Assembly: GCF_900113065.1 (NCBI RefSeq)
Contig: NZ_FOOA01000003.1
Coordinates: 124,001 to 188,000, forward strand
Direction: 5' to 3'
Source of the DNA: Aureimonas phyllosphaerae
GTDB taxonomy: Bacteria > Pseudomonadota > Alphaproteobacteria > Rhizobiales > Rhizobiaceae
Length of the DNA: 64,000 nt
The position numbers and the translations under genes are program-made. The notes below the pieces were generated by a model that saw only the letters and a program-made list of their open reading frames with translations, was not told the DNA's origin and did not search any database. This document shows, in pieces, positions 1 through 64,000 of this stretch (position 1 is its first letter; each line of letters opens with the position of its first letter).

Positions 1-157
1 GGTCGCCCTCGACATGCGAGAGGTCGCGCCCGGCATGGGCGATCACCTTCGCGCCGCACCGCAGGAACGCCGTCGCGACCGCCGCGCCGATGCCCCGCCC
101 CGCTCCCGTGACCATCACCGTGCGGCCCGCGAACAACTTCTCGTCGAATCCCGTCAT
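1..157 (-). CDS. Short-chain dehydrogenase/reductase, N-terminal fragment
   Basis: Only the first 52 codons lie in the window; the gene continues past the left edge. Translation from the ATG at 157 gives a beta strand followed by the glycine-rich motif VTGAGRGIG at about residues 16-24. That is the TGxxxGIG nucleotide-binding signature of classical SDRs. The next strand (AKVIAHAG) fits the second beta strand of a Rossmann fold and suggests NADP(H) preference, but this is only a guess. Substrate cannot be inferred. The DUF423 gene ends at 207, so a gap of about 50 bp separates it from the antiporter operon. Confidence 0.8.
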   Translation of the reverse strand, partial: MTGFDEKLFAGRTVMVTGAGRGIGAAVATAFLRCGAKVIAHAGRDLSHVEGD

Positions 158-206
158 GCTCGTCTCCCCTGCTGGCCAGCATGGGAGCCATCGCGCCGAC
201 GCGGCG

Positions 207-569
207 TCAAGCCGAACGACGCGGCAGGACGGCGAGGATCGCGAGCGTCAGCCAGGCGAGGATGAGGATCGTACCGCCGATCGGCGCGGCGTTGGCGAAG
301 AGGCGGTCGCCTGTCACGGCGCGCAGGGCCACATCGCCCGAAAACAGGAGCGTGCCGAGGATCATCAGGAGACCGGGCAGCAGGGGAGCCCGGAGAGCCC
401 CGAGCGGCGCGAGACCCAAGGCCAGGAGCGCCGGCGCATGCACGAAGGCGATGGCGGCCGCGATGGCGACAAGGTTGGCCTGCGCACCGCCATGGGCCGC
501 GAAGGCCGCACCGGCCGTGCCGGCAGCGCCGAACAGTCCCGCCGCTGCGATCAGAGTGCGCGAACTCAC
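207..569 (-). CDS. DUF423 family small membrane protein
   Basis: The protein has 120 residues, is very hydrophobic and has about four predicted membrane segments. The N-terminal pattern is RTLIAAAGLFGAAG, followed by AAFAAHGG, which matches DUF423 (YgdD-like) inner-membrane proteins of unknown function. I chose the GTG at 569 because it overlaps the TGA of mnhG in a GTGA junction, the translational-coupling arrangement used along this operon. A longer reading from 656 would run through the mnhG tail and add a charged non-family extension. Its place as the last gene of the Mrp operon is physical; whether it helps the antiporter is unknown. Confidence 0.8.
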   Translation of the reverse strand: MSSRTLIAAAGLFGAAGTAGAAFAAHGGAQANLVAIAAAIAFVHAPALLALGLAPLGALRAPLLPGLLMILGTLLFSGDVALRAVTGDRLFANAAPIGGTILILAWLTLAILAVLPRRSA

Positions 570-946
570 AGGATCGGCCTTTTCGTCGCGCTGCCGTCGC
601 CCTCTTCCGTCGCGGGTCTGCGCGCCTGCATCTCGTCGAGGACCGAGCCGGACCACATGCGATACCCCGCCGAATAGGCCGCCTTACCGAGAAGATGGGC
701 GGCGATCGGAGCGGTCAGGAAGAAGAACACGATGGCCGCGATGGCCCGTAGCACCTCCGCGGTCTGGACCGAAACGATGGCGAGAGCGACAAGGGCCAGC
801 GCCGATCCCACCGTGCCGGCCTTCGAGGCGGCATGGACGCGGGTGTAGAAATCCGGAAGGCGCAGGATGCCGACTGATGCGACGAGCGCGAACAAGGCGC
901 CGAGGATGACGAACAGGGCGGCCAGTAGATTACCCATCGCGGTCAT
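566..946 (-). CDS. mnhG: Mrp/Mnh cation:proton antiporter subunit G
   Basis: A 126-residue protein with three hydrophobic segments in the first 90 residues and a hydrophilic C-terminal tail. The segment [20 protein letters not shown] at about 26-45 is the hallmark of MnhG/PhaG subunits. It is the last subunit of the seven-part Mrp complex, which exchanges Na+ or K+ for protons across the inner membrane. Its start overlaps the mnhF stop by four bases. Both MTAMGN (946) and the ATG three codons later are plausible starts; 946 was taken because it gives the ATGA-type overlap. Confidence 0.9.
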
Positions 947-1308
947 GATTGTGGCTCCTCGGACAGGGCGACCTCGTCCGGTTCGTCGCTCATCGCGATC
1001 GCGACAGGCGAACGCTCGGTGTCGCCGCGCGCCATGATGAAGCGCGCGAACGAGATCGTGGCCAGAAAGCCGACGAGACCGAGCGCGATGGCGATGTCGA
1101 CATAGAGAGTGAACCCCGTGTCGATGCCGATCACCGCGATCAGCCCGATCGAGGAACTCGTCAGGACATCGAGCCCGAGAACCCGGTCCGGCAGCGTCGG
1201 CCCCTTCCAGATGCGCACGATCGTCAGCGTCAGCGACAGGCATAGAAGCACGAGCGCGATCGACAGCGCCCAGTCGAGAACGATCTCGGAGAACTGCAGG
1301 AAGCTCAT
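943..1308 (-). CDS. mnhF: Mrp/Mnh cation:proton antiporter subunit F
   Basis: A 121-residue protein with three membrane segments. The motif [18 protein letters not shown] at about 32-49 is typical of MnhF/PhaF, as is the following segment GLIAVIGI. It has a slightly longer acidic C-terminus than many homologues ([15 protein letters not shown]). The start at 1308 overlaps the mnhE stop. A longer open frame upstream is antisense-like noise inside mnhE and is not used. It acts in the Mrp membrane complex. Confidence 0.9.
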
Positions 1309-1778
1309 TCCGACAGCTCCAGGATGCGGCGCTCGAAGCCCTCCGAGATCTCCCGGCGACGTGCGTCGGGATCGGAACAGTCGAACGCATGGACAAAGAG
1401 CGTGCGCTCGTCGTCCGAGATGTCGAAGATCAGGGTCCCGGGCGTGAGGCCCACGAGATTGGAGAGGAGCGCGATCTGGAACTCGCTGCGCACCTTGTGA
1501 CGATAGAGGAAGACGCCGGGCTTCAGCTCGAGCTTCGGCCGCATGACGACGACCGCCACGCGCCATGCCGACACGGCGAGATCGTAGATCAGGAAGAGGA
1601 TCAGCGAGGCGACCTTGCGGCCGTTCTGGAAATAGCTGCCCGCCCCCACCTGCTCGCGGATCAGATACAGCGATGCGCCGCCGAGCAGGAATCCGAAGAT
1701 GAGGTTCGCGAGGCTGAACCCGCCGGTGATCACGAGCCAGACGAGCGCGAGGAGGAGGTTGGCGACGAAGGGGCTCAT
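1305..1778 (-). CDS. mnhE: Mrp/Mnh cation:proton antiporter subunit E
   Basis: A 157-residue subunit. Two N-terminal hydrophobic segments are followed by a third around residues 58-78 ([17 protein letters not shown]). A soluble domain then carries the family signature [13 protein letters not shown] at about 104-116. The ATG at 1778 overlaps the mnhD stop in an ATGA junction. MnhE subunits are needed for assembly or activity of Mrp complexes (family knowledge). The neighbours on both sides are the expected D and F subunits. Confidence 0.9.
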
Positions 1779-3460
1779 GGCACGGCTCCGAGAACCGCCG
1801 AAAGATATTGCGAAGGGTGCAGGACCTGATGGGCCGCCTGCATCGACAAGCCGGCGAGCGGCTGCGGCCAGATGCCGATCGCGATCACGAAGACGCAGAG
1901 CGCGACGAGCGGGATCGTCGCCAGCGGCCGTCCGGGCGGCGGCGCCCGGAACGCGTCCTCGGCGGCGTGCGGCTCCGGGTCGGCCAGCGCCGGCAGCGGC
2001 CGCCAGAAGGCCAGGGCGAATACGCGGGCGCAGGCGATCGTCAGGAGGAAGCCGGACAGAAGGACCGCGAAGGCGAGCCACGGCAGGTCGGCCGAGATCG
2101 AGGCCCTTACCAGCAGCATCTTCGGCCAAAAACCCGAGAAGGGCGGCAGGCCGGAGACGGCCAGCAGCAGCACCAGCATCAGCGCCGAGAACAACGGATG
2201 CCGACGCCACAACCCGCCCATCTCGTGCAGAGACGACGAGCCGTTTCGGAAGGCCGCGACGCCGGCGGCAAGGTAAAGCGCGGTCATCACCACGATGGAA
2301 TGCACGGCATAGAAGATCGCTCCTGCCAGTCCCGTCGCCAGGGGCCCATCCGCGGAGACGCCACTTGCGACCCCTCCCCCTTCCATGCCGCTCCGCAGAA
2401 CGCTGGCCGCACCGGTGGTGATGGCGCTCGACGCGCTTTCGAGGACGGGCGGGATCGCGATCCCCGCAAGGATGGTGCCGATGCCGGTGATCACCGCATA
2501 GTTCAGCATGCGCCTCAGGTCCGACTGCGCGAGCGCGCCGAGCGCGCCGAACAGCATGGTCAGCGCCGCCATCCACGCGATGACGAAGCCGAGCCCACCT
2601 CGCTCCGGTGGGAACAGCATGAGGACGACGCGGATCAGCGCGTAGATGCCGACCTTCGTCAGAAGGCCGGCGAACAGGGCCGACACCACGAAGCGAGGCG
2701 TATGGTATGAGGCAGGCAGCCAGAAGTTCAGCGGAAACGCCGCGGCCTTCATCGCGAAGGCGACGACGAACAGCGAGGCGATGGTGAGAAGGATGCCGTT
2801 GCCTTCCATCTGCGCCGACTTGACCGCGATATCGGCCATGTTGAGCGTGCCGAAGAGGCCATAGAGATAGCCGATCGTCAGGAGGAAGAGCGTCGCGCCG
2901 ATGAGGTTGAGGAAGCAGTATTTGGTCGCGCCGTCGAGCTGCTCGCGCTCGGAGCCGAGGATCAGGAGCCCGAAGGACCCGATCAGCATCACCTCGAACC
3001 AGACATAGAGGTTGAAGATGTCGCCGGTCAGGAACGCACCGGACACGCCGCCCATGACCATGAAGAGGAACGGATAGAAACCGTAGCGGCGCCCTTCCTC
3101 GTCGATCGAGGCGATCGCGTAGATGCCGCAGGCTAGCCCCGCAAAGCCGGCAACGGAGAGGAACAGGGCGCTGAGAAGATCGGCCGTGAAGGAGATGCCG
3201 AACGGCGGCAGCCAGCCGCCCATCGCCATCGACATCGGCCCGCCCTCGGCGATGCGCCACAGGAGGGCGAGGTCGGTGGCCAAGAGGAGCGCAAGACCGA
3301 TCACCGCGATCACCGGATGAAGATCCATGCGCCGGCGCATCATCAGGAGGATGGCGCCGAAGACGAAGCAGATCACGACGGGCAGCACCAGAAGCGCCTG
3401 ATCCGGCGTGAACCGGTCGAGCACCATAGCCTGCGAAATGAGGGTGGCGGTTTCGTCCAT
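1775..3460 (-). CDS. mnhD: Mrp/Mnh antiporter subunit D (NADH-quinone oxidoreductase NuoM/N-like)
   Basis: A 561-residue polytopic protein related to the proton-pumping subunits of complex I. Conserved membrane glutamates and lysines of this superfamily are visible in segments such as [18 protein letters not shown] (about 150-168) and [14 protein letters not shown] (about 235-250). I chose the ATG at 3460 because the bases just upstream on the minus strand (GAGGGAGGGG) form a strong ribosome-binding site. The alternative TTG at 3475 lacks one. Length is somewhat above the usual ~500 residues because of a Gly/Ser-rich insertion near residues 345-385 and a longer C-terminus. It follows mnhC by 11 bp. 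Confidence 0.93.
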
Positions 3461-3471
3461 CGTCCCCTCCC

Positions 3472-3849
3472 TCAATAACCGAGGGGCGGAAGCCCCTCGT
3501 CCTCGGGTTCGGCCACGCGCATCTCCATCGTATCGTCGGTCTCGAGGTCCTGGTAGGCGCGATAGGCGAGGACGAGGAGGAACACGAAGAAGGAGAAGGA
3601 GATCACGATCGCGGTCAGCACCAGCGCCTGAGGCACCGGGTTGGCGATGTCCTGCGGCGGGACCTTGAGACCGGCTGGAATGAGCGGCGGCGCGATCGGG
3701 CTGATCCGGCCGGCGACGAAGAGTGACAGGTTGACGGAGTTCCCGAGCAGGACGACGCCGAGCAGCATGCGGATGATGTAGCGCGACAGGAGGAGGTAGA
3801 TGGTGACGGAGAACATCACCGCGACGAGGCCGGCCAGAGCGATTTCCAT
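3472..3849 (-). CDS. mnhC: Mrp/Mnh antiporter subunit C (NuoK-like)
   Basis: A 125-residue protein with three membrane helices. The segment IIRMLLGVVLLGNSVNLSLF at about 25-44 matches the NuoK/MnhC family, and PVPQALVLTAIVI at about 72-84 is equally characteristic. The C-terminal tail is acidic and ends in LPPLGY. It sits between mnhB (15 bp upstream) and mnhD (11 bp downstream) in the standard Mrp gene order. Confidence 0.92.
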   Translation of the reverse strand: MEIALAGLVAVMFSVTIYLLLSRYIIRMLLGVVLLGNSVNLSLFVAGRISPIAPPLIPAGLKVPPQDIANPVPQALVLTAIVISFSFFVFLLVLAYRAYQDLETDDTMEMRVAEPEDEGLPPLGY

Positions 3850-3864
3850 GTCAGACGGCCTCCC

Positions 3865-4284
3865 TCATCCGGAATAGCGTTCTTCGAGCGACAGCGCGAT
3901 CGAGGAGATCGCGCCGACGATGACGAGAAAGACGCCGAGATCGAAGATCAGCGTCGTCGACAGGGCGAGTTCCGCGCCCGCCACGGACACGAAGGCCCAG
4001 AGCCCCGTCATGAACTGCGCACCGCCGAAGAGCGGCATCAGGCCCGCGATCACCGCGACGATGAGGCCGAACCCGGCATAGGCGATCGGGTGGAAATGGA
4101 GCGCCCGGCGCACCGCTTCGACGCCGCAGGCCATACCGTAGACCGCGATGGCGGACGAGGCGATCAGTCCGCCGATGAAGCCGCCGCCCGGCTCGTTGTG
4201 TCCGCGCAGGAGCACGAACAGCGAGAACAGAAGCATGAGGGCCGTGATGTAGGGCGCGATCACGCGAAAGATGACGGTTCTCAT
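3865..4284 (-). CDS. mnhB: Mrp/Mnh antiporter subunit B
   Basis: A 139-residue protein with four hydrophobic segments. [20 protein letters not shown] at about 25-44 is the strongly conserved MnhB signature. Here subunit B is a separate gene whose start codon at 4284 overlaps the mnhA stop. In some rhizobial Pha systems A and B are fused. Subunit order and overlaps support co-translation of the whole complex. Confidence 0.92.
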
Positions 4285-6653
4285 GGATGCAACTCCCCGG
4301 ACCGGCGCCGCCGTTTGCGAGAATGGCGCCCGTCCGGCTTCGTCGCCCGGATGCGCACGAGCGCGAGGATCGCGGCGCCCGTCGTCAGTACGACCGCGAT
4401 CTCCCCCCAGGTATCGACGCCGCGGAAGTCGACAAGGATCACGTTCACGACGTTGCGCCCGTGCGCGATCGTGTAGCTGTAGGTCTCGTAGAACTCGGCG
4501 AGCTGGGTGTCGAACGGGCGCTGGGTCACGGCCAGCAGCAGAAGGCCAAGACCGATGCCGCCGGCGGCCGCCAGCCCCGCCTCCGGCACGATCTTGCTCC
4601 ACGGGCGCCGGTCGGCCGGCATCAGCCGCAGCCTCGTCATCACGAGCGCTAGGATCGAGACCGAGAGAATCTCGACCATGAACTGCGTGAACGAGAGATC
4701 CGGCGCCCCGAGGAGCATGAAGAGGAGCGCGACCGCGAGGCCCTGAATGCCGAGCGAGACGATCGCCGTCAGACGGCTCGCCGAGAACGCGACGACGAGA
4801 ATGCCAAGGATCACGATGCCGATGATCGCCCATTCGTAGAAGAAGAGGCGCGGGAACTCGGGCACGGCCGGCAGCGACCGCGTCCAGACCAGCGTGATCC
4901 AGACGGTCGCGACGATCACGCCGAAGGTCACGCGCATGTAGATGTCGAGGCGGCCGGGCTGAAGCCGGTTGGTGATGTGCCAGGCGATGGCGACGAGGCC
5001 GCGCAACGCCTGATCGAAGCCCTTGTCCGGCCCCCAACCAATCCGTGCGAGAAGCGCGGCGATGCCGGAGCGCATCCGCTGGGCGCGCAGGAACAGCACG
5101 ATGCCGAGCGCGACCGTCAGGATCGAGAGGATCAGCGCCGGCCCCCAGTGGAAGCCGAGCGCGATGTCCACCGCCAACGCCCCGTCGAGGGCGGGCGGCG
5201 ACATCGGGTTGGAGATGAACTTGTGCGTGGTCTGCGAAAAGATCGCCGCGACGAGGCCGATGACGCCGAGGAGAAGCGGCCCGAACCAGATCATTGGGCT
5301 CGTTTCGTGCGCGCGCCGCATGCCGCTCGGCAGCGGGCCGAGGAACGGCTTCAGGGCGACCAGAAGCGCCACCGCGAACATCAGGGCATTGCCGGCGACG
5401 GCCGCGATCGTCGTCAGGATGCCGCGAAGGTCGGCCGTCGCGGTCGCGGCATAGACCTCCTCCTTGGCGAGAAAGCCGAAGAGAGGCGGCAGACCGCCCA
5501 TCGCCGCCGCCCCGAGGATCGCCGCGGCGAAGGTGACGGGCATCTTCAGGCGGAGGCCGCCGAGCGCGCGGATGTCGCGCGTTCCCGCCCCGTGGTCGAT
5601 CGAGCCCGCCACCATGAAGAGGCACGCCTTGGCCAGCGAGTGGGCGAAGAGGTAGAGCACCGCTGCCTCGACCGCGAGCTCCGACCCGATGCCGAGCAGC
5701 ATGACGAGAAGGCCGAGCGAGGCGACCGTGGTGTAGGCGAGCATCAGCTTGATGTCGCTCTGGCGTAGCGCCAGCACTGCGCCGACCACCAGCGTGACCC
5801 CGCCGAACAGCGGCAGGACGGTCGCCCAGATGGCGCTGTCGCCGACCATCGGGAACATGCGCATCAGGAGATAGATGCCGGCCTTCACCATCGTCGCGGA
5901 ATGAAGGTAGGCCGACACCGGCGTCGGCGCCTCCATCGCATTGGGCAGCCAAACGTGGAAGGGCATCTGCGCCGACTTCGTGAAGGCCCCGAGGAGGACG
6001 AGGAGGAGGGCCGGAACGAAGATGCCGCTGGTGCGGAATGCGTCAGGCGCGTCGAGAAGAAGGCTCAGCGACGAGAGCCCCGTCCCCTCCCGGATCATCA
6101 GGAGGCCGGCCAGGAGCGCCAGCCCGCCGCCGCCGGTGACGACCAGCGCCTGCACGGCGCCGCGCCGCGCCGCCTCGCGCTCGTGGTCGAATCCGATGAG
6201 GAGGAAGCTCGTGATCGAGGTCAGCTCCCAGAAGATGAAGAGCGTGATCAGATCGTCGGCCAGGACGAGGCCCAGCATCGAGCCCATGAACAGAAGGATG
6301 AACGCATGGAAGCGGCCGCGCCTGGAGCCGCGCGGCATGTAGCCGCCGGAATAGATGACGACCAATGCGCCGATGAAGAGAATCAGGAACGCGAAGCCGA
6401 ACGACAGGCCGTCGAGCCTAAAGGCGAAGCGCACGCCGAACGAGGGAACCCAGTCGAAGCCGAACAGGATCGGCACACGCGCCTGAACCTGCGCGCTCTG
6501 CTGGAAGAGGATGGCGAGACCGCCGATCGGGAACAGCGCGAGGAAGACCGAACCGAGCCGGTCGAGAAGGATGATGCTGAGAGGAGCGACGAGGGCTCCA
6601 AGGAACGGAAGCGCCAGAGCGAGGAATAACAATCCGTCCGAAAGGTGGTCCAT
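4281..6653 (-). CDS. mnhA: Mrp/Mnh antiporter subunit A (NuoL-like, with C-terminal MbhD/E-like domain)
   Basis: A 790-residue polytopic protein and the first gene of the antiporter operon. The N-terminal two-thirds resembles NuoL, with segments such as [21 protein letters not shown] (about 135-155, containing the conserved helix-5 glutamate) and [20 protein letters not shown] (about 225-245). The last ~150 residues carry the additional MnhA helices ([17 protein letters not shown]) and a basic tail. The ATG at 6653 follows a GGGGAC element; an earlier ATG at 6710 would add 19 residues and cannot be excluded. Mrp complexes export Na+ or K+ in exchange for protons and serve pH and salt homeostasis. 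Confidence 0.93.
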
Positions 6654-6855
6654 CCAGTCCCCGTGATGCCTCGCGCGCTGCGCGGCAGTCCTGATGCCGC
6701 TCTGCAGCAAAGGCTAGAGCCGAGCCCCCGTTTTTCAAGGTTGAACTGCCCGTGAACGCGGCTTCCGTGCGGGTTCCGGGCTTCGTTGCGCTTGTGGCCG
6801 ACGCCCCGCAATCCTAGCTAGGCAGCATTCGAGGAATGCCGTGAAGGAGGCGACG
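6654..6855. other. Divergent intergenic region between mnhA and msrB
   Basis: About 200 bp separating the start of the antiporter operon (minus) from msrB (plus). It should hold promoters for both. A clear ribosome-binding site (AAGGAGG, 6843-6849) precedes msrB. I could not identify convincing -35/-10 pairs or an operator. Confidence 0.5.
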
Positions 6856-7257
6856 ATGGCCGAGCATCAGAAGGTGCACAAAAGCGACGCGGAATGGCGC
6901 GAGCAGCTGACGCCGGAGCAGTATCAGGTCGCGCGCGGCCACGGGACGGAACGCCCATTCACCGGACCGAACTGGGATCAGAAGGCGGACGGCCTCTATA
7001 CCTGCGTATGCTGCGACCGGCCGCTGTTCCGCTCCGAGACGAAGTTCGATTCCGGCACCGGTTGGCCGAGCTTCTACCAGCCGGTCGACCCGGCCTCGGT
7101 GGACGAGGTGACGGACCGCTCGCACGGCATGGTGCGGACGGAGGTCCGCTGCCACGACTGCGACGCGCATCTCGGCCACGTCTTCGACGACGGCCCGCGC
7201 CCGACGGGCCTGCGCTACTGCATGAACGGATATGCGTTGAACTTCCAGCGCGATTGA
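6856..7257 (+). CDS. msrB: Peptide-methionine (R)-S-oxide reductase
   Basis: A 133-residue cytosolic enzyme that reduces methionine-R-sulfoxide in proteins. Two CxxC zinc motifs (CVCC at 50-53, CHDC at 99-102) and the catalytic cysteine in RYCMNG (Cys122) are present, as are the substrate-binding motifs GTGWPSF (67-73) and HLGHVF (105-110). The ATG at 6856 lies six bases after an AAGGAGG ribosome-binding site. The GTG at 6841 would place that site inside the gene, so it was rejected. The protein has no signal peptide. It lies 74 bp before the oligopeptidase B gene. Confidence 0.96.
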
Positions 7258-7331
7258 GCGACGAGGTTCCCCGAAGGCGGGGCGCCTCCGGCGTCCCGTA
7301 TCCTGCCCTTGCGGCCCTGAACGGACACGCC

Positions 7332-9449
7332 ATGCCCTCCGCCTTTCGCGACGACCTTCCCCCTCCCCCGCCTGCCGTGCGCCGTCCCGTCTCGGACGAG
7401 CGCCATGGCCAGACGCGCACCGACGACTACGCGTGGCTGCGCGCCCCGAACTGGCAGGAGATGTTCAAGGACACGAGCCTGCTCGACCCGGCGATCCGCT
7501 CGCATATCGATGCGGAGAACGTCTATTCGAAAGCGGTGCTCGGCGACCTCGACGCGCTGAAGGCGGAGCTGATCGCCGAGATGCGCGCGCGCATCAAGGA
7601 GGACGACTCGTCCGTTCCGGTGCCCGACGGTCCCTATGCCTACGGTGTGTCCTATCGGCACGGAGCAGAGTACCCCCGCTTCATCCGGCGTCCGCGCGAG
7701 GGCGGCGACGAGCGCGTCATGCTCGACGGCGAGGTCGAGGCCGAAGGTTCGGACTACTTCTCGCTCGGTGGCGTCGACCACTCGCCCGACCACCGCTGGC
7801 TTGCCTGGTCGCGCGACGACAAGGGGTCGGAATTCTACGATCTCTCCGTGCGCGATCTCGAAACCGGCAAGGACACGGCCGAACTCATCGCCGATACGAG
7901 CGGCGGCGTCGCATGGGACGCCCGCTCGCACGGCTTCTTCTACACCCGCCTCGACGCGAACCATCGTCCGAGCCGCGTCTTCTACCATGCGCTGGGCACT
8001 GACCCGGCCGATGATCCGCTGATCTACGAAGAGACCGACACCGGCTTCTTCATGGGCGTCGGCGGCACGCAGGGGAGCGGCTTCGTCATCATCGACATCC
8101 ACGATCACGAAACCTCGGAAGCCTGGCTGATCCCCGCGATGAACCCGGCTGCCGAGCCGCGCCTCGTGGTGCGACGGCAGACCGGCGTCGAGTACGACAT
8201 CGACGAGGGCGACGGCACCCTCTACATCCTGACCAACGCCGACGGCGCGCGCGACTTCGAGATCGTCACCGCGCCCGCCGACCTTCCCGGCAAGGAGAAC
8301 TGGCGCGACCTCGTTGCCCACGAGGACGGGCGCCTGATCCTCAACCACCTGATCCTGAAGCGTCACCTCGTCTGGCTGGAGCGCCGGGACGGCTTGCCGC
8401 GCATCGTCGTGAAGCGCCTTGCCGACGGTGCCGAGCATGTCGTCGCCTTCGAGGAAGAGGCCTATTCGCTCGGCCTCGGCGGCACCTACGAGTTCGACAC
8501 GGACACGATCCGCTTCTCCTATTCGTCGATGACGACGCCGAACCAGACCTTCGAGTACGATCTGGAGACACGCGAGCGCCGGCTCCTGAAGACGCAGGAA
8601 GTGCCGTCCGGCCACGACCCGGCGGCCTACGTGACGCGCCGCATCCATGCTCCGGCGGCTGATGGCGAGACGGTGCCGATCTCGCTCGTCTATCGCCGCG
8701 ACACGCCGCTCGACGGCTCGGCGCCGTGCCTTCTCTACGGCTATGGCTCCTATGGGATGACCATCCCAGCGTCGTTCAACACCAACTGCCTGTCGCTCGT
8801 CGACCGTGGCTTCGTTTATGCGATCGCCCACATCCGCGGCGGGAAGGACAAGGGCTTCCGCTGGTACGAGGCGGGGCGGCGCGAGCACAAGCGCAACACA
8901 TTCACCGACTTCATCGCCGCAGCCGACCATCTCGTCGCCGAGAACTACACCCGCCACGACCGGATCGTCGCCAATGGCGGCTCGGCCGGCGGCATGCTGA
9001 TGGGCGCGGTGGCCAACATGGCGCCGGAGAAGTTCGGCGGTATCGTCGCGGTGGTGCCGTTCGTCGACGTCCTCAACACGATGCTGGACGACACGCTGCC
9101 GCTGACGCCGCCGGAATGGCCGGAATGGGGCAATCCGATCGTCTCGCCCGCCGACTATGCGACGATCGCGGACTACAGCCCCTACGACAACGTGAAACCC
9201 CAGGCCTACCCGCCGATCCTGGCGCTGGCCGGCCTCACCGACCCGCGGGTGACCTATTGGGAGCCGGCCAAGTGGGTCGCGCGGCTTCGCGCGGTGAAGA
9301 CCGACGATAATCCCGTCGTGCTCCACACCAACATGGGCGCCGGCCACGGCGGCGCGTCGGGTCGCTTCGCCAAGCTCGAAGAGGTTGCGATGATCTACGC
9401 CTTCGCCCTGAAGCTGATGGGCCTGCCGGAGAAACGTCCCGCCGCCTGA
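7332..9449 (+). CDS. ptrB: Oligopeptidase B (S9A serine peptidase)
   Basis: A 705-residue cytosolic peptidase of the prolyl oligopeptidase family. The N-terminal half is the beta-propeller gate. The C-terminal alpha/beta hydrolase domain carries the triad: Ser551 in GGSAGG, Asp637 in GLTDPRV and His672 in GAGHGG. Oligopeptidase B cleaves short peptides after basic residues; Glu and Asp residues around the active site fit this subtype, but specificity was not proven from sequence. The start at 7332 gives the family-typical beginning, with RRPVSDERHGQTRTDDYAWL shortly after. Confidence 0.95.
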   Translation: MPSAFRDDLPPPPPAVRRPVSDERHGQTRTDDYAWLRAPNWQEMFKDTSLLDPAIRSHIDAENVYSKAVLGDLDALKAELIAEMRARIKEDDSSVPVPDGPYAYGVSYRHGAEYPRFIRRPREGGDERVMLDGEVEAEGSDYFSLGGVDHSPDHRWLAWSRDDKGSEFYDLSVRDLETGKDTAELIADTSGGVAWDARSHGFFYTRLDANHRPSRVFYHALGTDPADDPLIYEETDTGFFMGVGGTQGSGFVIIDIHDHETSEAWLIPAMNPAAEPRLVVRRQTGVEYDIDEGDGTLYILTNADGARDFEIVTAPADLPGKENWRDLVAHEDGRLILNHLILKRHLVWLERRDGLPRIVVKRLADGAEHVVAFEEEAYSLGLGGTYEFDTDTIRFSYSSMTTPNQTFEYDLETRERRLLKTQEVPSGHDPAAYVTRRIHAPAADGETVPISLVYRRDTPLDGSAPCLLYGYGSYGMTIPASFNTNCLSLVDRGFVYAIAHIRGGKDKGFRWYEAGRREHKRNTFTDFIAAADHLVAENYTRHDRIVANGGSAGGMLMGAVANMAPEKFGGIVAVVPFVDVLNTMLDDTLPLTPPEWPEWGNPIVSPADYATIADYSPYDNVKPQAYPPILALAGLTDPRVTYWEPAKWVARLRAVKTDDNPVVLHTNMGAGHGGASGRFAKLEEVAMIYAFALKLMGLPEKRPAA

Positions 9450-9474
9450 GGAGACCGCATTCTGCGAGGGGGCG

Positions 9475-10407
9475 TCAGTTCCCCTCGCCCGCCGGAGCGA
9501 CGGCGGGAATGGCCTTGAGATAAGCCGCAATGGCGGCGCGATCCTCAGCCGGCAGCTTAGCCAGATTGTTCTGCACCGCGACCATTGATCCGCCGACGCT
9601 GTCGAAGTCCGGCGTGAAGCCGGTCTCGAAATAGGTTGCGAGATCGGCTTCCGACCAGTCGGCAGTCTCGCCGCTCGGCGTGATGTCGGGAATGTTGCCG
9701 TCGCCCTCGGGCGCCGGTCCGCCCGCCAGCCAGCGCGAATGATCGAGTCCCCCGAGCCCGCCGAAGGTTCGCGGCGTGTGGCACTCGCCGCAATGGCCCG
9801 GCCCTTCCACGAGGTACTGCCCGCGCTTCACCGTATCCGAAGCATCCGCCGGCAACGGGATGACGGGTGCGGGGTCGAGGAACGCGCGTTGCCACAGCCC
9901 GACGCCTCGCCGGACGCTGTAGGGGAACGCGAGATCGTTGGGCTGCGCGACGCTCGACGAGGCTGGCAGCGTCATCAGGTAGGCATGGAGGTCGGCGATG
10001 TCGCCGGCGGTCATGCGCGCGTAGGATGTGTAGGGAAAGGCGGGATAGAGCGGCTGGCCGTTCGGATCGACGCCGCGCTGCATCGCGTTGGCGAAGTCGG
10101 CCAACGACCAGGCGCCGATCCCGGCCTGCGGATCTGGCGTGATGTTCGGCGCATGGAACGTTCCGAACTTCGTCTCGAGCGGCGGCCCGCCGGCCAACAC
10201 CACCGGCGCATCGCCCGCAGTTTCGGACGGCGCATGGCAGGACGCGCATCCACCGGCGTGGAACAGGCGCTCGCCGCGGGACGGATCACCGCTCCCCTCC
10301 GCGGCGATCGCGTCTGGCGGCAGGCGACGGGGCGCCGTCAAGGCATAGGCGCCGCCGGCGACGACCACCACGGCGCCGAGGGCGACGAGGATCCGGCGCG
10401 CGCCCAC
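9475..10407 (-). CDS. Di-haem cytochrome c
   Basis: A 310-residue protein with one N-terminal membrane anchor (residues 5-24), so the rest should face the periplasm. Two haem-binding CxxCH motifs are visible: CASCH at 54-58 and CGECH at 206-210. Each sits in a cytochrome c domain, with likely axial methionines further along (for example in YARMTAG and GGSMVAV). The layout resembles the membrane-bound cytochrome subunits of periplasmic dehydrogenases. It starts with GTG at 10407, ten bases after the cytochrome c'-like gene, so the two form an operon. No partner dehydrogenase gene is adjacent. Confidence 0.88.
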   Translation of the reverse strand: MGARRILVALGAVVVVAGGAYALTAPRRLPPDAIAAEGSGDPSRGERLFHAGGCASCHAPSETAGDAPVVLAGGPPLETKFGTFHAPNITPDPQAGIGAWSLADFANAMQRGVDPNGQPLYPAFPYTSYARMTAGDIADLHAYLMTLPASSSVAQPNDLAFPYSVRRGVGLWQRAFLDPAPVIPLPADASDTVKRGQYLVEGPGHCGECHTPRTFGGLGGLDHSRWLAGGPAPEGDGNIPDITPSGETADWSEADLATYFETGFTPDFDSVGGSMVAVQNNLAKLPAEDRAAIAAYLKAIPAVAPAGEGN

Positions 10408-10416
10408 CGGATCGGC

Positions 10417-10872
10417 CTACTTGGCGCGGAACTGCTGGTGGCAGCTCTGACAGTTGGCGGCAACGCTGGCGAACGCGGCCTTGAAAGCTTCCACGTCGGC
10501 CGGCTTGGCATCGAGCGCGGCCTGCGTATCGGCGACGAACTTGGCGTTCGCTGCTTCGAACTCGGCCGGCTTCTCCCAGATCGCCGGCGAGGCCTCGGTC
10601 TTTCCGCCGGTCTTGGAATCTTCGGGGAACAGCGTGCCGAACTTTCTGGCGTCGGCGTTCAGCATCGTGAAGATCGCGTTCGCCTTGGCGGCGTCGTAGG
10701 GCTCCTCGCCCTTGATCAGCGCATTGGCGGAACGCGCCGCCTTGGCGTTGTTCTTCATCAGCTGCTGGCGTTCGGCGATGACGTCCGTGTTCTGCGCCGT
10801 TGCCGGCACGAGCGGCGCCAGAAGCGCTGCGGAGACCGCCAAGCCCGCAAAACCCATCTTCCAAGTCGACAT
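10417..10872 (-). CDS. Cytochrome c'/c-556 family protein
   Basis: A 151-residue secreted protein. Residues 1-26 form a signal peptide ending PATA|Q. A single CQSCH haem site lies at 141-145, very near the C-terminus, which is the layout of the cytochrome c' / c-556 four-helix-bundle family (PF01322). The N-terminal helix (ERQQLMKNNAKA) supplies a possible methionine ligand, which points to a c-556-like low-spin form rather than a five-coordinate c'. It is the first gene of a two-gene operon with the di-haem cytochrome and is likely a periplasmic electron carrier. Confidence 0.87.
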   Translation of the reverse strand: MSTWKMGFAGLAVSAALLAPLVPATAQNTDVIAERQQLMKNNAKAARSANALIKGEEPYDAAKANAIFTMLNADARKFGTLFPEDSKTGGKTEASPAIWEKPAEFEAANAKFVADTQAALDAKPADVEAFKAAFASVAANCQSCHQQFRAK

Positions 10873-10976
10873 GTCCGATTCTCCAGGAGCCAGATTTGGA
10901 ACGTCTCCAGAGAGACAACAGGGGAATGGCGGTTCTGTCCATCCATCTTCAGTAACAGGGCGTGCGGCTAAAACGA

Positions 10977-11013
10977 GAAAGGCCCTGCCGCATGAGATGC
11001 GGCAGGGCCTTTC
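10977..11013 (-). terminator. Rho-independent terminator of sodB
   Basis: A perfect 17-bp inverted repeat (10977-10993 and 10997-11013) with a GAG loop, GC-rich core GGCCCTGCCGCAT and A/T flanks. On the minus strand it is followed by a short U-rich stretch. It lies 26 bp after the sodB stop. Confidence 0.85.
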
Positions 11014-11039
11014 GAGAGTTCGTCAGGACGAGACGGCGG

Positions 11040-11642
11040 TCAGGCGCCGGCGGCCTCGTAGCGCTCCAGGACGTAGTCCCAGTTGATGAGGTTGTCGACG
11101 AAGGCCTCTAGGTACTTCGGACGCGCGTTGCGGTAGTCGATGTAGTAGGAGTGCTCCCACACGTCGACGCCGAGGATCGGGGTTGCGCCGTGCACCAGCG
11201 GGTTCTCGCCGTTCGGCGTCTTGACGATCTGCAGCTTGCCGTCCTTCACGGCGACCCAGGCCCAGCCCGAGCCGAACTGCGTCTTGCCGGCCTCGATGAA
11301 GTCGTTGCGGAACTTGTCGTAGCCGCCGAGATCGGAATCGAAAGCCGTCTGCAGCTTGCCCGGCAGGCTCTTGCCGCCCCCGTTCGGCTTCATCCAGTTC
11401 CAGAAGTGGATATGGTTGTAGTGCTGGCCGGCATTGTTGAAGAGCGGCTGGTTCTTGCCGAAGGACTGCTTCACCACCTCTTCCAGCGACGCATCGCCGA
11501 GGCCGGCGTCGGCTGCGAGCTTGTTGCCCATGTCGACATAGGCCTGGTGGTGCTTGTCGTGATGGTACTCCAGCGTCTCCTTGGACATGTAGGGCTGGAG
11601 GGCATCGTAGGCGTAGGGGAGTTCGGGCAGGGTGAAGGCCAT
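11040..11642 (-). CDS. sodB: Superoxide dismutase (Fe/Mn type)
   Basis: A 200-residue cytosolic enzyme that dismutates superoxide. The four metal ligands are visible: His27 (EYHHDKHH), His74 (AGQHYNH), Asp160 and His164 (DVWEHSYY). Active-site residues AGQHYNHIHFW fit the SodB iron class (Gln in AGQH), although metal choice cannot be fixed from sequence alone. The start is preceded by AAGGAGACGACC. The gene stands alone with its own terminator. Confidence 0.96.
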   Translation of the reverse strand: MAFTLPELPYAYDALQPYMSKETLEYHHDKHHQAYVDMGNKLAADAGLGDASLEEVVKQSFGKNQPLFNNAGQHYNHIHFWNWMKPNGGGKSLPGKLQTAFDSDLGGYDKFRNDFIEAGKTQFGSGWAWVAVKDGKLQIVKTPNGENPLVHGATPILGVDVWEHSYYIDYRNARPKYLEAFVDNLINWDYVLERYEAAGA

Positions 11643-11938
11643 CGGTCGTCTCCTTCTTCGCGAGCCCCCGGCGGGCGATTCGATCTCGCCGGCAGGCGCT
11701 GAAACCGGGCCCTTAGCTAGAGCCTCCCCGCTTGTTTGTCAGCCTCGCGCGTTGCGAAAGACCGGCGCAGCGGGGAATATCGTTCCTCCTCGAACCCGGT
11801 ACGCCGGGCAGGGTCAGGAGACCTTAAGCCTTGGGAACGAAGATCGAACCCGCGCGTTTTCAGCGCATGTGTTGACGCGACCGGATCGCAAGCCTTCGGC
11901 ACAGAAGGCAGATGCGGTCGCCAAGTTCTGGCTGGATC
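11643..11938. other. Divergent intergenic region between sodB and the L,D-transpeptidase
   Basis: About 296 bp of noncoding sequence between two divergent genes, presumably with both promoters. Beyond the sodB ribosome-binding site I saw no operator, riboswitch-like structure or conserved small ORF. Confidence 0.5.
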
Positions 11939-12664
11939 ATGACCGAAGATCGTTCCCCGCGCGCCCTCTCGCGCCGTTCCCTGCTCCAGGGACTCGGCCT
12001 CGGGGCCGCCGCCCTCGCCCTGTCCGGATGCACCACCGACAATCGCGCGCGCATCGCCAACCTGACCCCGTTCAATGGTGGTACGGGTCCCTCCGGCGTC
12101 AGCCCGGAATACCTGACCGCGTACGGCCCGATCCAGGACGGTGGCTACACCATTCCCGGCATCGACTTTCGCCGCATGGACCTGCGTTACCTCCGCCGCG
12201 AGGTCGCGTATGCCGGCCCGGAAGAGCCGGGCACCATCATCATCGACACGCCGACCCGCTACGCCTACCTTATCCAGCCGGGCGGCACCGCGATGCGCTA
12301 TGGCGTCGGCATCGGCCGTGACGGTTTCGCCTGGGAGGGCCGGGCCAAGGTTCAGTTCAAGCGCGAGTGGCCGCGCTGGACACCGCCGGCCGAGATGATC
12401 GCCCGCCAGCCGGAGCTCGAGATCTATCGCGAAGGGATGGAGCCGGGCCTCAAGAACCCGCTCGGCGCCCGCGCGCTCTACCTGTTCCAGAACGGCCAGG
12501 ACACGCTCTACCGCCTGCACGGCACGCCGGAATGGTGGACCATCGGCAAGGCCGTGTCGTCAGGCTGCGTGCGCTTCATGAACCACGACATCATCGATCT
12601 CTACGACCGCGCCAGCGCAGGCGCGAACGTGATCGTCAACCAGGCGGGCGGCGCGACGGTCTGA
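11939..12664 (+). CDS. L,D-transpeptidase (YkuD domain), lipoprotein/Tat-type signal
   Basis: A 241-residue envelope protein. The N-terminus has a twin-arginine-like SRRSLLQGLG followed by a lipobox LSGC (Cys31), so it is probably exported and lipidated. The YkuD catalytic motif HGTPEWWTIG...SSGCVRF is present, with nucleophile Cys210. YkuD enzymes form 3-3 peptidoglycan cross-links or attach proteins to peptidoglycan. Rhizobiales genomes usually carry many paralogues; a second one lies at 59349-59855. The start ATG at 11939 was chosen over the upstream frame because it places the signal peptide at the N-terminus. Confidence 0.93.
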   Translation: MTEDRSPRALSRRSLLQGLGLGAAALALSGCTTDNRARIANLTPFNGGTGPSGVSPEYLTAYGPIQDGGYTIPGIDFRRMDLRYLRREVAYAGPEEPGTIIIDTPTRYAYLIQPGGTAMRYGVGIGRDGFAWEGRAKVQFKREWPRWTPPAEMIARQPELEIYREGMEPGLKNPLGARALYLFQNGQDTLYRLHGTPEWWTIGKAVSSGCVRFMNHDIIDLYDRASAGANVIVNQAGGATV

Positions 12665-12691
12665 TCCGTCGCCACTCACCTTCGCCGCCGG

Positions 12692-13894
12692 TCAGGTCAC
12701 CTTGTTTCGGCGGCGGAATTCCGGGCGGTCCCAGCGGCCGCTCGACAGGATATCGACGAGAATGGCCGCACCGCGCCGCACGTCGTCTTCGCCGAGGTAG
12801 AGTGGCGTGAAGCCGAAGCGAATGATGTCGGGGGCGCGATAGTCTCCGATCACGCCCTCCGCGATCAGCGCCTGCATCACCGCATAGCCTTCGGCATGGC
12901 GGAACGAGACCTGCGAACCTCGCCGTGACGCATCCTCGGGCGACGCCAGTTCCAGATCCGAAAGCGAGCGGTGGACCTCTGCGATGAAGAGGTTCCCGAG
13001 TTCGATCGAACGGGCACGCAGGGCCTGCATGTCGATCCCCTCCCAAACGTCGAGGGCGGCGTCCAGGGCGGCAAGCGCCACGACCGGCGGCGTTCCCACG
13101 CGCATGCGCTCGACGCCCGCGGCCGGGCGATAGGAGGGCTCGAAGGCGAAGGGCGAGTCGTGGCCGAACCAGCCGGACAAGGCCGGCCGCGCATCGTCGG
13201 CGAGCCGAGGCGCGACATAGATGAAGGCCGGCGCGCCGGGTCCCCCGTTCAGGTACTTGTAGGTGCAGCCGACCGCGAAGTCGGCATCCGCCCCGAGGAG
13301 GTCGATCGGCAGGGCGCCGGCGGAATGTGCGAGGTCCCAGATTGCGAGCGCGCCGACGTCATGAGCGCGGCGCGTCAACGCCGCCATATCGTGCAGACGG
13401 CCGGTGCGATAATCGACCTGCGTCAGCATCACGGCGGCGACGCTCCGGTCGATCGCGCCTTCGACGGCTTCCGGCTCGACGACGCGGAGCTCGTGGCCGC
13501 GGCCGAGCGAGGCGATCAGCCCCTGCGCCATGTAGAGGTCGGTCGGGAAGTTGCCGGTATCCGACAGGATGACATGTCGATCAGGCCGAAGTTCCAACGC
13601 CGATGCGAGCGCCTGGTAGACCTTGATCGACAGGGTGTCGCCCATGACGACCGTACCCGCCGGCGCGCCGATCAGCCGGCCGACGCGGTCGCCGACGCGG
13701 CGGGGCAGATCGACCCAGCCGGCGCTGTTCCAGGCCCCGATGAGCTGCCCGCCCCACTCACTGGCGATCACCTCCGCAACGCGTGGGCCGACGGCTTTCG
13801 GCAGCGCGCCGAGCGAATTGCCGTCGAGGTAGACGAGGCCGTCGGGAAGGTCGAACAGCGCGCGGGTGGCATGGAAGGGATCGATCGCGGACAT
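12692..13894 (-). CDS. kynU: Kynureninase
   Basis: A 400-residue PLP enzyme that cleaves L-kynurenine to anthranilate and alanine in tryptophan catabolism. Family motifs include VYLDGNSLGALP at about 21-32, the PLP aspartate in IWDLAHSAGA (about 185-194), and the Schiff-base lysine Lys213 in CTYKYLNGGPG. Length is normal. The long upstream extension of the open frame is not conserved-looking and was dropped in favour of the ATG at 13894. No other kyn genes (kynA, kynB) are adjacent. Confidence 0.94.
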   Translation of the reverse strand: MSAIDPFHATRALFDLPDGLVYLDGNSLGALPKAVGPRVAEVIASEWGGQLIGAWNSAGWVDLPRRVGDRVGRLIGAPAGTVVMGDTLSIKVYQALASALELRPDRHVILSDTGNFPTDLYMAQGLIASLGRGHELRVVEPEAVEGAIDRSVAAVMLTQVDYRTGRLHDMAALTRRAHDVGALAIWDLAHSAGALPIDLLGADADFAVGCTYKYLNGGPGAPAFIYVAPRLADDARPALSGWFGHDSPFAFEPSYRPAAGVERMRVGTPPVVALAALDAALDVWEGIDMQALRARSIELGNLFIAEVHRSLSDLELASPEDASRRGSQVSFRHAEGYAVMQALIAEGVIGDYRAPDIIRFGFTPLYLGEDDVRRGAAILVDILSSGRWDRPEFRRRNKVT

Positions 13895-13974
13895 GGGCTC
13901 CAGTCGCAGGGCTCGGGCCGACACGCGGCGCAAGGTCGAGGTCGGCTCTTCTTGCGACGGATGACCTTCGTCCT

Positions 13975-15042
13975 TCAAGGGGCGCCGACAGGCACCTGCA
14001 ATTCCGCCCCGAAGCCAAGACGCTCGACGAACTCGTTCCAGTCCCGCGCCCGCAGGGCACCGCCGGACGCGGCGCGGTGGCCATTGCCGTACTGCTCGTC
14101 GGCACCGGTCGGTCGAACCTCGGCAAGGAAGGCCAGAATGTCCCGATCCGTCGCCGTGCGTGCGGCAAAGTGGACCCAACCCTCGCGATATCCTGTGTTG
14201 GCGGCCATGACGATCCGATCCTTGAGGCGCCCTCTCCAGGCCTGCGCGACAAGCGGATGGATCTGGCAGGGCGAGGAAAACCGCACGATCGCGACATCGC
14301 CAAGCACTTTCGGCGCCACCTTCCGTGCCTCATCGAATGCGGCCGCGACTTCGGACTTGGCCGCCAGAAGCGCAACCGTCTCATCGTGGGCGCCCGACAG
14401 CACGGCTTTCGGACCGTCCGCCTTCTCAAGAAGCGCGAATGCGGCTGACGCGTCGCCGCTGGCCGTGCGCCGCGGAGCATTGATCAGCGACGTCGCCTTG
14501 CGAAGTGCCGTGATGCCATAGTGTTGGCGCGCCGCGGCCATTTCGGGAAACCCCGCTTCGTCGGCAAGGTCGCCGATCAGGCCGATGGCTGCGAGCCACA
14601 GAAGACCGTCGGCTTCGCCCAGCGCCTTGGCGCAGCGATAGGCGAGGAGGCTGGAGGTGGGCACCGGATCGTCTCCGATGCCGCTGATCGCGACCGCGTT
14701 CCGGGGGTGCCCGGTCGGCACGTGATGATCGATCAAGATCGTCGGCACGTCCTCGCGCGGCAGGCGCTCGGCGACGCCGAGGTCGGCGATGACCAGTCCT
14801 CCGATGCGCTGCCCGGCGATCTCGGCGCGAAACGCATCGGAGTAAGCATTTTCGCCCTTTCCAATGATGCGCACCGTCGGTGGGTGACCGGCACGGGTCA
14901 TGGCCGTCTTCAGGATCGCGCCGGCCGACAGCCCGTCGGCGTCGTTGTGGCAGACGAGGAGCGGGTTAGGGCCGAAGTGGCGCAGCGCCTTCGAGAACGC
15001 TTCCGGCTTGTCGAATTTTGCGTGTTCCTCAGTCACATCCAT
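13975..15042 (-). CDS. DHH-family phosphoesterase (RecJ-like)
   Basis: A 355-residue protein with the N-terminal metal-binding motif CHNDADGLSA (Asp34, Asp36) and the name-giving DHH motif at 105-107 (LIDHHVPTG). These make it a DHH phosphoesterase acting on single-stranded or oligonucleotide substrates, although the exact substrate is unknown. The C-terminal GGxxxxA-type motif of DHHA1 domains may be represented by NGHRAASGGA at about 325-334. Start choice is uncertain: ATG 15042 was used; an in-frame ATG at 15060 is also possible. It lies about 80 bp upstream of kynU on the same strand. Confidence 0.85.
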   Translation of the reverse strand: MDVTEEHAKFDKPEAFSKALRHFGPNPLLVCHNDADGLSAGAILKTAMTRAGHPPTVRIIGKGENAYSDAFRAEIAGQRIGGLVIADLGVAERLPREDVPTILIDHHVPTGHPRNAVAISGIGDDPVPTSSLLAYRCAKALGEADGLLWLAAIGLIGDLADEAGFPEMAAARQHYGITALRKATSLINAPRRTASGDASAAFALLEKADGPKAVLSGAHDETVALLAAKSEVAAAFDEARKVAPKVLGDVAIVRFSSPCQIHPLVAQAWRGRLKDRIVMAANTGYREGWVHFAARTATDRDILAFLAEVRPTGADEQYGNGHRAASGGALRARDWNEFVERLGFGAELQVPVGAP

Positions 15043-15221
15043 CCCTTCCGGCCCGCGCATCCGGATCACAACGCGCGCATCCGCTCCGCGCTCCGCGGCC
15101 GGCCGTCTCTTGGTCGGCCAAGAACTCCCCCGTCCTGGGCCGGAACCGCGCCTCCCGCACTCCCATTGCCAAACCACCGGAGCCGAGGCGCCGATGCCCG
15201 GCGGAGAACAAGGATAGATCG

Positions 15222-15524
15222 ATGGTGGATCGCGGCAGCATTCGAGAGCACCAGGACGTGAAGGGTTCGGACGGCGGCCATGTCGGAACCGTCGACCATC
15301 TCGACGGAGACCGGATCAAGCTGACGAAGACGGACCCGGCCGCCGGTGGCGAGCATCACTTCCTGCATCTCGACAGCGTCGACAGGATCGATGGGGATAC
15401 CGTGGTCCTCAACCGGACGACGGCAGAGGCACGGGACGAATGGGGCGTGGAAACCGTCGGGTCAGGGCCGAGCGAGGGCAACGCCCACGGCTCGCAACCG
15501 GGCTCGCCGACCGCCGGTCCCTGA
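15222..15524 (+). CDS. DUF2171 domain protein
   Basis: A 100-residue soluble protein. Residues 5-70 (IREHQDVKGSDGGHVGTVDH, then KLTKTDP and HHFLHLDSVDRI) match DUF2171, a PRC-barrel-like small domain common in alphaproteobacteria. The function is unknown. The ATG at 15222 is preceded by AAGGAT. The C-terminal ~25 residues are Gly/Ser/Pro-rich and likely disordered. It is divergent from the DHH phosphoesterase gene. Confidence 0.85.
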   Translation: MVDRGSIREHQDVKGSDGGHVGTVDHLDGDRIKLTKTDPAAGGEHHFLHLDSVDRIDGDTVVLNRTTAEARDEWGVETVGSGPSEGNAHGSQPGSPTAGP

Positions 15525-15546
15525 CCCGCTCAACGCGCTAACAAAA

Positions 15547-15574
15547 ACGCCGGCGCCCCGAGGGGCGTCGGCGT
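15547..15574. terminator. Hairpin terminator, stronger on the minus strand
   Basis: The inverted repeat ACGCCGGCGCCCC / GGGGCGTCGGCGT has a two-base loop and one mismatch. On the minus strand it is followed by TTTTTG, giving a proper terminator for minus transcription; on the plus strand it lies 23 bp after the DUF2171 stop but lacks a good U-tract. Confidence 0.65.
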
Positions 15575-15595
15575 CAATGCTTCAGGGAGATGTTC

Positions 15596-15748
15596 ATGGA
15601 CTCGATGCCCGAAGGTTCCGGCATTCTTCTTCGATTCTGGCGAGCCGTCTTTGGCGGCAGCGAGGCGGCTGGTATGACCAGACTAATGGTCTTTCTCGCC
15701 GGGTACATCCTGGTGATCGGCCTGTTCTTCGCCTTCGTCACCAGCTGA
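15596..15748 (+). CDS. Small single-span membrane protein (50 aa), unknown function
   Basis: A short open frame translated from ATG 15596: hydrophilic N-terminus with FWRAVFGGSE, then one strong hydrophobic helix LMVFLAGYILVIGLFFAF at about 30-47 ending in VTS. An AGGGAGA ribosome-binding site lies about five bases upstream. I do not recognise a family. The coherent N-in helix plus ribosome-binding site argues for a real small membrane protein. Against it, the terminator at 15547-15574 points through this interval on the other strand, so it could be the 3' region of the MFS transcript. Confidence 0.5.
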   Translation: MDSMPEGSGILLRFWRAVFGGSEAAGMTRLMVFLAGYILVIGLFFAFVTS

Positions 15749-15781
15749 CGAGACCAGCCGACCGACGTGCTGACGCCAGAC

Positions 15782-17113
15782 TCAGACGGCGCGCAGCCGC
15801 ATCTGCCGGTTCACGCGAAGGGCGATCAGCGTGCAGACCGCGCCGGACAGAAGGTAGACGCCGACCGCCGCGAGACCGAACCGGCTGGTCGCGCCGAGAG
15901 CGACCAGCGGCGCGAAACCGGCACCGATCAGCCAGGCCAGATCGGTTGTCAGCGCCGAGCCCGTGTAACGATCGCGGCCAGCGAAGTTGGACGCCACGGC
16001 ACCGGCCGACTGGCCGTGCGAGAGTCCGAGAAGTGCAAAGCCGATCATGATGAAGGCGGTTTGGCTGGCGCTGCTGCCGCCCAAAAGGAAGGGCGTGGCC
16101 ACGCTGAAGATCGCGATCGCAATCGCGCAGGCACCCAGATGCGTCCGACGTCCGATCCGATCGGCAATCGACCCCGAGAGTAGAATGCAGACGAGGCAGA
16201 TAGCCGCACCGCCGAGCTGCATCAGCAGGAATTCGCCCGGAGAGCGGTTCGAGAAGATGTCGACGTAGGAGATCGGGAAGATCGTGACGAGATGGAACAG
16301 GGCGAAGCTCGCCAGCGGAACGAATGCGCCGACGAGGACGGCGCTCCCCTGGTTGGCGACGAGTTCCTTGACGCTGACCGGTGTCAGGTCCCGGCTCTCG
16401 TAGAGCTCGGCATATTCTTCCGTCGCGATCAGGCGCAGGCGGGCGAACAGCGCAACGACGTTGATCGTGAAGGCCACGAAGAACGGGTAACGCCAACCCC
16501 AGCCGAGGAAGTCCTCCGCTGCAAGGTTGAGGTAGAAGAAGGCGAACAGCGAGCTGGCGATGATGAAGCCGATCGGCGTGCCCAGCTGCGGCAGCATCGC
16601 ATACCAGGCGCGGTGCTTTTCCGGTGCGTGCATCGCAAGCAGCGAGGCCAGACCGTCCCAGGCTCCACCGAGTGCGAACCCCTGCCCCAGGCGGAACACG
16701 ACAAGCGCCACGACGGCCCATATGCCAGCGGACTGGTATCCCGGCAGGAATGCGATCGCCGCGGTCGAGCCGCCGAGAAGGAAGAGCGCGATCGTCAGCT
16801 TGACGCCGCGTCCGTGCCGGCGATCGACTTCCATGAAGAGGATCGAGCCGAACGGGCGGGCGATGAAGGCGAGACCGAAGACGGCGAAGGCGTAGAGCGT
16901 GCCGGTCAGCTTGTCGGCGAACGGAAACATCAGGGCCGGGAAGACGATCACCGACGCGATGCCGTAGACGAAGAAGTCGAACGACTCCGACGCGCGCCCG
17001 ATCACGACGCCGATCGCCAGTTCGCCGGGCGATATGTGGCCGTCGGTCGAGACGAGACGGGCGTCGCGTTCCATTTCCGTGGACGAGGCCACTGACTGGT
17101 TCGGCGTCGACAT
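15782..17113 (-). CDS. MFS transporter, metabolite:H+ symporter-like
   Basis: A 443-residue protein with about twelve membrane segments. The N-terminal half has the MHS-type sequence IGRASESFDFFVYGIAS at about 38-54 and the loop 2-3 motif FMEVDRRHGRGVKL at about 92-105. The pattern GRRTHLGACA marks the equivalent loop in the second half. These symporters take up organic acids, osmolytes or aromatic acids with protons; the substrate here is unknown. The start at 17113 was chosen because upstream coding potential stops there. It is divergent from the cyo operon. Confidence 0.85.
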   Translation of the reverse strand: MSTPNQSVASSTEMERDARLVSTDGHISPGELAIGVVIGRASESFDFFVYGIASVIVFPALMFPFADKLTGTLYAFAVFGLAFIARPFGSILFMEVDRRHGRGVKLTIALFLLGGSTAAIAFLPGYQSAGIWAVVALVVFRLGQGFALGGAWDGLASLLAMHAPEKHRAWYAMLPQLGTPIGFIIASSLFAFFYLNLAAEDFLGWGWRYPFFVAFTINVVALFARLRLIATEEYAELYESRDLTPVSVKELVANQGSAVLVGAFVPLASFALFHLVTIFPISYVDIFSNRSPGEFLLMQLGGAAICLVCILLSGSIADRIGRRTHLGACAIAIAIFSVATPFLLGGSSASQTAFIMIGFALLGLSHGQSAGAVASNFAGRDRYTGSALTTDLAWLIGAGFAPLVALGATSRFGLAAVGVYLLSGAVCTLIALRVNRQMRLRAV

Positions 17114-17209
17114 GCCGCAGCTCCTGAGAATTGGGGCGTGATGCCCGCCCGCTAAATTTATGGCGTGCTCCGATGCCGAATAGGTCGCCCGCTGCATATT
17201 CGTCAAACG

Positions 17210-17234
17210 AAGCGCGGTTGGACAAAACGTCCAA
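17210..17234. promoter_or_regulatory. Inverted repeats in the cyoA-MFS divergent region
   Basis: Two adjacent dyads lie upstream of cyoA: TCGT-CAA-ACGA (17211-17221), followed by TTGGAC-AAAAC-GTCCAA (17218-17234), which is a perfect 6-bp repeat with a 5-bp spacer. They lie 54 to 78 bp before the cyoA start, so they could be operators or start-proximal elements. The regulator is not known; the RegA-like protein encoded at the operon's end is one candidate. Confidence 0.45.
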
Positions 17235-17287
17235 TCCCCATTCCGCACCGCAAAACATACATCGCGGCACAAGACATCGGGACTGAG

Positions 17288-18529
17288 ATGGTCGTTTTGC
17301 TCCAGAGATCCTTGCGCGCCTTGGCCGTGTTGCCGCTTCTGCTCACCCTGGGCGGATGCAACCTTGTGGTGATGAATCCTTCGGGCTTCATCGCCAACCA
17401 GCAGGCCAATCTGATCCTCATCTCGACCGGCCTGATGCTTCTGATCATCGTGCCGGTGATCATCGCGACGCTGTTGTTCGCGTGGCGCTATCGGGCCAGC
17501 AACCCGGACGCGAAATACGACGGCGACTGGCATCATTCGACGCGCCTCGAGGTGCTGATCTGGACGGCGCCGCTGATGATCATCATCGCGCTCGGCGCGG
17601 TCACCTGGATCTCGACGCACCTCCTCGATCCCTACCGACCGCTCGACCGCATCGACGCCGTCCGCCCGGTGACCGCCGAAACCCCGCCGATCACGGTTGA
17701 GGTCGTCGCGCTCGACTGGAAGTGGATGTTCTTCTACCCCGAATACGGGATCGCGACGATCAACGAACTGGCAGCGCCAGTCGATCGGCCGATCAACTTC
17801 AAGATCACCTCCAGCGCGATCATGAACACCTTCTACGTGCCCGCGCTCGCCGGCATGATCTACGCGATGCCGGGCATGGAGACCAAGCTGCACGCCGTGA
17901 TCAACAAGCCCGGCGTCTATGAGGGCATGTCGGCCAACTATTCCGGCGCCGGCTTCTCGAACATGCACTTCAAGTTCCACGGCCTGGCGCAGGGCGACTT
18001 CGACGCCTGGGTCCAGAAGGTCCGCACCGAGGGCCAGCCGCTCGACCGCGCGCGGTATCTCGAGGTCGAGAAGCCCAGCGAAGCGGAACCGGTGCACTAC
18101 TATTCGAGCGTCGAGGACGGCCTCTACCAGGCGGTGCTCAACATGTGCACGGCGCCCGGGAAGATGTGCATGGACGAGATGATGCACATCGACATGCAAG
18201 GCGGTGCCGGCATCGAGAGCGCGGAGAACCGCGATCGTCTGATCTATGACGGCCACCGCAACCACGACGGCGCCGGACACGGTCCCGAAGGCTATGCCGG
18301 GGCGTCCGGCGGAAGCGAAGCACAGGGCGCGACCTTCCCCGCCTCCGGGCGCGAGTCCCGCTCCCAGGAGACCCCGGACGGCGTTGCCCCCATGGGCTCC
18401 TCCGGCGGCCAATCGGACAGCTCCGGTCACGAAGGCCACGGCGGCATGAACAGCATGAGCGGACACGAAGGTCACGGCGCCTCATCCGGCGGCGAGATCG
18501 CACCGAACCAACTGAACCAGACGAACTGA
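17288..18529 (+). CDS. cyoA: Cytochrome bo-type ubiquinol oxidase subunit II
   Basis: A 413-residue lipoprotein-type subunit. The signal peptide ends in a lipobox (LGGC, Cys24). Two membrane helices follow (about 40-65 and 88-112), then a periplasmic cupredoxin domain. The CuA ligand set of cytochrome c oxidases is missing ([20 protein letters not shown]), as expected for a quinol oxidase. After the cupredoxin domain there is an unusual tail of about 110 residues, rich in Gly, Ser, His and Met, with repeats of GHEGHG. E. coli CyoA is about 100 residues shorter. It begins the cyoABCD-surf1-regBA operon. Confidence 0.93.
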
Positions 18530-18590
18530 CCGACGGCCGGGGTTCCTCCCAGCCCCGACTCGAAACAGCGCGAACCAGCGGATCCGACCG

Positions 18591-20597
18591 ATGTTCTCCA
18601 ATATGGATCTACAGCAACTGGTCTTCGGGCGCCTGACGCTCGATGCCATTCCCCTCCACGATCCCATCCTGATCGTGACGTTCAGCGTGGTCGCCATCGG
18701 CGGCACGGCGCTGGTCGCCGCGCTGACCTACTACAAACTGTGGGGCTATCTCTGGAAGGAGTGGTTCACCACCGTCGATCACAAGAAGATCGGCATCATG
18801 TACTGCATCCTGGCGATCGTGATGCTGCTGCGCGGCTTCTCCGACGCCATTCTGATGCGCACGCAGCAGGCCATCGCCTTCGGCGCGAACGAGGGATACC
18901 TCCCCCCGCACCACTACGACCAGATCTTCACCGCCCACGGCGTGATCATGATCTTCTTCGTGGCGATGCCGTTCATCACCGGCCTGATGAACTACGTCGT
19001 GCCCCTGCAGATCGGCGCGCGCGACGTCGCCTTTCCGTTCCTCAACAACTTCTCGTTCTGGATGACGGTCGGCGGCGCGGTGATGGTGATGTTCTCGCTC
19101 TTCGTCGGCGAGTTCGCGCGCACCGGCTGGCTGGCGATGCCGCCCTTGTCGGGACCGGCGTATAGTCCGGGCGTCGGCGTCGATTACTACATCTGGGCCC
19201 TGCAGATCGCAGGCGTCGGAACGCTCCTGTCGGGCATCAACCTGATCGTGACGATCGTGAAGATGCGCGCGCCCGGCATGACCATGATGAAGATGCCGGT
19301 CTTCACCTGGACCTCGCTCTGCACCAACGTCCTCATCGTCGCCGCCTTCCCGGTGCTCACGGCGGTGATGACGCTTCTCTCGCTGGATCGCTACGTCGGG
19401 ACGAACTTCTTCTCGAACGATCTCGGCGGCAACCCGATGATGTACGTCAACCTCATCTGGATCTGGGGCCACCCGGAGGTCTACATCCTGATCCTGCCGG
19501 CGTTCGGCATCTTCTCCGAGGTCGTCTCGACCTATTCCTCGAAGCGTCTCTTCGGCTACGCCTCGATGGTCTACGCGACGGTCGTCATCACGATCCTCTC
19601 CTACCTCGTCTGGCTTCACCACTTCTTCACGATGGGCTCGGGCGCCAGCGTGAACTCGTTCTTCGGCATCACGACGATGATCATCTCGATCCCGACGGGC
19701 GCGAAGATCTTCAACTGGCTGTTCACGATGTATCGCGGGCGCATCCGGTTCGACGTGCCCATGCTCTGGAGCCTCGGCTTCATGGTCACCTTCGTGATCG
19801 GCGGCATGACCGGCGTGCTCCTTGCCGTTCCCCCCGCGGACTTCGTGCTGCACAACTCGCTGTTCCTGGTGGCGCACTTCCACAACGTCATCATCGGCGG
19901 TGTGCTGTTCGGCCTGTTCGCCGGCGTGAACTACTGGTTCCCGAAGGCCTTCGGCTTCAAGCTCGACGAGTTCTGGGGCAAGATGAGCTTCTGGTTCTGG
20001 CTCACCGGCTTCTGGTTCGCCTTCGCGCCGCTCTACGTGCTCGGCCTGATGGGCGTGACACGCCGCATGAACCACTTCGAGGATCCGTCGCTGCAGATCT
20101 GGTTCGTCATCGCGGCCTTCGGCGCCTTCCTGGTGGCGCTCGGCATCGCCTCGTTCCTCATCCAGATCTATGTGAGCATCAAGAACCGCGACAAGCTGCG
20201 CGACGTGACGGGCGATCCGTGGGGCGGACGCACGCTGGAATGGGCGACCTCCTCGCCTCCGCCGGCCTACAACTTCGCCTTCACGCCGATGATCCACGAC
20301 GGCGATGCCTGGTGGGACATGAAGCGCCGCGGCTACGTCCGTCCGCTCACCGGCTTCCGTCCCGTCCACATGCCCGCGAACACGGGTGCGGGCGTGATCC
20401 TGGCCGGCCTGTCGGTGGCCTGCGGCTTCGCCCTCGTCTGGTACATCTGGTGGCTGGCCGCCCTGTCCTTCGTCGCCATCATCGGAACGACGATCGTGCA
20501 CAGCTTCAACTACAAGCGCGATTTCTACATCCCGGCCGATGACGTGGCCCGGGCCGAGCAGGAGCGCACGCAGCTCCTGGCGACATCGGGAGTCTGA
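18591..20597 (+). CDS. cyoB: Cytochrome bo-type ubiquinol oxidase subunit I
   Basis: A 668-residue haem-copper oxidase catalytic subunit with about 15 membrane helices. The copper-B site is seen in [12 protein letters not shown] (His and cross-linked Tyr of helix VI) and the two adjacent histidines in [10 protein letters not shown]. The haem ligands appear in [11 protein letters not shown] and in [12 protein letters not shown]. The N-terminal extra helix before TTVDHKKIG is typical of CyoB. It reduces O2 to water with ubiquinol electrons and pumps protons. It lies 61 bp after cyoA and 3 bp before cyoC. Confidence 0.97.
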
Positions 20598-20600
20598 TCG

Positions 20601-21239
20601 ATGGCCCATGCAAACGCGGTGTCCGCTGCCGGCATCGAGAGCAACGAGCTGAAGTTCTACGTCGCGGAAGAGGAGGGCCACGCCGAGGGCGGCACCCTTC
20701 TCGGCTTCTGGCTCTACCTGATGAGCGACTGTCTCATCTTCGCCGTGCTCTTCGCCTGCTATGGCGTCTACGGGCGCTCCTACGCGGCCGGCCCCTCGGG
20801 GGCCGACCTCTTCGAGCTCGAACTCGTCGCCATCTCGACCGCCCTCCTCCTCGTGTCGTCGATCACCTACGGCATGGCGATGCTGGCGATGGAGAAGGGG
20901 TCCAAGGGGATGACGCTCGCCTGGCTCGCGGTGACCGGCGTCTTCGGCCTCGGCTTCCTCGGGGCCACGGCCTACGAGTTCCACCACCTGATCGAGATCG
21001 GCGCCGGTCCGCAGCGCTCGGCGTTCTTGTCCTCGTTCTTCGCGCTCGTCGGCACCCACGCGCTCCACGTCGCCTTCGGCGCGCTGTGGCTGGCCGTACT
21101 GATGGCGCAGGTCGTCTGGAAGGGCCTGATTCCGGAAAACCGCCGTCGACTGATGTGCCTGTCGATGTTCTGGCACTTCCTCGACGTCGTCTGGATCGGC
21201 GTCTTCTCCTTCGTCTACCTCATGGGGTCGCTGGCATGA
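20601..21239 (+). CDS. cyoC: Cytochrome bo-type ubiquinol oxidase subunit III
   Basis: A 212-residue membrane protein with five predicted helices, as in E. coli CyoC. Family features are [18 protein letters not shown] at about 34-51, the conserved glutamate in [11 protein letters not shown], and [17 protein letters not shown] at about 148-164. It begins three bases after the cyoB stop and its own stop overlaps the cyoD start in an ATGA junction. Confidence 0.96.
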
Positions 21240-21622
21240 GCGAGAAGCATCACGGGGCTCAGGTTGAGGTCCTGCACGACCACCACGAAGCCGGCCACGG
21301 CAGCTTCAAGGGCTATCTCACCGGCTTCATCCTGTCGGTCGTCCTGACGGCGATCCCGTTCTGGCTGGTGATGGGCGACGTCTTCGATTCGACCCGCGTC
21401 ACAGCCTTCGTTGTCATGGCCTTCGCGGCGGTGCAGATCGTGGTCCACATGGTCTACTTCCTGCACATGAACACGAAGTCCGAAGGCGGCTGGAACATGC
21501 TGGCCCTGATCTTCACCGTGGTGATCCTGATCATCACGATCGCCGGTTCGCTGTGGGTCATGTACCACCTCAACACGAACATGATGCCGGCCATGCAGCA
21601 CGATATGAGCCAGATGCCGTGA
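21236..21622 (+). CDS. cyoD: Cytochrome bo-type ubiquinol oxidase subunit IV
   Basis: A 128-residue protein with three helices. The motif [20 protein letters not shown] at about 24-43 and [13 protein letters not shown] at about 67-79 are the CyoD signatures. The C-terminus extends into a Met/His-rich tail ([16 protein letters not shown]), unlike the short E. coli end. It overlaps cyoC upstream and surf1 downstream (GTGA). Confidence 0.95.
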
Positions 21623-22422
21623 CCGAGACCCGGCGCATGGCGCCGGGGCCGGACCCCACGAACCCGGCGGGGCGGCCTCGGAGCCGCCTTTCCCTTTTCA
21701 TTCTCGGCCTGTCCGGGCTCTTTGTCTTCGCGGTCCTCTTGGTTCTCGGGATCTGGCAGGTCCAGCGACTGTCCTGGAAGCTCGATCTCATCCAGCGCGT
21801 CGAGGCCCGCGTCAACGCGCCGCCGGCTGCGCCCCCCTCCCCCGCGCAATGGGCCGCCTTCGACGGGCCGAGCGAAGAATATCGTCGCGTGCGGCTCGAA
21901 GGCTCCTTCCGCAACGACCGCGAGACGTTCGTCCAAGCCCTCACTGAGCTCGGATCGGGCTTCTGGGTGATGACGCCGTTCGTCATGACGGACGGTACGA
22001 CGATCCTCGTCAATCGCGGCTTCGTGCCGGCGGACCGCCGTGATCCGGCGACCCGCGCCGCCGGGCAACAGCCGGGACCCGTGTCCATCACCGGACTCCT
22101 CCGCCTCGACGAGCCGGGGGGCGGCTTCCTGCGGTCGAACGATCCCGCCGCGGATCGCTGGTTCTCGCGCGACGTCGCGGCGATCGCCGAAAGGCGCGGG
22201 CTCGGGCCTGTCGCACCGTTCTTTATCGACCAGTCGGCCGGCGAGACGCCGGGCGGCATTCCCGTCGGCGGTCTGACCGTCGTCGCCTTCCGCAACCACC
22301 ACCTCGTCTACGCGCTGACCTGGTTCGCGCTCGCCACCATGCTGGCCGGCGCCGGCATCTGGATCGCGCGCGACGAGCGCCGCCGCCGCACGGCGTGGCG
22401 CGTCGCGGAGGCCAGCCGATGA
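21619..22422 (+). CDS. SURF1 family cytochrome oxidase assembly protein
   Basis: A 267-residue protein with the SURF1 layout of two membrane helices flanking a periplasmic domain. The N-terminal helix is followed by LGIWQVQRLSWKLDLI (about 38-53), and the C-terminal motif HLVYALTWFALA (about 231-242) is diagnostic. The second helix ends in basic residues. SURF1 proteins help insert haem into oxidase subunit I. The GTG start at 21619 overlaps the cyoD TGA. A SURF1 paralogue attached to a cyo operon suggests it is dedicated to the quinol oxidase. Confidence 0.9.
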   Translation: MTETRRMAPGPDPTNPAGRPRSRLSLFILGLSGLFVFAVLLVLGIWQVQRLSWKLDLIQRVEARVNAPPAAPPSPAQWAAFDGPSEEYRRVRLEGSFRNDRETFVQALTELGSGFWVMTPFVMTDGTTILVNRGFVPADRRDPATRAAGQQPGPVSITGLLRLDEPGGGFLRSNDPAADRWFSRDVAAIAERRGLGPVAPFFIDQSAGETPGGIPVGGLTVVAFRNHHLVYALTWFALATMLAGAGIWIARDERRRRTAWRVAEASR

Positions 22423-23777
22423 GCGCGCCCCTCGACAGCGCCGCGCCGGTTCCGCCCGCCACGCGCCTTGCCGAAATGCGCGCGCGTCTTCTTCACGGCG
22501 TCCCGCTCGAAGACTCAGCCGGGCGCAAGAATCTCCTGCTGCTCATCCAGCTGCGCTGGATCGCGGCGGCCGGGCAGATCGCCAGCATCGCCTTCGTCAC
22601 GCTGTTTCTCGGCGTCACCGTGCCCATCGCGCCGATGCTCGGCGTCATCCTCGGGCTCGTCCTCCTCAACCTCGGTAGTCTCCTGCGCCTTCGCCTGAAG
22701 CGCGGCGTGACGAACCTCGAACTCTTCGCCGCGCTGCTCTTCGATGTCGCGGGGCTGACGACCCAGCTCTATCTCAGCGGCGGCGCCGCCAACCCCTTCA
22801 CCTCGCTCTACCTTCTCCAGGTGACGCTCGGGGCGGTGCTCCTGAAGCCCTGGTCGTCGATCGCGCTCGTTCTGGTCACGGTGCTGTGCTTCGCCGGTCT
22901 CACGACGAACTACCGCCCGCTCGAATTCGTCGAGCAGGAGGGGCTTGGGCTGATGAGCCTGCACATCATCGGCATGCTCATCTGCTTCGCGCTGAACGCA
23001 GCGCTGCTGGTCGTCTTCGTCACGCGGATCGGCAACAACATCCGCGAGCGCGATGCGCGCCTTGCGGACCTGCGCCAGCACGCGGCGGAAGAGGACCACA
23101 TCGTGCGCATGGGCCTTCTGGCCTCCGGAGCGGCGCACGAACTCGGCACGCCGCTCTCGACCCTCTCGATCATCCTCGGCGACTGGCGCCGAATGCCCTC
23201 GCTCACCGCCAACCCGGAACTCGCGGACGAGATCGAGGCGATGCAGGCCGAGGTCCGACGCTGCAAGTCGATCGTCACCCACATCTTGATGTCGGCCGGC
23301 GAGGCGCGCGGTCTCGAAGCGGGCATGACGACGATGCACCAGTTCCTCGACGGGCTGGCGGCCGACTGGCGTGCGACGCGGCCCAACGCAAACCTCCGCT
23401 ACGAGAACAGCTTCGATCGCAACATGCCGATCGTCTCGGAATCGACGCTTCGTCAGGTCGTCTTCAACGTGCTCGACAACGCCTACGAGGTCTCGCCGGA
23501 CCGCATCCTGTTCCATGCCGCCCGCGTCGGCGACCAGCTACGCCTCCGGGTCGAGGATCGCGGCCCCGGCTTCGACCCGGCGATCCTCGCCTCGCTCGGC
23601 AAGCCCTACCAGTCCACCAAGGGGCGCCTCGGAGGCGGGCTCGGCCTGTTTCTCGTCTTCAACGTCCTTCGCAAGCTCGGCGGCAACGTCCATGCCGAAA
23701 ACCTGGCGAACGGCGGGGCGCTGGTCGAGCTGACCCTGCCGCTCGACGCCCTGTCGATCGAGGAGAACGCGACATGA
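22419..23777 (+). CDS. RegB/PrrB/ActS-type redox sensor histidine kinase
   Basis: A 452-residue kinase with about six N-terminal membrane helices. The segment GGAANPF at 121-127 matches the GGxxNPF quinone-binding motif of RegB proteins. The phosphoacceptor is His240 in GAAHELGTPLSTLS, the RegB-type H-box. Cys282 in VRRCKSI lies where the redox-sensing cysteine of RegB occurs. N and G boxes follow (NVLDNAYE, DRGPGFD, GGGLGLFLVF). It overlaps surf1 upstream and the response regulator downstream by four bases each. It probably senses quinone redox state, which the neighbouring oxidase would change. Confidence 0.92.
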   Translation: MSAPLDSAAPVPPATRLAEMRARLLHGVPLEDSAGRKNLLLLIQLRWIAAAGQIASIAFVTLFLGVTVPIAPMLGVILGLVLLNLGSLLRLRLKRGVTNLELFAALLFDVAGLTTQLYLSGGAANPFTSLYLLQVTLGAVLLKPWSSIALVLVTVLCFAGLTTNYRPLEFVEQEGLGLMSLHIIGMLICFALNAALLVVFVTRIGNNIRERDARLADLRQHAAEEDHIVRMGLLASGAAHELGTPLSTLSIILGDWRRMPSLTANPELADEIEAMQAEVRRCKSIVTHILMSAGEARGLEAGMTTMHQFLDGLAADWRATRPNANLRYENSFDRNMPIVSESTLRQVVFNVLDNAYEVSPDRILFHAARVGDQLRLRVEDRGPGFDPAILASLGKPYQSTKGRLGGGLGLFLVFNVLRKLGGNVHAENLANGGALVELTLPLDALSIEENAT

Positions 23778-24304
23778 GCGAACGCCTGCTGGTGGTGGTC
23801 GACGACGACGAGGCCTTCGCCAAGACGCTGAAGCGATCGTTCGAGCGCCGCGAATACGAGGTCGTTGTGGCGCCAGATGCCGAGGCGCTCCGCGCGTTCC
23901 TGACGGAGCGCACGCCCGGCTTTGCGGTCGTCGACCTGAAACTTGCCGGAAGCTCCGGTCTCGCCTGCGTCGAGATGCTGCACGAGCATGACCCCGACAT
24001 CCTGATCGTCGTCCTGACGGGCTTTGCCAGCATCGCGACGGCGGTCGAGGCGATCAAGCTCGGCGCCTGCCACTACCTTGCCAAGCCCGCCAACACCGAC
24101 GACATCGAGGCCGCCTTCGGGCGCGGCGCCGGTGATGCGAACGTGCCGCTGACCAACCGTCCGACTTCGATCAAGACGCTGGAATGGGAGCGCATCCACG
24201 AGGTGCTGGTCGAAACCGACTTCAACATCTCCGAGGCCGCGCGGCGCCTCGGCATGCATCGCCGCACGCTGGCGCGAAAGCTCGAGAAGCGCCCGATCAA
24301 GTGA
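23774..24304 (+). CDS. RegA/PrrA/ActR-type response regulator
   Basis: A 176-residue regulator. The receiver domain carries the acidic pocket DDDE at 10-13, the phosphoacceptor Asp54 (AVVDLKL), a Thr in VLTGFAS and Lys in LAKPA. A Fis-type helix-turn-helix ends the protein (NISEAARRLGMHRRTLARKL), very similar to RegA. Its start overlaps the kinase stop. In Rhodobacter and relatives, RegA controls respiratory and redox genes; here it may control its own operon. Confidence 0.92.
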   Translation: MSERLLVVVDDDEAFAKTLKRSFERREYEVVVAPDAEALRAFLTERTPGFAVVDLKLAGSSGLACVEMLHEHDPDILIVVLTGFASIATAVEAIKLGACHYLAKPANTDDIEAAFGRGAGDANVPLTNRPTSIKTLEWERIHEVLVETDFNISEAARRLGMHRRTLARKLEKRPIK

Positions 24305-24372
24305 CGGCGCCGCCCGTCCGCGCTATGGAGCCGGGTGCCGAACGCGGCGCGACGCAACCGGGATAGACGACG

Positions 24373-25074
24373 ATGACCGAGACGACCGCCTCGACCTCGA
24401 CACCAATCGAGGCGCTTCTCTTCGACCTCGATGGCACGCTGGCGCACACCGATCCCCTGCATCTCGTCGCCATGCGCGCGCTTCTGGAGGACGAGGGACT
24501 GGCGATCGACGAGGAGACCTTCGTCCGCCGCGTATCCGGCCAGCCGAACGATGCGGTCGGCCGCTATCTCTTCCCCGACCGCACGGCCGAAGAGCATCGC
24601 GACTTCATCGACCGCAAGGAAGCGCGGTTTCGCGACATGGCGGGCGAGTTGAAGCCGCTGGCGGGCGTCGTCGCCTTCATCGACCGGGCGCGCGCCGACG
24701 GTTTGCGCATCGCGCTCGTCACCAACGCGCCCCGCAAGAACGTCGCCTTCATGCTGGAGACGCTGGGGATCGCCGACCGGTTCGAGATCCGCATCTACGG
24801 TGACGAACTGGAGCGCGGCAAGCCCGACCCCCTGCCCTACCGGCTCGCGCTGGAGGCGTTCGGACTGACGCCGCATCAGGCGATCGCGTTCGAGGATTCG
24901 CTGCCGGGGCTAGCCGCGGCGAAGGGAGGCGGCCTCGTCTGCGTCGGGATCGCGACCAGCCGTTCGGTCGAGGAACTCACCGCCGCCGGGGCGGACTTCG
25001 CGGTCGAGGATTTCACCGACGCGTCGGTCGTCGCCCTCCATGACCGGCAGAACTGGAACCGCACTACGGCCTGA
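24373..25074 (+). CDS. HAD-superfamily hydrolase, beta-phosphoglucomutase-like
   Basis: A 233-residue cytosolic protein. HAD motif I is LLFDLDGTLAHTD (Asp18, Asp20), motif II LVTNAPRKN, motif III lysine in ERGKPDPLPY, and motif IV FEDSLPGLAAA. The helical cap inserted after motif I puts it in the phosphoglycolate phosphatase / beta-phosphoglucomutase subgroup. It probably dephosphorylates or isomerises a small sugar phosphate. It lies between the cyo operon and the carbohydrate island and converges with the aldolase-like gene. Confidence 0.88.
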   Translation: MTETTASTSTPIEALLFDLDGTLAHTDPLHLVAMRALLEDEGLAIDEETFVRRVSGQPNDAVGRYLFPDRTAEEHRDFIDRKEARFRDMAGELKPLAGVVAFIDRARADGLRIALVTNAPRKNVAFMLETLGIADRFEIRIYGDELERGKPDPLPYRLALEAFGLTPHQAIAFEDSLPGLAAAKGGGLVCVGIATSRSVEELTAAGADFAVEDFTDASVVALHDRQNWNRTTA

Positions 25075-25081
25075 AACGGGA

Positions 25082-25112
25082 CGCGCGCCGCCGGGGAGAT
25101 CGGCGGCGCGCG
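25082..25112. terminator. GC-rich hairpin between convergent genes
   Basis: A perfect 12-bp inverted repeat CGCGCGCCGCCG / CGGCGGCGCGCG with a 7-base loop. It lies 8 bp after the HAD stop and 11 bp before the stop of the opposite-strand gene. There is no U-tract, so its terminator role is only likely. Confidence 0.5.
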
Positions 25113-25122
25113 AAGGCGAACG

Positions 25123-26175
25123 TCAGGCGGCGCGAAGCGTCGCGGCCGGCTGGAGGTTCGCCTCGGTGACGGTGCGGTCGTCCTCCAGCGAGCGGGCCGC
25201 CTGAAGGCCGCCCTTCTGGAGTTCGCCGTGATAGGCGCGCACGGCCTCGTCCGGCGTCAGCGCGCCGTCGGCGACCTGACGCATCATCGAGACCATCGCC
25301 AGCGGATCCTCGGCCAGGTTGATCTTGCGGCCGAAGAGGGCGACGCGGGCGCCGTACTTCTCGGCCTGCGCGACCAGTTCGAACGTGTCGCGCGCGGTGC
25401 CGGCACCGCCGCCGAGCACGCCGACGACCAGCGTCGAATCGAAGCTCGCAAGCTCCTCGAGCGCCTTCGGACCGTTGTAGACGATCTTCAGGAATTCCGG
25501 CCGGTCGGCCTTCGAGACGCCCGCCAGAGACCGCAGGATGCAGTCGTTCATGTATTCGCCGAGCGCGTCGCGATCGAGGTCGAGCGGCACGTTCGGGTTG
25601 AACACCTCGTAGAAGTACTTGAACTCGTTGGCCGCCGCCTCGCGGCGGAACTCGGCGAACGCCTCCAGCGACTCGATGTCGGCGGCGAGATCGTTGTTGA
25701 AGGTCACGGAATACAGACCGAGATCGGTGCCCTTCACCGGCGCGCCCGGCTGCGGGAAGGTCGACCCGTAGCGCACGCGCGACAGCTCGGCCGTGCGGAA
25801 CGGCAGCGACGGGGCCCGCGTGTAGCGCTGGTGGCGCATGCCGCCCCAGCAGTCGGTCGTCTCGTTCGCGCGGATCGCCGGCTTCACGGCGCTGCCGTCG
25901 AAGGCGCCCCGCTCGTGCAGTTCGTCGAGGTTGGAGACCGACACCAGCATGATGTCGACGACGTCCTGGCGGATGATCGCCTCGATGGCGTCGAGAAATT
26001 CCTGGCGCGTGCGGCGGCGTCCCTGCGTTCCGTCCGGATTGCGCAGGAAGCCGGTGCCGCCGACACCCGATCCCATGTCGCTGTCCTTGGCGTCGGCGAT
26101 GATGAAATCCGACCGGCTGTAGCGCCCGGCGCGAATGTTCTGAAGCTTCTGGTCCAACCGGAGCACGGCGGTCAT
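25123..26175 (-). CDS. Class-I-aldolase-like TIM-barrel protein, unassigned substrate
   Basis: A 350-residue soluble protein with a recurring beta/alpha pattern (DFIIADAKD, VDIMLVSVSN, LGLYSVTFNN, KYFYEVFNP). The C-terminal half reads like a LacD/DhnA class I aldolase: FLKIVYNGP (Lys230, possible Schiff base), then STLVVGVLGGGAGTARDTFE and RVALFGRKINLAEDP as the phosphate-binding strands. I cannot name the substrate. It is divergent from the ADP-dependent-kinase-like gene, which suggests a kinase-aldolase pair. Start at 26175 was preferred; an ATG at 26256 would add 27 residues of atypical sequence. Confidence 0.65.
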   Translation of the reverse strand: MTAVLRLDQKLQNIRAGRYSRSDFIIADAKDSDMGSGVGGTGFLRNPDGTQGRRRTRQEFLDAIEAIIRQDVVDIMLVSVSNLDELHERGAFDGSAVKPAIRANETTDCWGGMRHQRYTRAPSLPFRTAELSRVRYGSTFPQPGAPVKGTDLGLYSVTFNNDLAADIESLEAFAEFRREAAANEFKYFYEVFNPNVPLDLDRDALGEYMNDCILRSLAGVSKADRPEFLKIVYNGPKALEELASFDSTLVVGVLGGGAGTARDTFELVAQAEKYGARVALFGRKINLAEDPLAMVSMMRQVADGALTPDEAVRAYHGELQKGGLQAARSLEDDRTVTEANLQPAATLRAA

Positions 26176-26472
26176 CCTCGGATCGTTGACGGGGTGCGCG
26201 CTCGGTTCGCGGACCGGACGTGCGACGCCGCAAGGTATAACTCCAAATTGTTTCATCGGAAATCTTTTTCTTCCAAATCTGCAGCGCGCTTCAGCGAGCC
26301 GACATTTGCGCTCTCGACGCATCAGAGGAGCGTCCTCCGGCCATCGACGCCCCTCTCCGCCCTCGCAGCCGCAGCATGAGGATGCTGCACGACAATGACG
26401 TTTTATGGTTGACCCCAGCCTCGCTTCCGCATGTTCCTGACGCGGATTGACGTGATCCTGCGGAGAGTTTCC
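26176..26472. promoter_or_regulatory. Divergent regulatory region with TCCAAAT direct repeats
   Basis: A 297-bp region, noticeably more AT-rich than its surroundings, between the aldolase-like gene (minus) and kinase-like gene (plus). It contains the heptamer TCCAAAT at 26242-26248 and again at 26272-26278, spaced 30 bp start to start, about three helical turns. DeoR-family regulators often bind repeated elements, and a DeoR gene lies in the same cluster. The assignment is inference. Confidence 0.45.
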
Positions 26473-27726
26473 ATGCACGACAGCGAAGCCGACTGGCGTG
26501 CCGCCTACGAGAGTCTGGTCCGCCGCCTGCCCGGCATGGCGCGCAGCGCCCGGCTGACGCTCTGCGGCATGAGCGCGTGCGTCGATGCCAGGATCGATCT
26601 GTCGAACGCGGCCGCTCTCTGGACGGCGGACCATCCGGATGCTGCCGCCTTCGCGTCGATGCTGAAGGATCGCGTCGCGCGCGGCGTCGGCGGCGAGGTG
26701 CGCGTCGAGTGGCCTGCCGGCCCCGCGTGGCTCGCCGAACACGTACCGGCCCGCTACGCGCTCGGCGGTGTCGGCCCGCAGGCCGGATGGGTGCTGACGA
26801 CGCTCGGCGCTCCAGCGATCGTCAACCTGTCGGACCGCAGCGCCCACATGCTGGCGCGCCTGCCCGGGAACCTGCTGCTGGCCGAGGGCGAGCGCACGGT
26901 GCGGGCGCGGTCGGTCCAGCCGCGCGGGGCGCGGCGGCCGGACATCTACATCTTCGAGTACACGGCGGGACGCGCCGTCGGCGACTGCATGCCGAACCGC
27001 TCGTCGCGCATCATCGTGCGCTTCGGCGATCCCGGCCTCGAGAAGGACGCGGCCTTCGACGGGCTGACGCCGCACCTCGCGCCGGAGGCCGGGACCGGCC
27101 TCGTCGCGGGCTTCAACTGCGTGCCGCCGGCCGATCTCGACGACGAGCTCGCTCGGGTATTCTCGCTGACGCGGCGCTGGCGCGACGCGGGCCTCTCCAC
27201 CGTGCACCTCGAGATGAGCACCTTCGAGGATGCGGCCTTAAGAGATCGCGTGCTCGACGGCGCTCGGGGTGCCGTGACCTCGCTTGGCATGAGTCATTCG
27301 GAATTGCGCGATCTCGCGCCCGGCGTCGCCGACGCCGACATGGCCTCGACGATGCGGACGCTCGGCGAGCGCCTGGGGCTCGATCGCGTCTGCGTCCATG
27401 CCGACCACTGGGCGCTGACCGTCACGCGGCGCGATGCGGACGTCGAGCGCGAGGCGCTGATGGCCGGTTGCCTCGTCGCCAGCACGCGGTCGATGGCCGG
27501 GCAGCCCGCCGTGCCGGAGGGCGTGGCGGACGGTGCGACGTTCCATCGCCCGCCCGTCCGAGACGGGGCGCTCGGCGGCGGCTGGACCTCGGTCGCCGTC
27601 CCAAGCCCCTATCACCCTGCACCCCTCACCACGCTTGGGCTCGGCGACACGTTCACCGCCGGTTGCCTCCTCGTTCTCGGCTCGGCGGGCAGTGCCGGCC
27701 GCCAGCGAATCCGCCAACGCGCCTGA
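26473..27726 (+). CDS. ADP-dependent phosphofructokinase/glucokinase family protein
   Basis: A 417-residue protein that fits the ADP-PFK/GK fold (PF04587), a branch of the ribokinase superfamily best known from archaea. Recognisable elements are GGVGPQAGWVLTTLG at about 97-111, DIYIFEYTAG at about 157-166, the acidic VHLEMSTFED at about 242-251, and the catalytic GLGDTFTAG loop with Asp392. The start at 26473 has GGAGAG just upstream. Members normally phosphorylate glucose or fructose 6-phosphate with ADP. Real substrate and phosphate donor are unknown here. It is followed by an SDR 23 bp away. Confidence 0.72.
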   Translation: MHDSEADWRAAYESLVRRLPGMARSARLTLCGMSACVDARIDLSNAAALWTADHPDAAAFASMLKDRVARGVGGEVRVEWPAGPAWLAEHVPARYALGGVGPQAGWVLTTLGAPAIVNLSDRSAHMLARLPGNLLLAEGERTVRARSVQPRGARRPDIYIFEYTAGRAVGDCMPNRSSRIIVRFGDPGLEKDAAFDGLTPHLAPEAGTGLVAGFNCVPPADLDDELARVFSLTRRWRDAGLSTVHLEMSTFEDAALRDRVLDGARGAVTSLGMSHSELRDLAPGVADADMASTMRTLGERLGLDRVCVHADHWALTVTRRDADVEREALMAGCLVASTRSMAGQPAVPEGVADGATFHRPPVRDGALGGGWTSVAVPSPYHPAPLTTLGLGDTFTAGCLLVLGSAGSAGRQRIRQRA

Positions 27727-27749
27727 CCGCGCGACATCAGGACAGTGCC

Positions 27750-28523
27750 ATGTATCGCGAGAAATCCGACCTTTCCGGCCGCGCCGCCTTCATCACCGGC
27801 GGCGGGCGCGGCATCGGCCTGTGCACCGCCGAAGCCCTTCTGGAGCATGGCGCGCGCGTCGTGATCTCCGACCGCGACCCGGCCGTTCTGGAGGCCGGGC
27901 GCGCAGAACTCGCGGAGAAGGGTTGGGAGATCGATGCCGTCACGCTCGACGTTACGGACTCCAAAGCCGTCGCCCGCGCCGCCGCGGACGCCAACGAGCG
28001 CCACGGGGGCATCGACATCCTGATCGCCAACGCCGGCATCGCCTGGCCGGACACGCCGGGCGAAAGCATGACCGACGAGGTCTGGCACAAGGTCGTCGAT
28101 GTGGACCTCAACGGCTGCTACTGGTCGTGCCGCGAGTTCGGACGCGCCATGCTGGAGCGCGGGCGGGGTTCGATCGTCACGGTCGGCTCGATGTCGGGCC
28201 TCATCTCCAACAAGCCGCAGCGGCAGGTGCACTACAACGCTGCGAAAGCCGGCGTGCACCACATGACGCGCTCGCTCGCGGGCGAGTGGGCTCCGCGCGG
28301 CGTGCGCGTCAATTCGGTCGCGCCGACCTATGTTGACACGGCCATGTCGCGCGGCGGCTTCACCGACGACGCCTTGATGCCGACCTGGATGGCGTCGACC
28401 CCGATGAACCGCCCGGCGCGCGCCGACGAGATCGCCTCCGCGATCCTGTTCCTCGCCACGGACGCGTCGAGCGCGATGACGGGATCGATCGTAACGGTGG
28501 ATTGCGGCTACACCATTTGGTAA
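27750..28523 (+). CDS. SDR family oxidoreductase (sugar/polyol dehydrogenase-like)
   Basis: A 257-residue classical SDR. Motifs: ITGGGRGIG at 15-23, the NAG motif in IANAGIAW at about 93-100, catalytic Ser in VGSMSG, YNAAK (Tyr/Lys of the active site) and a C-terminal SSAMTGSIVTVDCGYTIW. Asp at the end of the second strand (VVISDRD) favours NAD(H). This form resembles polyol and sugar dehydrogenases. It lies immediately after the ADP-kinase-like gene and likely shares its transcript; a role in oxidising a polyol to the ketose used by the kinase is inference. Confidence 0.88.
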   Translation: MYREKSDLSGRAAFITGGGRGIGLCTAEALLEHGARVVISDRDPAVLEAGRAELAEKGWEIDAVTLDVTDSKAVARAAADANERHGGIDILIANAGIAWPDTPGESMTDEVWHKVVDVDLNGCYWSCREFGRAMLERGRGSIVTVGSMSGLISNKPQRQVHYNAAKAGVHHMTRSLAGEWAPRGVRVNSVAPTYVDTAMSRGGFTDDALMPTWMASTPMNRPARADEIASAILFLATDASSAMTGSIVTVDCGYTIW

Positions 28524-28587
28524 CCAAACCTCACCTCGCATTGCAGCACGGCGGGGGCGCATCGCGAAGACCCTCATAGGATCACCC

Positions 28588-29397
28588 ATGGACGCCCCCA
28601 CCAAACGCGTCGAGATCATTCCCGCCAAGCGGCGCGCGATGATCCTTGACTACCTGAAGGTCAACGGGACGGCCTCGATCGGCGAGCTCACCGAGGCGAT
28701 CGGCGGCTCGCAGTCCACGATCCGCCGCGACCTCGAACAGCTGACCGAGGGCGGCTATCTCGAGCGCACGCACGGCGGTGCGCTGCTCGTGCCCCCCTTG
28801 CGCGCCACGTTCGAGCGCGAGCCGGCGCTCAACGCCCACTACCAGCACCGCCAAAAGGCGGCGATCGGCCAGGAGGCGGCGACACGCCTCAAAGGCGGTG
28901 AGAGCGTGATCTTCGATTCCAGCTCGACCGTGATCGAGGTGGTGCGGGCGACCGCCCTCCGTCGTCTGCCCCTTACCGTCGTCACCAACAATATCGAGAT
29001 CGCGCGGATCGGCTCCAGCGTGCCGGAATGGCGGGTGATCGTCACCGGCGGCACCTTGCGGCCTGGCGGAGACCTCCTGACCGGCCAGCCCGGCGAGCCG
29101 TTCTTCGAGACGATCCATGCCGACGTCTGCTTCACCGGCGCCTATGCCGTGACCGGACAGATCCTGACCGACGCCTCGATGGAGATCGCCTCGATCAAGC
29201 GGGCGATGATCCGCTCGGCGCGGCGCACGATTCTCCTCGTCGACAGCACCAAGTTCCAGGCGCCCGCCTTCTGCACCTTCGCCCAGCTGTCGCAGATCTC
29301 CGAAGTCATTACCGACCAGGGCGTCGACGCCGATATCGCGTCCAGCCTGCGCGCCAGCGGCACGGAGCTCACCGTCGTTCCCCTGTCAGGCGACTGA
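28588..29397 (+). CDS. DeoR/GlpR family transcriptional regulator
   Basis: A 269-residue regulator. The N-terminal winged helix-turn-helix (RAMILDYLKVNGTASIGELT, then GSQSTIRRDLEQL) has the classical DeoR signature. The C-terminal DeoR sensor domain (QEAATRLKGGESVIFDSSST, TNNIEIA, TGGTLRPGGDLLTG) binds sugar phosphates in this family. It probably represses the aldolase/kinase/SDR genes until a phosphorylated intermediate accumulates. Confidence 0.92.
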   Translation: MDAPTKRVEIIPAKRRAMILDYLKVNGTASIGELTEAIGGSQSTIRRDLEQLTEGGYLERTHGGALLVPPLRATFEREPALNAHYQHRQKAAIGQEAATRLKGGESVIFDSSSTVIEVVRATALRRLPLTVVTNNIEIARIGSSVPEWRVIVTGGTLRPGGDLLTGQPGEPFFETIHADVCFTGAYAVTGQILTDASMEIASIKRAMIRSARRTILLVDSTKFQAPAFCTFAQLSQISEVITDQGVDADIASSLRASGTELTVVPLSGD

Positions 29398-29400
29398 CCG

Positions 29401-30393
29401 TCAGGCCGACGCGCGCACCGTCAGCCGCGCCGGCAGAAGAATGCGCGTCGCCGCCTCGGGGCCGTCGCGAAGAGCATCGAGCAGCATCCGGGTCGCGAGC
29501 GCCGCGTGGGCCTCCACGTCCTGCGCCATCGTGGTCAGCGCCGGGCAGGCGTACCGGCTGAGCGGATGGTCGTCGTGTCCCGCGATCCGCAACGCGCCCG
29601 GCGCTTGGCCGATCGTCACGCCGCGCGCGAAGGCGGCCGCGAGCGCGCCCAGCGCCAGCCGGTCGTTGGCGCACAGGAGGCTGCGGAAGCGGGGCGGCCC
29701 CGTTTGGAGGATCGCCTCCATCGCCTCGAAGCCGAGACGCTCGAAGTCCCAGCCGTTGCCGGGTGGCGTGATCCGGTGCGGCGCAAGCCCGCGTTCAGCC
29801 ATGCGCGAGAGGTAGCGGGCCCGGCGCTCGCGAGCGCTAGCGTTCACGTCCGGCATGTCGAGATAGGCCGGTGCCTCGCCGCCCTCCGCCAGATAATCCA
29901 CCAGCGCGGCGACGCTCTGCCCGTTGTCGTTGCCGACGAAGCCGCCCGCCGCGCCCGACGCGCTGTCGAGAAAGACGAGAGGCATGCGCTCGCCGAGCGT
30001 CCGCGCCGGTTCCGCCAGAGCGTCCGCCCCGCAGGACGCGATCAGCGCGCCCGAGACCCGCTGGTCGAGCAGCGTTCGAAGCGCCAGCGCCTCGCCTTCC
30101 GCCTCGCCGCGCGACGACAGGACGAGCGGCCAGAAGCCCGCCGACCGGCAGTGCTCTTCCAGAAGCGCGACGAGCGCGGCGTAGAACGGGTCGGCGACGG
30201 TCGGCACCACGATGCCGATGGTGCGAGCCCGCCGCCGATTGAGATTGCGCGCGAAGGGGTTCGGCCGGTAGTCGGACTGTGCCAGCGCCGCCTCGATGCG
30301 TTTACGCGTCGCGGGACGCACGCTTGCGGGATCGTCGAAGAACTTCGCCAGCGTCGGGCGCGACAGCCCACAGGCCTTGGCAAAGTCCTCCAT
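29401..30393 (-). CDS. LacI family transcriptional regulator
   Basis: A 330-residue repressor. The N-terminal helix-turn-helix is AKACGLSRPTLAKFFDDP followed by the hinge RPNPFARNLNRRRA. The periplasmic-binding-protein-like domain begins TIGIVVPTVADPFYAALV. The usual first two helix residues of LacI proteins are slightly changed (TLAKFF instead of TVSRVL), but the fold is clear. The start ATG at 30393 gives a slightly short N-terminus. A palindromic operator lies 72 to 93 bp upstream (30465-30486), next to the divergent PfkB-GatZ operon. Confidence 0.9.
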   Translation of the reverse strand: MEDFAKACGLSRPTLAKFFDDPASVRPATRKRIEAALAQSDYRPNPFARNLNRRRARTIGIVVPTVADPFYAALVALLEEHCRSAGFWPLVLSSRGEAEGEALALRTLLDQRVSGALIASCGADALAEPARTLGERMPLVFLDSASGAAGGFVGNDNGQSVAALVDYLAEGGEAPAYLDMPDVNASARERRARYLSRMAERGLAPHRITPPGNGWDFERLGFEAMEAILQTGPPRFRSLLCANDRLALGALAAAFARGVTIGQAPGALRIAGHDDHPLSRYACPALTTMAQDVEAHAALATRMLLDALRDGPEAATRILLPARLTVRASA

Positions 30394-30464
30394 CGTGCGA
30401 TGACGGGGCGGAAGCGGGATGGCGGGTCTCCGTGTCGGAGCAATACCGGCGCATCGTGACCACG

Positions 30465-30486
30465 AAACTTTGCGCGCGTAAAGTTT
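30465..30486. promoter_or_regulatory. Near-perfect 22-bp palindrome, candidate LacI-family operator
   Basis: Half-sites AAACTTT and AAAGTTT flank a CGCGCG centre, with only one mismatched pair (positions 30472 and 30479). A central CG and this length are typical of LacI-family operators. It sits in the 181-bp divergent region between the LacI gene and the PfkB kinase gene, 89 bp before the kinase start, suited to control both. Confidence 0.7.
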
Positions 30487-30574
30487 TCGATTGACCGCCC
30501 TCCCCGCCGGGCGCAGCTTGGCGATGGGCGCGACGGGAGAACCGACACCGCGCCCGCCTTGGGGAGGGCGTGGC

Positions 30575-31522
30575 ATGAAGACGGTGGTGACCGCCGGGGA
30601 AATCGTCGTGGAGATCATGGCGACGCGGATCGGGCAGACATTCTTAGAGCCCGGCCCGCTGGTCGGCCCCTTCCCGTCCGGTGCGCCTGCGATCTTCATC
30701 GACCAAGTCGGCCGGCTCGGCCAGCCCTGCGGCATGATCTCCTCGGTCGGCGCCGACGACTTTGGCACGCTCAATCTCGAACGCCTGACGGCGAGCGGCG
30801 TCGACGTCTCGGCCGTCGCGGTGCATCCCGGCGCCGCCACCGGCAGCGCCTTCGTGCGCTACGCGGCGGACGGCAGCCGCGCCTTCGTGTTCAACATCAA
30901 GGACAGCGCCTGCGGCCTGATGGCGATGACCGGGGCGGCCGAGGCGCTGGTCGACCGTGCCGACCACATCCACGTCATGGGCTCCTCGCTGTTCTCGGAC
31001 GGCGCGATCACCGTGACCAAGGCGGCCGTCCAGCGCATCAAGGCGCGGGGCGGTACGGTCTCCTTCGACCCCAACATCCGGCCCGAACTTCTGGTTGGCG
31101 CCATGCGCGAGGCGCTCGAATGGGTCGCCGCGCGCTGCGACGTCTTCCTGCCGAGCGGCGCCGAACTCTTCCTCTTCACGGCGGCGCATGATGAGAACGG
31201 CGCGGTCGCGGAACTCTTGGCCGCCGGCCGGTCCGCCGTTGTCCTCAAGAAAGGCGGCGACGGCGCTGTCCTCTATGACGCACGAGGGCGCACCGCGGTG
31301 CCGGCCTTCCGCGTCGAGGAGGTCGATCCGACAGGCGCCGGCGATTGTTTCGGTGCCGGCTTCGTCTGCGCGTGGCTGCGTGGCGAGGGCCCAGAGGAGG
31401 CTCTTCGCCTTGCCAGTGCCTGCGGGGCCCTCGCCGTCACACGCAAGGGGCCGATGGAAGGCACGCGCTTCCGCTCCGAGATCGACGACTTCATCGCCTC
31501 GCAGACGGGAGTTGCGGCATGA
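30575..31522 (+). CDS. PfkB family sugar kinase, probable tagatose kinase
   Basis: A 315-residue ribokinase-family enzyme. The C-terminal catalytic motif is DPTGAGDCFGAGF with base Asp257; the first PfkB signature region is near GQPCGMISSVGADDFG. The ribosome-binding site is GGGGAGGG upstream of ATG 30575. The next gene is GatZ-like, overlapping by four bases. In Agrobacterium the same pair is tagatose kinase plus tagatose-6-phosphate 4-epimerase, so phosphorylation of D-tagatose at O6 is the likely reaction. Specificity is by context only. Confidence 0.82.
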   Translation: MKTVVTAGEIVVEIMATRIGQTFLEPGPLVGPFPSGAPAIFIDQVGRLGQPCGMISSVGADDFGTLNLERLTASGVDVSAVAVHPGAATGSAFVRYAADGSRAFVFNIKDSACGLMAMTGAAEALVDRADHIHVMGSSLFSDGAITVTKAAVQRIKARGGTVSFDPNIRPELLVGAMREALEWVAARCDVFLPSGAELFLFTAAHDENGAVAELLAAGRSAVVLKKGGDGAVLYDARGRTAVPAFRVEEVDPTGAGDCFGAGFVCAWLRGEGPEEALRLASACGALAVTRKGPMEGTRFRSEIDDFIASQTGVAA

Positions 31523-32799
31523 GCGCCATCGACCGGCTGCGCGCGCTGCCGCGACGGTTCCAGACGGGCGAGCACGCCGGCGTCACCTCGGTCTGTTCCG
31601 CCCATCCGCTGGTGATCGAAGCGGCGCTGCGACATGGTCTCGCCCGTGACCGCGACGTCCTGATCGAGGCGACCTGCAATCAGGTGAACCAGGACGGCGG
31701 CTACACCGGCATGACGCCGGCCGACTTCCGCCGCTTCGTGGAACGGATCGCCGCAATGGTCGGCTTTCCGCTGGAGCGGCTGGTGCTCGGCGGCGACCAT
31801 CTCGGCCCCAATCCCTGGAAGCATCTCGCTCCGCACGAAGCGATGTCCAAGGCCGAGACGATGATCGAAGGGTTTGCCGCCGCGGGCTTCGCCAAGCTCC
31901 ATCTCGACGCCTCGATGGGATGCGCCGGCGAGCCGGCTGCCCTCGACGACGAGACCGTCGCCCGACGCGCCGCGCGGCTGGCCGAACGGGCGGAGGGCGC
32001 CGTCGCCAGAGGCGGCCTCGTCCCGCCGGTCTACGTGATCGGCACCGAGGTTCCCGTTCCCGGCGGGGCGACCGAAGCTTTGGACCACCTCGTCGTCACT
32101 GGCCGGGAGGCCGTCCGCCATACGGTCGATGTGCACGCGAAGGCGTTTGCGGCGCTCGAGCTCGATGACGCGTTCGCCCGCGTCATCGCGGTGGTCGTGC
32201 AGCCGGGGGTCGAGTTCGGTCACGAGGACATCGTGGTCTATCGGCCGCACGCAGCCGCGGACCTCAAGGGCTTTCTCGTAGAGGAGCCGCGTCTCGTGTT
32301 CGAAGCACACTCGACCGACTACCAGCCGGACGACGCGCTGCGCCGACTGGTGGGTGACGGCTTCGCGATCCTGAAAGTCGGCCCCTGGCTCACCTTCGCG
32401 CTGCGCGAGACGCTCTACGGCCTTTCGCACATCGCCGACATCCTGGCGCCCGCGCCGGGCGAGCCATCGCTGCGCGATGCGATGGAGGCCCTGATGCTGG
32501 AGAAGCCCGACAACTGGCGGAAATACTGCCACGGCTCGGACGCGGAGGTGGCGGTCCAGCGCCATTTCTCGCTCAGCGACCGCATCCGCTACTATTGGCC
32601 TGACGCCGCCGCGCAAGAGGCCGTCGATCGCCTGATGGCGCGGCTCGAAGGTCGCGCGATCCCCCTTCCCCTCGTCGGCCAGCATCTCGGACGCTTGGCC
32701 GAGAGCGTTGCGGCGGGACGGGTCACGCCTGAACCTCGGGCCCTTCTCCTCGCCGGCATCGAGGCGGTGCTCGACCGCTACGACCGCGCCACGCACTGA
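31519..32799 (+). CDS. GatZ/KbaZ-type protein, probable D-tagatose-6-phosphate 4-epimerase
   Basis: A 426-residue protein of the tagatose-bisphosphate aldolase non-catalytic subunit family. Characteristic segments are VCSAHPLVIEAALRHG (about 24-39), EATCNQVNQDGGYTGMTPAD (about 51-70), LGGDHLGPNPW (about 88-98) and KLHLDASMGC. No GatY/KbaY class II aldolase is present nearby, so it cannot be acting as their partner. A lone GatZ homologue in Agrobacterium converts tagatose 6-phosphate to fructose 6-phosphate, and that is the best reading here. It overlaps the kinase gene by ATGA. Confidence 0.85.
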   Translation: MSAIDRLRALPRRFQTGEHAGVTSVCSAHPLVIEAALRHGLARDRDVLIEATCNQVNQDGGYTGMTPADFRRFVERIAAMVGFPLERLVLGGDHLGPNPWKHLAPHEAMSKAETMIEGFAAAGFAKLHLDASMGCAGEPAALDDETVARRAARLAERAEGAVARGGLVPPVYVIGTEVPVPGGATEALDHLVVTGREAVRHTVDVHAKAFAALELDDAFARVIAVVVQPGVEFGHEDIVVYRPHAAADLKGFLVEEPRLVFEAHSTDYQPDDALRRLVGDGFAILKVGPWLTFALRETLYGLSHIADILAPAPGEPSLRDAMEALMLEKPDNWRKYCHGSDAEVAVQRHFSLSDRIRYYWPDAAAQEAVDRLMARLEGRAIPLPLVGQHLGRLAESVAAGRVTPEPRALLLAGIEAVLDRYDRATH

Positions 32800-32816
32800 T
32801 TTCGAAGAGCAGCATC

Positions 32817-33962
32817 ATGGCCCGCATGGGGATCGGCATCATCGGCTGCGGCAATATCGCAGCCACATACCTGCGCAACGCGCGGCTCTTCGGTGACGTG
32901 GCGCTGGTCGCCTGCGCCGACCGCGTGCCCGAGATGGCGGAGCGCCGCGCGGCCGAGTACGGCGTGCGGGCGATGAGCGTCGAGGCGCTGCTCGCCGAGC
33001 CCGACGTCCAGCTTGTTCTGAACCTCACCATTCCAGCCGCCCATCGCGAGGTGACGGAAGCCGCGCTCGGCGCCGGCAAGCACGTCTTCACCGAAAAACC
33101 GCTCGGCGTGACGCTTCGCGAGGGGCGCGCTCTGGTCGAAGAGGCGGAGCGGCGTGGCCTCTCGCTCGGCTCGGCGCCCGACACGTTCCTCGGCGCGGCC
33201 GGCCGGCGGGCGCGCGCGCTGCTCGACGCTGGCGCCATCGGCAAGCCGGTGATCGGCACCGCCTTCATGATGGGGCGCGGCATGGAGCACTGGCACCCCA
33301 ATCCGCAGTTCTACTACCAGCCGGGCGGCGGCCCGGTGCTCGACATGGGACCCTACTACCTGACGATGCTGGTTAATCTCCTCGGGCCTGTGGCGCGCGT
33401 CTCCGCCGTCGCGCGCACGGGTCAGGAGACGCGCGAGATCACCGCCGAAGGCCCCTTTCAGGGCACGCGTTTTCCCGTCGGAACCCCGACGAGCCTCCTG
33501 TCGCTTCTGGAATTCCGGGGCGGTGCAGCGGTCACCTTCGGCGCCTCGTGGGACGTCTTCCGCCACTCCAACCACCCGATCGAACTCCACGGCACAGACG
33601 GTTCGGTCCGGCTGCCCGACCCCGACACGTTCGGCGGGGACGTGTCGCTTTCGCCGCGCGGCGAGCCGTGGCAGAAGCACCCGAGCGAGCCCGAGACGTT
33701 CGGCGCGATTAACTGGCCGTTCGATGCGCCGCGCATCGCCAACTACCGCATGCTCGGCGTCGCCGATCTCGTGCGCTCCATCACGGAGGGACGCCCGGCA
33801 CGCGCCTCCGGTCGCCTCGCCCTCCATGTCCTCGAGGTCATGGAGGCGATCCTCACCGCAGCGGACATTGGCCAGCCTGTCGACATCGAAAGCCGGCCCG
33901 AACGGCCCGCGGCGCTCGGCGACGCCGAGGCCGAAGCCCTCCTCTCGGGCGATCCGTCATGA
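32817..33962 (+). CDS. Gfo/Idh/MocA family oxidoreductase
   Basis: A 381-residue NAD(P)-dependent enzyme. The Rossmann motif IGIIGCGNIA is at about 5-14. The family's EKP motif (HVFTEKPLG, about 93-101) contains the conserved lysine. The C-terminal domain shows DMGPYYLTML (about 174-183), where the catalytic histidine of many homologues is replaced by tyrosine-containing sequence. Substrates of this family are sugars, inositols and amino sugars. It follows gatZ by 17 bp and overlaps the esterase gene, so it belongs to the LacI-controlled operon. Confidence 0.88.
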   Translation: MARMGIGIIGCGNIAATYLRNARLFGDVALVACADRVPEMAERRAAEYGVRAMSVEALLAEPDVQLVLNLTIPAAHREVTEAALGAGKHVFTEKPLGVTLREGRALVEEAERRGLSLGSAPDTFLGAAGRRARALLDAGAIGKPVIGTAFMMGRGMEHWHPNPQFYYQPGGGPVLDMGPYYLTMLVNLLGPVARVSAVARTGQETREITAEGPFQGTRFPVGTPTSLLSLLEFRGGAAVTFGASWDVFRHSNHPIELHGTDGSVRLPDPDTFGGDVSLSPRGEPWQKHPSEPETFGAINWPFDAPRIANYRMLGVADLVRSITEGRPARASGRLALHVLEVMEAILTAADIGQPVDIESRPERPAALGDAEAEALLSGDPS

Positions 33963-34909
33963 CGCTCGATCCGCAGGCCGCCGAGGTTCTGGCGCTCGGA
34001 GCCCGATCCACGTCTCCCCCATTCGAGGACGGGACACCCGAGGCCGCACGGCGCGCCTACCACCTGTCCTACCTCGCGCTGCGAGGCGATCTCGAACCCG
34101 TTGCGGAGACCCGCGACACCGCGATCGAGGGCCCGGGCGGCCCGATCCCTGTCCGCATTCACCACGGTATCGGCGCGCCGGCCGAGGGAGCACCCGCGCT
34201 TCTCTATCTACACGGCGGCGGCTGGGTGATCGGCGACCTCGATTCCCACGACGACATCTGCCGCTGGTTCGCCAATGCCGCCCGCTGCGTCGTGGTCTGC
34301 CCGGACTACCGGCTGGCGCCCGAACACCGCTTTCCCGCCGCGATCGAGGATGCCGGTGCCGTCCTGTCCCACATGGTCGCGGAGGCCGCAGGGCTCGGCA
34401 TCGATGCCGAGCATATTGCCGTCGCCGGGGACAGCGCCGGCGGCAACCTCGCGGCGGTGCTGGCGATCCAGTCGCGGGACGGCACCGTGCCGCCGCTGGA
34501 GGCGCAACTCCTTCTCTATCCCAACACGGACGCCGGCCAGACGGCGGACAGCTACGGTCGGTTCGCCGAAGGCTTTGGCCTGACGCGCCGGACGATGCGC
34601 TGGTTCCGCGACCAGTATGTGCGCAGCGACGACGACATCGCCGATTGGCGCGTCTCGCCCTTGCGGGTCGATCGCCTCGACGGCGCGCCCCCGGCCTTCG
34701 TCGCGCTCGCGGGGCAGGACATCCTCCACGACGAAGGGGCGGCCTATGCCGAGCGGCTCCGCGGGGCGGGCGTGCCGCTCGTCGTGCGCCACCTTGCCGA
34801 TCAGATCCACGGCTTCGTCTCGGCCGGCCGCTACATCGACGCCGCGCGCCGAACGGTCTTGGAAGCGGCGGACGCCTGGTCCCGATTTCGAACGAATGTG
34901 ACGGAGTGA
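33959..34909 (+). CDS. Alpha/beta hydrolase, hormone-sensitive-lipase-type esterase
   Basis: A 316-residue cytosolic esterase. The oxyanion motif HGGGW starts at His85 and the nucleophile is Ser159 in GDSAGGN. The remaining triad residues are probably Asp in GQDILHDEG and His in QIHGFVS. This is the bacterial HSL (family IV) carboxylesterase layout. It overlaps the oxidoreductase gene by four bases; it may hydrolyse an ester or lactone made by that enzyme, which is inference. Confidence 0.9.
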   Translation: MTLDPQAAEVLALGARSTSPPFEDGTPEAARRAYHLSYLALRGDLEPVAETRDTAIEGPGGPIPVRIHHGIGAPAEGAPALLYLHGGGWVIGDLDSHDDICRWFANAARCVVVCPDYRLAPEHRFPAAIEDAGAVLSHMVAEAAGLGIDAEHIAVAGDSAGGNLAAVLAIQSRDGTVPPLEAQLLLYPNTDAGQTADSYGRFAEGFGLTRRTMRWFRDQYVRSDDDIADWRVSPLRVDRLDGAPPAFVALAGQDILHDEGAAYAERLRGAGVPLVVRHLADQIHGFVSAGRYIDAARRTVLEAADAWSRFRTNVTE

Positions 34910-35017
34910 CGCGCGGATTGCCGCAAAACCCTTCCCGAATCGCGCCCCTTGCGTATTTCGCCATGGAGGATGGGCCACCGGGCTCGTTGGCCCGAAACCC
35001 TACAAGAAACGGCGGCG

Positions 35018-35194
35018 ATGGAAGAGGTCGATCCCATCATCACGATCCTGCGGCTTGTCGAGGAGGAAGACGACGGCAGCGCCATCGCGCGCCGCTTCTT
35101 CGAGAACCATCCCGACCTCGATCGCGCCGCGTTCCTGGAAGCCTGTTCCGTGGCGCTCGACATCATCGGCCTGAAGCCCTCGCAGCTCCACTAG
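35018..35194 (+). CDS. 58-aa acidic protein of unknown function
   Basis: A short open frame starting MEEVDPIIT, with two amphipathic helices (ILRLVEEEDDGSAIARRFFE and FLEACSVALDIIG). It is acidic and lacks a signal peptide or membrane helix. A weak GGCGGCG precedes the ATG at 35018; a longer start at 34949 is possible but gives a basic, low-complexity extension. I do not recognise a family. It follows the esterase by about 110 bp. Confidence 0.5.
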   Translation: MEEVDPIITILRLVEEEDDGSAIARRFFENHPDLDRAAFLEACSVALDIIGLKPSQLH

Positions 35195-35338
35195 CGGACT
35201 GTGGGGGCGTAGCGGACACTGGTCGGCAGGCGCGGCGCGGGACGGATGGGACGTCGGGCGCCGCCCTGCCTGTGCAGTGTTGCAGAGCTCCTATAGCCGA
35301 TGCCTCATAACGGAAGCATGACGGTTCACCCGCTGATT

Positions 35339-37024
35339 TTAGTCAGCGGCCAATTCGTCCCGGATCGCCGAAAGCCAGACGACGACGGCTTCGGCGCCGG
35401 GGTCCGACACGCCCACCGCCCGTTCGCCGAGATAGCTCGACCGGCCGCGCCGAGGGGCCATGGCCGCGGTCGCCGCCGCGCCGGCGCGGGCCGCCTCCAC
35501 CGCAGCCTCCAAGCCGCTGCTGGCGAGCGCTTCCGCTGCGGGCTGCAGCGCATCGATCATCGTCCGGTCGCCGGGCTTCGTGTCGCCGAGCGTCGCGACC
35601 GCATCGGTGCCCTCGCAAAAGGCCTTGGCCCAATCTCTCGACGTCGGCGCGGCGATGCCGTCGAGGGCGCGCGCGGCGCGCAGGAGACCCGCCGCATAGA
35701 GCGCACCGGACGTGCCGCCGACCGAGCGGCGGAGGCTGCCAGACAGGGCGCGCAGGATGGAAGCCGCGTCCGCACCCGTCCAGTCGAGCGCCTCGGCCTT
35801 CGCGACTTCGGCGCCGCGCGCCAGGTTGAGACCGAGGTCGCCGTCGCCGACCATCTGGTCGAGGGCCGTCAGTCGCCCTTCTTCGGCGATCAGCCGCTCC
35901 GCCGCACGCACGAGGATCGCGACCGTCCGCGCGCCGTCGCCCGGACGCAGATCCTGTCCCTCACGGCGGGTCGAAGCGACAACCACCGGTCCCTCCTCGC
36001 CCAGTGGCCCGGCTCCGCGTCCAGGCCATGCGGGCGCCATCGCCGGCGCATCGAGAAGCCGCAGCGTCTCGGGGTCGGCCCGCAGCAGCGAGACGGAACA
36101 GCCCGCCATCTCGAGCGCGGTCAGGAACGTCCCGGTCCATAGCCGTTCGATGACGAGACCGTGGGTCCTCGCAGCAGTGACGGCGTCGCGCGCGACGATC
36201 TGCATCTCCATTGCCGGTGTCGCGCCGAGATTGTTGACGAGGAGAGCGACCGGCGTACCGCCGCCGAGCGCGAGTTCGGCAACGATGCGCTCTACCAGGG
36301 TCGCGGTGAGCTCGCGCGAAGGGCGCAGTGGCTCGCGCCGCACGCCGGCTTCGCCATGGATGCCCAGCCCAAGCTCGACCTCGCGCTCGCGCTCGCCGAG
36401 TTCGAAGCCCGGCTTGCCGGCGGCCGGCACGGTGCAGGCGGTGAGTGCGACGCCCATGCTGCCGAGGCCCGCGATGACCGTCTCTGCCGCGGCCTTGACC
36501 TCTTCCAGCGACGCGCCTTCGGCGGCCCGTGCCCCCGCGACCTTGTGGACGAGCACGGTGCCGGCGATGCCACGACGCCCGGCGGTCTGCGTGCTCGCGG
36601 CAAGCGCCACGTCGTCGGCCACGACGACCATCTCCACCGGAATGCCCTCGCCGCGCGCGATCTCCGCCGCAAGGCCGAAGTTGAGGCGGTCGCCCGTGTA
36701 GTTCTTGACGATCAAAAGCACGCCCGCCGCCCCGCCCACCGCGCGGATCGTGGCCAGCACCGCGTCGGTCGAGGGCGAGGTGAAGACGTCGCCGCAGACG
36801 GCTGCGGTGAGAAGCCCCTCGCCGACATAGCCGGCATGAGCCGGCTCGTGTCCGGACCCGCCGCCCGAGACGAGCGCGACATGCCCACGGGCGCGAAAGG
36901 CGGCGAGGTCGGCGCGGACGAGCACGCGCTCGCCTTCGAGGAGAGCAAGACCGGGATGGGCGAGGCAGAGCCCCTCCAGCATCTCGTCGACCACTGCCAG
37001 CGGCTCGTTGATCAGCTTCTTCAT
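35339..37024 (-). CDS. Fused dihydroxyacetone kinase (DhaK-DhaL), ATP-dependent type
   Basis: A 561-residue fusion. Residues 1-330 are DhaK: VSGGGSGHEPAHAGYVG at about 52-68 and the substrate-binding His223 (GLGIHGEAG) that forms a hemiaminal with the ketone. Residues 365-561 are DhaL: three aspartates (Asp389, Asp394, Asp396) in LDQMVGDGD bind Mg-ATP. The fusion means it uses ATP directly rather than the PTS. It could phosphorylate dihydroxyacetone, or erythrulose like related kinases of tetritol pathways. It stands opposite the sugar island and may take up its triose or tetrose product. Confidence 0.9.
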   Translation of the reverse strand: MKKLINEPLAVVDEMLEGLCLAHPGLALLEGERVLVRADLAAFRARGHVALVSGGGSGHEPAHAGYVGEGLLTAAVCGDVFTSPSTDAVLATIRAVGGAAGVLLIVKNYTGDRLNFGLAAEIARGEGIPVEMVVVADDVALAASTQTAGRRGIAGTVLVHKVAGARAAEGASLEEVKAAAETVIAGLGSMGVALTACTVPAAGKPGFELGEREREVELGLGIHGEAGVRREPLRPSRELTATLVERIVAELALGGGTPVALLVNNLGATPAMEMQIVARDAVTAARTHGLVIERLWTGTFLTALEMAGCSVSLLRADPETLRLLDAPAMAPAWPGRGAGPLGEEGPVVVASTRREGQDLRPGDGARTVAILVRAAERLIAEEGRLTALDQMVGDGDLGLNLARGAEVAKAEALDWTGADAASILRALSGSLRRSVGGTSGALYAAGLLRAARALDGIAAPTSRDWAKAFCEGTDAVATLGDTKPGDRTMIDALQPAAEALASSGLEAAVEAARAGAAATAAMAPRRGRSSYLGERAVGVSDPGAEAVVVWLSAIRDELAAD

Positions 37025-37147
37025 GCGTCGTCTCCCCCTCGACGGCGCAGCTCGCGCCGGAGCATCGGACGGCAGCCTACAAAGGCCGGAGGCTGCGTTG
37101 AAGGCTGGATCTCACGAAAACCCGGCCGCGACCGAGGCCCGTTAGCC

Positions 37148-37552
37148 TCAGACGTCGCCGCCCGTCCGTGTGGGCGGTACGACGAGGCGCCCTTCTTCGG
37201 CCTTGTGATAGTACTGGCTCGCCACCAGCCAGCCCTTCAGCGGGCGCAGCGGCAGGATGCAGGTGAGGAGCAGGAACGGCAGGGACACGAAGACGTGGAC
37301 CCAGACCGACGGCTCGAAGGCGATCTCCAGCCAAACGGCGAAGAGCACGGCCGGCACGCAGCCGAAGCAGACGACGAAGAAGGCCGGACCATCGGCCGGA
37401 TCGGCGAAGGAATAATCGAGGCCGCACCGCTCGCAGCCTTTCGCGAGCGTCAGGAAGCCGTCGAACAGATGGCCCTCGCCGCAGCGCGGGCAGCGGCCGC
37501 GCAGGCCGACCTTCCAGGGTTCCAGACGCGGCGCGTGCAGGTGATCGCTCAT
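37148..37552 (-). CDS. DUF983 family membrane protein
   Basis: A 134-residue protein with an N-terminal zinc-ribbon-like CPRCGEGHLF (about 21-30) and CERCGLDY (about 40-47), then two membrane helices (FVVCFGCVPAVLFAVWL and VFVSLPFLLLTCIL). This is the DUF983 layout. Function is unknown; in alphaproteobacteria family members lie near cytochrome oxidase or housekeeping genes. It is divergent from the Rieske-FAD reductase gene. Confidence 0.88.
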   Translation of the reverse strand: MSDHLHAPRLEPWKVGLRGRCPRCGEGHLFDGFLTLAKGCERCGLDYSFADPADGPAFFVVCFGCVPAVLFAVWLEIAFEPSVWVHVFVSLPFLLLTCILPLRPLKGWLVASQYYHKAEEGRLVVPPTRTGGDV

Positions 37553-37706
37553 GGTGACAATGCCTTTCGCGCATCGGGGGATGCCTGCCGTTCATATAGC
37601 CCGCCGGCGCGACCGAACAGCGCGCGCGGCGTGCCAAACTGTCCAAGGCGGGGAACGCGTGGCCCCATATCTTGTTAGGTGGAACCATTCCAGACGGGAG
37701 CCCCCC

Positions 37707-39272
37707 ATGCGCCACGACGTTCTCGCCCTTGCCGACCTCCCCGAGGATGGGTTGACCGAAGTCAGCGTCGGCGAGCTGAAGATCCTTCTGGCACGCGATG
37801 GGGACCGGGTTCTAGCGACGGGCGCCACCTGCACGCACAAGGGTGCCCCGCTGAAGAACGGCAAGCGCGTCGGCAATCGCGTGATCTGCCCTTGGCACCA
37901 TGCGATCTTCGACCTCGAATCCGGCGACCACCTCGAGCCGCCGGGCAAGGGGTGCCTGTCGCGCTTTTCGGCCAGCGTCGAGAACGGGCGCGTAATGGTC
38001 GAGATGCCGGACGGCGCCAAGCCGCATCGCCCCGAAGTGGAGCCGGGCGACCGCAAGACCGGAAGCGATCGCGTCTTCGCGATCGTCGGCGGCGGCGCGG
38101 CGGGCTTGGCCTGCGCCGAGGAACTGGTGGCCCGCGGGTTCGACGGCCGGATCGTGATGTTCGTGCCGGAGCGCGAACCGCCCTACGACCGCACCGACCT
38201 GTCGAAGACCTACCTGCAGGGCAAGAAGAGCGACGACGCGCTGGCGCTCTACCCAGTCGACAAGCTGAAGGCTCTCGGCGTCGAGTTGGTGGAGACGGCG
38301 GTCGAGCGGATCGACGCTGGCGCCAAGCGCCTGCACTTCGCCGGTGGCGAGACGCTGGACTACGATCAATGCTTCGCCGCGCCCGGCAGCGACGCCGTGC
38401 CGCTGAAGCTGGAAGGCGCTGACGCCGTTAACATCGTGTCGCTGCGCAGCCACGACGACGCGAGGGCGCTCAAGGAGAAGCTGGCCGGTGCCAAGCGCAT
38501 CGTGATCGTCGGCTCCGGCTTCATCGGCATGGAGGCGGCCGCGAGCCTCGTTGGCGACGAGCGAGCGGTGACGGTGATCTCACGCAGCGAACTGCCCTTC
38601 GCCAAGCAGTTCGGCGATGAGGTCGCTCAGCAGCTTCTGGCGACGCACCGCGCCAAGGGTATCGATGTGCGCACGGGTGCGGAACTCGCCGCGCTCAAGA
38701 CGCAAGGCGGCAAGGTGCGGGCGGTGACGCTGAGGGACGGCTCGACCGTCGAGGCCGACCTGGTGATCGCCGCCCTCGGCGCGGCGCCGCGCACCGGTCT
38801 CGTGTCGGGCGCGGAGCGGGACGGCAAGGGCATCAAGGTCGACGCGACACTGAAAGCCGCCGAAGGACTACATGCCGGCGGCGACATCGCGGCCTTCCCG
38901 CTCGCGGCGACCGGCGAGACGGCGCGGATCGAACACTGGCGGGTCGCCGAACAGCATGGGCGCCACGCTGCCGGCGCGATGCTCGGCGATGCCTCGCCGT
39001 TCGATGGCATCCCCTACTTCTGGTCGGCCCAGCACGGACGCCTCAGCTACCTCGGCCATGCCGAGGACTTCGACGAGGTGCATATCGAAGGCTCGCTCGC
39101 CGAAAACTCCTACACCGCCTTCTACATCAAGGGCGGCAAAGTGCTGGCGGCCCTCGGCCTCGGCAAGGGGGACCGCACGCCCGCCCTCCACGCTCTCATG
39201 CTCAGCGATCCTGCGCCCCACCGTGCGCGGCTCGAGGCCGCCGGATGGGACCCAGCGGCCGTAAAGGCCTGA
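37707..39272 (+). CDS. Rieske-domain FAD/NAD(P)-dependent oxidoreductase
   Basis: A 521-residue fusion. Residues 1-105 form a Rieske [2Fe-2S] domain with ligands Cys42, His44 (CTHKGAPL) and Cys61, His64 (CPWHHAIF). Residues 120-521 form a pyridine nucleotide-disulfide reductase: FAD motif VGGGAAGLAC at about 128-137, NAD motif IVGSGFIGMEAA near residue 270, and a FAD-binding LHAGGDIAAFP. The C-terminal dimerisation domain of ferredoxin reductases is kept. This resembles AIF-like (AIFL) Rieske oxidoreductases. Electron partners are unknown. Confidence 0.92.
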   Translation: MRHDVLALADLPEDGLTEVSVGELKILLARDGDRVLATGATCTHKGAPLKNGKRVGNRVICPWHHAIFDLESGDHLEPPGKGCLSRFSASVENGRVMVEMPDGAKPHRPEVEPGDRKTGSDRVFAIVGGGAAGLACAEELVARGFDGRIVMFVPEREPPYDRTDLSKTYLQGKKSDDALALYPVDKLKALGVELVETAVERIDAGAKRLHFAGGETLDYDQCFAAPGSDAVPLKLEGADAVNIVSLRSHDDARALKEKLAGAKRIVIVGSGFIGMEAAASLVGDERAVTVISRSELPFAKQFGDEVAQQLLATHRAKGIDVRTGAELAALKTQGGKVRAVTLRDGSTVEADLVIAALGAAPRTGLVSGAERDGKGIKVDATLKAAEGLHAGGDIAAFPLAATGETARIEHWRVAEQHGRHAAGAMLGDASPFDGIPYFWSAQHGRLSYLGHAEDFDEVHIEGSLAENSYTAFYIKGGKVLAALGLGKGDRTPALHALMLSDPAPHRARLEAAGWDPAAVKA

Positions 39273-39282
39273 ACGGCCAGGG

Positions 39283-39513
39283 TCAACGCAGGACCGGGCG
39301 GGTCTCCATCCGGTCCAGGCGCTGCTCCAGGTTCTCCTGCCGCACCATCGAGGGCAGGAGGAACAGGTCGATCAGCTGGCCGATGCCGAGAAAGCCCAAG
39401 GTGAGCAGCCAGAGAAGGCCGGTCCAGGGGCGCCCGAGGTAGAAGCGGTGCAGGCCGCAGATGCCGATGAGGCAGCAGAGCCAGAGAACGAAGGCGGCCG
39501 GGCCGGATTTCAT
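39283..39513 (-). CDS. TM2 domain membrane protein
   Basis: A 76-residue protein with two helices. LIGICGLHRFYLGRPWTGLLW at about 15-35 carries the TM2 DRF-like turn (here GLHRFYLG), and a second helix LGFLGIGQLIDLFLLP follows. The ATG at 39513 has AGGAG upstream. Function unknown. It is convergent with the Rieske gene, leaving ten bases between stops. Confidence 0.88.
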   Translation of the reverse strand: MKSGPAAFVLWLCCLIGICGLHRFYLGRPWTGLLWLLTLGFLGIGQLIDLFLLPSMVRQENLEQRLDRMETRPVLR

Positions 39514-39580
39514 GCGTCGCAACTCCTGTTCGCGTTTCTCCTGAAATGGAGATCGGCGGGTCGAGTTGCGAGGCCGGGCG

Positions 39581-41215
39581 TCACCGCCCCCGCTTGAACG
39601 AGCCGAGAATGCCGCGCACGATCGCTGTGGTGACGGTGGACGCCACCGTGCGTCCCACCTGCTTCATCACCGTCTCGGCGACGGTCTGGCGCTGGTAACC
39701 GGCCCGCGGAGCTGCTGCACGGGGCGCAGCGCGTGGCGCTTGTCGCTCCCGGCGCACGGGCTCGTCCTCGTAGGGTTCTTCGCTTGGCGCACCCCAAGGC
39801 GCGCGCGGTTCGGCCGAGCGCCGCGCGGCAGCTTCCGCCCGCGCACGCCCGGTGTCGCGCTGGCGCTGGACGGCGGCTTCCGCCTCGGCGCGCGCGCTCT
39901 CCTGCCGCTGCAGTTCGGCCTCGGCGCGTCCCGTCAGGAGTTCATATGCGGACTCGCGGTCGACGGCCGTGTCGTAGCGCCCCACGACGGGGCTCATGCG
40001 CATGAGTTCGGCGCGCTCGGCATCGGTGATCGGGCCGACGCGGCCGGCGGGCGGGCGGATCTTCACGCGCTCGACGATGCTTGGCGCGCCGCCCTCCCCC
40101 AGCACCGAGACCAGCGCCTCGCCGGTGCCGAGCTCGGTGATCGCCGTGGCGCTGTCGAAGACCGGGTTCGCCCGGAACGTCTCGGCCGCGGTGCGCACTG
40201 CCTTCTGCTCGCGCGGGCTGTAGGCGCGCAGCGCATGCTGGATGCGGTTGCCGAGCTGGGCCAGAACCTTCTCCGGCAGGTCGAGCGGATTCTGTGTGAC
40301 GAAGAAGACGCCGACGCCCTTGGAGCGGATGAGGCGCACCACCTGCTCGATGCGATCGACCAGCGCCTTTGGCGCGTCGTCGAAGAGGAGATGCGCCTCG
40401 TCGAAGAAGAACACGAGCTTCGGCTTGTCGAGATCGCCGGCCTCCGGCAACTCCTCGAACAGCTCCGACAGCAGCCAAAGGAGGAAGGTCGCGTAAAGGC
40501 GCGGGCTGCGCATCAGTTCGTCCGCCGCCAGCACGCTGACGACGCCGCGCCCCTCGCGGTCGCACCGCATGATGTCGTCGATCGAAAGCGCCGGCTCGCC
40601 GAAGAAACGGTCGCCGCCTTGCGTTTCCAGAACCAGAAGCTGGCGCTGGATCGCACCGATCGTGCTCTTGGACACGTTGCCGTAGAGCCGCGAAATCTCG
40701 TCCGCACGGTCGAGGATGTGCGCCAGCATCGCCTGAAGGTCCTTCAGGTCGAGGAGCAGCAGCCCGTCCTCGTCTGCGATGCGGAAGGCGATGTTGAGGG
40801 CTCCCTCCTGGGCTTCCGTCAGGTCCATCAGGCGCGACAGGAGCAACGGGCCCATCTCCGACACGGTGGTGCGGACCGGATGCCCCTTGCGCCCGAAAAG
40901 GTCCCAGAAGATCGCCGGGTAGAAGTCGTTGTACCAGGGATCGAGGCCGATCTCGGCGGCCCGCTTGGCGAAGACGTCCTTCGGCTCGCCGCGTTCCGAC
41001 AGGCCCGACAGGTCGCCCTTGATGTCGGCGCAGAAGACCGGCACCCCGGCCTCGGAGAAGCCTTCCGCCAGAACCTGCAGCGTGACCGTCTTGCCGGTGC
41101 CCGTCGCCCCCGTCACGAGGCCGTGGCGGTTGGCGTAGCGCAGTTCGAGATATTCGGGCTTCGGCTCGGCGCCCGTGCTGATCCCGCCGAGAAGAATGCG
41201 GCCGTCTTCGAGCAT
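39581..41215 (-). CDS. HerA-like ATPase, DUF853 family
   Basis: A 544-residue protein with a Walker A GATGTGKT at 36-43, Walker [13 protein letters not shown] near residue 250-261, and the DUF853 segments [15 protein letters not shown] and [20 protein letters not shown]. The C-terminal 120 residues form a charged Glu/Arg/Ala coiled-coil and a low-complexity basic tail ending in [13 protein letters not shown]853 proteins are hexameric HerA/FtsK-type motor ATPases of uncertain role in DNA processing. The ATG at 41215 was chosen over 41248. Confidence 0.9.
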
Positions 41216-41377
41216 GATTCGGCTCCCAAGCCATCCCAACGGCGCCACGATACCGCTTTGCCCCGCCCCCCGTCGATTCCACGAGGTCGCTCACGGCCGA
41301 TTGCGCCGGGACGGCAGACTTGCCATCTTCCGCCCACTTCGCCGGCCAGCGGCGGACGAACGGAAAATGGAACCGAC

Positions 41378-41728
41378 ATGACCGAACTCTGGGACCGCAT
41401 CGCCGCCTCGGCCGAAACGGATGCCGACACCGCCAAGACGGCGGTCGGCCACATCCTGTCCTACATGCAGTCCGAGAGCTCGGATCCTGCGGTGGCGAAG
41501 ATGATCGCCGAAACCCCGGGCGCCACCGACGCGATGGCAGCCTCCGGCGAGTCGGACTACTCCGGCGGCATTATGGCGCTCGGCGCCAAGCTGATGGGCC
41601 TTGGCCTCGACATGGGCCAGATCCGCTCCGCCGCCGAAGAACTCGTCGCCTATTCCAAGTCGACGGCGGGCGAGGACACGGTGAACCAGGCCATCCAGTC
41701 GGTCCCGACGCTCGCGCCGTTCGTCTGA
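41378..41728 (+). CDS. Conserved hypothetical protein, 116 aa, helical
   Basis: A small acidic, alanine-rich protein starting MTELWDRIAASAETDADTAK. It is predicted all-helical, with a Gly-rich turn (MALGAKLMGLGLDMGQIR) and no signal peptide or membrane segment. The open frame carries on far upstream on this strand through the antisense of the ATPase gene, but codon usage only becomes gene-like from the ATG at 41378. It stands in a divergent position to the DUF853 gene. Family not recognised. Confidence 0.6.
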   Translation: MTELWDRIAASAETDADTAKTAVGHILSYMQSESSDPAVAKMIAETPGATDAMAASGESDYSGGIMALGAKLMGLGLDMGQIRSAAEELVAYSKSTAGEDTVNQAIQSVPTLAPFV

Positions 41729-41882
41729 GACGCCCCGCCGGCCGCCGACGGACCGGCCTTCTCGGAAAATGTCATGAAGCCCGGACTTGCCTTTCGGCAC
41801 GGACCGGGCTTTGGCTCCCGCCCAAGCGATGCGGCGCGGCCTGGCAGGCACCGCGCGTTTGTTCGAGCGAGGACATCGGCCC

Positions 41883-42941
41883 ATGATCGACGCGTACACG
41901 GTCTTTGGTTCGCAGGTTCGACGCCATGCGCGCATCACCCCGGACGAACTTCCACCCGAAGCCGTATGGATCGATCTGCGCAACCCGACCCGCGAGGAAG
42001 AGGACGCGATCGAGAGCCTGTGCGGGATCGAGGTCCCGACGCGCGAGGAGATGCGCGAGATCGAGGTGTCGAGCCGCCTGTATTCCGAGGACGGCGGAGA
42101 CTTCATGACCGCCTCGCTGGTCTATGGGCTGGACGAGGGGCGGCCCGACTTCGGGCCTGTCACCTTCATCCTCGTGGGCCAGCGCGTCATCACGCTGCGC
42201 TACACCGATCCGCGCTCGTTCCAGATCTATTCCAACAAGCTGTGCCGCGGAGAAAGCAGCGACGGCGGCAATGCGTCCTTCGCCTCGACGCTCCTCTACG
42301 GCCCGCCGCCCGCCCCGCCCAAGCCCTCGCGCATGCGCGGACCGACCGCGGACTCGATCGCCGTCGGTCTCCTGGAGACGGTCATCGACCGCATGGCCGA
42401 CCTTCTGGAATCGATCGCGGCCGACCTCGACCGGATCGGCACCGATATCTTCCGCTCGTCGAGCGACAACACGCCGACCGCGACCTCGGACTTCAAGGAA
42501 TTGCTTCAGCGCCTCGGCGCAGCGGGCGACCTCGCCTCCCGCACGCGGGAAAGCCTCGCCACTCTCGACCGCCTCCTGCCCTATCTCCAGTTTGTCCTCG
42601 ACAAGCGCAAGCCGCAGAAGGAGCTGAAGATGCGGGTGAAGGCGATGGCGCGAGATATCCATTCGCTGAACGACTTCGTGTCCTTCCTCTCGAACAAGAC
42701 GACGTTCCTGCTCGACACCACCGTCGGCATGATCTCGATCGAGCAGAACGCCATCATCAAGATTTTCTCGGTCGCGGCCGTCGGCTTCATGCCGCCGACG
42801 CTGGTCGCCTCGATCTACGGCATGAACTTCGTCCACATGCCGGAGCTCAACTGGACCTTCGGCTATCCGCTCGCCATCGTCCTGATGGTGCTGACGGCCG
42901 TCTTCCCGCTCCTGTTCTTCCGCTACAAGAAGTGGCTCTAA
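41883..42941 (+). CDS. corA: CorA family magnesium transporter
   Basis: A 352-residue protein. A long N-terminal cytoplasmic domain (ending in helices around residues 220-280) is followed by two C-terminal membrane helices. The YGMNF signature of the pore loop lies at about 312-316, followed by HMPELNW and a basic KKWL end. It moves Mg2+ (or Co2+/Ni2+) into the cell. The ATG at 41883 follows GAGGA; longer open frames upstream encode non-family residues. Confidence 0.94.
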   Translation: MIDAYTVFGSQVRRHARITPDELPPEAVWIDLRNPTREEEDAIESLCGIEVPTREEMREIEVSSRLYSEDGGDFMTASLVYGLDEGRPDFGPVTFILVGQRVITLRYTDPRSFQIYSNKLCRGESSDGGNASFASTLLYGPPPAPPKPSRMRGPTADSIAVGLLETVIDRMADLLESIAADLDRIGTDIFRSSSDNTPTATSDFKELLQRLGAAGDLASRTRESLATLDRLLPYLQFVLDKRKPQKELKMRVKAMARDIHSLNDFVSFLSNKTTFLLDTTVGMISIEQNAIIKIFSVAAVGFMPPTLVASIYGMNFVHMPELNWTFGYPLAIVLMVLTAVFPLLFFRYKKWL

Positions 42942-42956
42942 GGGAGTTTCTATCCG

Positions 42957-43730
42957 ATGCGTGAGGACCGACCGGCCCGGCTCGCCGTCCTGATTGACGC
43001 CGACAACGCCTCTGCGCAGATCGCCGACGGCCTGTTCCAGGAGATCGCGACCATCGGCGAGGCGAGCGTGCGCCGCATCTACGGCGACTTCTCCTCCTCG
43101 CGCTCGCGCGGCTGGACCGAAGTCCTGTCGAAGCATGCGATCATTCCACACCAACAGTTCGCCTATGTGACAGGTAAGAACGCATCCGACATCGCGCTCG
43201 TCATCGACGCGATGGACCTCTTGCATTCCGGGCGCTTCGACGGGTTCTGCCTCGTCTCGTCCGACAGCGACTTCACGCGCCTCGCCGCCCGCATCCGCGA
43301 GCACGGCATCGACGTCTATGGCTTCGGCGAGCAGAAGACGCCGGAGAGCTTCCGCCAAGCCTGCCGGCGCTTCGTCTACACCGAGAACCTGCGCGCCGAC
43401 GCGGCTGCCGCAACGCCAGCCATCGAGCAGGCCGCCAGCGTCGAGCCGATGCTGCGGCAGGTGATGGATCAGATCGAGACCGACGACGGCTGGGTGGCGC
43501 TCGGCCAGTTCGGTCAGCGGCTCCTCAACCGCTTCTCCGACTTCGACCCGCGCACCTACGGGCACAAGAAGCTGAGCGACCTCGTGCGCGACTCTGGCCT
43601 CTTCGATCTCGAGAAGACGCCGGGCGGGATGCTTCGCCTGCGCCTGCGCGCCACGTCCTCGGCGCCGAACCCCGGCGCGCCGGCCGCCCCAAAGCGCCGT
43701 TCGCGACGCAAGCCTGCGACGCCGGCCTAG
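42957..43730 (+). CDS. NYN domain ribonuclease-like protein with OST-HTH/LOTUS domain
   Basis: A 257-residue protein. Residues 8-140 are a NYN/PIN-like domain with conserved acids VLIDADN (Asp14, Asp16), ALVIDAMDLL and LVSSDSDFTRL. Residues 155-225 fit the OST-HTH (LOTUS) winged helix (VALGQFGQRLLNRFSDFDPR, then GHKKLSDLV). Its tail is basic and disordered. This pairing suggests RNA binding and cleavage. It follows corA by 15 bp with an AGGGAG ribosome-binding site. Its stop overlaps the stop of the opposite-strand asparaginase gene by a shared CTAG. Confidence 0.9.
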   Translation: MREDRPARLAVLIDADNASAQIADGLFQEIATIGEASVRRIYGDFSSSRSRGWTEVLSKHAIIPHQQFAYVTGKNASDIALVIDAMDLLHSGRFDGFCLVSSDSDFTRLAARIREHGIDVYGFGEQKTPESFRQACRRFVYTENLRADAAAATPAIEQAASVEPMLRQVMDQIETDDGWVALGQFGQRLLNRFSDFDPRTYGHKKLSDLVRDSGLFDLEKTPGGMLRLRLRATSSAPNPGAPAAPKRRSRRKPATPA

Positions 43731-44731
43731 GCGTCGACCGCCCTGACCTCCCCGACTTTCGTGCCCTGCCAGTTGCGCAAGGTGGTGTGCGACATGGCGT
43801 CGTAGCGGTCCGCAAGGGCCGCATCGCCGGTGCGAAACAGGCGCGCCAGGACCGCCGCGACAGCGGCCTCCGACGCGCGCGTCGCCCCGTCGTCGACCTT
43901 CAGCGCGAAGCCGAGACCAAGCTCCGGCACCGCCCCGCAGAAGACGCCCTCGGCGCCGGTCTTGGCGAACACGCGGCCAGGCGCGGCTTCCATCAGCGAC
44001 ACGCAGGCGCGCCGGGTGCCGGCCATGTACCAGGGCTCCGCCATGCAGGCGGCCATCAGCCGCCGACCCGCCGCCGCGCGGGCGCCGTCGACACCTTGCC
44101 CGGCGGCGAGCCGCGCGAAACCTTTAGCGAACCCGCGCAGCGGCGCGGCATAGGTCGGGATCGAGCAGCCGTCGATGCCGGCCGGCTGGTCTTTGCCGGG
44201 GCGCGTCTCGGTGAGATCGGCCAGGACGTCTCGCACCCGGCGTTGGACGGCATGGTCGGCGCCCACATAGCCCGCGGGGTCCTCGCGCTCGTGGACCGCG
44301 GTGCAAAGGAAGCCGGCATGCTTGCCCGAGCAGTTGTTGTGCAGCTGGCCGGGCTCTTCGCCGGCGCGTGCGAGCGCCAGCGCGACCGGCTGGTCGAACG
44401 GCCAGTGGCAGCCGCATTCGAGGTGCGCCTCGCCGAGGCCCACCTTGGCGAGAAGCGAGGCGGCACGCGCCACATGGCCCGGTTCGCCGGAATGCGAGGC
44501 GCAGGCGAGAGACAGGTCGCCCGCGTCGAGCCCAAGCGCATCGGCCGCGCCCGTCTCGATCAAGGGTATCGCCTGAAAGACCTTGATCGCCGATCGCGGG
44601 AACACCGGCCGGTCGATGTCGCCGAAGGCGAGGACGGCCGTGCCCGAGGCGTCGCACACGAGCCCGCGCACCCTGTGCCGGCTCTCCACGGCATTGCCGC
44701 GGGTCGTTTCGATCACGATATCCGTCGTCAT
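43727..44731 (-). CDS. ansA: Rhizobial-type L-asparaginase (asparaginase II family)
   Basis: A 334-residue cytosolic enzyme of the PF06089 family, structurally unlike E. coli asparaginases and resembling class A beta-lactamases. Active-site residues are the SxxK pair Ser47-Lys50 (FPRSAIKVF) and NNCSGKHAGF near 130-139. The segment HLECGCHWPFD carries the cysteines that bind zinc in the characterised Rhizobium etli enzyme. It hydrolyses asparagine to aspartate and ammonia. It is divergent from the DUF3750 gene. Confidence 0.93.
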   Translation of the reverse strand: MTTDIVIETTRGNAVESRHRVRGLVCDASGTAVLAFGDIDRPVFPRSAIKVFQAIPLIETGAADALGLDAGDLSLACASHSGEPGHVARAASLLAKVGLGEAHLECGCHWPFDQPVALALARAGEEPGQLHNNCSGKHAGFLCTAVHEREDPAGYVGADHAVQRRVRDVLADLTETRPGKDQPAGIDGCSIPTYAAPLRGFAKGFARLAAGQGVDGARAAAGRRLMAACMAEPWYMAGTRRACVSLMEAAPGRVFAKTGAEGVFCGAVPELGLGFALKVDDGATRASEAAVAAVLARLFRTGDAALADRYDAMSHTTLRNWQGTKVGEVRAVDA

Positions 44732-44811
44732 GGCTTGAGCCTCTCCGCATCGTCCCGTCGAATGGAGCGGAGACCTATCATGCCGCTCCCGTCGCCGTCA
44801 CAGGAACCTGT

Positions 44812-45555
44812 ATGGCCTTGCTGCGCTTCGCTCTCATCGGCTTCGTCATCGTCTTCCTCCTCCCGGCGGCGCTGTCCCTCCTGGTCTGGAAGCTCGGGGA
44901 GCACCCGGCTTCCTGGCGCGAGGCGAACTGGAGTTCGGCGGCAGTCCTGCCCGCGGCTGCAGACGACGACGAAGCGGCCGTCTACATCATGGCCGCGCGG
45001 ACGGGCGGCTTGAAGGGTGCCCTTTCCGAGCATTCCTGGATCGTTGTGAAGCCGCAGGGCGCCGCGCGCTACGAGCGGTTCGACAAGGTCGGATGGGGAT
45101 CGCCGATCCGGCGCAACGGCTATCCGGCGGACGGGCGCTGGTACTCGAACGTGCCGCGGGTGGTGGCGCGACTGACGGGCGAAGCGGCGGAGCGGGCGAT
45201 TCCGCGAATTCGAGCCGCCATCGACGCCTATCCGTTCGCGGCGAACGGCGGCTATCGGATCTTTCCGGGGCCGAACTCCAACAGCTTCGTCGCTCACGTC
45301 CTGCGCTCGGTGCCCGAACTCGGAGCCGTTCTGCCGCCCGCAGCTGTCGGGCGCGACTATCCGGTCGACGGCCGCCTCGTGTCGCTGGATGCCGAAGCGC
45401 GCGAGCTGCGCGCTTCCCTTTTCGGCTATGCCGGCTTTGCGATCGGTGCGCGGAGCGGTCTCGAGCTTCAGTTTCTTGGCCTCGTCGCCGGGATTGATCC
45501 GTTGCGCGGCCTTCTCAAAGTGCCGGGATTCGGCAGCTTGTCGATCACAGGCTGA
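44812..45555 (+). CDS. DUF3750 family protein
   Basis: A 247-residue protein with one N-terminal membrane helix (LIGFVIVFLLPAALSLLVW). The rest is presumably periplasmic or outer-leaflet, with motifs HSWIVVKP (about 73-80) and FPGPNSNSFVAHVLR (about 152-166) that recall NlpC/P60-like or papain-like DUF3750 proteins. The conserved His and Asn residues are suggestive of an enzymatic fold, but the activity is unknown. Confidence 0.82.
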   Translation: MALLRFALIGFVIVFLLPAALSLLVWKLGEHPASWREANWSSAAVLPAAADDDEAAVYIMAARTGGLKGALSEHSWIVVKPQGAARYERFDKVGWGSPIRRNGYPADGRWYSNVPRVVARLTGEAAERAIPRIRAAIDAYPFAANGGYRIFPGPNSNSFVAHVLRSVPELGAVLPPAAVGRDYPVDGRLVSLDAEARELRASLFGYAGFAIGARSGLELQFLGLVAGIDPLRGLLKVPGFGSLSITG

Positions 45556-45644
45556 GGAGCGTCACGCACGCATTCCCCGCCCTCGCGTTTTTTGATAGCC
45601 GATGGTCGGGGGCCGAAGCGATCGCCCCGATTGGGGAGACGACC

Positions 45645-46601
45645 ATGTTCCTGAGTTGCGGCGACAATCTTTTCGACCTCTTCGCCGACAGCGAGACGGC
45701 CGACGTCTCCCAGATCGCGCTGAACGGGCGCATTGGCGGCTCCGCCCTGAACGTCGCGCTCGGCCTCGCTCGGCTCGGGCACCGCTCCGCTTTCTTCTCG
45801 AAGGTGTCGAGCGATCTTTTCGGTCAGCGGATCAAGGCCTTCATGGACCGTGAGGGCATCGACCGACGCCTCCTGATCGAGACCGACCGCAACACCACCC
45901 TCGCGATGGTCTCGCTCGCGCACGGCGGCACCCCGCGCTACGATTTCTATATCGAGGGGACAGCCGACCGCTCGATCGATCCGACGGAGATTCCCGCTTC
46001 GCTGCCGGATGATCTCGCGGTGATCCACCTTGCGGGATCCTATTCGACCGTCGCCGAGCCGACGGCCAGCGCGCTCGCCCGTCTCGCGGCGCAGGAGCAC
46101 GGTCGCCGCTTCATCTCCTACGATCCCAACATCCGCGCTTCGGTGGTGCCCGACCTCGATATCTGGCGCTCGCGCATCGGGGCGACGATCCCCTTCGCCA
46201 CGATGGTGAAGGCGAGCGAGGAGGATCTGGAGCAGGTCTATCCAGGCCGCAAACCGGAGGACGTCCTCACCGGCTGGCTGGAAGCTGGCGCATCGCTCGC
46301 GATCGTCACGCTCGGCGACAAAGGCGCGATGGCAATGACGCGCGGCGGCGTCCACTGCAAAGCCCCCGGCCTGTCCGTCACCGTCGCCGATACAGTGGGC
46401 GCCGGCGACACCTTCCAGGCGACGCTGCTGGCGCGGCTCTTCGAGAGCGACCGGCTGTCGGCCGAGGGCGTCGCCGGCCTTTCCCAGGACGAGCTTTCCG
46501 AACTCCTCACCTTCTCGGTGCGGGCGGCCGCCCTCACCTGCTCGCGGCGCGGCGCCGACCTGCCGCGCCGCGCGGATCTCGGCCTGCCGCCCCTGGGCTG
46601 A
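45645..46601 (+). CDS. PfkB family carbohydrate kinase, fructokinase-like
   Basis: A 318-residue ribokinase-family kinase. The N-terminal GG region is GGSALNVALGLARLG (about 27-41) and the catalytic GAGDTF motif has Asp255 (VGAGDTFQA). PRYDFYIEGTADRS at about 101-114 matches bacterial fructokinase-like members. It differs from the tagatose kinase at 30575. The substrate could be fructose. It has its own terminator downstream. Confidence 0.88.
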   Translation: MFLSCGDNLFDLFADSETADVSQIALNGRIGGSALNVALGLARLGHRSAFFSKVSSDLFGQRIKAFMDREGIDRRLLIETDRNTTLAMVSLAHGGTPRYDFYIEGTADRSIDPTEIPASLPDDLAVIHLAGSYSTVAEPTASALARLAAQEHGRRFISYDPNIRASVVPDLDIWRSRIGATIPFATMVKASEEDLEQVYPGRKPEDVLTGWLEAGASLAIVTLGDKGAMAMTRGGVHCKAPGLSVTVADTVGAGDTFQATLLARLFESDRLSAEGVAGLSQDELSELLTFSVRAAALTCSRRGADLPRRADLGLPPLG

Positions 46602-46627
46602 TTTCCGTACCTCCCGGGCATATCAGA

Positions 46628-46655
46628 GGCGGCGGTCGCGGACCGTCGCCTTTTT
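46628..46655 (+). terminator. Rho-independent terminator of the PfkB kinase gene
   Basis: The 10-bp stem GGCGGCGGTC / GACCGTCGCC (one G-U pair) has a GCG loop and is followed directly by TTTTTC. It begins 27 bp after the kinase stop. Confidence 0.88.
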
Positions 46656-46753
46656 CATGTCCGCGTCCGGGAGTCTCAATCATCAGATGGGGTTCGCCTG
46701 AATGGTGCCCGGCAGCGTTCGACAGGGATCCCACCGCCTCTGCCGGGCAAAGA

Positions 46754-46785
46754 AAAACCCGCCGTCCGCGAGGACGACGGGTTTT
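46754..46785 (-). terminator. Rho-independent terminator of the outer-membrane protein gene
   Basis: The 14-bp stem AAAACCCGCCGTCC / GGACGACGGGTTTT has one mismatch and a four-base loop. On the minus strand it is followed by a U-rich run. It starts 49 bp after the gene's stop. Confidence 0.85.
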
Positions 46786-46833
46786 CCGATCAGACCCACC
46801 GAGGAGCGTTTCCGCTCCCCGGATGTCCGCTTC

Positions 46834-47616
46834 TTAGTTGAAGCGGAACGAAGCCTTGGCCCACACGGTGTGGAAGTCGAGGTCGTCGTTCGAGGTCGCC
46901 GTGAACGGAGCCTGGACGCCAGCAGCGTTGACGTAGGTGACCGTCGTGTCGGTCGTGCCGAGGTCGGTATAGAGGTACTCGAGGCCGAGCGAGAGGTTCG
47001 GCGTGACGAGGTAGTCGACGCCGGCGCCGACGGCGTAGCCGACGTCGTCCGAGTTCGAGTCGACCGTCGGCGTGAAGCCGGCGAGGTTGCCCGTCAGCGT
47101 ACCCGGAGCGAAGAACTTCGTCTCGGTGTCGGCGTAGGCGAGACCGCCCGTGGCGTAGACAGCGAAGCGGTCAGCCGCGATACCGGCCTTGGCGCGGACG
47201 GTGCCGACGAAGTTGATGTCCGACGAGATGCCGAACACGTCGGTGCCGAGCGTGTAGGTCGAGTCAGCCGTCGCGTCGATGTAGTTGATGTCAGCAACCG
47301 CACCGATGATGAAGTTGTTGATCTGGTAGTCGTAGCCGACGTGCACGCCGCCGATGAACGCAGCCTCGTCGCTGTCCGAAGAACCGCCCGAGAAGGCCGT
47401 CGTCTGGACGACGCCGGTGTTCGGGTTGTAGCGGACCTCATCGGCATCGGTGTTGAAGGCCACGCCAGCCTGGCCACCGACGTAGAAGCCGGTCCAGGAA
47501 TAGGCCGGGGCCACTTCGACCACGGCCGGAGCAGCGGGCTCCTCATAGACGACGTCGGCAGCGAGGGCCGGGGTGACGAAGGCCGTCGAGGCCAGGAGAA
47601 GGGCGAAACGCTTCAT
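46834..47616 (-). CDS. Outer-membrane beta-barrel protein, Omp25/Omp31-like
   Basis: A 260-residue outer-membrane protein. The signal peptide (1-19) ends TPALA|ADVV. The mature start VVYEEPAAPAV, then YSWTGFYVGGQAG at about 39-51, is typical of the Rhizobiales opacity-like porin family, and the protein ends in aromatic FRFN as barrels do. Eight strands are expected. Codon use is very uniform, which suggests high expression. GGAGTATCACC precedes the start. It is separated from the next gene by a long noncoding stretch. Confidence 0.92.
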   Translation of the reverse strand: MKRFALLLASTAFVTPALAADVVYEEPAAPAVVEVAPAYSWTGFYVGGQAGVAFNTDADEVRYNPNTGVVQTTAFSGGSSDSDEAAFIGGVHVGYDYQINNFIIGAVADINYIDATADSTYTLGTDVFGISSDINFVGTVRAKAGIAADRFAVYATGGLAYADTETKFFAPGTLTGNLAGFTPTVDSNSDDVGYAVGAGVDYLVTPNLSLGLEYLYTDLGTTDTTVTYVNAAGVQAPFTATSNDDLDFHTVWAKASFRFN

Positions 47617-48226
47617 GGTGATACTCCAGTGTCGCCGTGGCGACGTTTCTTGCTACGGACTTTTGATCCGAAAGGCGGGACCCGGTTTTTCCCGGGCTTG
47701 AGCCGATTTAGGGTCCGTACCCCTGCCGAGGCAATGGCACCGGGGGCGTTCCCGACCGTCATGTGGCAGGTAGGCAACAGGGCCCGGCCGGTGCCGATGA
47801 CGTTCGCTGCAAGGAATAGGTCGACAACGTTAAGGCAAGCTTAATCGACACGCTTGGACAGGCCTTGAAAAGAACAGCGAAATCAACACCTTGCGACTCT
47901 GTTGCCGCACTGCATCACGACACGTCTCAATCGGCACCGACAAGTGATCCGGCTGAAAAATTCGGGGCGAAAAAGCCAGTGATGCGAAACGCTCGGCGGG
48001 GCATCCGAACGCGCCTTGCCGCCGCCCTGCCGAAGCCGCAAAGCCGCCACAAGTCCTGACGACTCCTTGCGTTTTCTCGCGAGTCGCGCGGATGCCGCGA
48101 ATCGCCGCCGTCGACTCAACCTTCGGTCGAATCGACGCCATGCCACTTGCAGGCGCCGATCTTTGACGACATCGTGCCACCCCTTCCGGACGTGCCCCGG
48201 CGGGCGGGACCGTCAGGAGAGGCCGA
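47617..48226. other. 610-bp noncoding region upstream of the outer-membrane protein gene
   Basis: The region contains the promoter and leader of the barrel gene. It is AT-richer in 47800-47960. Open frames inside (for example 47865-48059) have no family-like sequence or ribosome-binding site and look like chance. No tRNA or obvious hairpin terminator was seen. A small RNA or long 5' leader could be hidden here. Confidence 0.5.
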
Positions 48227-49138
48227 TCAGGCGTAGAGGTCCATGACCTCGCCGAGGAGCTTCAGCGCGTCTTCCTTGGAGCGCTGGAACGAGTTGCGGC
48301 CGATGATCGACCCGTTGCCGCCGCCCTCGCGGATGGCCCGGACCTCGTCGAGAAGTTCGCTCGTGTTCTTGGCCGCGCCGCCGGAGAACACCACGATGCG
48401 CTTGCCGGCGAAGGACGCCTGCATGATGTGGCGCACGCGGTCCGCACCCGTCGAGCGCGCGATGTCGTTCTTCTCGTAGGTGCTCTTGGCGTCGGCGAGA
48501 TCGATATGATCCGTCGGCAGCTTGACCTTGATGATCGTGGCGCCGAGCAGCGCCGCCATGTGCGCGGCGTAGGCGATGATGTCGAGGCCGGTCTCGCCCT
48601 CCTTGGTCACCTTGCCGCCGCGCGGATAGGACCAGACGACCGTCATCAGGCCGCGGGACTTCGCCTGCAGCGTGATCTCGCGCAGCTCCTCCATCATGTC
48701 GTAGCTGTCGTCGGCGCCCGGATAGATCGTGAAGCCGACGCCGACGCAGCCGAGCCGCAGCGCGTCCTCGACTGTCCCGGTCAGCGCCTGGTCCTGCTTG
48801 TTGACGAGGGAGTTGCCGCTGTTGAGCTTGAGGATGAGCGGCACCTCGCCGGCGAACGTGTCGGCGCCCTGCTCGAGAAGGCCGAGCGGCGCGGCGTAGC
48901 CGGAGACGCCTGACTCGATTGCAAGATTGTAGAGGTAGTGCGGATCGTAGGCGATCGGGTTGGGGGCGAAGCTGCGTGCCGGACCGTGCTCGAAACCCTG
49001 GTCGACCGGCAGGATCACCAGCCGCCCGGTGCCCGCGAGGCGACCGTGCATCAGGAGGCGCGACAGGTTGGTCTTCAGACCCGGCGTCTCGCCTTCGTAC
49101 CACGACAGGATCTTGCGGACGGTATCGGTTCTCAGCAT
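48227..49138 (-). CDS. fbaB: Class I fructose-bisphosphate aldolase (DhnA/FbaB type)
   Basis: A 303-residue TIM barrel. Segments VILPVDQGFEHGPARSF (about 41-57), GVGFTIYPGADDSYDMM (about 133-149), and Schiff-base lysine region TIIKVKLPTD (Lys204 or Lys206) place it in the archaeal-type class I aldolases. VFSGGAAKN and GSIIGRNSFQR form the phosphate-binding site. It interconverts fructose 1,6-bisphosphate with dihydroxyacetone phosphate and glyceraldehyde 3-phosphate. It stands alone. Confidence 0.93.
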   Translation of the reverse strand: MLRTDTVRKILSWYEGETPGLKTNLSRLLMHGRLAGTGRLVILPVDQGFEHGPARSFAPNPIAYDPHYLYNLAIESGVSGYAAPLGLLEQGADTFAGEVPLILKLNSGNSLVNKQDQALTGTVEDALRLGCVGVGFTIYPGADDSYDMMEELREITLQAKSRGLMTVVWSYPRGGKVTKEGETGLDIIAYAAHMAALLGATIIKVKLPTDHIDLADAKSTYEKNDIARSTGADRVRHIMQASFAGKRIVVFSGGAAKNTSELLDEVRAIREGGGNGSIIGRNSFQRSKEDALKLLGEVMDLYA

Positions 49139-49376
49139 CGGCTTTCCTGCCCTCTATCGGATCGCGAACCACCGACGATGCCGGTGTCGATGCTCTTCTG
49201 CGGATCGCGAACGCCGACGTAAAGTGGCCGGGCAAGTCGTCGGCATATTAAAATCGGTTCAAACGAGTTCTAGGCCGACGAACGTTCCGAAGTTGCTTAA
49301 CGCCTGCATCTTTCATCACCCAGCATTCTTTGCGGGTACGAAACGATTTAAGTCTTCATAGACGGATCAACGAAAA
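49139..49376. promoter_or_regulatory. fbaB upstream region with inverted TTAAATCG(T/G)TT motifs
   Basis: TTAAAATCGGTT at 49248-49259 and, inverted, AAACGATTTAA at 49341-49351 are similar arms about 90 bp apart upstream of the aldolase gene. They look like sites of a regulator of central carbon metabolism, but which one is unknown. Confidence 0.35.
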
Positions 49377-49400
49377 AAGGGAGGGGCATGCCCCTCCCTT
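49377..49400 (-). terminator. Rho-independent terminator of the adjacent membrane protein gene
   Basis: A perfect palindrome AAGGGAGGGG-CATG-CCCCTCCCTT; on the minus strand it is followed by six T residues. It lies 24 bp beyond the stop of the membrane protein gene at 49425. Confidence 0.9.
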
Positions 49401-49424
49401 CCTCCGACGACATGGCGTCTGCGT

Positions 49425-50333
49425 TCAGTCGCGGTAGTAACCGACCGTGCGCTTGGCGCGGCCCACGATGCCGCCAACCGCACCGGCGATCAGGCCGAGA
49501 AGCAGGCCGACGAAGGCACCGAACGCGGCGCCCGAAGCAGCCTTGGCAGCTTCGCCGGCGGTCTGACGAGCCTGGGCGACGGCCTGATCGTACTGCTGCT
49601 GGAACTGGTTCAGGCGCTGCTCGGCCTCGGTCTGGCTGATGCCGGCCTGCTGCGAGATGACCTGCACGGCCGCGCTGCGCTGCTGCGGCGTCGCGTCCTG
49701 GCCGAGACCCTTGAAGATCTCCGCCGCAGCGGCCGTCAGATCCTGCTGGCCGGTCGCCTGGCGAGCCTGGTCGGCGGCCTGCTGGGCCTGGTCCTGCGCC
49801 TGGCCGGCAGCCTGCTGAGCCTGGTTCTCACCGCGCTGCAGAAGCTGGCGAGCCTGCTGCTGGAGCTCCGGCGGGAGCGAGTCGATCGAGTTCGGGATCA
49901 CCGACGAGACGGCCGAGCCAAGCGAGGAGACCGTCGAGCCGAGGGCACCGAAGGCGCTGGTCACGAGCGCCGACGCGCCGCTGGTCAGGAGGTAGACGGC
50001 GACGAGCGTCGCGGTCGCCCACGTCGTGACGCCGTGCAGGGCCGCGTCGCGCTTGGAGGCGCTGCCGGCGAAGCGGGCGGCAGCATAGGCGCCGAGGAAG
50101 GTGGCGATGAGGACGGTCAGGACGGCCCAGATGCCGCTGGCCGAGCCGAAGGTGGTGAGGGCCGGGGTGTCACCGCTCTGCGGATCGATGGTCGCCAGGC
50201 CGATCCCCAGCCCCAGAAGGGCCAGCATCACCTGAAACACCAGCGCGAGGATCGTACCGGCGACGATGGCGCCCCACGAGATGCGCTTCAGGGGCGCCGC
50301 TGCATATGTACTGCGATCGACGACATCGACCAT
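49425..50333 (-). CDS. Membrane protein with Gln/Ala-rich periplasmic or cytoplasmic linker
   Basis: A 302-residue protein. About three membrane helices are found in the N-terminal 135 residues (GAIVAGTILALVFQVMLALL; a second near 68-88; a third near 105-125). A hydrophilic Gln/Ala-rich section follows (repeats of QAQQAA, about 160-200), then a C-terminal glycine-rich helix (FGAFVGLLLGLIAGAVGGIVG). Similar proteins occur in Rhizobiales under uninformative names. Function unknown. It has its own terminator and is divergent from the FUSC gene. Confidence 0.75.
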   Translation of the reverse strand: MVDVVDRSTYAAAPLKRISWGAIVAGTILALVFQVMLALLGLGIGLATIDPQSGDTPALTTFGSASGIWAVLTVLIATFLGAYAAARFAGSASKRDAALHGVTTWATATLVAVYLLTSGASALVTSAFGALGSTVSSLGSAVSSVIPNSIDSLPPELQQQARQLLQRGENQAQQAAGQAQDQAQQAADQARQATGQQDLTAAAAEIFKGLGQDATPQQRSAAVQVISQQAGISQTEAEQRLNQFQQQYDQAVAQARQTAGEAAKAASGAAFGAFVGLLLGLIAGAVGGIVGRAKRTVGYYRD

Positions 50334-50454
50334 GTTGATTACTCCACCTATGACTCGACCGCTTCGATTGCGGCGGTGTGATGTCCCTTCCGGCTCAAGA
50401 CCGGTGGTCAGAACCTAAAATGGAGCGGCGGATTGGTTTTCCAGTGAGGATCGC

Positions 50455-52467
50455 GTGATTCCCGTCTTGCGCGATCGATTATCCTCAACGCCCCGCGTTG
50501 CAGGGCTTGCGCTCGGCGATCTCGCCGGTCGACTGATGGCGTCCGACCCCGGTTTCGTCCGTCTCCGTCTGGCCTCCCGCGTGACGCTGACAGGGCTCCT
50601 GGTTCTGGGTGCCCTGATGCTTCTGCATGTCTTTAGCGTCGGTCTCTCGCCCGCGGCCTTCTCCGCCGGCCTTCTTTTCGCCATCCAGGGCGTTGTCGCG
50701 ATCCGCGAGACGTCGGCGTCGGATCGCGTGCAAACGCGCCTCCTCGCGGGCGCCGCGGGCTTTGCCATGCTGGCGCTGTGCGCGCATCTTCAGCCGCACC
50801 CGCGCGTCGTCGACGGCCTGTTCCTCGTCACCGCCTTCACGGCCGTCTTCATCCGCCGCTGGGGCCAGCGGTGGACCGCGGTCGGCATGTTCGCCTTCAT
50901 GGCGAGCTTCGGCGGCGCCTACTTCCGCCCATCGCCGACCGACCTGCCGGGCATCCTTCTGGCGATCCTCGTCACCGGCGCGGCGGCGCATGTCGTGCGC
51001 GAGATCCTCCTGCCCGACCGGCCGCTCGGCGACCTCCGGCGGGCCTTGGCCGGGGCCGACCATCGCGTCGGCCGCGTCGCAGCCCTCGTCGGCGAAGCCG
51101 CCCGCGTCGGCTGGACGGCGCGGCGGGAGCGGCGGGTGCGCGCCGCCCATCGGGGCGTCCGCGACGCCCTGGATGTCGTCGAGACACTCCTGCCGGACGA
51201 GCCGCAGCGCGGCCCCGCCCCGCCTGGCGCCGCACCGCTGGCGATCGAACTCTTCGACCTCAATCTTGCACTGGAGAGCGTGCTGGCGGAAGCGCTGGAA
51301 CCGGCCGGCGACAGCGACGAAGCCCGGCAGCATCTCTCCATCAGTCTCCGTCGCCTCGCCGGCCTTCGCCGCCGGCTCCGCAAGGCATCGGCCGCCCTCA
51401 CCGAAGCGGATTTCACGTCCGCTCCGGCTTCACCCGCGGCGTCGACGCCCGCGACGGCCGCATCGATCTGGACGGACGAACCGACGCGTCTTGCGATCCA
51501 GGTGACGCTCGCCTGCGCTCTCGCCATGGCGGGCGGCATGTGGCTCTCCGTCGATCGCTGGTTCTGGGCGGTCCTGACGGCGTTTCTGGTCTTCACCAAC
51601 GTCCAGTCGCGGGGCGATACGGCGCTGCGCGGGCTGAACCGCGCGGGCGGCACGGCGGTCGGGATCGCCGCGGGCATGGTGCTGGCGACGCTGATGCACG
51701 GGCAGTTCGGCCCAAGCCTTGCGCTCTGCGTCCTCTTCACCTTCCTCGCGTTCTTCTTCCTGCAGGTCTCCTACGGGACGATGACCTTCTTCCTGACCGT
51801 GACGCTGTCGCTGGTCTACGGCCTTCTCGGCAACTTCTCCCCCGAACTCCTGATCCTGCGGCTCGAGGAGACCGTGATCGGTACGGCGTCGGGGATCCTC
51901 GTCTCGTTCCTTATCTTCCCACAGCGCACGAGCGACACGGCAGGGCGCGCCGTCACCGCCTTCCTGACGGATCTGGACCGACTGCTGCAGGCGATCGAGG
52001 AACGGCTCGACGGCCATGGGTCGGAATGGCGGATCTATGCCGTCTCGCGCGCGCTCGACCGCCGGCACGCCGCGATCCTCGTCGCCAGCCGGCCGCTCGG
52101 CCGGACCTGGCCGTCCGGGGCGCGTCAGCGTTCGGTGCGCATAGGGCGTCTGCGCTTTGCGGTGATCGCCCATTGGGCCCACCGCCTCGCCGCCGCCTCG
52201 ATCGGGCCGGTCGCGGATGCGGAGGGCCTTCGCCGCGAACTCGAGCGCTGCCGGTCCGCCGTCGCCGGGGTCTCGGTGCCGGGCTTCTTCGAGCGGAGCA
52301 CGTCGCTGCCGCGTCCTGTCCCCGACCGTGGCGACGGGGCCGTCGCGCGCGACGAGCTCGATCCGATCCTCGCGGCGCGTGCGATCGCCCACACGCTGGC
52401 GCAGCTTCTGCCGGGCGAGCGGGACGACGCTGGCGCCAAGCTGGCCGAAAGCACGGGAAGCGCCTGA
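50455..52467 (+). CDS. FUSC family transporter (aromatic acid exporter / YccS-like)
   Basis: A 670-residue inner-membrane protein with two bundles of membrane helices (about 40-180 and 340-490), separated by a hydrophilic domain and ended by a second soluble domain. The segment VDRWFWAVLTAFLVFTNVQSRG (about 364-385) and RAGGTAVGIAAGM (about 393-405) match FUSC/YccS proteins. It starts with GTG at 50455, with GAGG eight bases before. Likely role is efflux of aromatic acids or similar. No membrane-fusion partner gene is adjacent. Confidence 0.88.
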   Translation: MIPVLRDRLSSTPRVAGLALGDLAGRLMASDPGFVRLRLASRVTLTGLLVLGALMLLHVFSVGLSPAAFSAGLLFAIQGVVAIRETSASDRVQTRLLAGAAGFAMLALCAHLQPHPRVVDGLFLVTAFTAVFIRRWGQRWTAVGMFAFMASFGGAYFRPSPTDLPGILLAILVTGAAAHVVREILLPDRPLGDLRRALAGADHRVGRVAALVGEAARVGWTARRERRVRAAHRGVRDALDVVETLLPDEPQRGPAPPGAAPLAIELFDLNLALESVLAEALEPAGDSDEARQHLSISLRRLAGLRRRLRKASAALTEADFTSAPASPAASTPATAASIWTDEPTRLAIQVTLACALAMAGGMWLSVDRWFWAVLTAFLVFTNVQSRGDTALRGLNRAGGTAVGIAAGMVLATLMHGQFGPSLALCVLFTFLAFFFLQVSYGTMTFFLTVTLSLVYGLLGNFSPELLILRLEETVIGTASGILVSFLIFPQRTSDTAGRAVTAFLTDLDRLLQAIEERLDGHGSEWRIYAVSRALDRRHAAILVASRPLGRTWPSGARQRSVRIGRLRFAVIAHWAHRLAAASIGPVADAEGLRRELERCRSAVAGVSVPGFFERSTSLPRPVPDRGDGAVARDELDPILAARAIAHTLAQLLPGERDDAGAKLAESTGSA

Positions 52468-52635
52468 AAGCGCTTCACAAACCGCCCCTTGCCGTGGCAT
52501 TGCCGCATCACCGGAAGACTTATCCCGCCGCGCCGCCCTGTTAGGCTGGCGTCGTCGTCGTTCTGCCCTCTTTTTGACGGCTGCGTCGTGGGCATTCGCC
52601 CTGCCGAACCGTTATTTGTGAAGGACTCCCGCCGC

Positions 52636-53484
52636 GTGACCTCGCTCCTCCTCGACCAGCGTCGCAGCCGCCTCCTCCCGCTTCTCGGCGGAGCCGTGCT
52701 GCTGGCGCTCGCCGGCTGCCAGAGCGGCCCGACGTTGCAGGCCATCAGCCTCGACCAGGCGGAAGGGTCGGCCGAGAACCTGTCGTCGCTGACGGCTGCC
52801 GTAAACGCCAACCCGCGCAACCCGGAAGCCTACAACGTGCGCGGCATCGCCTACGGGCGCTCTGGCGACAACAAGCGGGCGATCGAAGACTTCACAACCG
52901 CGATCCAGCTCGACCCGAATTTCTACCAAGCCTACGCCAACCGGGCGCTGGTCCTGCGTCAGACCAACCAGAACGCGGAAGCCGTCGCCGACTACAACCA
53001 AGCGCTCAAGATCAACCCGAACTACGATTCCGCCTATATCGGCCGCGGCAACATCTACCGGCAGGCCGGCCGCAATCGCGAGGCGCTCGGCGACTTCCAG
53101 CGCGCCATCGACCTCAACACGACGGACCCGCGCGCCTACCACAACCGTGGCCTGCTCTATCAGCTCGACGGTCAGCACCGGCAGGCGATCGAGGATTTCG
53201 CGACGGCGATCTCGATGGACGCCAATGCGCCGGAGCCCTATTCCGGCCGCGCCGTGTCCTATCTCGCCCTCAACAATGTCGAGGATGCCGCGGACGACAT
53301 CAACCGCGCGATCCAGCTCGACGGCAAGCGTGCCGAGTTCTGGGCGACACAGGGCCTCGTCCTCGAAGCACGCGGCGACAAGGCCAAGGCCTACCGCTCC
53401 TTCGCCCATGCCGCCTCGCTCGACCCGAACTACCAGCCGGCCAAGGACGGCGTGGCGCGCACGCGCGGCTCGGCGGGCGCCTGA
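52636..53484 (+). CDS. TPR-repeat lipoprotein (NlpI-like)
   Basis: A 282-residue protein. The N-terminal signal has a lipobox LAGC (Cys28). From about residue 55 there are six tetratricopeptide repeats, e.g. AYNVRGIAYGRSGDNKRAIE and AYANRALVLRQTNQNAEAVA. TPR lipoproteins bind other envelope proteins. GTG at 52636 was taken as the start because AAGGA lies about ten bases before; a GTG at 52618 is possible. Confidence 0.88.
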   Translation: MTSLLLDQRRSRLLPLLGGAVLLALAGCQSGPTLQAISLDQAEGSAENLSSLTAAVNANPRNPEAYNVRGIAYGRSGDNKRAIEDFTTAIQLDPNFYQAYANRALVLRQTNQNAEAVADYNQALKINPNYDSAYIGRGNIYRQAGRNREALGDFQRAIDLNTTDPRAYHNRGLLYQLDGQHRQAIEDFATAISMDANAPEPYSGRAVSYLALNNVEDAADDINRAIQLDGKRAEFWATQGLVLEARGDKAKAYRSFAHAASLDPNYQPAKDGVARTRGSAGA

Positions 53485-53593
53485 AGTTTCAGCGCGTCAC
53501 GTTTCGTGAAGCGGCTCGGCGCGGGCTGAGGGAAACCAACGGCTTGGCAAAAGGTTAACGGCGCGAACAGTGTTTCGAGCCGAGTGACATGCC

Positions 53594-54094
53594 ATGAAGA
53601 AGACCATCCTCGCCGCCCTCGCCCTTGCGTCCGCCGCCGCTCTCCCCTCCACCGCGGAGGCGGGCGTCAAAGTCGGGACGCTCGTCTGCAAGAGCAACGG
53701 CACCCTGAACCAGATCGTGTCGTCCAGCGAGACGGTCCTGTGCAACTACATCCCCTTCGGCCGCACGCGCGCCACCGAGACCTATGTCGGGACGCTCGAC
53801 ACCTACGGCGTCGACCTTGGCATCACCGGGCGCACCCTGATGACCTGGTCGGTTCTGGCGGCAAGCTTCGAGCGCGGTCAGCCGGAGTCGCTGGCGGGTC
53901 GCTACTACGGGACCAGCATCGACGCCTCGTTTGCGGTGGGCGTCGGCGGGAAGTCGCTGATCGGGGGACCGGACCGCGGCTTCACGCTGCAGCCGACCAG
54001 CCTGCAGATCCAGGAAGGCGTCAACGCGACCGTCGGCGTCGCCCGGCTGACGCTCGACGAGGCGCAGCCGGTCGCGGTCATCTACAAGCCCTGA
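53594..54094 (+). CDS. DUF992 family secreted protein
   Basis: A 166-residue protein with a signal peptide ending AEA|G (residues 1-23). The mature part GVKVGTLVCKSNGTLNQIVSS and ETYVGTLDTYGVDLGITG match DUF992, a periplasmic family found in Rhizobiales. Two cysteines (in LVCKS and VLCNY) may form a disulfide. Function unknown. Confidence 0.9.
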   Translation: MKKTILAALALASAAALPSTAEAGVKVGTLVCKSNGTLNQIVSSSETVLCNYIPFGRTRATETYVGTLDTYGVDLGITGRTLMTWSVLAASFERGQPESLAGRYYGTSIDASFAVGVGGKSLIGGPDRGFTLQPTSLQIQEGVNATVGVARLTLDEAQPVAVIYKP

Positions 54095-54105
54095 CGGTTT
54101 CCCTG

Positions 54106-54142
54106 ACGAAAAAGGCCCGCACGATGTGCGGGCCTTTTTCGT
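54106..54142. terminator. Bidirectional rho-independent terminator
   Basis: A perfect 17-bp stem (54106-54122 and 54126-54142) with GAT loop; the A5/T5 arms serve as U-tracts on both strands. It lies between the convergent DUF992 and COX subunit IV genes. Confidence 0.92.
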
Positions 54143-54158
54143 TTCAGTCGGGCGCTGG

Positions 54159-54428
54159 TCAGTGGTGCGTCTTCAGGTCGGGCCGGTCGTGCTTGACCTC
54201 GGTCGAGCCACCGAGGAGGAAGCTGGCGAGCACGAAGAACACCCCGCCCGCGAGCACGCTCATGATGATGCCGGCATTCATGATGAGGCCGACCAGCATG
54301 GCGAGCAGGATCGCGACGATCGCGATCGAGCCATATTTCACCAGCCCGAGGAACCCCATATAGGTCCGATCGTGCTCGGCGTAGTCCATCGTGGTGCCCT
54401 TCCACTCGTAGCCATGATCCTCGGCCAT
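54159..54428 (-). CDS. aa3-type cytochrome c oxidase subunit IV (alphaproteobacterial)
   Basis: An 89-residue single- or double-span protein. The segment DYAEHDRTYMGFLGLVKYGS at about 15-34 is the signature of the bacterial aa3-oxidase subunit IV family (PF07835); a hydrophobic helix follows. No ctaC, ctaD or ctaE genes are near, so it stands as an orphan, though this is common in the group. The ATG at 54428 has GAGAGGAAAG upstream. Confidence 0.88.
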   Translation of the reverse strand: MAEDHGYEWKGTTMDYAEHDRTYMGFLGLVKYGSIAIVAILLAMLVGLIMNAGIIMSVLAGGVFFVLASFLLGGSTEVKHDRPDLKTHH

Positions 54429-54568
54429 ACGCTCTTTCCTCTCCGCCACGCCGTTTTCCTGGCTGTTATACGGGAAGCCGGCGGGCTGACAATCGCCGCC
54501 GCGCAACGCTCGATACGAAAACGGGGCGCATTAGCGCCCCGTCTCGAATTTTCCCGCCGATAGGCCGT

Positions 54569-55132
54569 TCAGGCGGCCTGGCGCTTCTCGTGACGGCCTT
54601 CCTTGACCTCCTCGATGATCTTGGCGATGAAAGCCGGAATATCGTTCGGGTTACGTGAGGTGATGAGCGCCTGATCGGTCACGACCTCCTCGTCGTGCCA
54701 GCGACCGCCAGCATTCACGACGTCGGTCTTGATCGACTTGAACGAGGTGACGTCGCGGCCCTTGACGATGCCCGCCTCGACCAGCAGCCACGGCGCGTGG
54801 CAGATCGCGGCGAGCGTCTTCTTCGTGTTGTAGAAGTCGCGCACGAACGAAACGACGCTCTCCTCGGTGCGCAGCTTGTCCGGGTTGATCTGGCCGCCCG
54901 GCAGAACGAGCGCATCATAGTCGTTGACCGAGACCTGATCGAGAACCTTGTCGACCGGCACGCTCTGGCCCCAGTCGGTCTCGTCCCATCCCTTGATCTC
55001 GCCTTCCTTCAGCGAAACGACATGGACGGTGGCGCCGGCCGCGCGGAGCTTCTCCAGCGGCTGCATGAGTTCCGACTGCTCGAAACCATCGGTGGCGAGA
55101 ATGGCGATCTTGGCGTCGCGGATGCTGGGCAT
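54569..55132 (-). CDS. PfpI/DJ-1 family type 1 glutamine amidotransferase-like protein
   Basis: A 187-residue protein. Nucleophile Cys111 in AAICHAPWLLVEAG, with neighbouring His112, and the elbow LVLPGGQINPD (about 76-86) match the PfpI/YhbO/DJ-1 group. Members act as deglycases or stress-related proteases; the actual activity here is not known. The ATG at 55132 starts the family core; upstream residues are not conserved-looking. Confidence 0.92.
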   Translation of the reverse strand: MPSIRDAKIAILATDGFEQSELMQPLEKLRAAGATVHVVSLKEGEIKGWDETDWGQSVPVDKVLDQVSVNDYDALVLPGGQINPDKLRTEESVVSFVRDFYNTKKTLAAICHAPWLLVEAGIVKGRDVTSFKSIKTDVVNAGGRWHDEEVVTDQALITSRNPNDIPAFIAKIIEEVKEGRHEKRQAA

Positions 55133-55252
55133 GAAGGAATGGCCTCTTCCGAATGCGGACAGACCTTCGTCGGAGCGTCGAAGCTCCGAGAGTGCTGTCC
55201 GCCGTGTTAGTGTTCGGTTCACCAACGGGCGACGGAGGTCGGGGTTCCTGGT

Positions 55253-55792
55253 TCAGTCGTGATTATCGGCTTCGCCGTCGATGGCCGCCGCGGCATGGGA
55301 ATAGGAGAAACCGGCACGCATCAGTGCGGCGACGTCCCGGTCGCGCCGCTCGGCGCGCTCGCGCAGCCGATGGGGGCCTAGGCGGCGACGCTGGGCGAGC
55401 CTCCGGGCCGCGTCCGCGTCGTCGGTCTCGTCTCCCGCCATGACGCTGGCGACCGTCTCGCGGTCGACGCCCTTGATCGCGAGCTTGGCGGCACTCTGGC
55501 GGAGCGACGTTCCGCGCCGACGCAGCGAGGCGAGCTTCGCCTCGGCATAGCTGCGGTCGTCCAAAAGCTTCAGTTCCACGAAGCGCGCCACGGTTTCGTC
55601 GACCATAGGCTCGAAAACCGACGGCTCTTCGCCGCGCGCCTGGGCGCGACGCATCACCTTGCGCTGCAGGACGCGCCGAAGGTTGGCTTCCGTCGAGGCG
55701 TAGCGCTCCAGGTAGTGGCCGGCCGCGCGAAACAACCATTCCGGCGTGACCGGGCGGGGTGGCTTGGCGGCTTTGGGCGCTGAATCGCTCAT
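55253..55792 (-). CDS. recX: Regulatory protein RecX
   Basis: A 179-residue helical protein rich in Arg and Lys. Three-helix RecX repeats are visible: ARFVELKLLDDRSYAEAKL (about 70-88), GTSLRQSAAKLAIKGVDRET, and DVAALMRAGFSYSHAAAAI at the end. RecX binds RecA filaments and limits recombination activity. recA is not in the window. The gene lies about 100 bp after the ParA-like gene on the same strand, with a terminator in between. Confidence 0.9.
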   Translation of the reverse strand: MSDSAPKAAKPPRPVTPEWLFRAAGHYLERYASTEANLRRVLQRKVMRRAQARGEEPSVFEPMVDETVARFVELKLLDDRSYAEAKLASLRRRGTSLRQSAAKLAIKGVDRETVASVMAGDETDDADAARRLAQRRRLGPHRLRERAERRDRDVAALMRAGFSYSHAAAAIDGEADNHD

Positions 55793-55841
55793 GGGGAGGG
55801 ATGTAGCTCCCGGCACCCGCGCCGTCACCGGCTCCAACGCA

Positions 55842-55875
55842 AAACGGCCCCGGACGACGATCGCCGAGGCCGTTT
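55842..55875 (-). terminator. Hairpin terminator of the ParA-like gene
   Basis: An 8-bp perfect outer stem AAACGGCC / GGCCGTTT with a loop that can pair further. On the minus strand it ends in TTTT. It lies 22 bp beyond the stop of the ParA-like gene. Confidence 0.75.
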
Positions 55876-55896
55876 CGAAGAGAATGGCTGGCCGGA

Positions 55897-56613
55897 TCAA
55901 GCCGCTGCGGCGGCGGCCTCGAAGGAGCCGCGCTCGCGGATGACGGTCGTCGCATCGACGTCGTGGCCGAGAATGCCGATCTCGTAGGCGATGGTCGCCG
56001 CCTCCGCGCGGGCGCGCTCGATGCCCGGCGCGACGTCCTCGCCGAGCGTGAAGAGCGTGCCGCCGTGCAGGAACGGCGCTTCGTAGGCCGCCCGCTGGAC
56101 GAGGCCGACCTCGAGGCGGGCCGTCGGCGAGCGCTCGATCATGCCCTCGATGGTGCGCGCCACGCGGCTCGGAATGGTGGTGACCGCGCTGGCGACGAAA
56201 GCCCAGTCGCGCCCGCGCCGACCCTTGTCGGCCTCGGTCGCGAGCAGGCGGTCGGTGGCGAGCGCCGCATAGGCCGAGAGCGGCGAGAAGCGGACCGGGA
56301 TCAACGCACGATCCGACAGGCGGGCACCGGCGCGGATCATCTCGGCGTTGTCGCCAGCGTCGATGAGGGCGAGGTCGCCGCGACGGCGGGCGGCGCGCAC
56401 GATGCGCTCCAGCGTGATCTCGTCGTCGGCCACCTCGACGGTGCAGAGCGACGGGCGGCCGGACTTGGCGGCCCAGTCCACGAGGTCCTTGTCGCGGCCC
56501 GCATCCACCAACACGACCGGAATGTCGGCGGCAACGGCGACGCCCGCAAGCGTCAGGGCAAGGGTGGTGGAACCGGAGGTCTTGAGCGAGCCGATCGACA
56601 GGACGGGCGTCAT
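55897..56613 (-). CDS. ParA/VirC1-like P-loop protein with degenerate Walker A
   Basis: A 238-residue protein that begins like VirC1 and other ParA ATPases (TPVLSIGSLKTSGSTTLALTLAG) and continues with VVLVDAGRDKDLVDWAA and LALIDAGDNAEMI as Walker A' and B equivalents. The canonical KGGxGKT P-loop is replaced by LKTSGSTT, lacking the second lysine. It keeps a first lysine only. This may be a nucleotide-binding protein with altered hydrolysis, or a non-ATPase relative. No parB or plasmid genes are near. The start has AGAAGGAA before it. Confidence 0.8.
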   Translation of the reverse strand: MTPVLSIGSLKTSGSTTLALTLAGVAVAADIPVVLVDAGRDKDLVDWAAKSGRPSLCTVEVADDEITLERIVRAARRRGDLALIDAGDNAEMIRAGARLSDRALIPVRFSPLSAYAALATDRLLATEADKGRRGRDWAFVASAVTTIPSRVARTIEGMIERSPTARLEVGLVQRAAYEAPFLHGGTLFTLGEDVAPGIERARAEAATIAYEIGILGHDVDATTVIRERGSFEAAAAAA

Positions 56614-56794
56614 GGGAATTCCTTCTGGAAGCAACGGGCCCGGCCCCGGAAAGAAGCCCGACCCACGCACCCGGACTGGCGGGCGTTAGGCGATAACCAT
56701 TGTTAAACGCCTCCGTGCTTGACCGGGCCTTGCGGTCGCGCGATCGGATGGAGGCGCGATTCGAACCTCCGCGCGTCGCAAGGGACCTTTCGCC

Positions 56795-57550
56795 GTGCCA
56801 GACAGCGCCACCCTGATCGCCGTGCCCGCCGATACGAGGCGCTTCGAGAACTACGAGTGGCACGCCGCGCCCTCGACATATCTGACCGCGATCATGGCGA
56901 CGGCCTGTGGCGTTCCCGTGATCGTGCCGGCGCTCGCCGACGAGGCGGCGGTGGATGTGGTGCTCGACCGTGTCGACGGCGTCCTCGTCACGGGGTCGGC
57001 GTCGAACGTCCATCCGAGCCGTTACGGCGTCGAGCCAACGCCCGCGCACGAGCCCTTCGATCCGGCCCGCGATCGCCTGACCGAGACGATGATCCGCCGC
57101 GCGATCGCACGCGAGATCCCGCTCTTGGCGATCTGCCGTGGCCATCAGGAACTCAACGTCGCGCTGGGCGGGTCGCTCGCGACGGAGATCCAGGAATTCG
57201 AAGGGCGGATGGACCACCGTGCGCCGTCTCATCCCGAACAGGACGGGCGTTTTGCACTCCGCCATCCGGTTGCGGTGGAGCCCGGCGGCCGTCTCGCCGC
57301 GATCGTCGGCACCGCCACGGTCGAGGTCAACTCGCTCCACCGTCAGGCGATCGACCGGTTGGCCGACGGCCTGACGGTCGAGGCGCGTGCGCCGGACGGC
57401 ACGGTCGAGGCCGTGTCGGTGACGAATGCGGGCGGGTTCGCCCTCGGGCTGCAGTGGCACCCGGAATACTGGGCCGCGAGCGATCCCGCCTCGCGCGCGA
57501 TCTTCCAGGCGTTCGGCGAGGCGGCCCGCCAGTATCGCAGGGCGCGTTAG
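56795..57550 (+). CDS. Gamma-glutamyl-GABA hydrolase-like class I glutamine amidotransferase (PuuD-like)
   Basis: A 251-residue enzyme of peptidase family C26. Nucleophile Cys114 in LAICRGHQELNVALGG and His in LQWHPEYW near residue 222 complete the catalytic dyad. Family members hydrolyse gamma-glutamyl bonds, e.g. in putrescine breakdown. The GTG start at 56795 has AAGGGACC upstream. It is convergent with the NicO gene, overlapping by four bases. Confidence 0.9.
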   Translation: MPDSATLIAVPADTRRFENYEWHAAPSTYLTAIMATACGVPVIVPALADEAAVDVVLDRVDGVLVTGSASNVHPSRYGVEPTPAHEPFDPARDRLTETMIRRAIAREIPLLAICRGHQELNVALGGSLATEIQEFEGRMDHRAPSHPEQDGRFALRHPVAVEPGGRLAAIVGTATVEVNSLHRQAIDRLADGLTVEARAPDGTVEAVSVTNAGGFALGLQWHPEYWAASDPASRAIFQAFGEAARQYRRAR

Positions 57551-58620
57551 CCGGGCAGCGAAGCGAGGAGAAGCCCGAGGCCGACGGCGACAAGGAGGCC
57601 GGCGCCGCCGAGCTCCAGCGCCGTTCGCAACCCTCGCCCCCAGCCGCCCGCGCGGCCGGCGAGAAGCGCCAGCCCTTTGCCCGAGACAGCGAGCGCGGCG
57701 ATCAGTGACACGGTGATCGCCGTGCCGAGGGCCATCGCGAGGACCGAAAGCCCGCCCGCGCCGTACAGCCCGTTCATCAGGGCGAAGGTCAAGACGACGA
57801 TCGCGCCCGAGCACGGGCGCAGGCCGATCGCGACGACGGTCGCGAGCGCGGTGCGCCAGGAGAAGGTCGGACCGTCGAGAAGTTTCGGGTCGAGAATGTG
57901 TGGTCGACCGCAGTCGCAGGCGTCGCCGGCCGGGTCGTCGCAGATGTCGGCGCCGTAGCCGCCGGATGCGCGGAGCGCGAGGACGGGAGCGGCGCGATCC
58001 GTTCCGGTGAAGGTGCCGCGTCCCGCGAAGGCGAGTTCGCCGGACGGCTGCGGGTTGAAGACCCGTACCGCGCCCGCCGCGCGCCGCAGAAGCGGCCAGC
58101 CCTTGCGCACGAACAGCCAGGCGCCGACGAGCGCGATCATCGCATAGGAGCCGAGCTCCAGCCCGAAGGCGAGGTCGGTCATCGACAGGCCGCTGCCGCG
58201 CAGAGCGAACCAGCCGAGCGCGACGACGATGCAGGCCGACAGCGCCTGCACCAGGGCGGCTGCGAAGGACAGGACGATGCCACGCCGCAGCGCTACTTCG
58301 TTGGCCAGCATGTAGGACGACAGCACCGCCTTGCCGTGCCCCGGCCCTGCCGCATGGAAGACGCCGTAGGCGAAGGACAGCCCTGCGAGCCAGAGGAAGC
58401 CCCCGTGCCCGTCGCGCAGCGCCACCAGCGCCTGCCGAAGATCGACGAAGAACTGCCGCTGGACTGCTAGGATCTCCATGAAGACGCCGGCGAAGGGGCC
58501 GCTCGGTGCGGCCGTGACCTCGGCGTTGCCGATGCCAAGCGAGGACTGGGCGTGGGCGGTCGCGGCGGCGGCCAGCAGCACGGCCAGTGCTAGGGACGTA
58601 CGCGTCAGCCGGCCTTGCAC
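57547..58620 (-). CDS. NicO/RcnA-like nickel/cobalt efflux transporter
   Basis: A 357-residue membrane protein. A signal-like N-terminus (LALAVLLAAAATAHAQ) precedes six or more helices. The motif HAAGPGHGKAVLSSY marks NicO family proteins, and a second conserved site is IGLRPCSGAIVVL. A loop with DICDDPAGDACDCGRPH carries Cys, Asp and His and may bind metal. The GTG at 58620 overlaps the end of the upstream DUF1007 gene by 16 bases. It probably exports Ni2+ or Co2+, or takes it up; direction is not clear. Confidence 0.88.
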   Translation of the reverse strand: MQGRLTRTSLALAVLLAAAATAHAQSSLGIGNAEVTAAPSGPFAGVFMEILAVQRQFFVDLRQALVALRDGHGGFLWLAGLSFAYGVFHAAGPGHGKAVLSSYMLANEVALRRGIVLSFAAALVQALSACIVVALGWFALRGSGLSMTDLAFGLELGSYAMIALVGAWLFVRKGWPLLRRAAGAVRVFNPQPSGELAFAGRGTFTGTDRAAPVLALRASGGYGADICDDPAGDACDCGRPHILDPKLLDGPTFSWRTALATVVAIGLRPCSGAIVVLTFALMNGLYGAGGLSVLAMALGTAITVSLIAALAVSGKGLALLAGRAGGWGRGLRTALELGGAGLLVAVGLGLLLASLPG

Positions 58621-59273
58621 GAGACGTCCACGCGGGTCGCGAGAAGCTGGGAGAAGTTGACGCCGTCCTCCGGGATCGACTGGCCGGGTTTCAGCATCGA
58701 GACGGAGTTCATCCAGTCGCTCGCGTCCTCGTCGGGATCGGGGCGCGTGTAGCTCTTGGTGCAGGTCTTGGGCAGGTCGAGAAGCTGGAAGGCGGTCTCG
58801 TTGGCGAAGTCGAAGGCGACGAAATAGGATTCGTCGTAGACCGAGAAGGTGACCGGCTGCGCCTTCAGGTCGACGGCCTCCTCTAGCTTCATCTCGAAGA
58901 ATAGAAGCAGCTGACCCTTCTCGAACAGGCCGCGGATGCTTTCCGGTGGTTTCAGCTTGAGGTCGCGATTGCCGATGCTGACGAAGGTGTAAAAGTCCCA
59001 TTCGGCGATCGACTGGCGCACCGTTTCCGCGACGGCCTGCACCTCGTCGTCGTCCAGCGTTCCGTTGCCGTTCTTGTCGAAGTCGACGACGACACTGGAG
59101 GAGAACAGCTCGTCGAAGCGCCAGATGTTGCGCACCGAGGAGAGCAAGCCGTCGCTCGTTCCGACGATCTCCATGCGCGAGTCGGCAAAGACGTGCGGAT
59201 GGGCCGAGGCCGCGCCGCAGGTCGCGACCAGGAGGGCGACGCCCGTCCCGGCCAGGATGATTGGTCGACGCAT
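58605..59273 (-). CDS. DUF1007 periplasmic metal-associated protein with EF-hand loop
   Basis: A 222-residue secreted protein. The signal peptide ends ASA|HPHVF, and the mature N-terminus HPHVFA is the DUF1007 signature. A canonical 12-residue EF-hand loop follows (DKNGNGTLDDDE, about 67-78). The gene is paired with NicO, as is typical for DUF1007, so it is probably the periplasmic partner of the metal exporter. It binds metal, likely Ca2+ at the EF-hand; the His-rich N-terminus may handle Ni2+ or Co2+. Confidence 0.9.
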   Translation of the reverse strand: MRRPIILAGTGVALLVATCGAASAHPHVFADSRMEIVGTSDGLLSSVRNIWRFDELFSSSVVVDFDKNGNGTLDDDEVQAVAETVRQSIAEWDFYTFVSIGNRDLKLKPPESIRGLFEKGQLLLFFEMKLEEAVDLKAQPVTFSVYDESYFVAFDFANETAFQLLDLPKTCTKSYTRPDPDEDASDWMNSVSMLKPGQSIPEDGVNFSQLLATRVDVSCKAG

Positions 59274-59348
59274 GTTCGTCCCCGCTTCGATGCCCTGGCG
59301 GAGGGACGATGAATTCAAGGCGAAAGTGGGGAAACGGTCTTTGCGCCT

Positions 59349-59855
59349 TCAGCGCAGGACGACGACCTGCGCCCCGACATGCACCCGCTCGAAGAGATCC
59401 ATCACGTCGTCGTTGCGCATGCGGAAGCAGCCGGCCGAGGCCGCCGATCCGATCGAGTTCGGCGAGTTGGTGCCGTGGATGCGATAGGTGCCCCATCCAA
59501 GGTTCATCGCCCGCTTGCCGAGCGGATTGCTCGGCCCCGGCCCCATCGAGGCCGGGAGGGTCGGCTTCTTCTCGCGCATCGAGGGGGTGGGCACCCAGGT
59601 CGGATCGACGCGCTTCTTCGAGACCCAGCTGGTGCCGAACCACTGCTCGCTCGGCTTGCCGACGGCGATGTCGTATTGCAGCGCCGTATCCTCGCCGGTC
59701 ACCAGGAAGAGTTGGCGCGCGCCCGTCATCACCACGATCGTGCCGGGCTCGTAGTCGCCGACGAACACCGTCTCGCGCGCCTTCACGCCGGCATGGGCGG
59801 CCGAGCTGGCGCCGAGGATCAGGACGGCGGCGAGGAGCTTGGTGAACAGGCGCAT
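59349..59855 (-). CDS. L,D-transpeptidase (YkuD domain), secreted
   Basis: A 168-residue protein with signal peptide (1-22, ending AHA|G). The YkuD motif HGTNSPNSIGSAASAGCFRM carries His127 and nucleophile Cys143. It is the minimal Rhizobiales form without a peptidoglycan-binding domain. Either of two ATGs (59870 or 59855) is possible; 59855 has GAGGT just upstream. Confidence 0.93.
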   Translation of the reverse strand: MRLFTKLLAAVLILGASSAAHAGVKARETVFVGDYEPGTIVVMTGARQLFLVTGEDTALQYDIAVGKPSEQWFGTSWVSKKRVDPTWVPTPSMREKKPTLPASMGPGPSNPLGKRAMNLGWGTYRIHGTNSPNSIGSAASAGCFRMRNDDVMDLFERVHVGAQVVVLR

Positions 59856-59896
59856 GCGGGACCTCGGCATTTCAGCTGGCGCCGAGCCCTCGCGCC

Positions 59897-60820
59897 TCAG
59901 GCGGCGGCGCTCATGTCCCGGCCGGGATTATTCTTGCGGAACCAGGTTGCCAAGAAGTCAACGAAGACGCGCGTTCTCGCCGGAAGGTGGCGACGATGCG
60001 GGAACACCGCATAGATGCCGGCGTCCTTCGGCACGTAGTCGTCGAGCACGCTGACAAGCCGCCCGGCCGCGATCTCGGGCCGCGCGACGAACTCCGGCAA
60101 CATCGCGATGCCGAGCCCGGCGAGGGTCGCCGCGCGCACCGTATAGGGAGAATTGGCCGAGAAGCGCCCCGAGACGCTGATCGGGATCGGATCGCCCGTC
60201 GCGGGATCGCGGAAGGTCCAGTTGTAGAGGACCTTGGCGTTGGAATCGATCACGGCCGGCATGCGCGAGATCTGGCTCGGATGCGTCGGCGTGCCGTGCT
60301 CGGCGAGGAAGTCCGGCGTCGCGCAGATGGTGAAGTCGAGCGAGCCGAGCCGGCGCGCGATCATCGCCGAATCGGTCAGCCGCGTCATGCGGATCGCGAC
60401 GTCGAAGTTCTCCTCCAGCAGATTGACGAAGCTGTCGTTGAGGTGAAGGTCGAGCGAGATGTCGGGATGAGCGGCCGAGAACTCGACGAGGCTGAGGCCG
60501 AGCTCGGCGTCGCCGAAGGTGCGCGCGGCGGTGACGCGCAGGGTGCCCTTGGCCTCGCCTGTCGCCTCCCGAGCCTCGTCGTTCAGCGTCTCGAGGTCGG
60601 CGAGGATCGCCGAGGCGCGCGAGACATAGACCTCGCCGGCTGCCGTCAGTGCCACCTGCCGCGTCGTGCGGTTGATGAGAAGGACGCCGAGCTCGTCCTC
60701 CAGCTCGCGCACGTATTTCGACAGGAGCGCCTTGGAGCGACCGGTCTTGCGCGCGGCCGCCGAGAAGCCTTCGTTCTCCACCACCGCAAGAAAGGCGCGC
60801 ATGCGGGTCAGGGTGTCCAT
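59897..60820 (-). CDS. LysR family transcriptional regulator
   Basis: A 307-residue LTTR. The N-terminal helix-turn-helix spans FSAAARKTGRSKALLSKYVR at about 19-38. The C-terminal periplasmic-binding-like domain starts LRVTAARTFGDAELG near residue 95. It resembles the CrgA/DmlR subgroup. Targets are unknown. The ATG at 60820 has GAGAGA at a suitable distance, unlike the ATG at 60826. It is separated by 527 bp from the ornithine decarboxylase gene. Confidence 0.9.
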   Translation of the reverse strand: MDTLTRMRAFLAVVENEGFSAAARKTGRSKALLSKYVRELEDELGVLLINRTTRQVALTAAGEVYVSRASAILADLETLNDEAREATGEAKGTLRVTAARTFGDAELGLSLVEFSAAHPDISLDLHLNDSFVNLLEENFDVAIRMTRLTDSAMIARRLGSLDFTICATPDFLAEHGTPTHPSQISRMPAVIDSNAKVLYNWTFRDPATGDPIPISVSGRFSANSPYTVRAATLAGLGIAMLPEFVARPEIAAGRLVSVLDDYVPKDAGIYAVFPHRRHLPARTRVFVDFLATWFRKNNPGRDMSAAA

Positions 60821-61347
60821 CGGCATATCTCTCGTGTGCGAAGCTGACCGGTGTTGCCGTCTGACGACATGATGGCGGTAAGTCCAGCGCCTTTTCAAAA
60901 AGACGATTCGGGGGTCGTTTTTTCTGTTGCGTATGACAGCGACCGTTTCTATATCCCGCCTTGCCCAATGTCGCACGTGCCTGTGGGCGTCCCCCGGATC
61001 TTCGAATGCGAAGATCACCGGGTCGGTCACTGGAGTTCGTCTCCAGGTCGGTTTCGCTGCTGGCGAAATCGTGGACGCCTTGAAGCAACGACGGTGAGGG
61101 CCTTTCTGGTCTCTCCTGGTCTCCATAGCCAGGAATACTGCAGAGGCACACCTTCCTTGCCCGAAGTGCGGCGAGCGTAGCTCTCCAATCCACGGCAGAC
61201 TTTACCGGATCCTTCGGCGGCTCACCCCGTCGTCGGGTCCGTACATGTCGCGTTTCGCGTTCGCACTTCGAGCGGGGTCTCCACCGGCTGCTCGCGGGAA
61301 CGAATGCGTGCGCTCCTCGTCAACCTGTTGGTTAACCGGAGCTTCCG
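60821..61347. other. Divergent intergenic region with long ornithine decarboxylase leader
   Basis: A 527-bp region. The LysR-proximal half is AT-rich and holds its promoter; no gene-like open frame was found. The decarboxylase-proximal half (61201-61347) forms a structured leader described separately. Confidence 0.6.
61201..61347 (+). promoter_or_regulatory. Structured 5' leader of ornithine decarboxylase, possible speF-type RNA element
   Basis: The leader can fold into a stem-loop at 61207-61240 (GGAUCC with GGGUCC, CGGCGG with CCGUCG, loop CUCACC) and another at 61269-61294 (CGAGC with GCUCG, inner GGU with ACC). Close to the start, AACC-UGUU-GGUU (61322-61333) can form a hairpin next to the GGAG ribosome-binding site at 61338. 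A conserved RNA element called speF is known upstream of ornithine decarboxylase genes in alphaproteobacteria; the position fits, but the consensus match was not verified. Confidence 0.5.
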
Positions 61348-62481
61348 ATGGCTACGCAGCGCATCCTCGACTTCATCGCCACCCGCCGCCCTGCCGGTCC
61401 CTGTCTCGTGGTCGATCTCGACATCGTCGAGGACAACTTCCGCGCCTTCCGCAAGGCGCTGCCGGACAGCTCCATCTTCTATGCCGTGAAGGCCAATCCC
61501 GCGCCGGAGATCCTGCGTCTCCTGGCCTCGCTGGGCTCGTCCTTCGACTGCGCCTCGGTCGCCGAGATCGAGATGGCGCTCGACGCCGGTGCCACGCCGA
61601 ACCGCATCTCCTTCGGCAACACCATCAAGAAGGAGCGCGACGTCGCGGCCGCCCATGCGCTCGGGGTCTCGCTGTTCGCCGTCGATTGCGTCGAAGAGGT
61701 CGAGAAGGTCGCCCGCGCGGCACCCGGCGCGCGCGTCTTCTGCCGTGTCCTGACCGACGGCGAGGGCGCCGAGTGGCCGCTGTCCCGCAAGTTCGGCTGC
61801 GTCCCGGCGATGGCAATCGACGTCCTGACCCATGCCCGCGACCTCGGCCTCGTCGCGACCGGCGTCTCGTTCCATGTCGGCTCGCAGCAGTGCGACACCG
61901 AAGCCTGGGACAAGGCGCTGGCCGATGCGGCGATGGTGTTCGGCCAGCTGGCCGAGCGCGGCATCGTGCTGACGCTCGTCAACATGGGCGGCGGTTTCCC
62001 GACGCGCTACCTGAAGGACGTGCCGTCGGCGCAGGCCTACGGCCGCTCGATCTTCGCCGCGCTCCGACGTCACTTCGGCAACCAGATTCCGGAGACGATC
62101 ATCGAGCCGGGCCGCGGCATGGTCGGCGACGCGGGCGTGATCAAGGCCGAGGTCGTGCTGGTCTCGAAGAAGTCGGCCGAGGACAAGAACCGCTGGGTCT
62201 ATCTCGACATCGGCAAGTTCGGCGGCCTCGCCGAGACGATGGACGAGGCGATCCGCTACCCGATCGTGACCGCTCGCGACGACGACCGCATGGAGCCCTG
62301 CGTCATCGCCGGCCCGACCTGCGACTCGGCCGACGTGCTCTACGAGAAGACCCCTTACCCGCTGCCGATCTCGCTGACGGTGGGTGACGAGGTCCTGATC
62401 GAGGGCACCGGCGCCTACACGACGACCTACTCGGCCGTTGCGTTCAACGGGTTCGAGCCGCTCCGCTCCTACGTCATCTGA
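61348..62481 (+). CDS. speC: Ornithine/lysine decarboxylase (group IV, alanine-racemase fold)
   Basis: A 377-residue PLP enzyme that makes putrescine (or cadaverine) from ornithine (or lysine). PLP-lysine is Lys48 in FYAVKANP. The glycine-rich loop is NMGGGFPTRY, followed by IEPGRGMVG, and GPTCDSADVLYE has the second-subunit Cys325. Its length is typical of the eukaryotic-type ODC found in alphaproteobacteria. A ribosome-binding site GGAG lies six bases before the ATG. Often called speF or odc in related genomes. A GNAT gene follows 124 bp downstream. Confidence 0.95.
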   Translation: MATQRILDFIATRRPAGPCLVVDLDIVEDNFRAFRKALPDSSIFYAVKANPAPEILRLLASLGSSFDCASVAEIEMALDAGATPNRISFGNTIKKERDVAAAHALGVSLFAVDCVEEVEKVARAAPGARVFCRVLTDGEGAEWPLSRKFGCVPAMAIDVLTHARDLGLVATGVSFHVGSQQCDTEAWDKALADAAMVFGQLAERGIVLTLVNMGGGFPTRYLKDVPSAQAYGRSIFAALRRHFGNQIPETIIEPGRGMVGDAGVIKAEVVLVSKKSAEDKNRWVYLDIGKFGGLAETMDEAIRYPIVTARDDDRMEPCVIAGPTCDSADVLYEKTPYPLPISLTVGDEVLIEGTGAYTTTYSAVAFNGFEPLRSYVI

Positions 62482-62516
62482 CGGGCCGCCCGCCCGCCTT
62501 CCCCTGAACATCCCTG

Positions 62517-62566
62517 CCGGCGCACGAGCGCCGGGAGGCTTCATCGCCGACGCCCAAAAAGGCGTC
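62517..62566 (+). other. Two tandem hairpins between ornithine decarboxylase and GNAT genes
   Basis: CCGGCG-CACGAG-CGCCGG (62517-62534) and GACGCC-CAAAAA-GGCGTC (62549-62566). Neither is followed by a U-tract, so they may reduce but not stop read-through into the GNAT gene. Confidence 0.4.
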
Positions 62567-62605
62567 GCGCTTTCGCTCGTCCCCTGCCCCGGAGGATGAA
62601 CGCCG

Positions 62606-63187
62606 ATGTTCGCGCGCTCTGAACTTTTCGCCGACCTGCCCTTCCTGCCGCCTGCCTTCTCGCTGCGCGCGGAAACCGCCGCGGACGAATCCGCGCGCGA
62701 GTCGCTGCTCGATGCCGCTATGGGCCCGAACCGCCGCCGCAAGTCGTCGGAGGCGATCCGTCGCGACCGCCTGCCCGCCGAGGGCCTTTCGCTCGTCGCC
62801 GAGTCGGACGAGGGCGAACTGCTCGGCACCGTGCGTCTGTGGAACGTCTCGGCGGGTTCGCGCGAGGGTGCGGAGGTGCCGGCGCTGCTTCTCGGGCCGC
62901 TGGCGGTCTCCACGCGCTGCGAGGGCCTCGGCATCGGCTCCGCGCTGATGCGTCGGGCGATCGCGGAAAGCCGCTGGCGCGGCCACGGGGCGATCGTGCT
63001 CGTAGGCGATGCGCCGTTCTACGAGCGGTTCGGCTTTGCGGCGGACCGGGCGGCCGACCTCGCCATGCCGGGCCCCTTCGAACGCCACCGCCTGCTCGGG
63101 CTGGAACTGCGCGACGGCGCCCTGTCCGGCGCGCGCGGCGCGATCGTGCCCACGGGACGCCTCGTCGAGACGCTGGCGGCCGCCTGA
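62606..63187 (+). CDS. GNAT family N-acetyltransferase
   Basis: A 193-residue protein. The acetyl-CoA-binding motif lies around LLGPLAVSTRCEGLGIGSAL (about 95-114), with the Q/RxxGxG/A equivalent RCEGLGIG. The end FYERFGFA (about 137-144) is the C-terminal GNAT strand. Position after ornithine decarboxylase suggests polyamine or ornithine acetylation, but that is inference. The start ATG has GGAGG 11 bases before it. Confidence 0.9.
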   Translation: MFARSELFADLPFLPPAFSLRAETAADESARESLLDAAMGPNRRRKSSEAIRRDRLPAEGLSLVAESDEGELLGTVRLWNVSAGSREGAEVPALLLGPLAVSTRCEGLGIGSALMRRAIAESRWRGHGAIVLVGDAPFYERFGFAADRAADLAMPGPFERHRLLGLELRDGALSGARGAIVPTGRLVETLAAA

Positions 63188-63342
63188 CAGCGGAGATCGT
63201 AAGGTTCCCGTTTAATATCCCCTGACCGACCTTTGCCTTTGATCCCGGCGCGCGAACATGCTTCACGTGATGCGGGGGACGATACCGCCGCCGAGCCGAT
63301 GTGCCCGGCGGCCTTCTACGATGGCATGGCTTGGAACTGGTA

Positions 63343-64000
63343 ATGACGGGGGACGCCGCGAGCCGACTGGCCGCTGCCGAAAACAGGATCGCGGACCTGA
63401 CGCGCGAGAACGAACGGCTCCGGTCCTGCGGGGCGCTCGACGGCGGCGTGGATGGTCACACGCCCCTATCCATAGCCGTCTATGAAACGCTGCTCGGCGG
63501 CGTATCCGACTCCGCTCTCATCGTAACCGACCCCGCCGGGCGGATCGTCGCCTGGAACGCGGCCGCGACCACGATCTTCGGCTGGGCGGCCGAGGAGGTC
63601 GTCGGCCAGTCCGCCAACCGCATCTTCCTGCCTGAGGACCGTGCGGCCGACCCGCTCGCGCGGGAGATGGCGACGGCCATCCGGGACGGTCGCGCCCGGG
63701 ACGACCGATGGCTGCAGCGCTCCGACGGGTCGCGCTTCTTCGCTCGCGGCGAACTCGTGCCGATGCGCGGCCGCGACGGCGCGACGACCGGTTTCCTCAA
63801 AATCCTGCGGGACCGGACCGAGGAGGAGCGCTCGCGCCTCGAGCTGGCCGCGAGCCGCGAGCGTCTGCAGTTCGCGCTTGACGCCTCCGCCCTGATCGGC
63901 ACCTGGGACTGGGTGATCCCCGAAGACATCATCTACGCCGATGCCCGCTTCGCCGCGCTATACGGGGTCGACGAGGCGGAGGCGGCATCGGGCCTTCCCC
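63343..64000 (+). CDS. PAS-domain sensor kinase, N-terminal part (runs off the window)
   Basis: 219 codons are visible. A short N-terminal coiled coil (AAAENRIADLTRENERLR) is followed by a PAS domain at about 45-155 with DSALIVTDPAGRIVAWN and FGWAAEEVVGQ, then a second PAS beginning near 165 (RLQFALDASALIGTWDW). The start of this type is common in HWE or HisKA_2 histidine kinases of Rhizobiales. The kinase domain is outside the window, so the class is inferred. No membrane segments are seen, so a cytosolic sensor is likely. Confidence 0.82.
   Translation, partial: MTGDAASRLAAAENRIADLTRENERLRSCGALDGGVDGHTPLSIAVYETLLGGVSDSALIVTDPAGRIVAWNAAATTIFGWAAEEVVGQSANRIFLPEDRAADPLAREMATAIRDGRARDDRWLQRSDGSRFFARGELVPMRGRDGATTGFLKILRDRTEEERSRLELAASRERLQFALDASALIGTWDWVIPEDIIYADARFAALYGVDEAEAASGLP

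Follow-up and report, generated by a model that had tools for sequence, protein, structure and literature searches.

In the window, the whole 64,000-nucleotide stretch of Aureimonas phyllosphaerae DNA that we analysed, a kinase of the ADP_PFK_GK family (ADPK) and a divergently encoded, class-I-aldolase-like protein (ALD) probably form, on a balance tipping slightly in favour, the kinase–aldolase core of a module that breaks down a ketose, polyol-derived or otherwise rare, via a ketose-1-phosphate. We envision that the adjacent SDR would oxidise a polyol to the ketose, and that ADPK would phosphorylate C1 of the unphosphorylated ketose, with ADP as the most likely donor. ALD would then form a Schiff base through its invariant Lys and cleave the ketose-1-phosphate to give dihydroxyacetone phosphate plus an aldehyde, with the DeoR regulator controlling the operon. 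In the related genomes examined, the kinase usually has one of three different aldolases as its neighbour, a pattern suggestive of a so far undescribed route for cleaving rare sugars. More tentatively, and with less than even confidence, we propose that an undescribed bacterial family of ADP-dependent ketose 1-kinases and three kinds of aldolase in turn, including an undescribed class I family, make up an exchangeable two-enzyme cassette for breaking down polyols and rare ketoses on ADP instead of ATP.

The locus and its two central proteins

ALD is encoded on the reverse strand (25123..26175, end approximate) and ADPK, of 417 aa, on the forward strand (26473..27726). The two genes diverge from an intergenic region (26176..26472) in which no convincing operator was seen; by eye, GGAGAG precedes the ATG start codon of ADPK at 26473. 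The SDR (27756..28523) and the DeoR-family regulator (28588..29397) follow on the forward strand, both correctly assigned in the preliminary description. Among solved structures, the SDR comes closest to a putative polyol dehydrogenase (3awd) and to galactitol dehydrogenase (2wdz), and the DeoR gene is kept with the ADPK–ALD pair. Next come a LacI-family regulator beside the tagatose genes (29401..30477, reverse strand, start approximate; scanned as the longer ORF 29401-30840), a tagatose-kinase-like PfkB kinase (30491..31522, forward strand, start approximate; 413.5 bits in NCBIfam, slightly below the cut-off of 420) and a GatZ/KbaZ family protein (31513..32799, forward strand; TIGR02810, 609 over 569 bits), which is probably a tagatose-6-phosphate 4-epimerase. 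A dihydroxyacetone-kinase family protein (35339..37024, reverse strand; NF011049, 614 over 492 bits) is a possible triokinase for the released aldehyde; such a kinase was rejected as a general third enzyme of the module, occurring at only 5 of 136 loci searched.

ADPK matches Pfam PF04587 (ADP_PFK_GK) at E 3e-13 over residues 68-342 (49.7 bits, cut-off 27), and the Pfam results contain no PfkB match at E up to 0.1. This agrees with the preliminary description, which had recognised ADP-PFK/GK elements in the protein (GLGD, HLE and GGVGPQAG are all present) and had named an ordinary PfkB/ribokinase placement as the outcome that would speak against it. A single-sequence search of the PDB gave weak matches, the best at 0.051; a 12-row profile reached ADP-glucokinase 1ua4 at 7.7e-17, and the same 12-row alignment matched the archaeal-type kinase L002 at E 1.8e-7. 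The corresponding comparison with our 65-row alignment is circular, because L002 is itself among its rows. The NCBIfam equivalog cut-offs for ADP-GK/PFK are missed by a wide margin (42.9 against 387 bits), and a scan of viral contigs with ADPK returned two pattern stretches, neither of them a relative.

The 65-row alignment and the tree comprise the window kinase, 61 of 77 loci found by the genome scan described below and three archaeal-type rows; in three of the 16 omitted loci (L074, L083, L100) stop codons interrupt the matched stretch, and the others were judged near-duplicates or fragments. Invariant among the 65 kinases are the Asp of GXGD (D392), the Glu of HXE (E247) and the column aligned with the Glu of DXXE. 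In another comparison, a Streptomycetaceae row has His in place of the ADP-phosphate Arg.

The ALD frame begins MTAVLRLDQ and encodes about 350 aa, the 694-aa ORF overextending it. Pfam gives the protein no direct match up to E 0.1, NCBIfam gives weak DhnA-type matches and a single-sequence PDB search weak, spurious-looking ones; its profile has LsrF as sole PDB match (0.006). Compared with DeoC/LacD aldolases, whose template rows were picked for weakly hitting the ALD query profile, that profile aligns at E 2.3e-13 (98%, score 97, 198 columns); ten column shuffles and a reversal, used as controls, score at most 18.8. The Lys of FLKIVYNGP, residue 230 of the 350-aa protein and 221 in the trimmed alignment, is invariant in 44 of 44 rows including the window. 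Its counterpart in the DeoC/LacD proteins is a conserved Lys, which we take to be their Schiff-base Lys, and the GRK of a GG...GRK motif aligns with their GRS; a DAKD motif near the N-terminus is also invariant. Both the earlier LacD/DhnA-like reading of this neighbour and the position given for its Lys230 held up, and we regard ALD as a remote relative of the DeoC/LacD-type class I aldolases. The preliminary description had named lack of a TIM-barrel match as the adverse outcome for ALD; the alignment with DeoC/LacD aldolases speaks otherwise, with a TIM barrel as the presumed fold. Its plasmid matches with a gene at the match (40/47 among the matches listed) are labelled 'hypothetical protein'.

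Pairing of the kinase with aldolases across genomes

A kinase-seeded scan yielded 77 named loci in several phyla. The preliminary description had considered the family mainly archaeal and eukaryotic; it is more widespread in bacteria than was supposed there, though rare across the taxonomic class of the host, where PF04587 occurs in 4 of 289 genomes. Neighbourhood conservation, which the same description had raised, is evident: an aldolase lies in the flanks examined at 70 of the 77 loci (ALD at 39, a LacD-type at 11, a class II at 20), and the kinase–aldolase spacing is within 600 bp in 58 of 77, a distance taken on stop-to-stop frames and hence a lower bound. Two of the 39 ALD-type loci have incomplete partners, a contig-end piece in L036 and an ALD in two pieces in L074. 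Against our main model, none of the three aldolase types was found in the flanks examined at the remaining seven loci. The base rate in the host's class is 18 PF01116 and 56 PF01791 matches in 58 genomes. Profile comparisons of ALD with the LacD-type partner (probability 0.0-0.1) and the class II partner (probability 0.5) gave no match, and because they came back empty these partners are not close relatives of ALD. By a quick method, the aldolase label requires at least four changes on the kinase tree.

A reciprocal census of 50 ALD regions found a PfkB kinase in 30, ADPK in 12, both in none and neither in eight; among the 30 PfkB calls, L194 and L195 are 24-25% matches on the other strand, and those in L186 and L187 lie 828-938 bp away. 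Partners are exchanged on both sides, the kinase occurring with three kinds of aldolase and ALD with two kinds of kinase. Because kinase and aldolase recur jointly while the aldolase class changes, the dedicated sugar route that the preliminary description had suggested from this one pair has become more likely. Nine of 61 relatives carry the kinase, and in eight of these nine an ALD of at least 60% identity is also present, in one case as a contig-end piece. Less favourable to the main model is genome G301: the 20 kb examined around its kinase relative (43%) contain no ALD, and the genome's only ALD match (51%) is about 15 kb away.

Members of the kinase clade lie in sugar operons, some of them plasmid-borne, of rhizobia, agrobacteria, Lachnospiraceae and Verrucomicrobiota. 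Of the 39 ALD-type kinase loci, 35 have DeoR at 50% identity or above and 28 the SDR at 55% or above; at that level the SDR is missing from the other 11, which counts against the main model. A CUT1 transporter, whose SBP resembles a sorbitol-binding protein, is conserved in relatives; this SBP and the SDR are the grounds for proposing a polyol as the starting substrate. It is absent from the window, and the closest SBP copy in the same genome (60%) lies more than 100 kb off, which again counts against the main model.

Donor, acceptor and alternative readings

There is a realistic, though lesser, chance that the module and the ADP-family fold are as proposed but that ADPK uses ATP or pyrophosphate. 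ADPK shares 17-21% identity with the archaeal-type rows L001-L003. At the NXXE/DXXE motif ADPK reads SHSE, in which the Glu is invariant and Ser comes first in 28 of 30 ALD-type rows, and 12 of the 16 class-II-type rows have YXE or FXE in place of HXE. Elsewhere ALD has a PfkB protein as its kinase neighbour instead, and PfkB kinases are normally ATP-dependent. A switch to pyrophosphate is known within the ribokinase family, according to the available part of the source (PMC5931981). Set against this, R179 of ADPK aligns with R206 of AncMsPFK, an Arg in contact with the ADP beta-phosphate, and neither this column nor that of the ribose His (His309) varies across the 65 rows.

A different order of events, which we consider unlikely, would make ADPK the second kinase: a TagK or FGGY kinase would give a ketose-6-phosphate, ADPK would convert it to the 1,6-bisphosphate, and the aldolase would release two triose phosphates. 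A first sugar kinase near some loci, including the window with its tagatose-kinase-like gene and GatZ, would fit such a second phosphorylation; among the 39 ALD-type loci, five are flagged for a TagK-like kinase and six and five for two kinds of FGGY kinase, and four of the 20 class-II-type loci are flagged for a TagK-like kinase. The LacD-type and class II families are, moreover, named after bisphosphates, which their relatives often cut, and Arg183, a novel residue of ADPK at a sugar-site position, could bind a phosphate, contrary to the main model. The acceptor site argues the other way. The available part of PMC7948494 gives fructose-6-phosphate, glucose or both as the specificities of the ADP-kinase family, and K179, N181 and R212 of AncMsPFK as F6P-phosphate ligands conserved in ADP-PFK and bifunctional enzymes. 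In ADPK these align with P156, I158 and G185, and the Lys/Asn/Arg set of the ADP-PFKs is not kept. Lys is absent from the K179 column in all 62 non-archaeal-type kinases, a count to be read with the three archaeal-type rows also lacking it and with no phosphofructokinase in the alignment as a positive control. His, as in the glucokinase TlGK, occupies the Asn column in 11 of 11 LacD-type and 14 of 16 class-II-type kinases, and D36, E90, G114 and G115 are retained in the window kinase. Furthermore, the Aureimonas locus L039 has the kinase and the aldolase, with TagK and GatZ absent from the DNA examined. Because the F6P-phosphate residues are missing, the aligned residues point to a non-phosphorylated sugar, rather than a phosphofructokinase substrate, as the acceptor of ADPK.

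Improbable, in our judgement, is a role of ALD as an isomerase or C4-epimerase that uses a retro-aldol step on a sugar phosphate in place of cleavage. The assignment of ALD is remote and lacks a Pfam match, and GatZ, in the same cluster and once named for an aldolase, epimerises at C4, as stated in the accessible text of PMC11907403. However, the kinase adjoins LacD-type or class II aldolases in other lineages, and ALD matches the DeoC/LacD proteins at both the Lys and GRK positions. Linkage by chance or shared regulation only, with ADPK and ALD serving different routes, is very improbable: the kinase does diverge faster than ALD (61% against 80% identity between the window and genome G289) and eight of the 50 ALD regions have neither kinase, but the pairing is not chance, because it recurs at 39 of the 77 named kinase loci, and the label changes and the absence of both kinases together from any ALD region tell against coincidence as well.

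Comparison with known systems

In the open-licence PMC literature, nothing among the matches listed concerned these bacterial kinases and aldolases, as judged by title or abstract start. Should the kinase clade use a free ketose as its acceptor, the ADP-kinase family would gain a new acceptor class and a bacterial role, and the proposed route, if true, would give a function to an ALD family now recorded as 'hypothetical protein'. The exchange of partners makes that function testable directly with two purified proteins.

Like the ADP-GK/ADP-PFK enzymes (PF04587; 1ua4, 6c8z, 5od2), ADPK has GXGD, HXE, the catalytic Arg and the sugar-ring Asp and Glu, and the profile match spans most of its length. 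It differs in its identity of about 20% to archaeal-type rows, in SXXE for DXXE, in the unique Arg183, in lacking the F6P-phosphate residues and in its place in bacterial operons with aldolases. ALD shares with the DhnA/LsrF and DeoC/LacD class I aldolases (PF01791) a Lys at the Schiff-base position and the GG and GR motifs, but is longer, carries the invariant DAKD near its N-terminus and has no direct match to Pfam.

The Agrobacterium D-altritol/galactitol route, which Wichelecki is said to have described in 2015, reportedly uses a tagatose kinase (PfkB) and a PF08013 epimerase (GatZ) and includes neither an ADP-type kinase nor ALD; relatives of both enzymes adjoin the module here at 30491-32799. 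A precedent for the proposed chemistry is given by the sulfo-EMP (YihV/YihT) and sulfo-EMP2 (SqiK/SqiA) pathways, in which, as far as the available part of the source describes them, sulfofructose receives a phosphate at C1 and is then split by a class I or a class II aldolase, depending on the variant, to yield DHAP (PMC9594981). Their kinases belong to PF00294 (YihV) and PF00365 (SqiK), whereas ADPK belongs to PF04587 and so falls outside both. The mannitol/sorbitol route of Haloarcula hispanica likewise resembles our proposal in its CUT1 uptake, polyol dehydrogenases and a ketohexokinase that yields fructose-1-phosphate, but continues, in the accessible portion of that account, with a second kinase and an FBP aldolase (PMC11519228).

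Identity of the kinase and its aldolase-like neighbour

The 417-residue kinase (26473–27726, plus strand) matches Pfam ADP_PFK_GK (PF04587) at 49.7 bits against a cut-off of 27, which bears out the ADP-PFK/GK family membership given in the preliminary description; it falls far under the NCBIfam equivalog cut-offs for ADP-glucokinase and ADP-phosphofructokinase. The kinase is 93–95% identical to its counterparts in the same-genus (Aureimonas) genomes compared. PF04587 is scarce in the class, occurring in 4 of 289 genomes; in three of them the protein is full-length and of archaeal type. Loci L001, L002 and L003, assigned to small alphaproteobacterial genomes, encode full-length ADP_PFK_GK proteins of the archaeal type (E 1e-70 to 1e-78).

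Its divergent neighbour, ALD (25123 to ~26175, minus strand), matched no Pfam family and gave weak NCBIfam matches to DhnA-type aldolases (best 2.8e-4). An ALD profile found matches in 5 of 289 genomes of the class and 42 of 297 of the order, six of these 42 by weak matches alone. Ten of the 12 weak order-level matches were retrieved, each with a protein matching the profile; all six of these proteins that were scanned belong to the DeoC/LacD family by Pfam, and their NCBIfam matches are to DhnA-type models, with the cut-off passed in one. Nine of the ten, once aligned, match the ALD profile with 98% probability and E 2.3e-13 over 198 columns, an optimistic value, since the rows were picked for matching that profile; ten column shuffles and a reversal, which do not remove this choice, score at most 18.8 against 97. 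The invariant ALD lysine (in FLKIVYNGP) falls on a conserved lysine of the DeoC/LacD rows, and GRK on GRS. The profile match and aligned lysines thus argue for ALD being a LacD/DhnA-like aldolase, as initially proposed. A DeoC/LacD family (PF01791) match lies at 48281–49018 on the minus strand, ~22 kb from the pair.

Downstream of the kinase, Pfam and NCBIfam scans identify an SDR (27756–28523, plus strand) and a DeoR regulator (28588–29397, plus strand), then a LacI regulator, a tagatose-kinase-like PfkB protein, GatZ, a Gfo/Idh oxidoreductase and an esterase. The tagatose-kinase-like and GatZ genes (30491–32799; a tagatose-6-phosphate 4-epimerase type route) directly adjoin the kinase–aldolase module; at an Aureimonas flava locus (L039) the ADP-type kinase and aldolase are present without them. 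The same region carries a dihydroxyacetone-kinase family gene (35339–37024), whose product could rescue glyceraldehyde freed by the aldolase.

Conservation of the pair and exchange of partners

A kinase-seeded scan of named genomes with a 12-row kinase alignment yielded 105 stretches, 78 relatives and 77 loci, spanning Alphaproteobacteria, Verrucomicrobiota, Actinomycetota, Bacillota, Chloroflexota and one Bacteroidales MAG; since many loci come from MAGs, some of these taxon assignments may be contamination. By profile, the aldolase is ALD in 39 loci, LacD-type in 11 and class II in 20, and seven have none, so that the pairing first described from the window recurs, with some aldolase type in 70 of the 77. 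At two of those seven (L076 and L103) the sequence stops at the kinase frame or within 35 bp of it. In 58 of the 77 loci no more than 600 bp separate the aldolase from the kinase frame (32 ALD, 11 LacD-type, 15 class II), and 63 have a CUT1-type permease, whatever its identity, within reach. The one LacD-type representative scanned scored 224 bits against the 184-bit cut-off of the NCBIfam tagatose-1,6-diphosphate aldolase subfamily, and the one class II representative 417 against the 405 of PRK08185. Two of the 39 ALD-type loci have a second kinase adjoining a LacD-type gene; L061 and L062 (first gene; ~9.8–11.3 kb) each carry two ADP-type kinases, one by ALD and one by a LacD-type aldolase. 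A kinase tree of 65 rows, built by a quick method and with a long-branch warning, requires at least four changes of aldolase label.

Across 58 genomes of the class, PF01116 gives 18 matches and PF01791 gives 56, so adjacency at the observed rate is not due to chance; this base rate leaves out ALD itself, Bacillota and Actinomycetota. A chance origin of the linkage is excluded, and kinase–aldolase coupling is well supported. Outside the 77 loci, an Aureimonas plasmid relative of the kinase (G301, 43%) has no ALD in the surrounding 20 kb, and a Streptomycetaceae plasmid relative has a gene with a class II aldolase/adducin annotation nearby. Three loci (L082, L095 and L098, from Streptomyces, Bacillus and Brachybacterium) have, near the kinase, a gene of one and the same cluster; the L082 member, the one scanned, is weakly mannose-6-phosphate-isomerase-like.

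Seeding with ALD gave 50 regions, namely 46 of 48 strong order-level matches (the two omitted being the window genome's own) and four class-level ones. The partner kinase is PfkB in 30, ADP-type in 12, both in none and neither in eight, which are not 50 independent events since many of the genomes are related; the PfkB sought was the kind adjoining the ALD paralogue, and four of the 30 calls are weak or distant. Both arrangements occur in the window's genome (G000), where an ALD paralogue (51%; C20:99382–100356, L016:7332–9396) is preceded by ribose-type transporter genes and followed after 4 bp by a PfkB kinase, which amounts to a second form of the cassette, with PfkB as its kinase. Among 61 relatives, the kinase is present in nine and an ALD of at least 60% identity in nine (one a contig-end piece), with eight in common. 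Two alphaproteobacterial genomes of 1.4 Mb (L194 and L195) likewise carry a member of the ALD family, near ribose-type transporter genes and weak (21–25%) sugar-kinase matches.

Kinase residues, chemistry and substrate

Ligands of the ancestral ADP-dependent kinase AncMsPFK, as given in PMC7948494, were transferred to the window kinase through a HMMER alignment. D36, E90, G114/G115, R206, the HXE and DXXE glutamates and H360 are kept as D38, E75, G98/G99, R179, E247, E277 and H309, and the GLGD aspartate is D392; G98, G99, R179, E247, E277, H309, G343, G389, G391 and D392 are invariant among 65 aligned kinases. K179, N181 and R212, which according to that paper ADP-PFKs and bifunctional enzymes conserve, are replaced by P156, I158 and G185. 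No lysine occupies the K179 column in the 62 kinases that are not archaeal-type; the three archaeal-type rows all have leucine and provide no phosphofructokinase as positive control, so that this contrast rests on the AncMsPFK mapping. The N181 column holds isoleucine in 26 of 30 ALD-type rows, and histidine, the state of the glucokinase TlGK (PMC7948494), in 11/11 LacD-type, 14/16 class-II-type and 5/5 other rows. R183 occupies the position of S210, listed there among residues within 5 Å of F6P (PMC7948494); every one of the 41 ALD- and LacD-type rows has arginine here, as do 2 of the 16 of class II type. Because of this pattern at the ligand columns, a free sugar is the favoured candidate acceptor, though Arg183 would leave room for another anion at the sugar site. 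ADP is a plausible candidate phosphate donor.

Among solved structures, the SDR is closest to a putative polyol dehydrogenase (4e-78) and to galactitol dehydrogenase (2.5e-56), and a Sinorhizobium americanum solute-binding protein adjoining the kinase matches 4rya, named a sorbitol-binding protein (9e-179), whose crystal reportedly contains mannitol. A transporter of this type is absent from the window's locus, the genome's closest copy being 60% identical and >100 kb away. Because of the SDR relatives and the binding-protein match, a polyol or ketose is the likely substrate. It may be a different one at LacD- and class-II-type loci, where regulators and other neighbours differ and the L069 binding protein is closest to trehalose/maltose binders. 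Ketose-1-phosphate chemistry is moderately supported. On one Agrobacterium fabrum plasmid, ALD accompanies a glycerol-3-phosphate-dehydrogenase-like gene, an FGGY kinase and a transporter; judging from this single annotated locus, phosphorylation and then oxidation next to the phosphate would likewise yield a ketose-1-phosphate.

Relation to known systems

The kinase family label is not new, since six of nine plasmid kinase matches are already named 'ADP-dependent glucokinase/phosphofructokinase' in RefSeq; what is new here is the genomic context, the kinase residue pattern and the partner exchange. Among the literature matches listed, none dealt with this bacterial kinase–aldolase module. The steps of the proposed route resemble those of Haloarcula hispanica, for which PMC11519228 describes uptake by a CUT1 transporter, oxidation of the polyol and a ketohexokinase, a likeness of route, kinase family aside. 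Sulfo-EMP and sulfo-EMP2 (PMC9594981) follow the same kinase–aldolase logic, coupling a ketose-1-kinase to a DHAP-releasing aldolase that is class I in one variant and class II in the other; their kinases, however, belong to PF00294 and PF00365, whereas that of the window belongs to PF04587.
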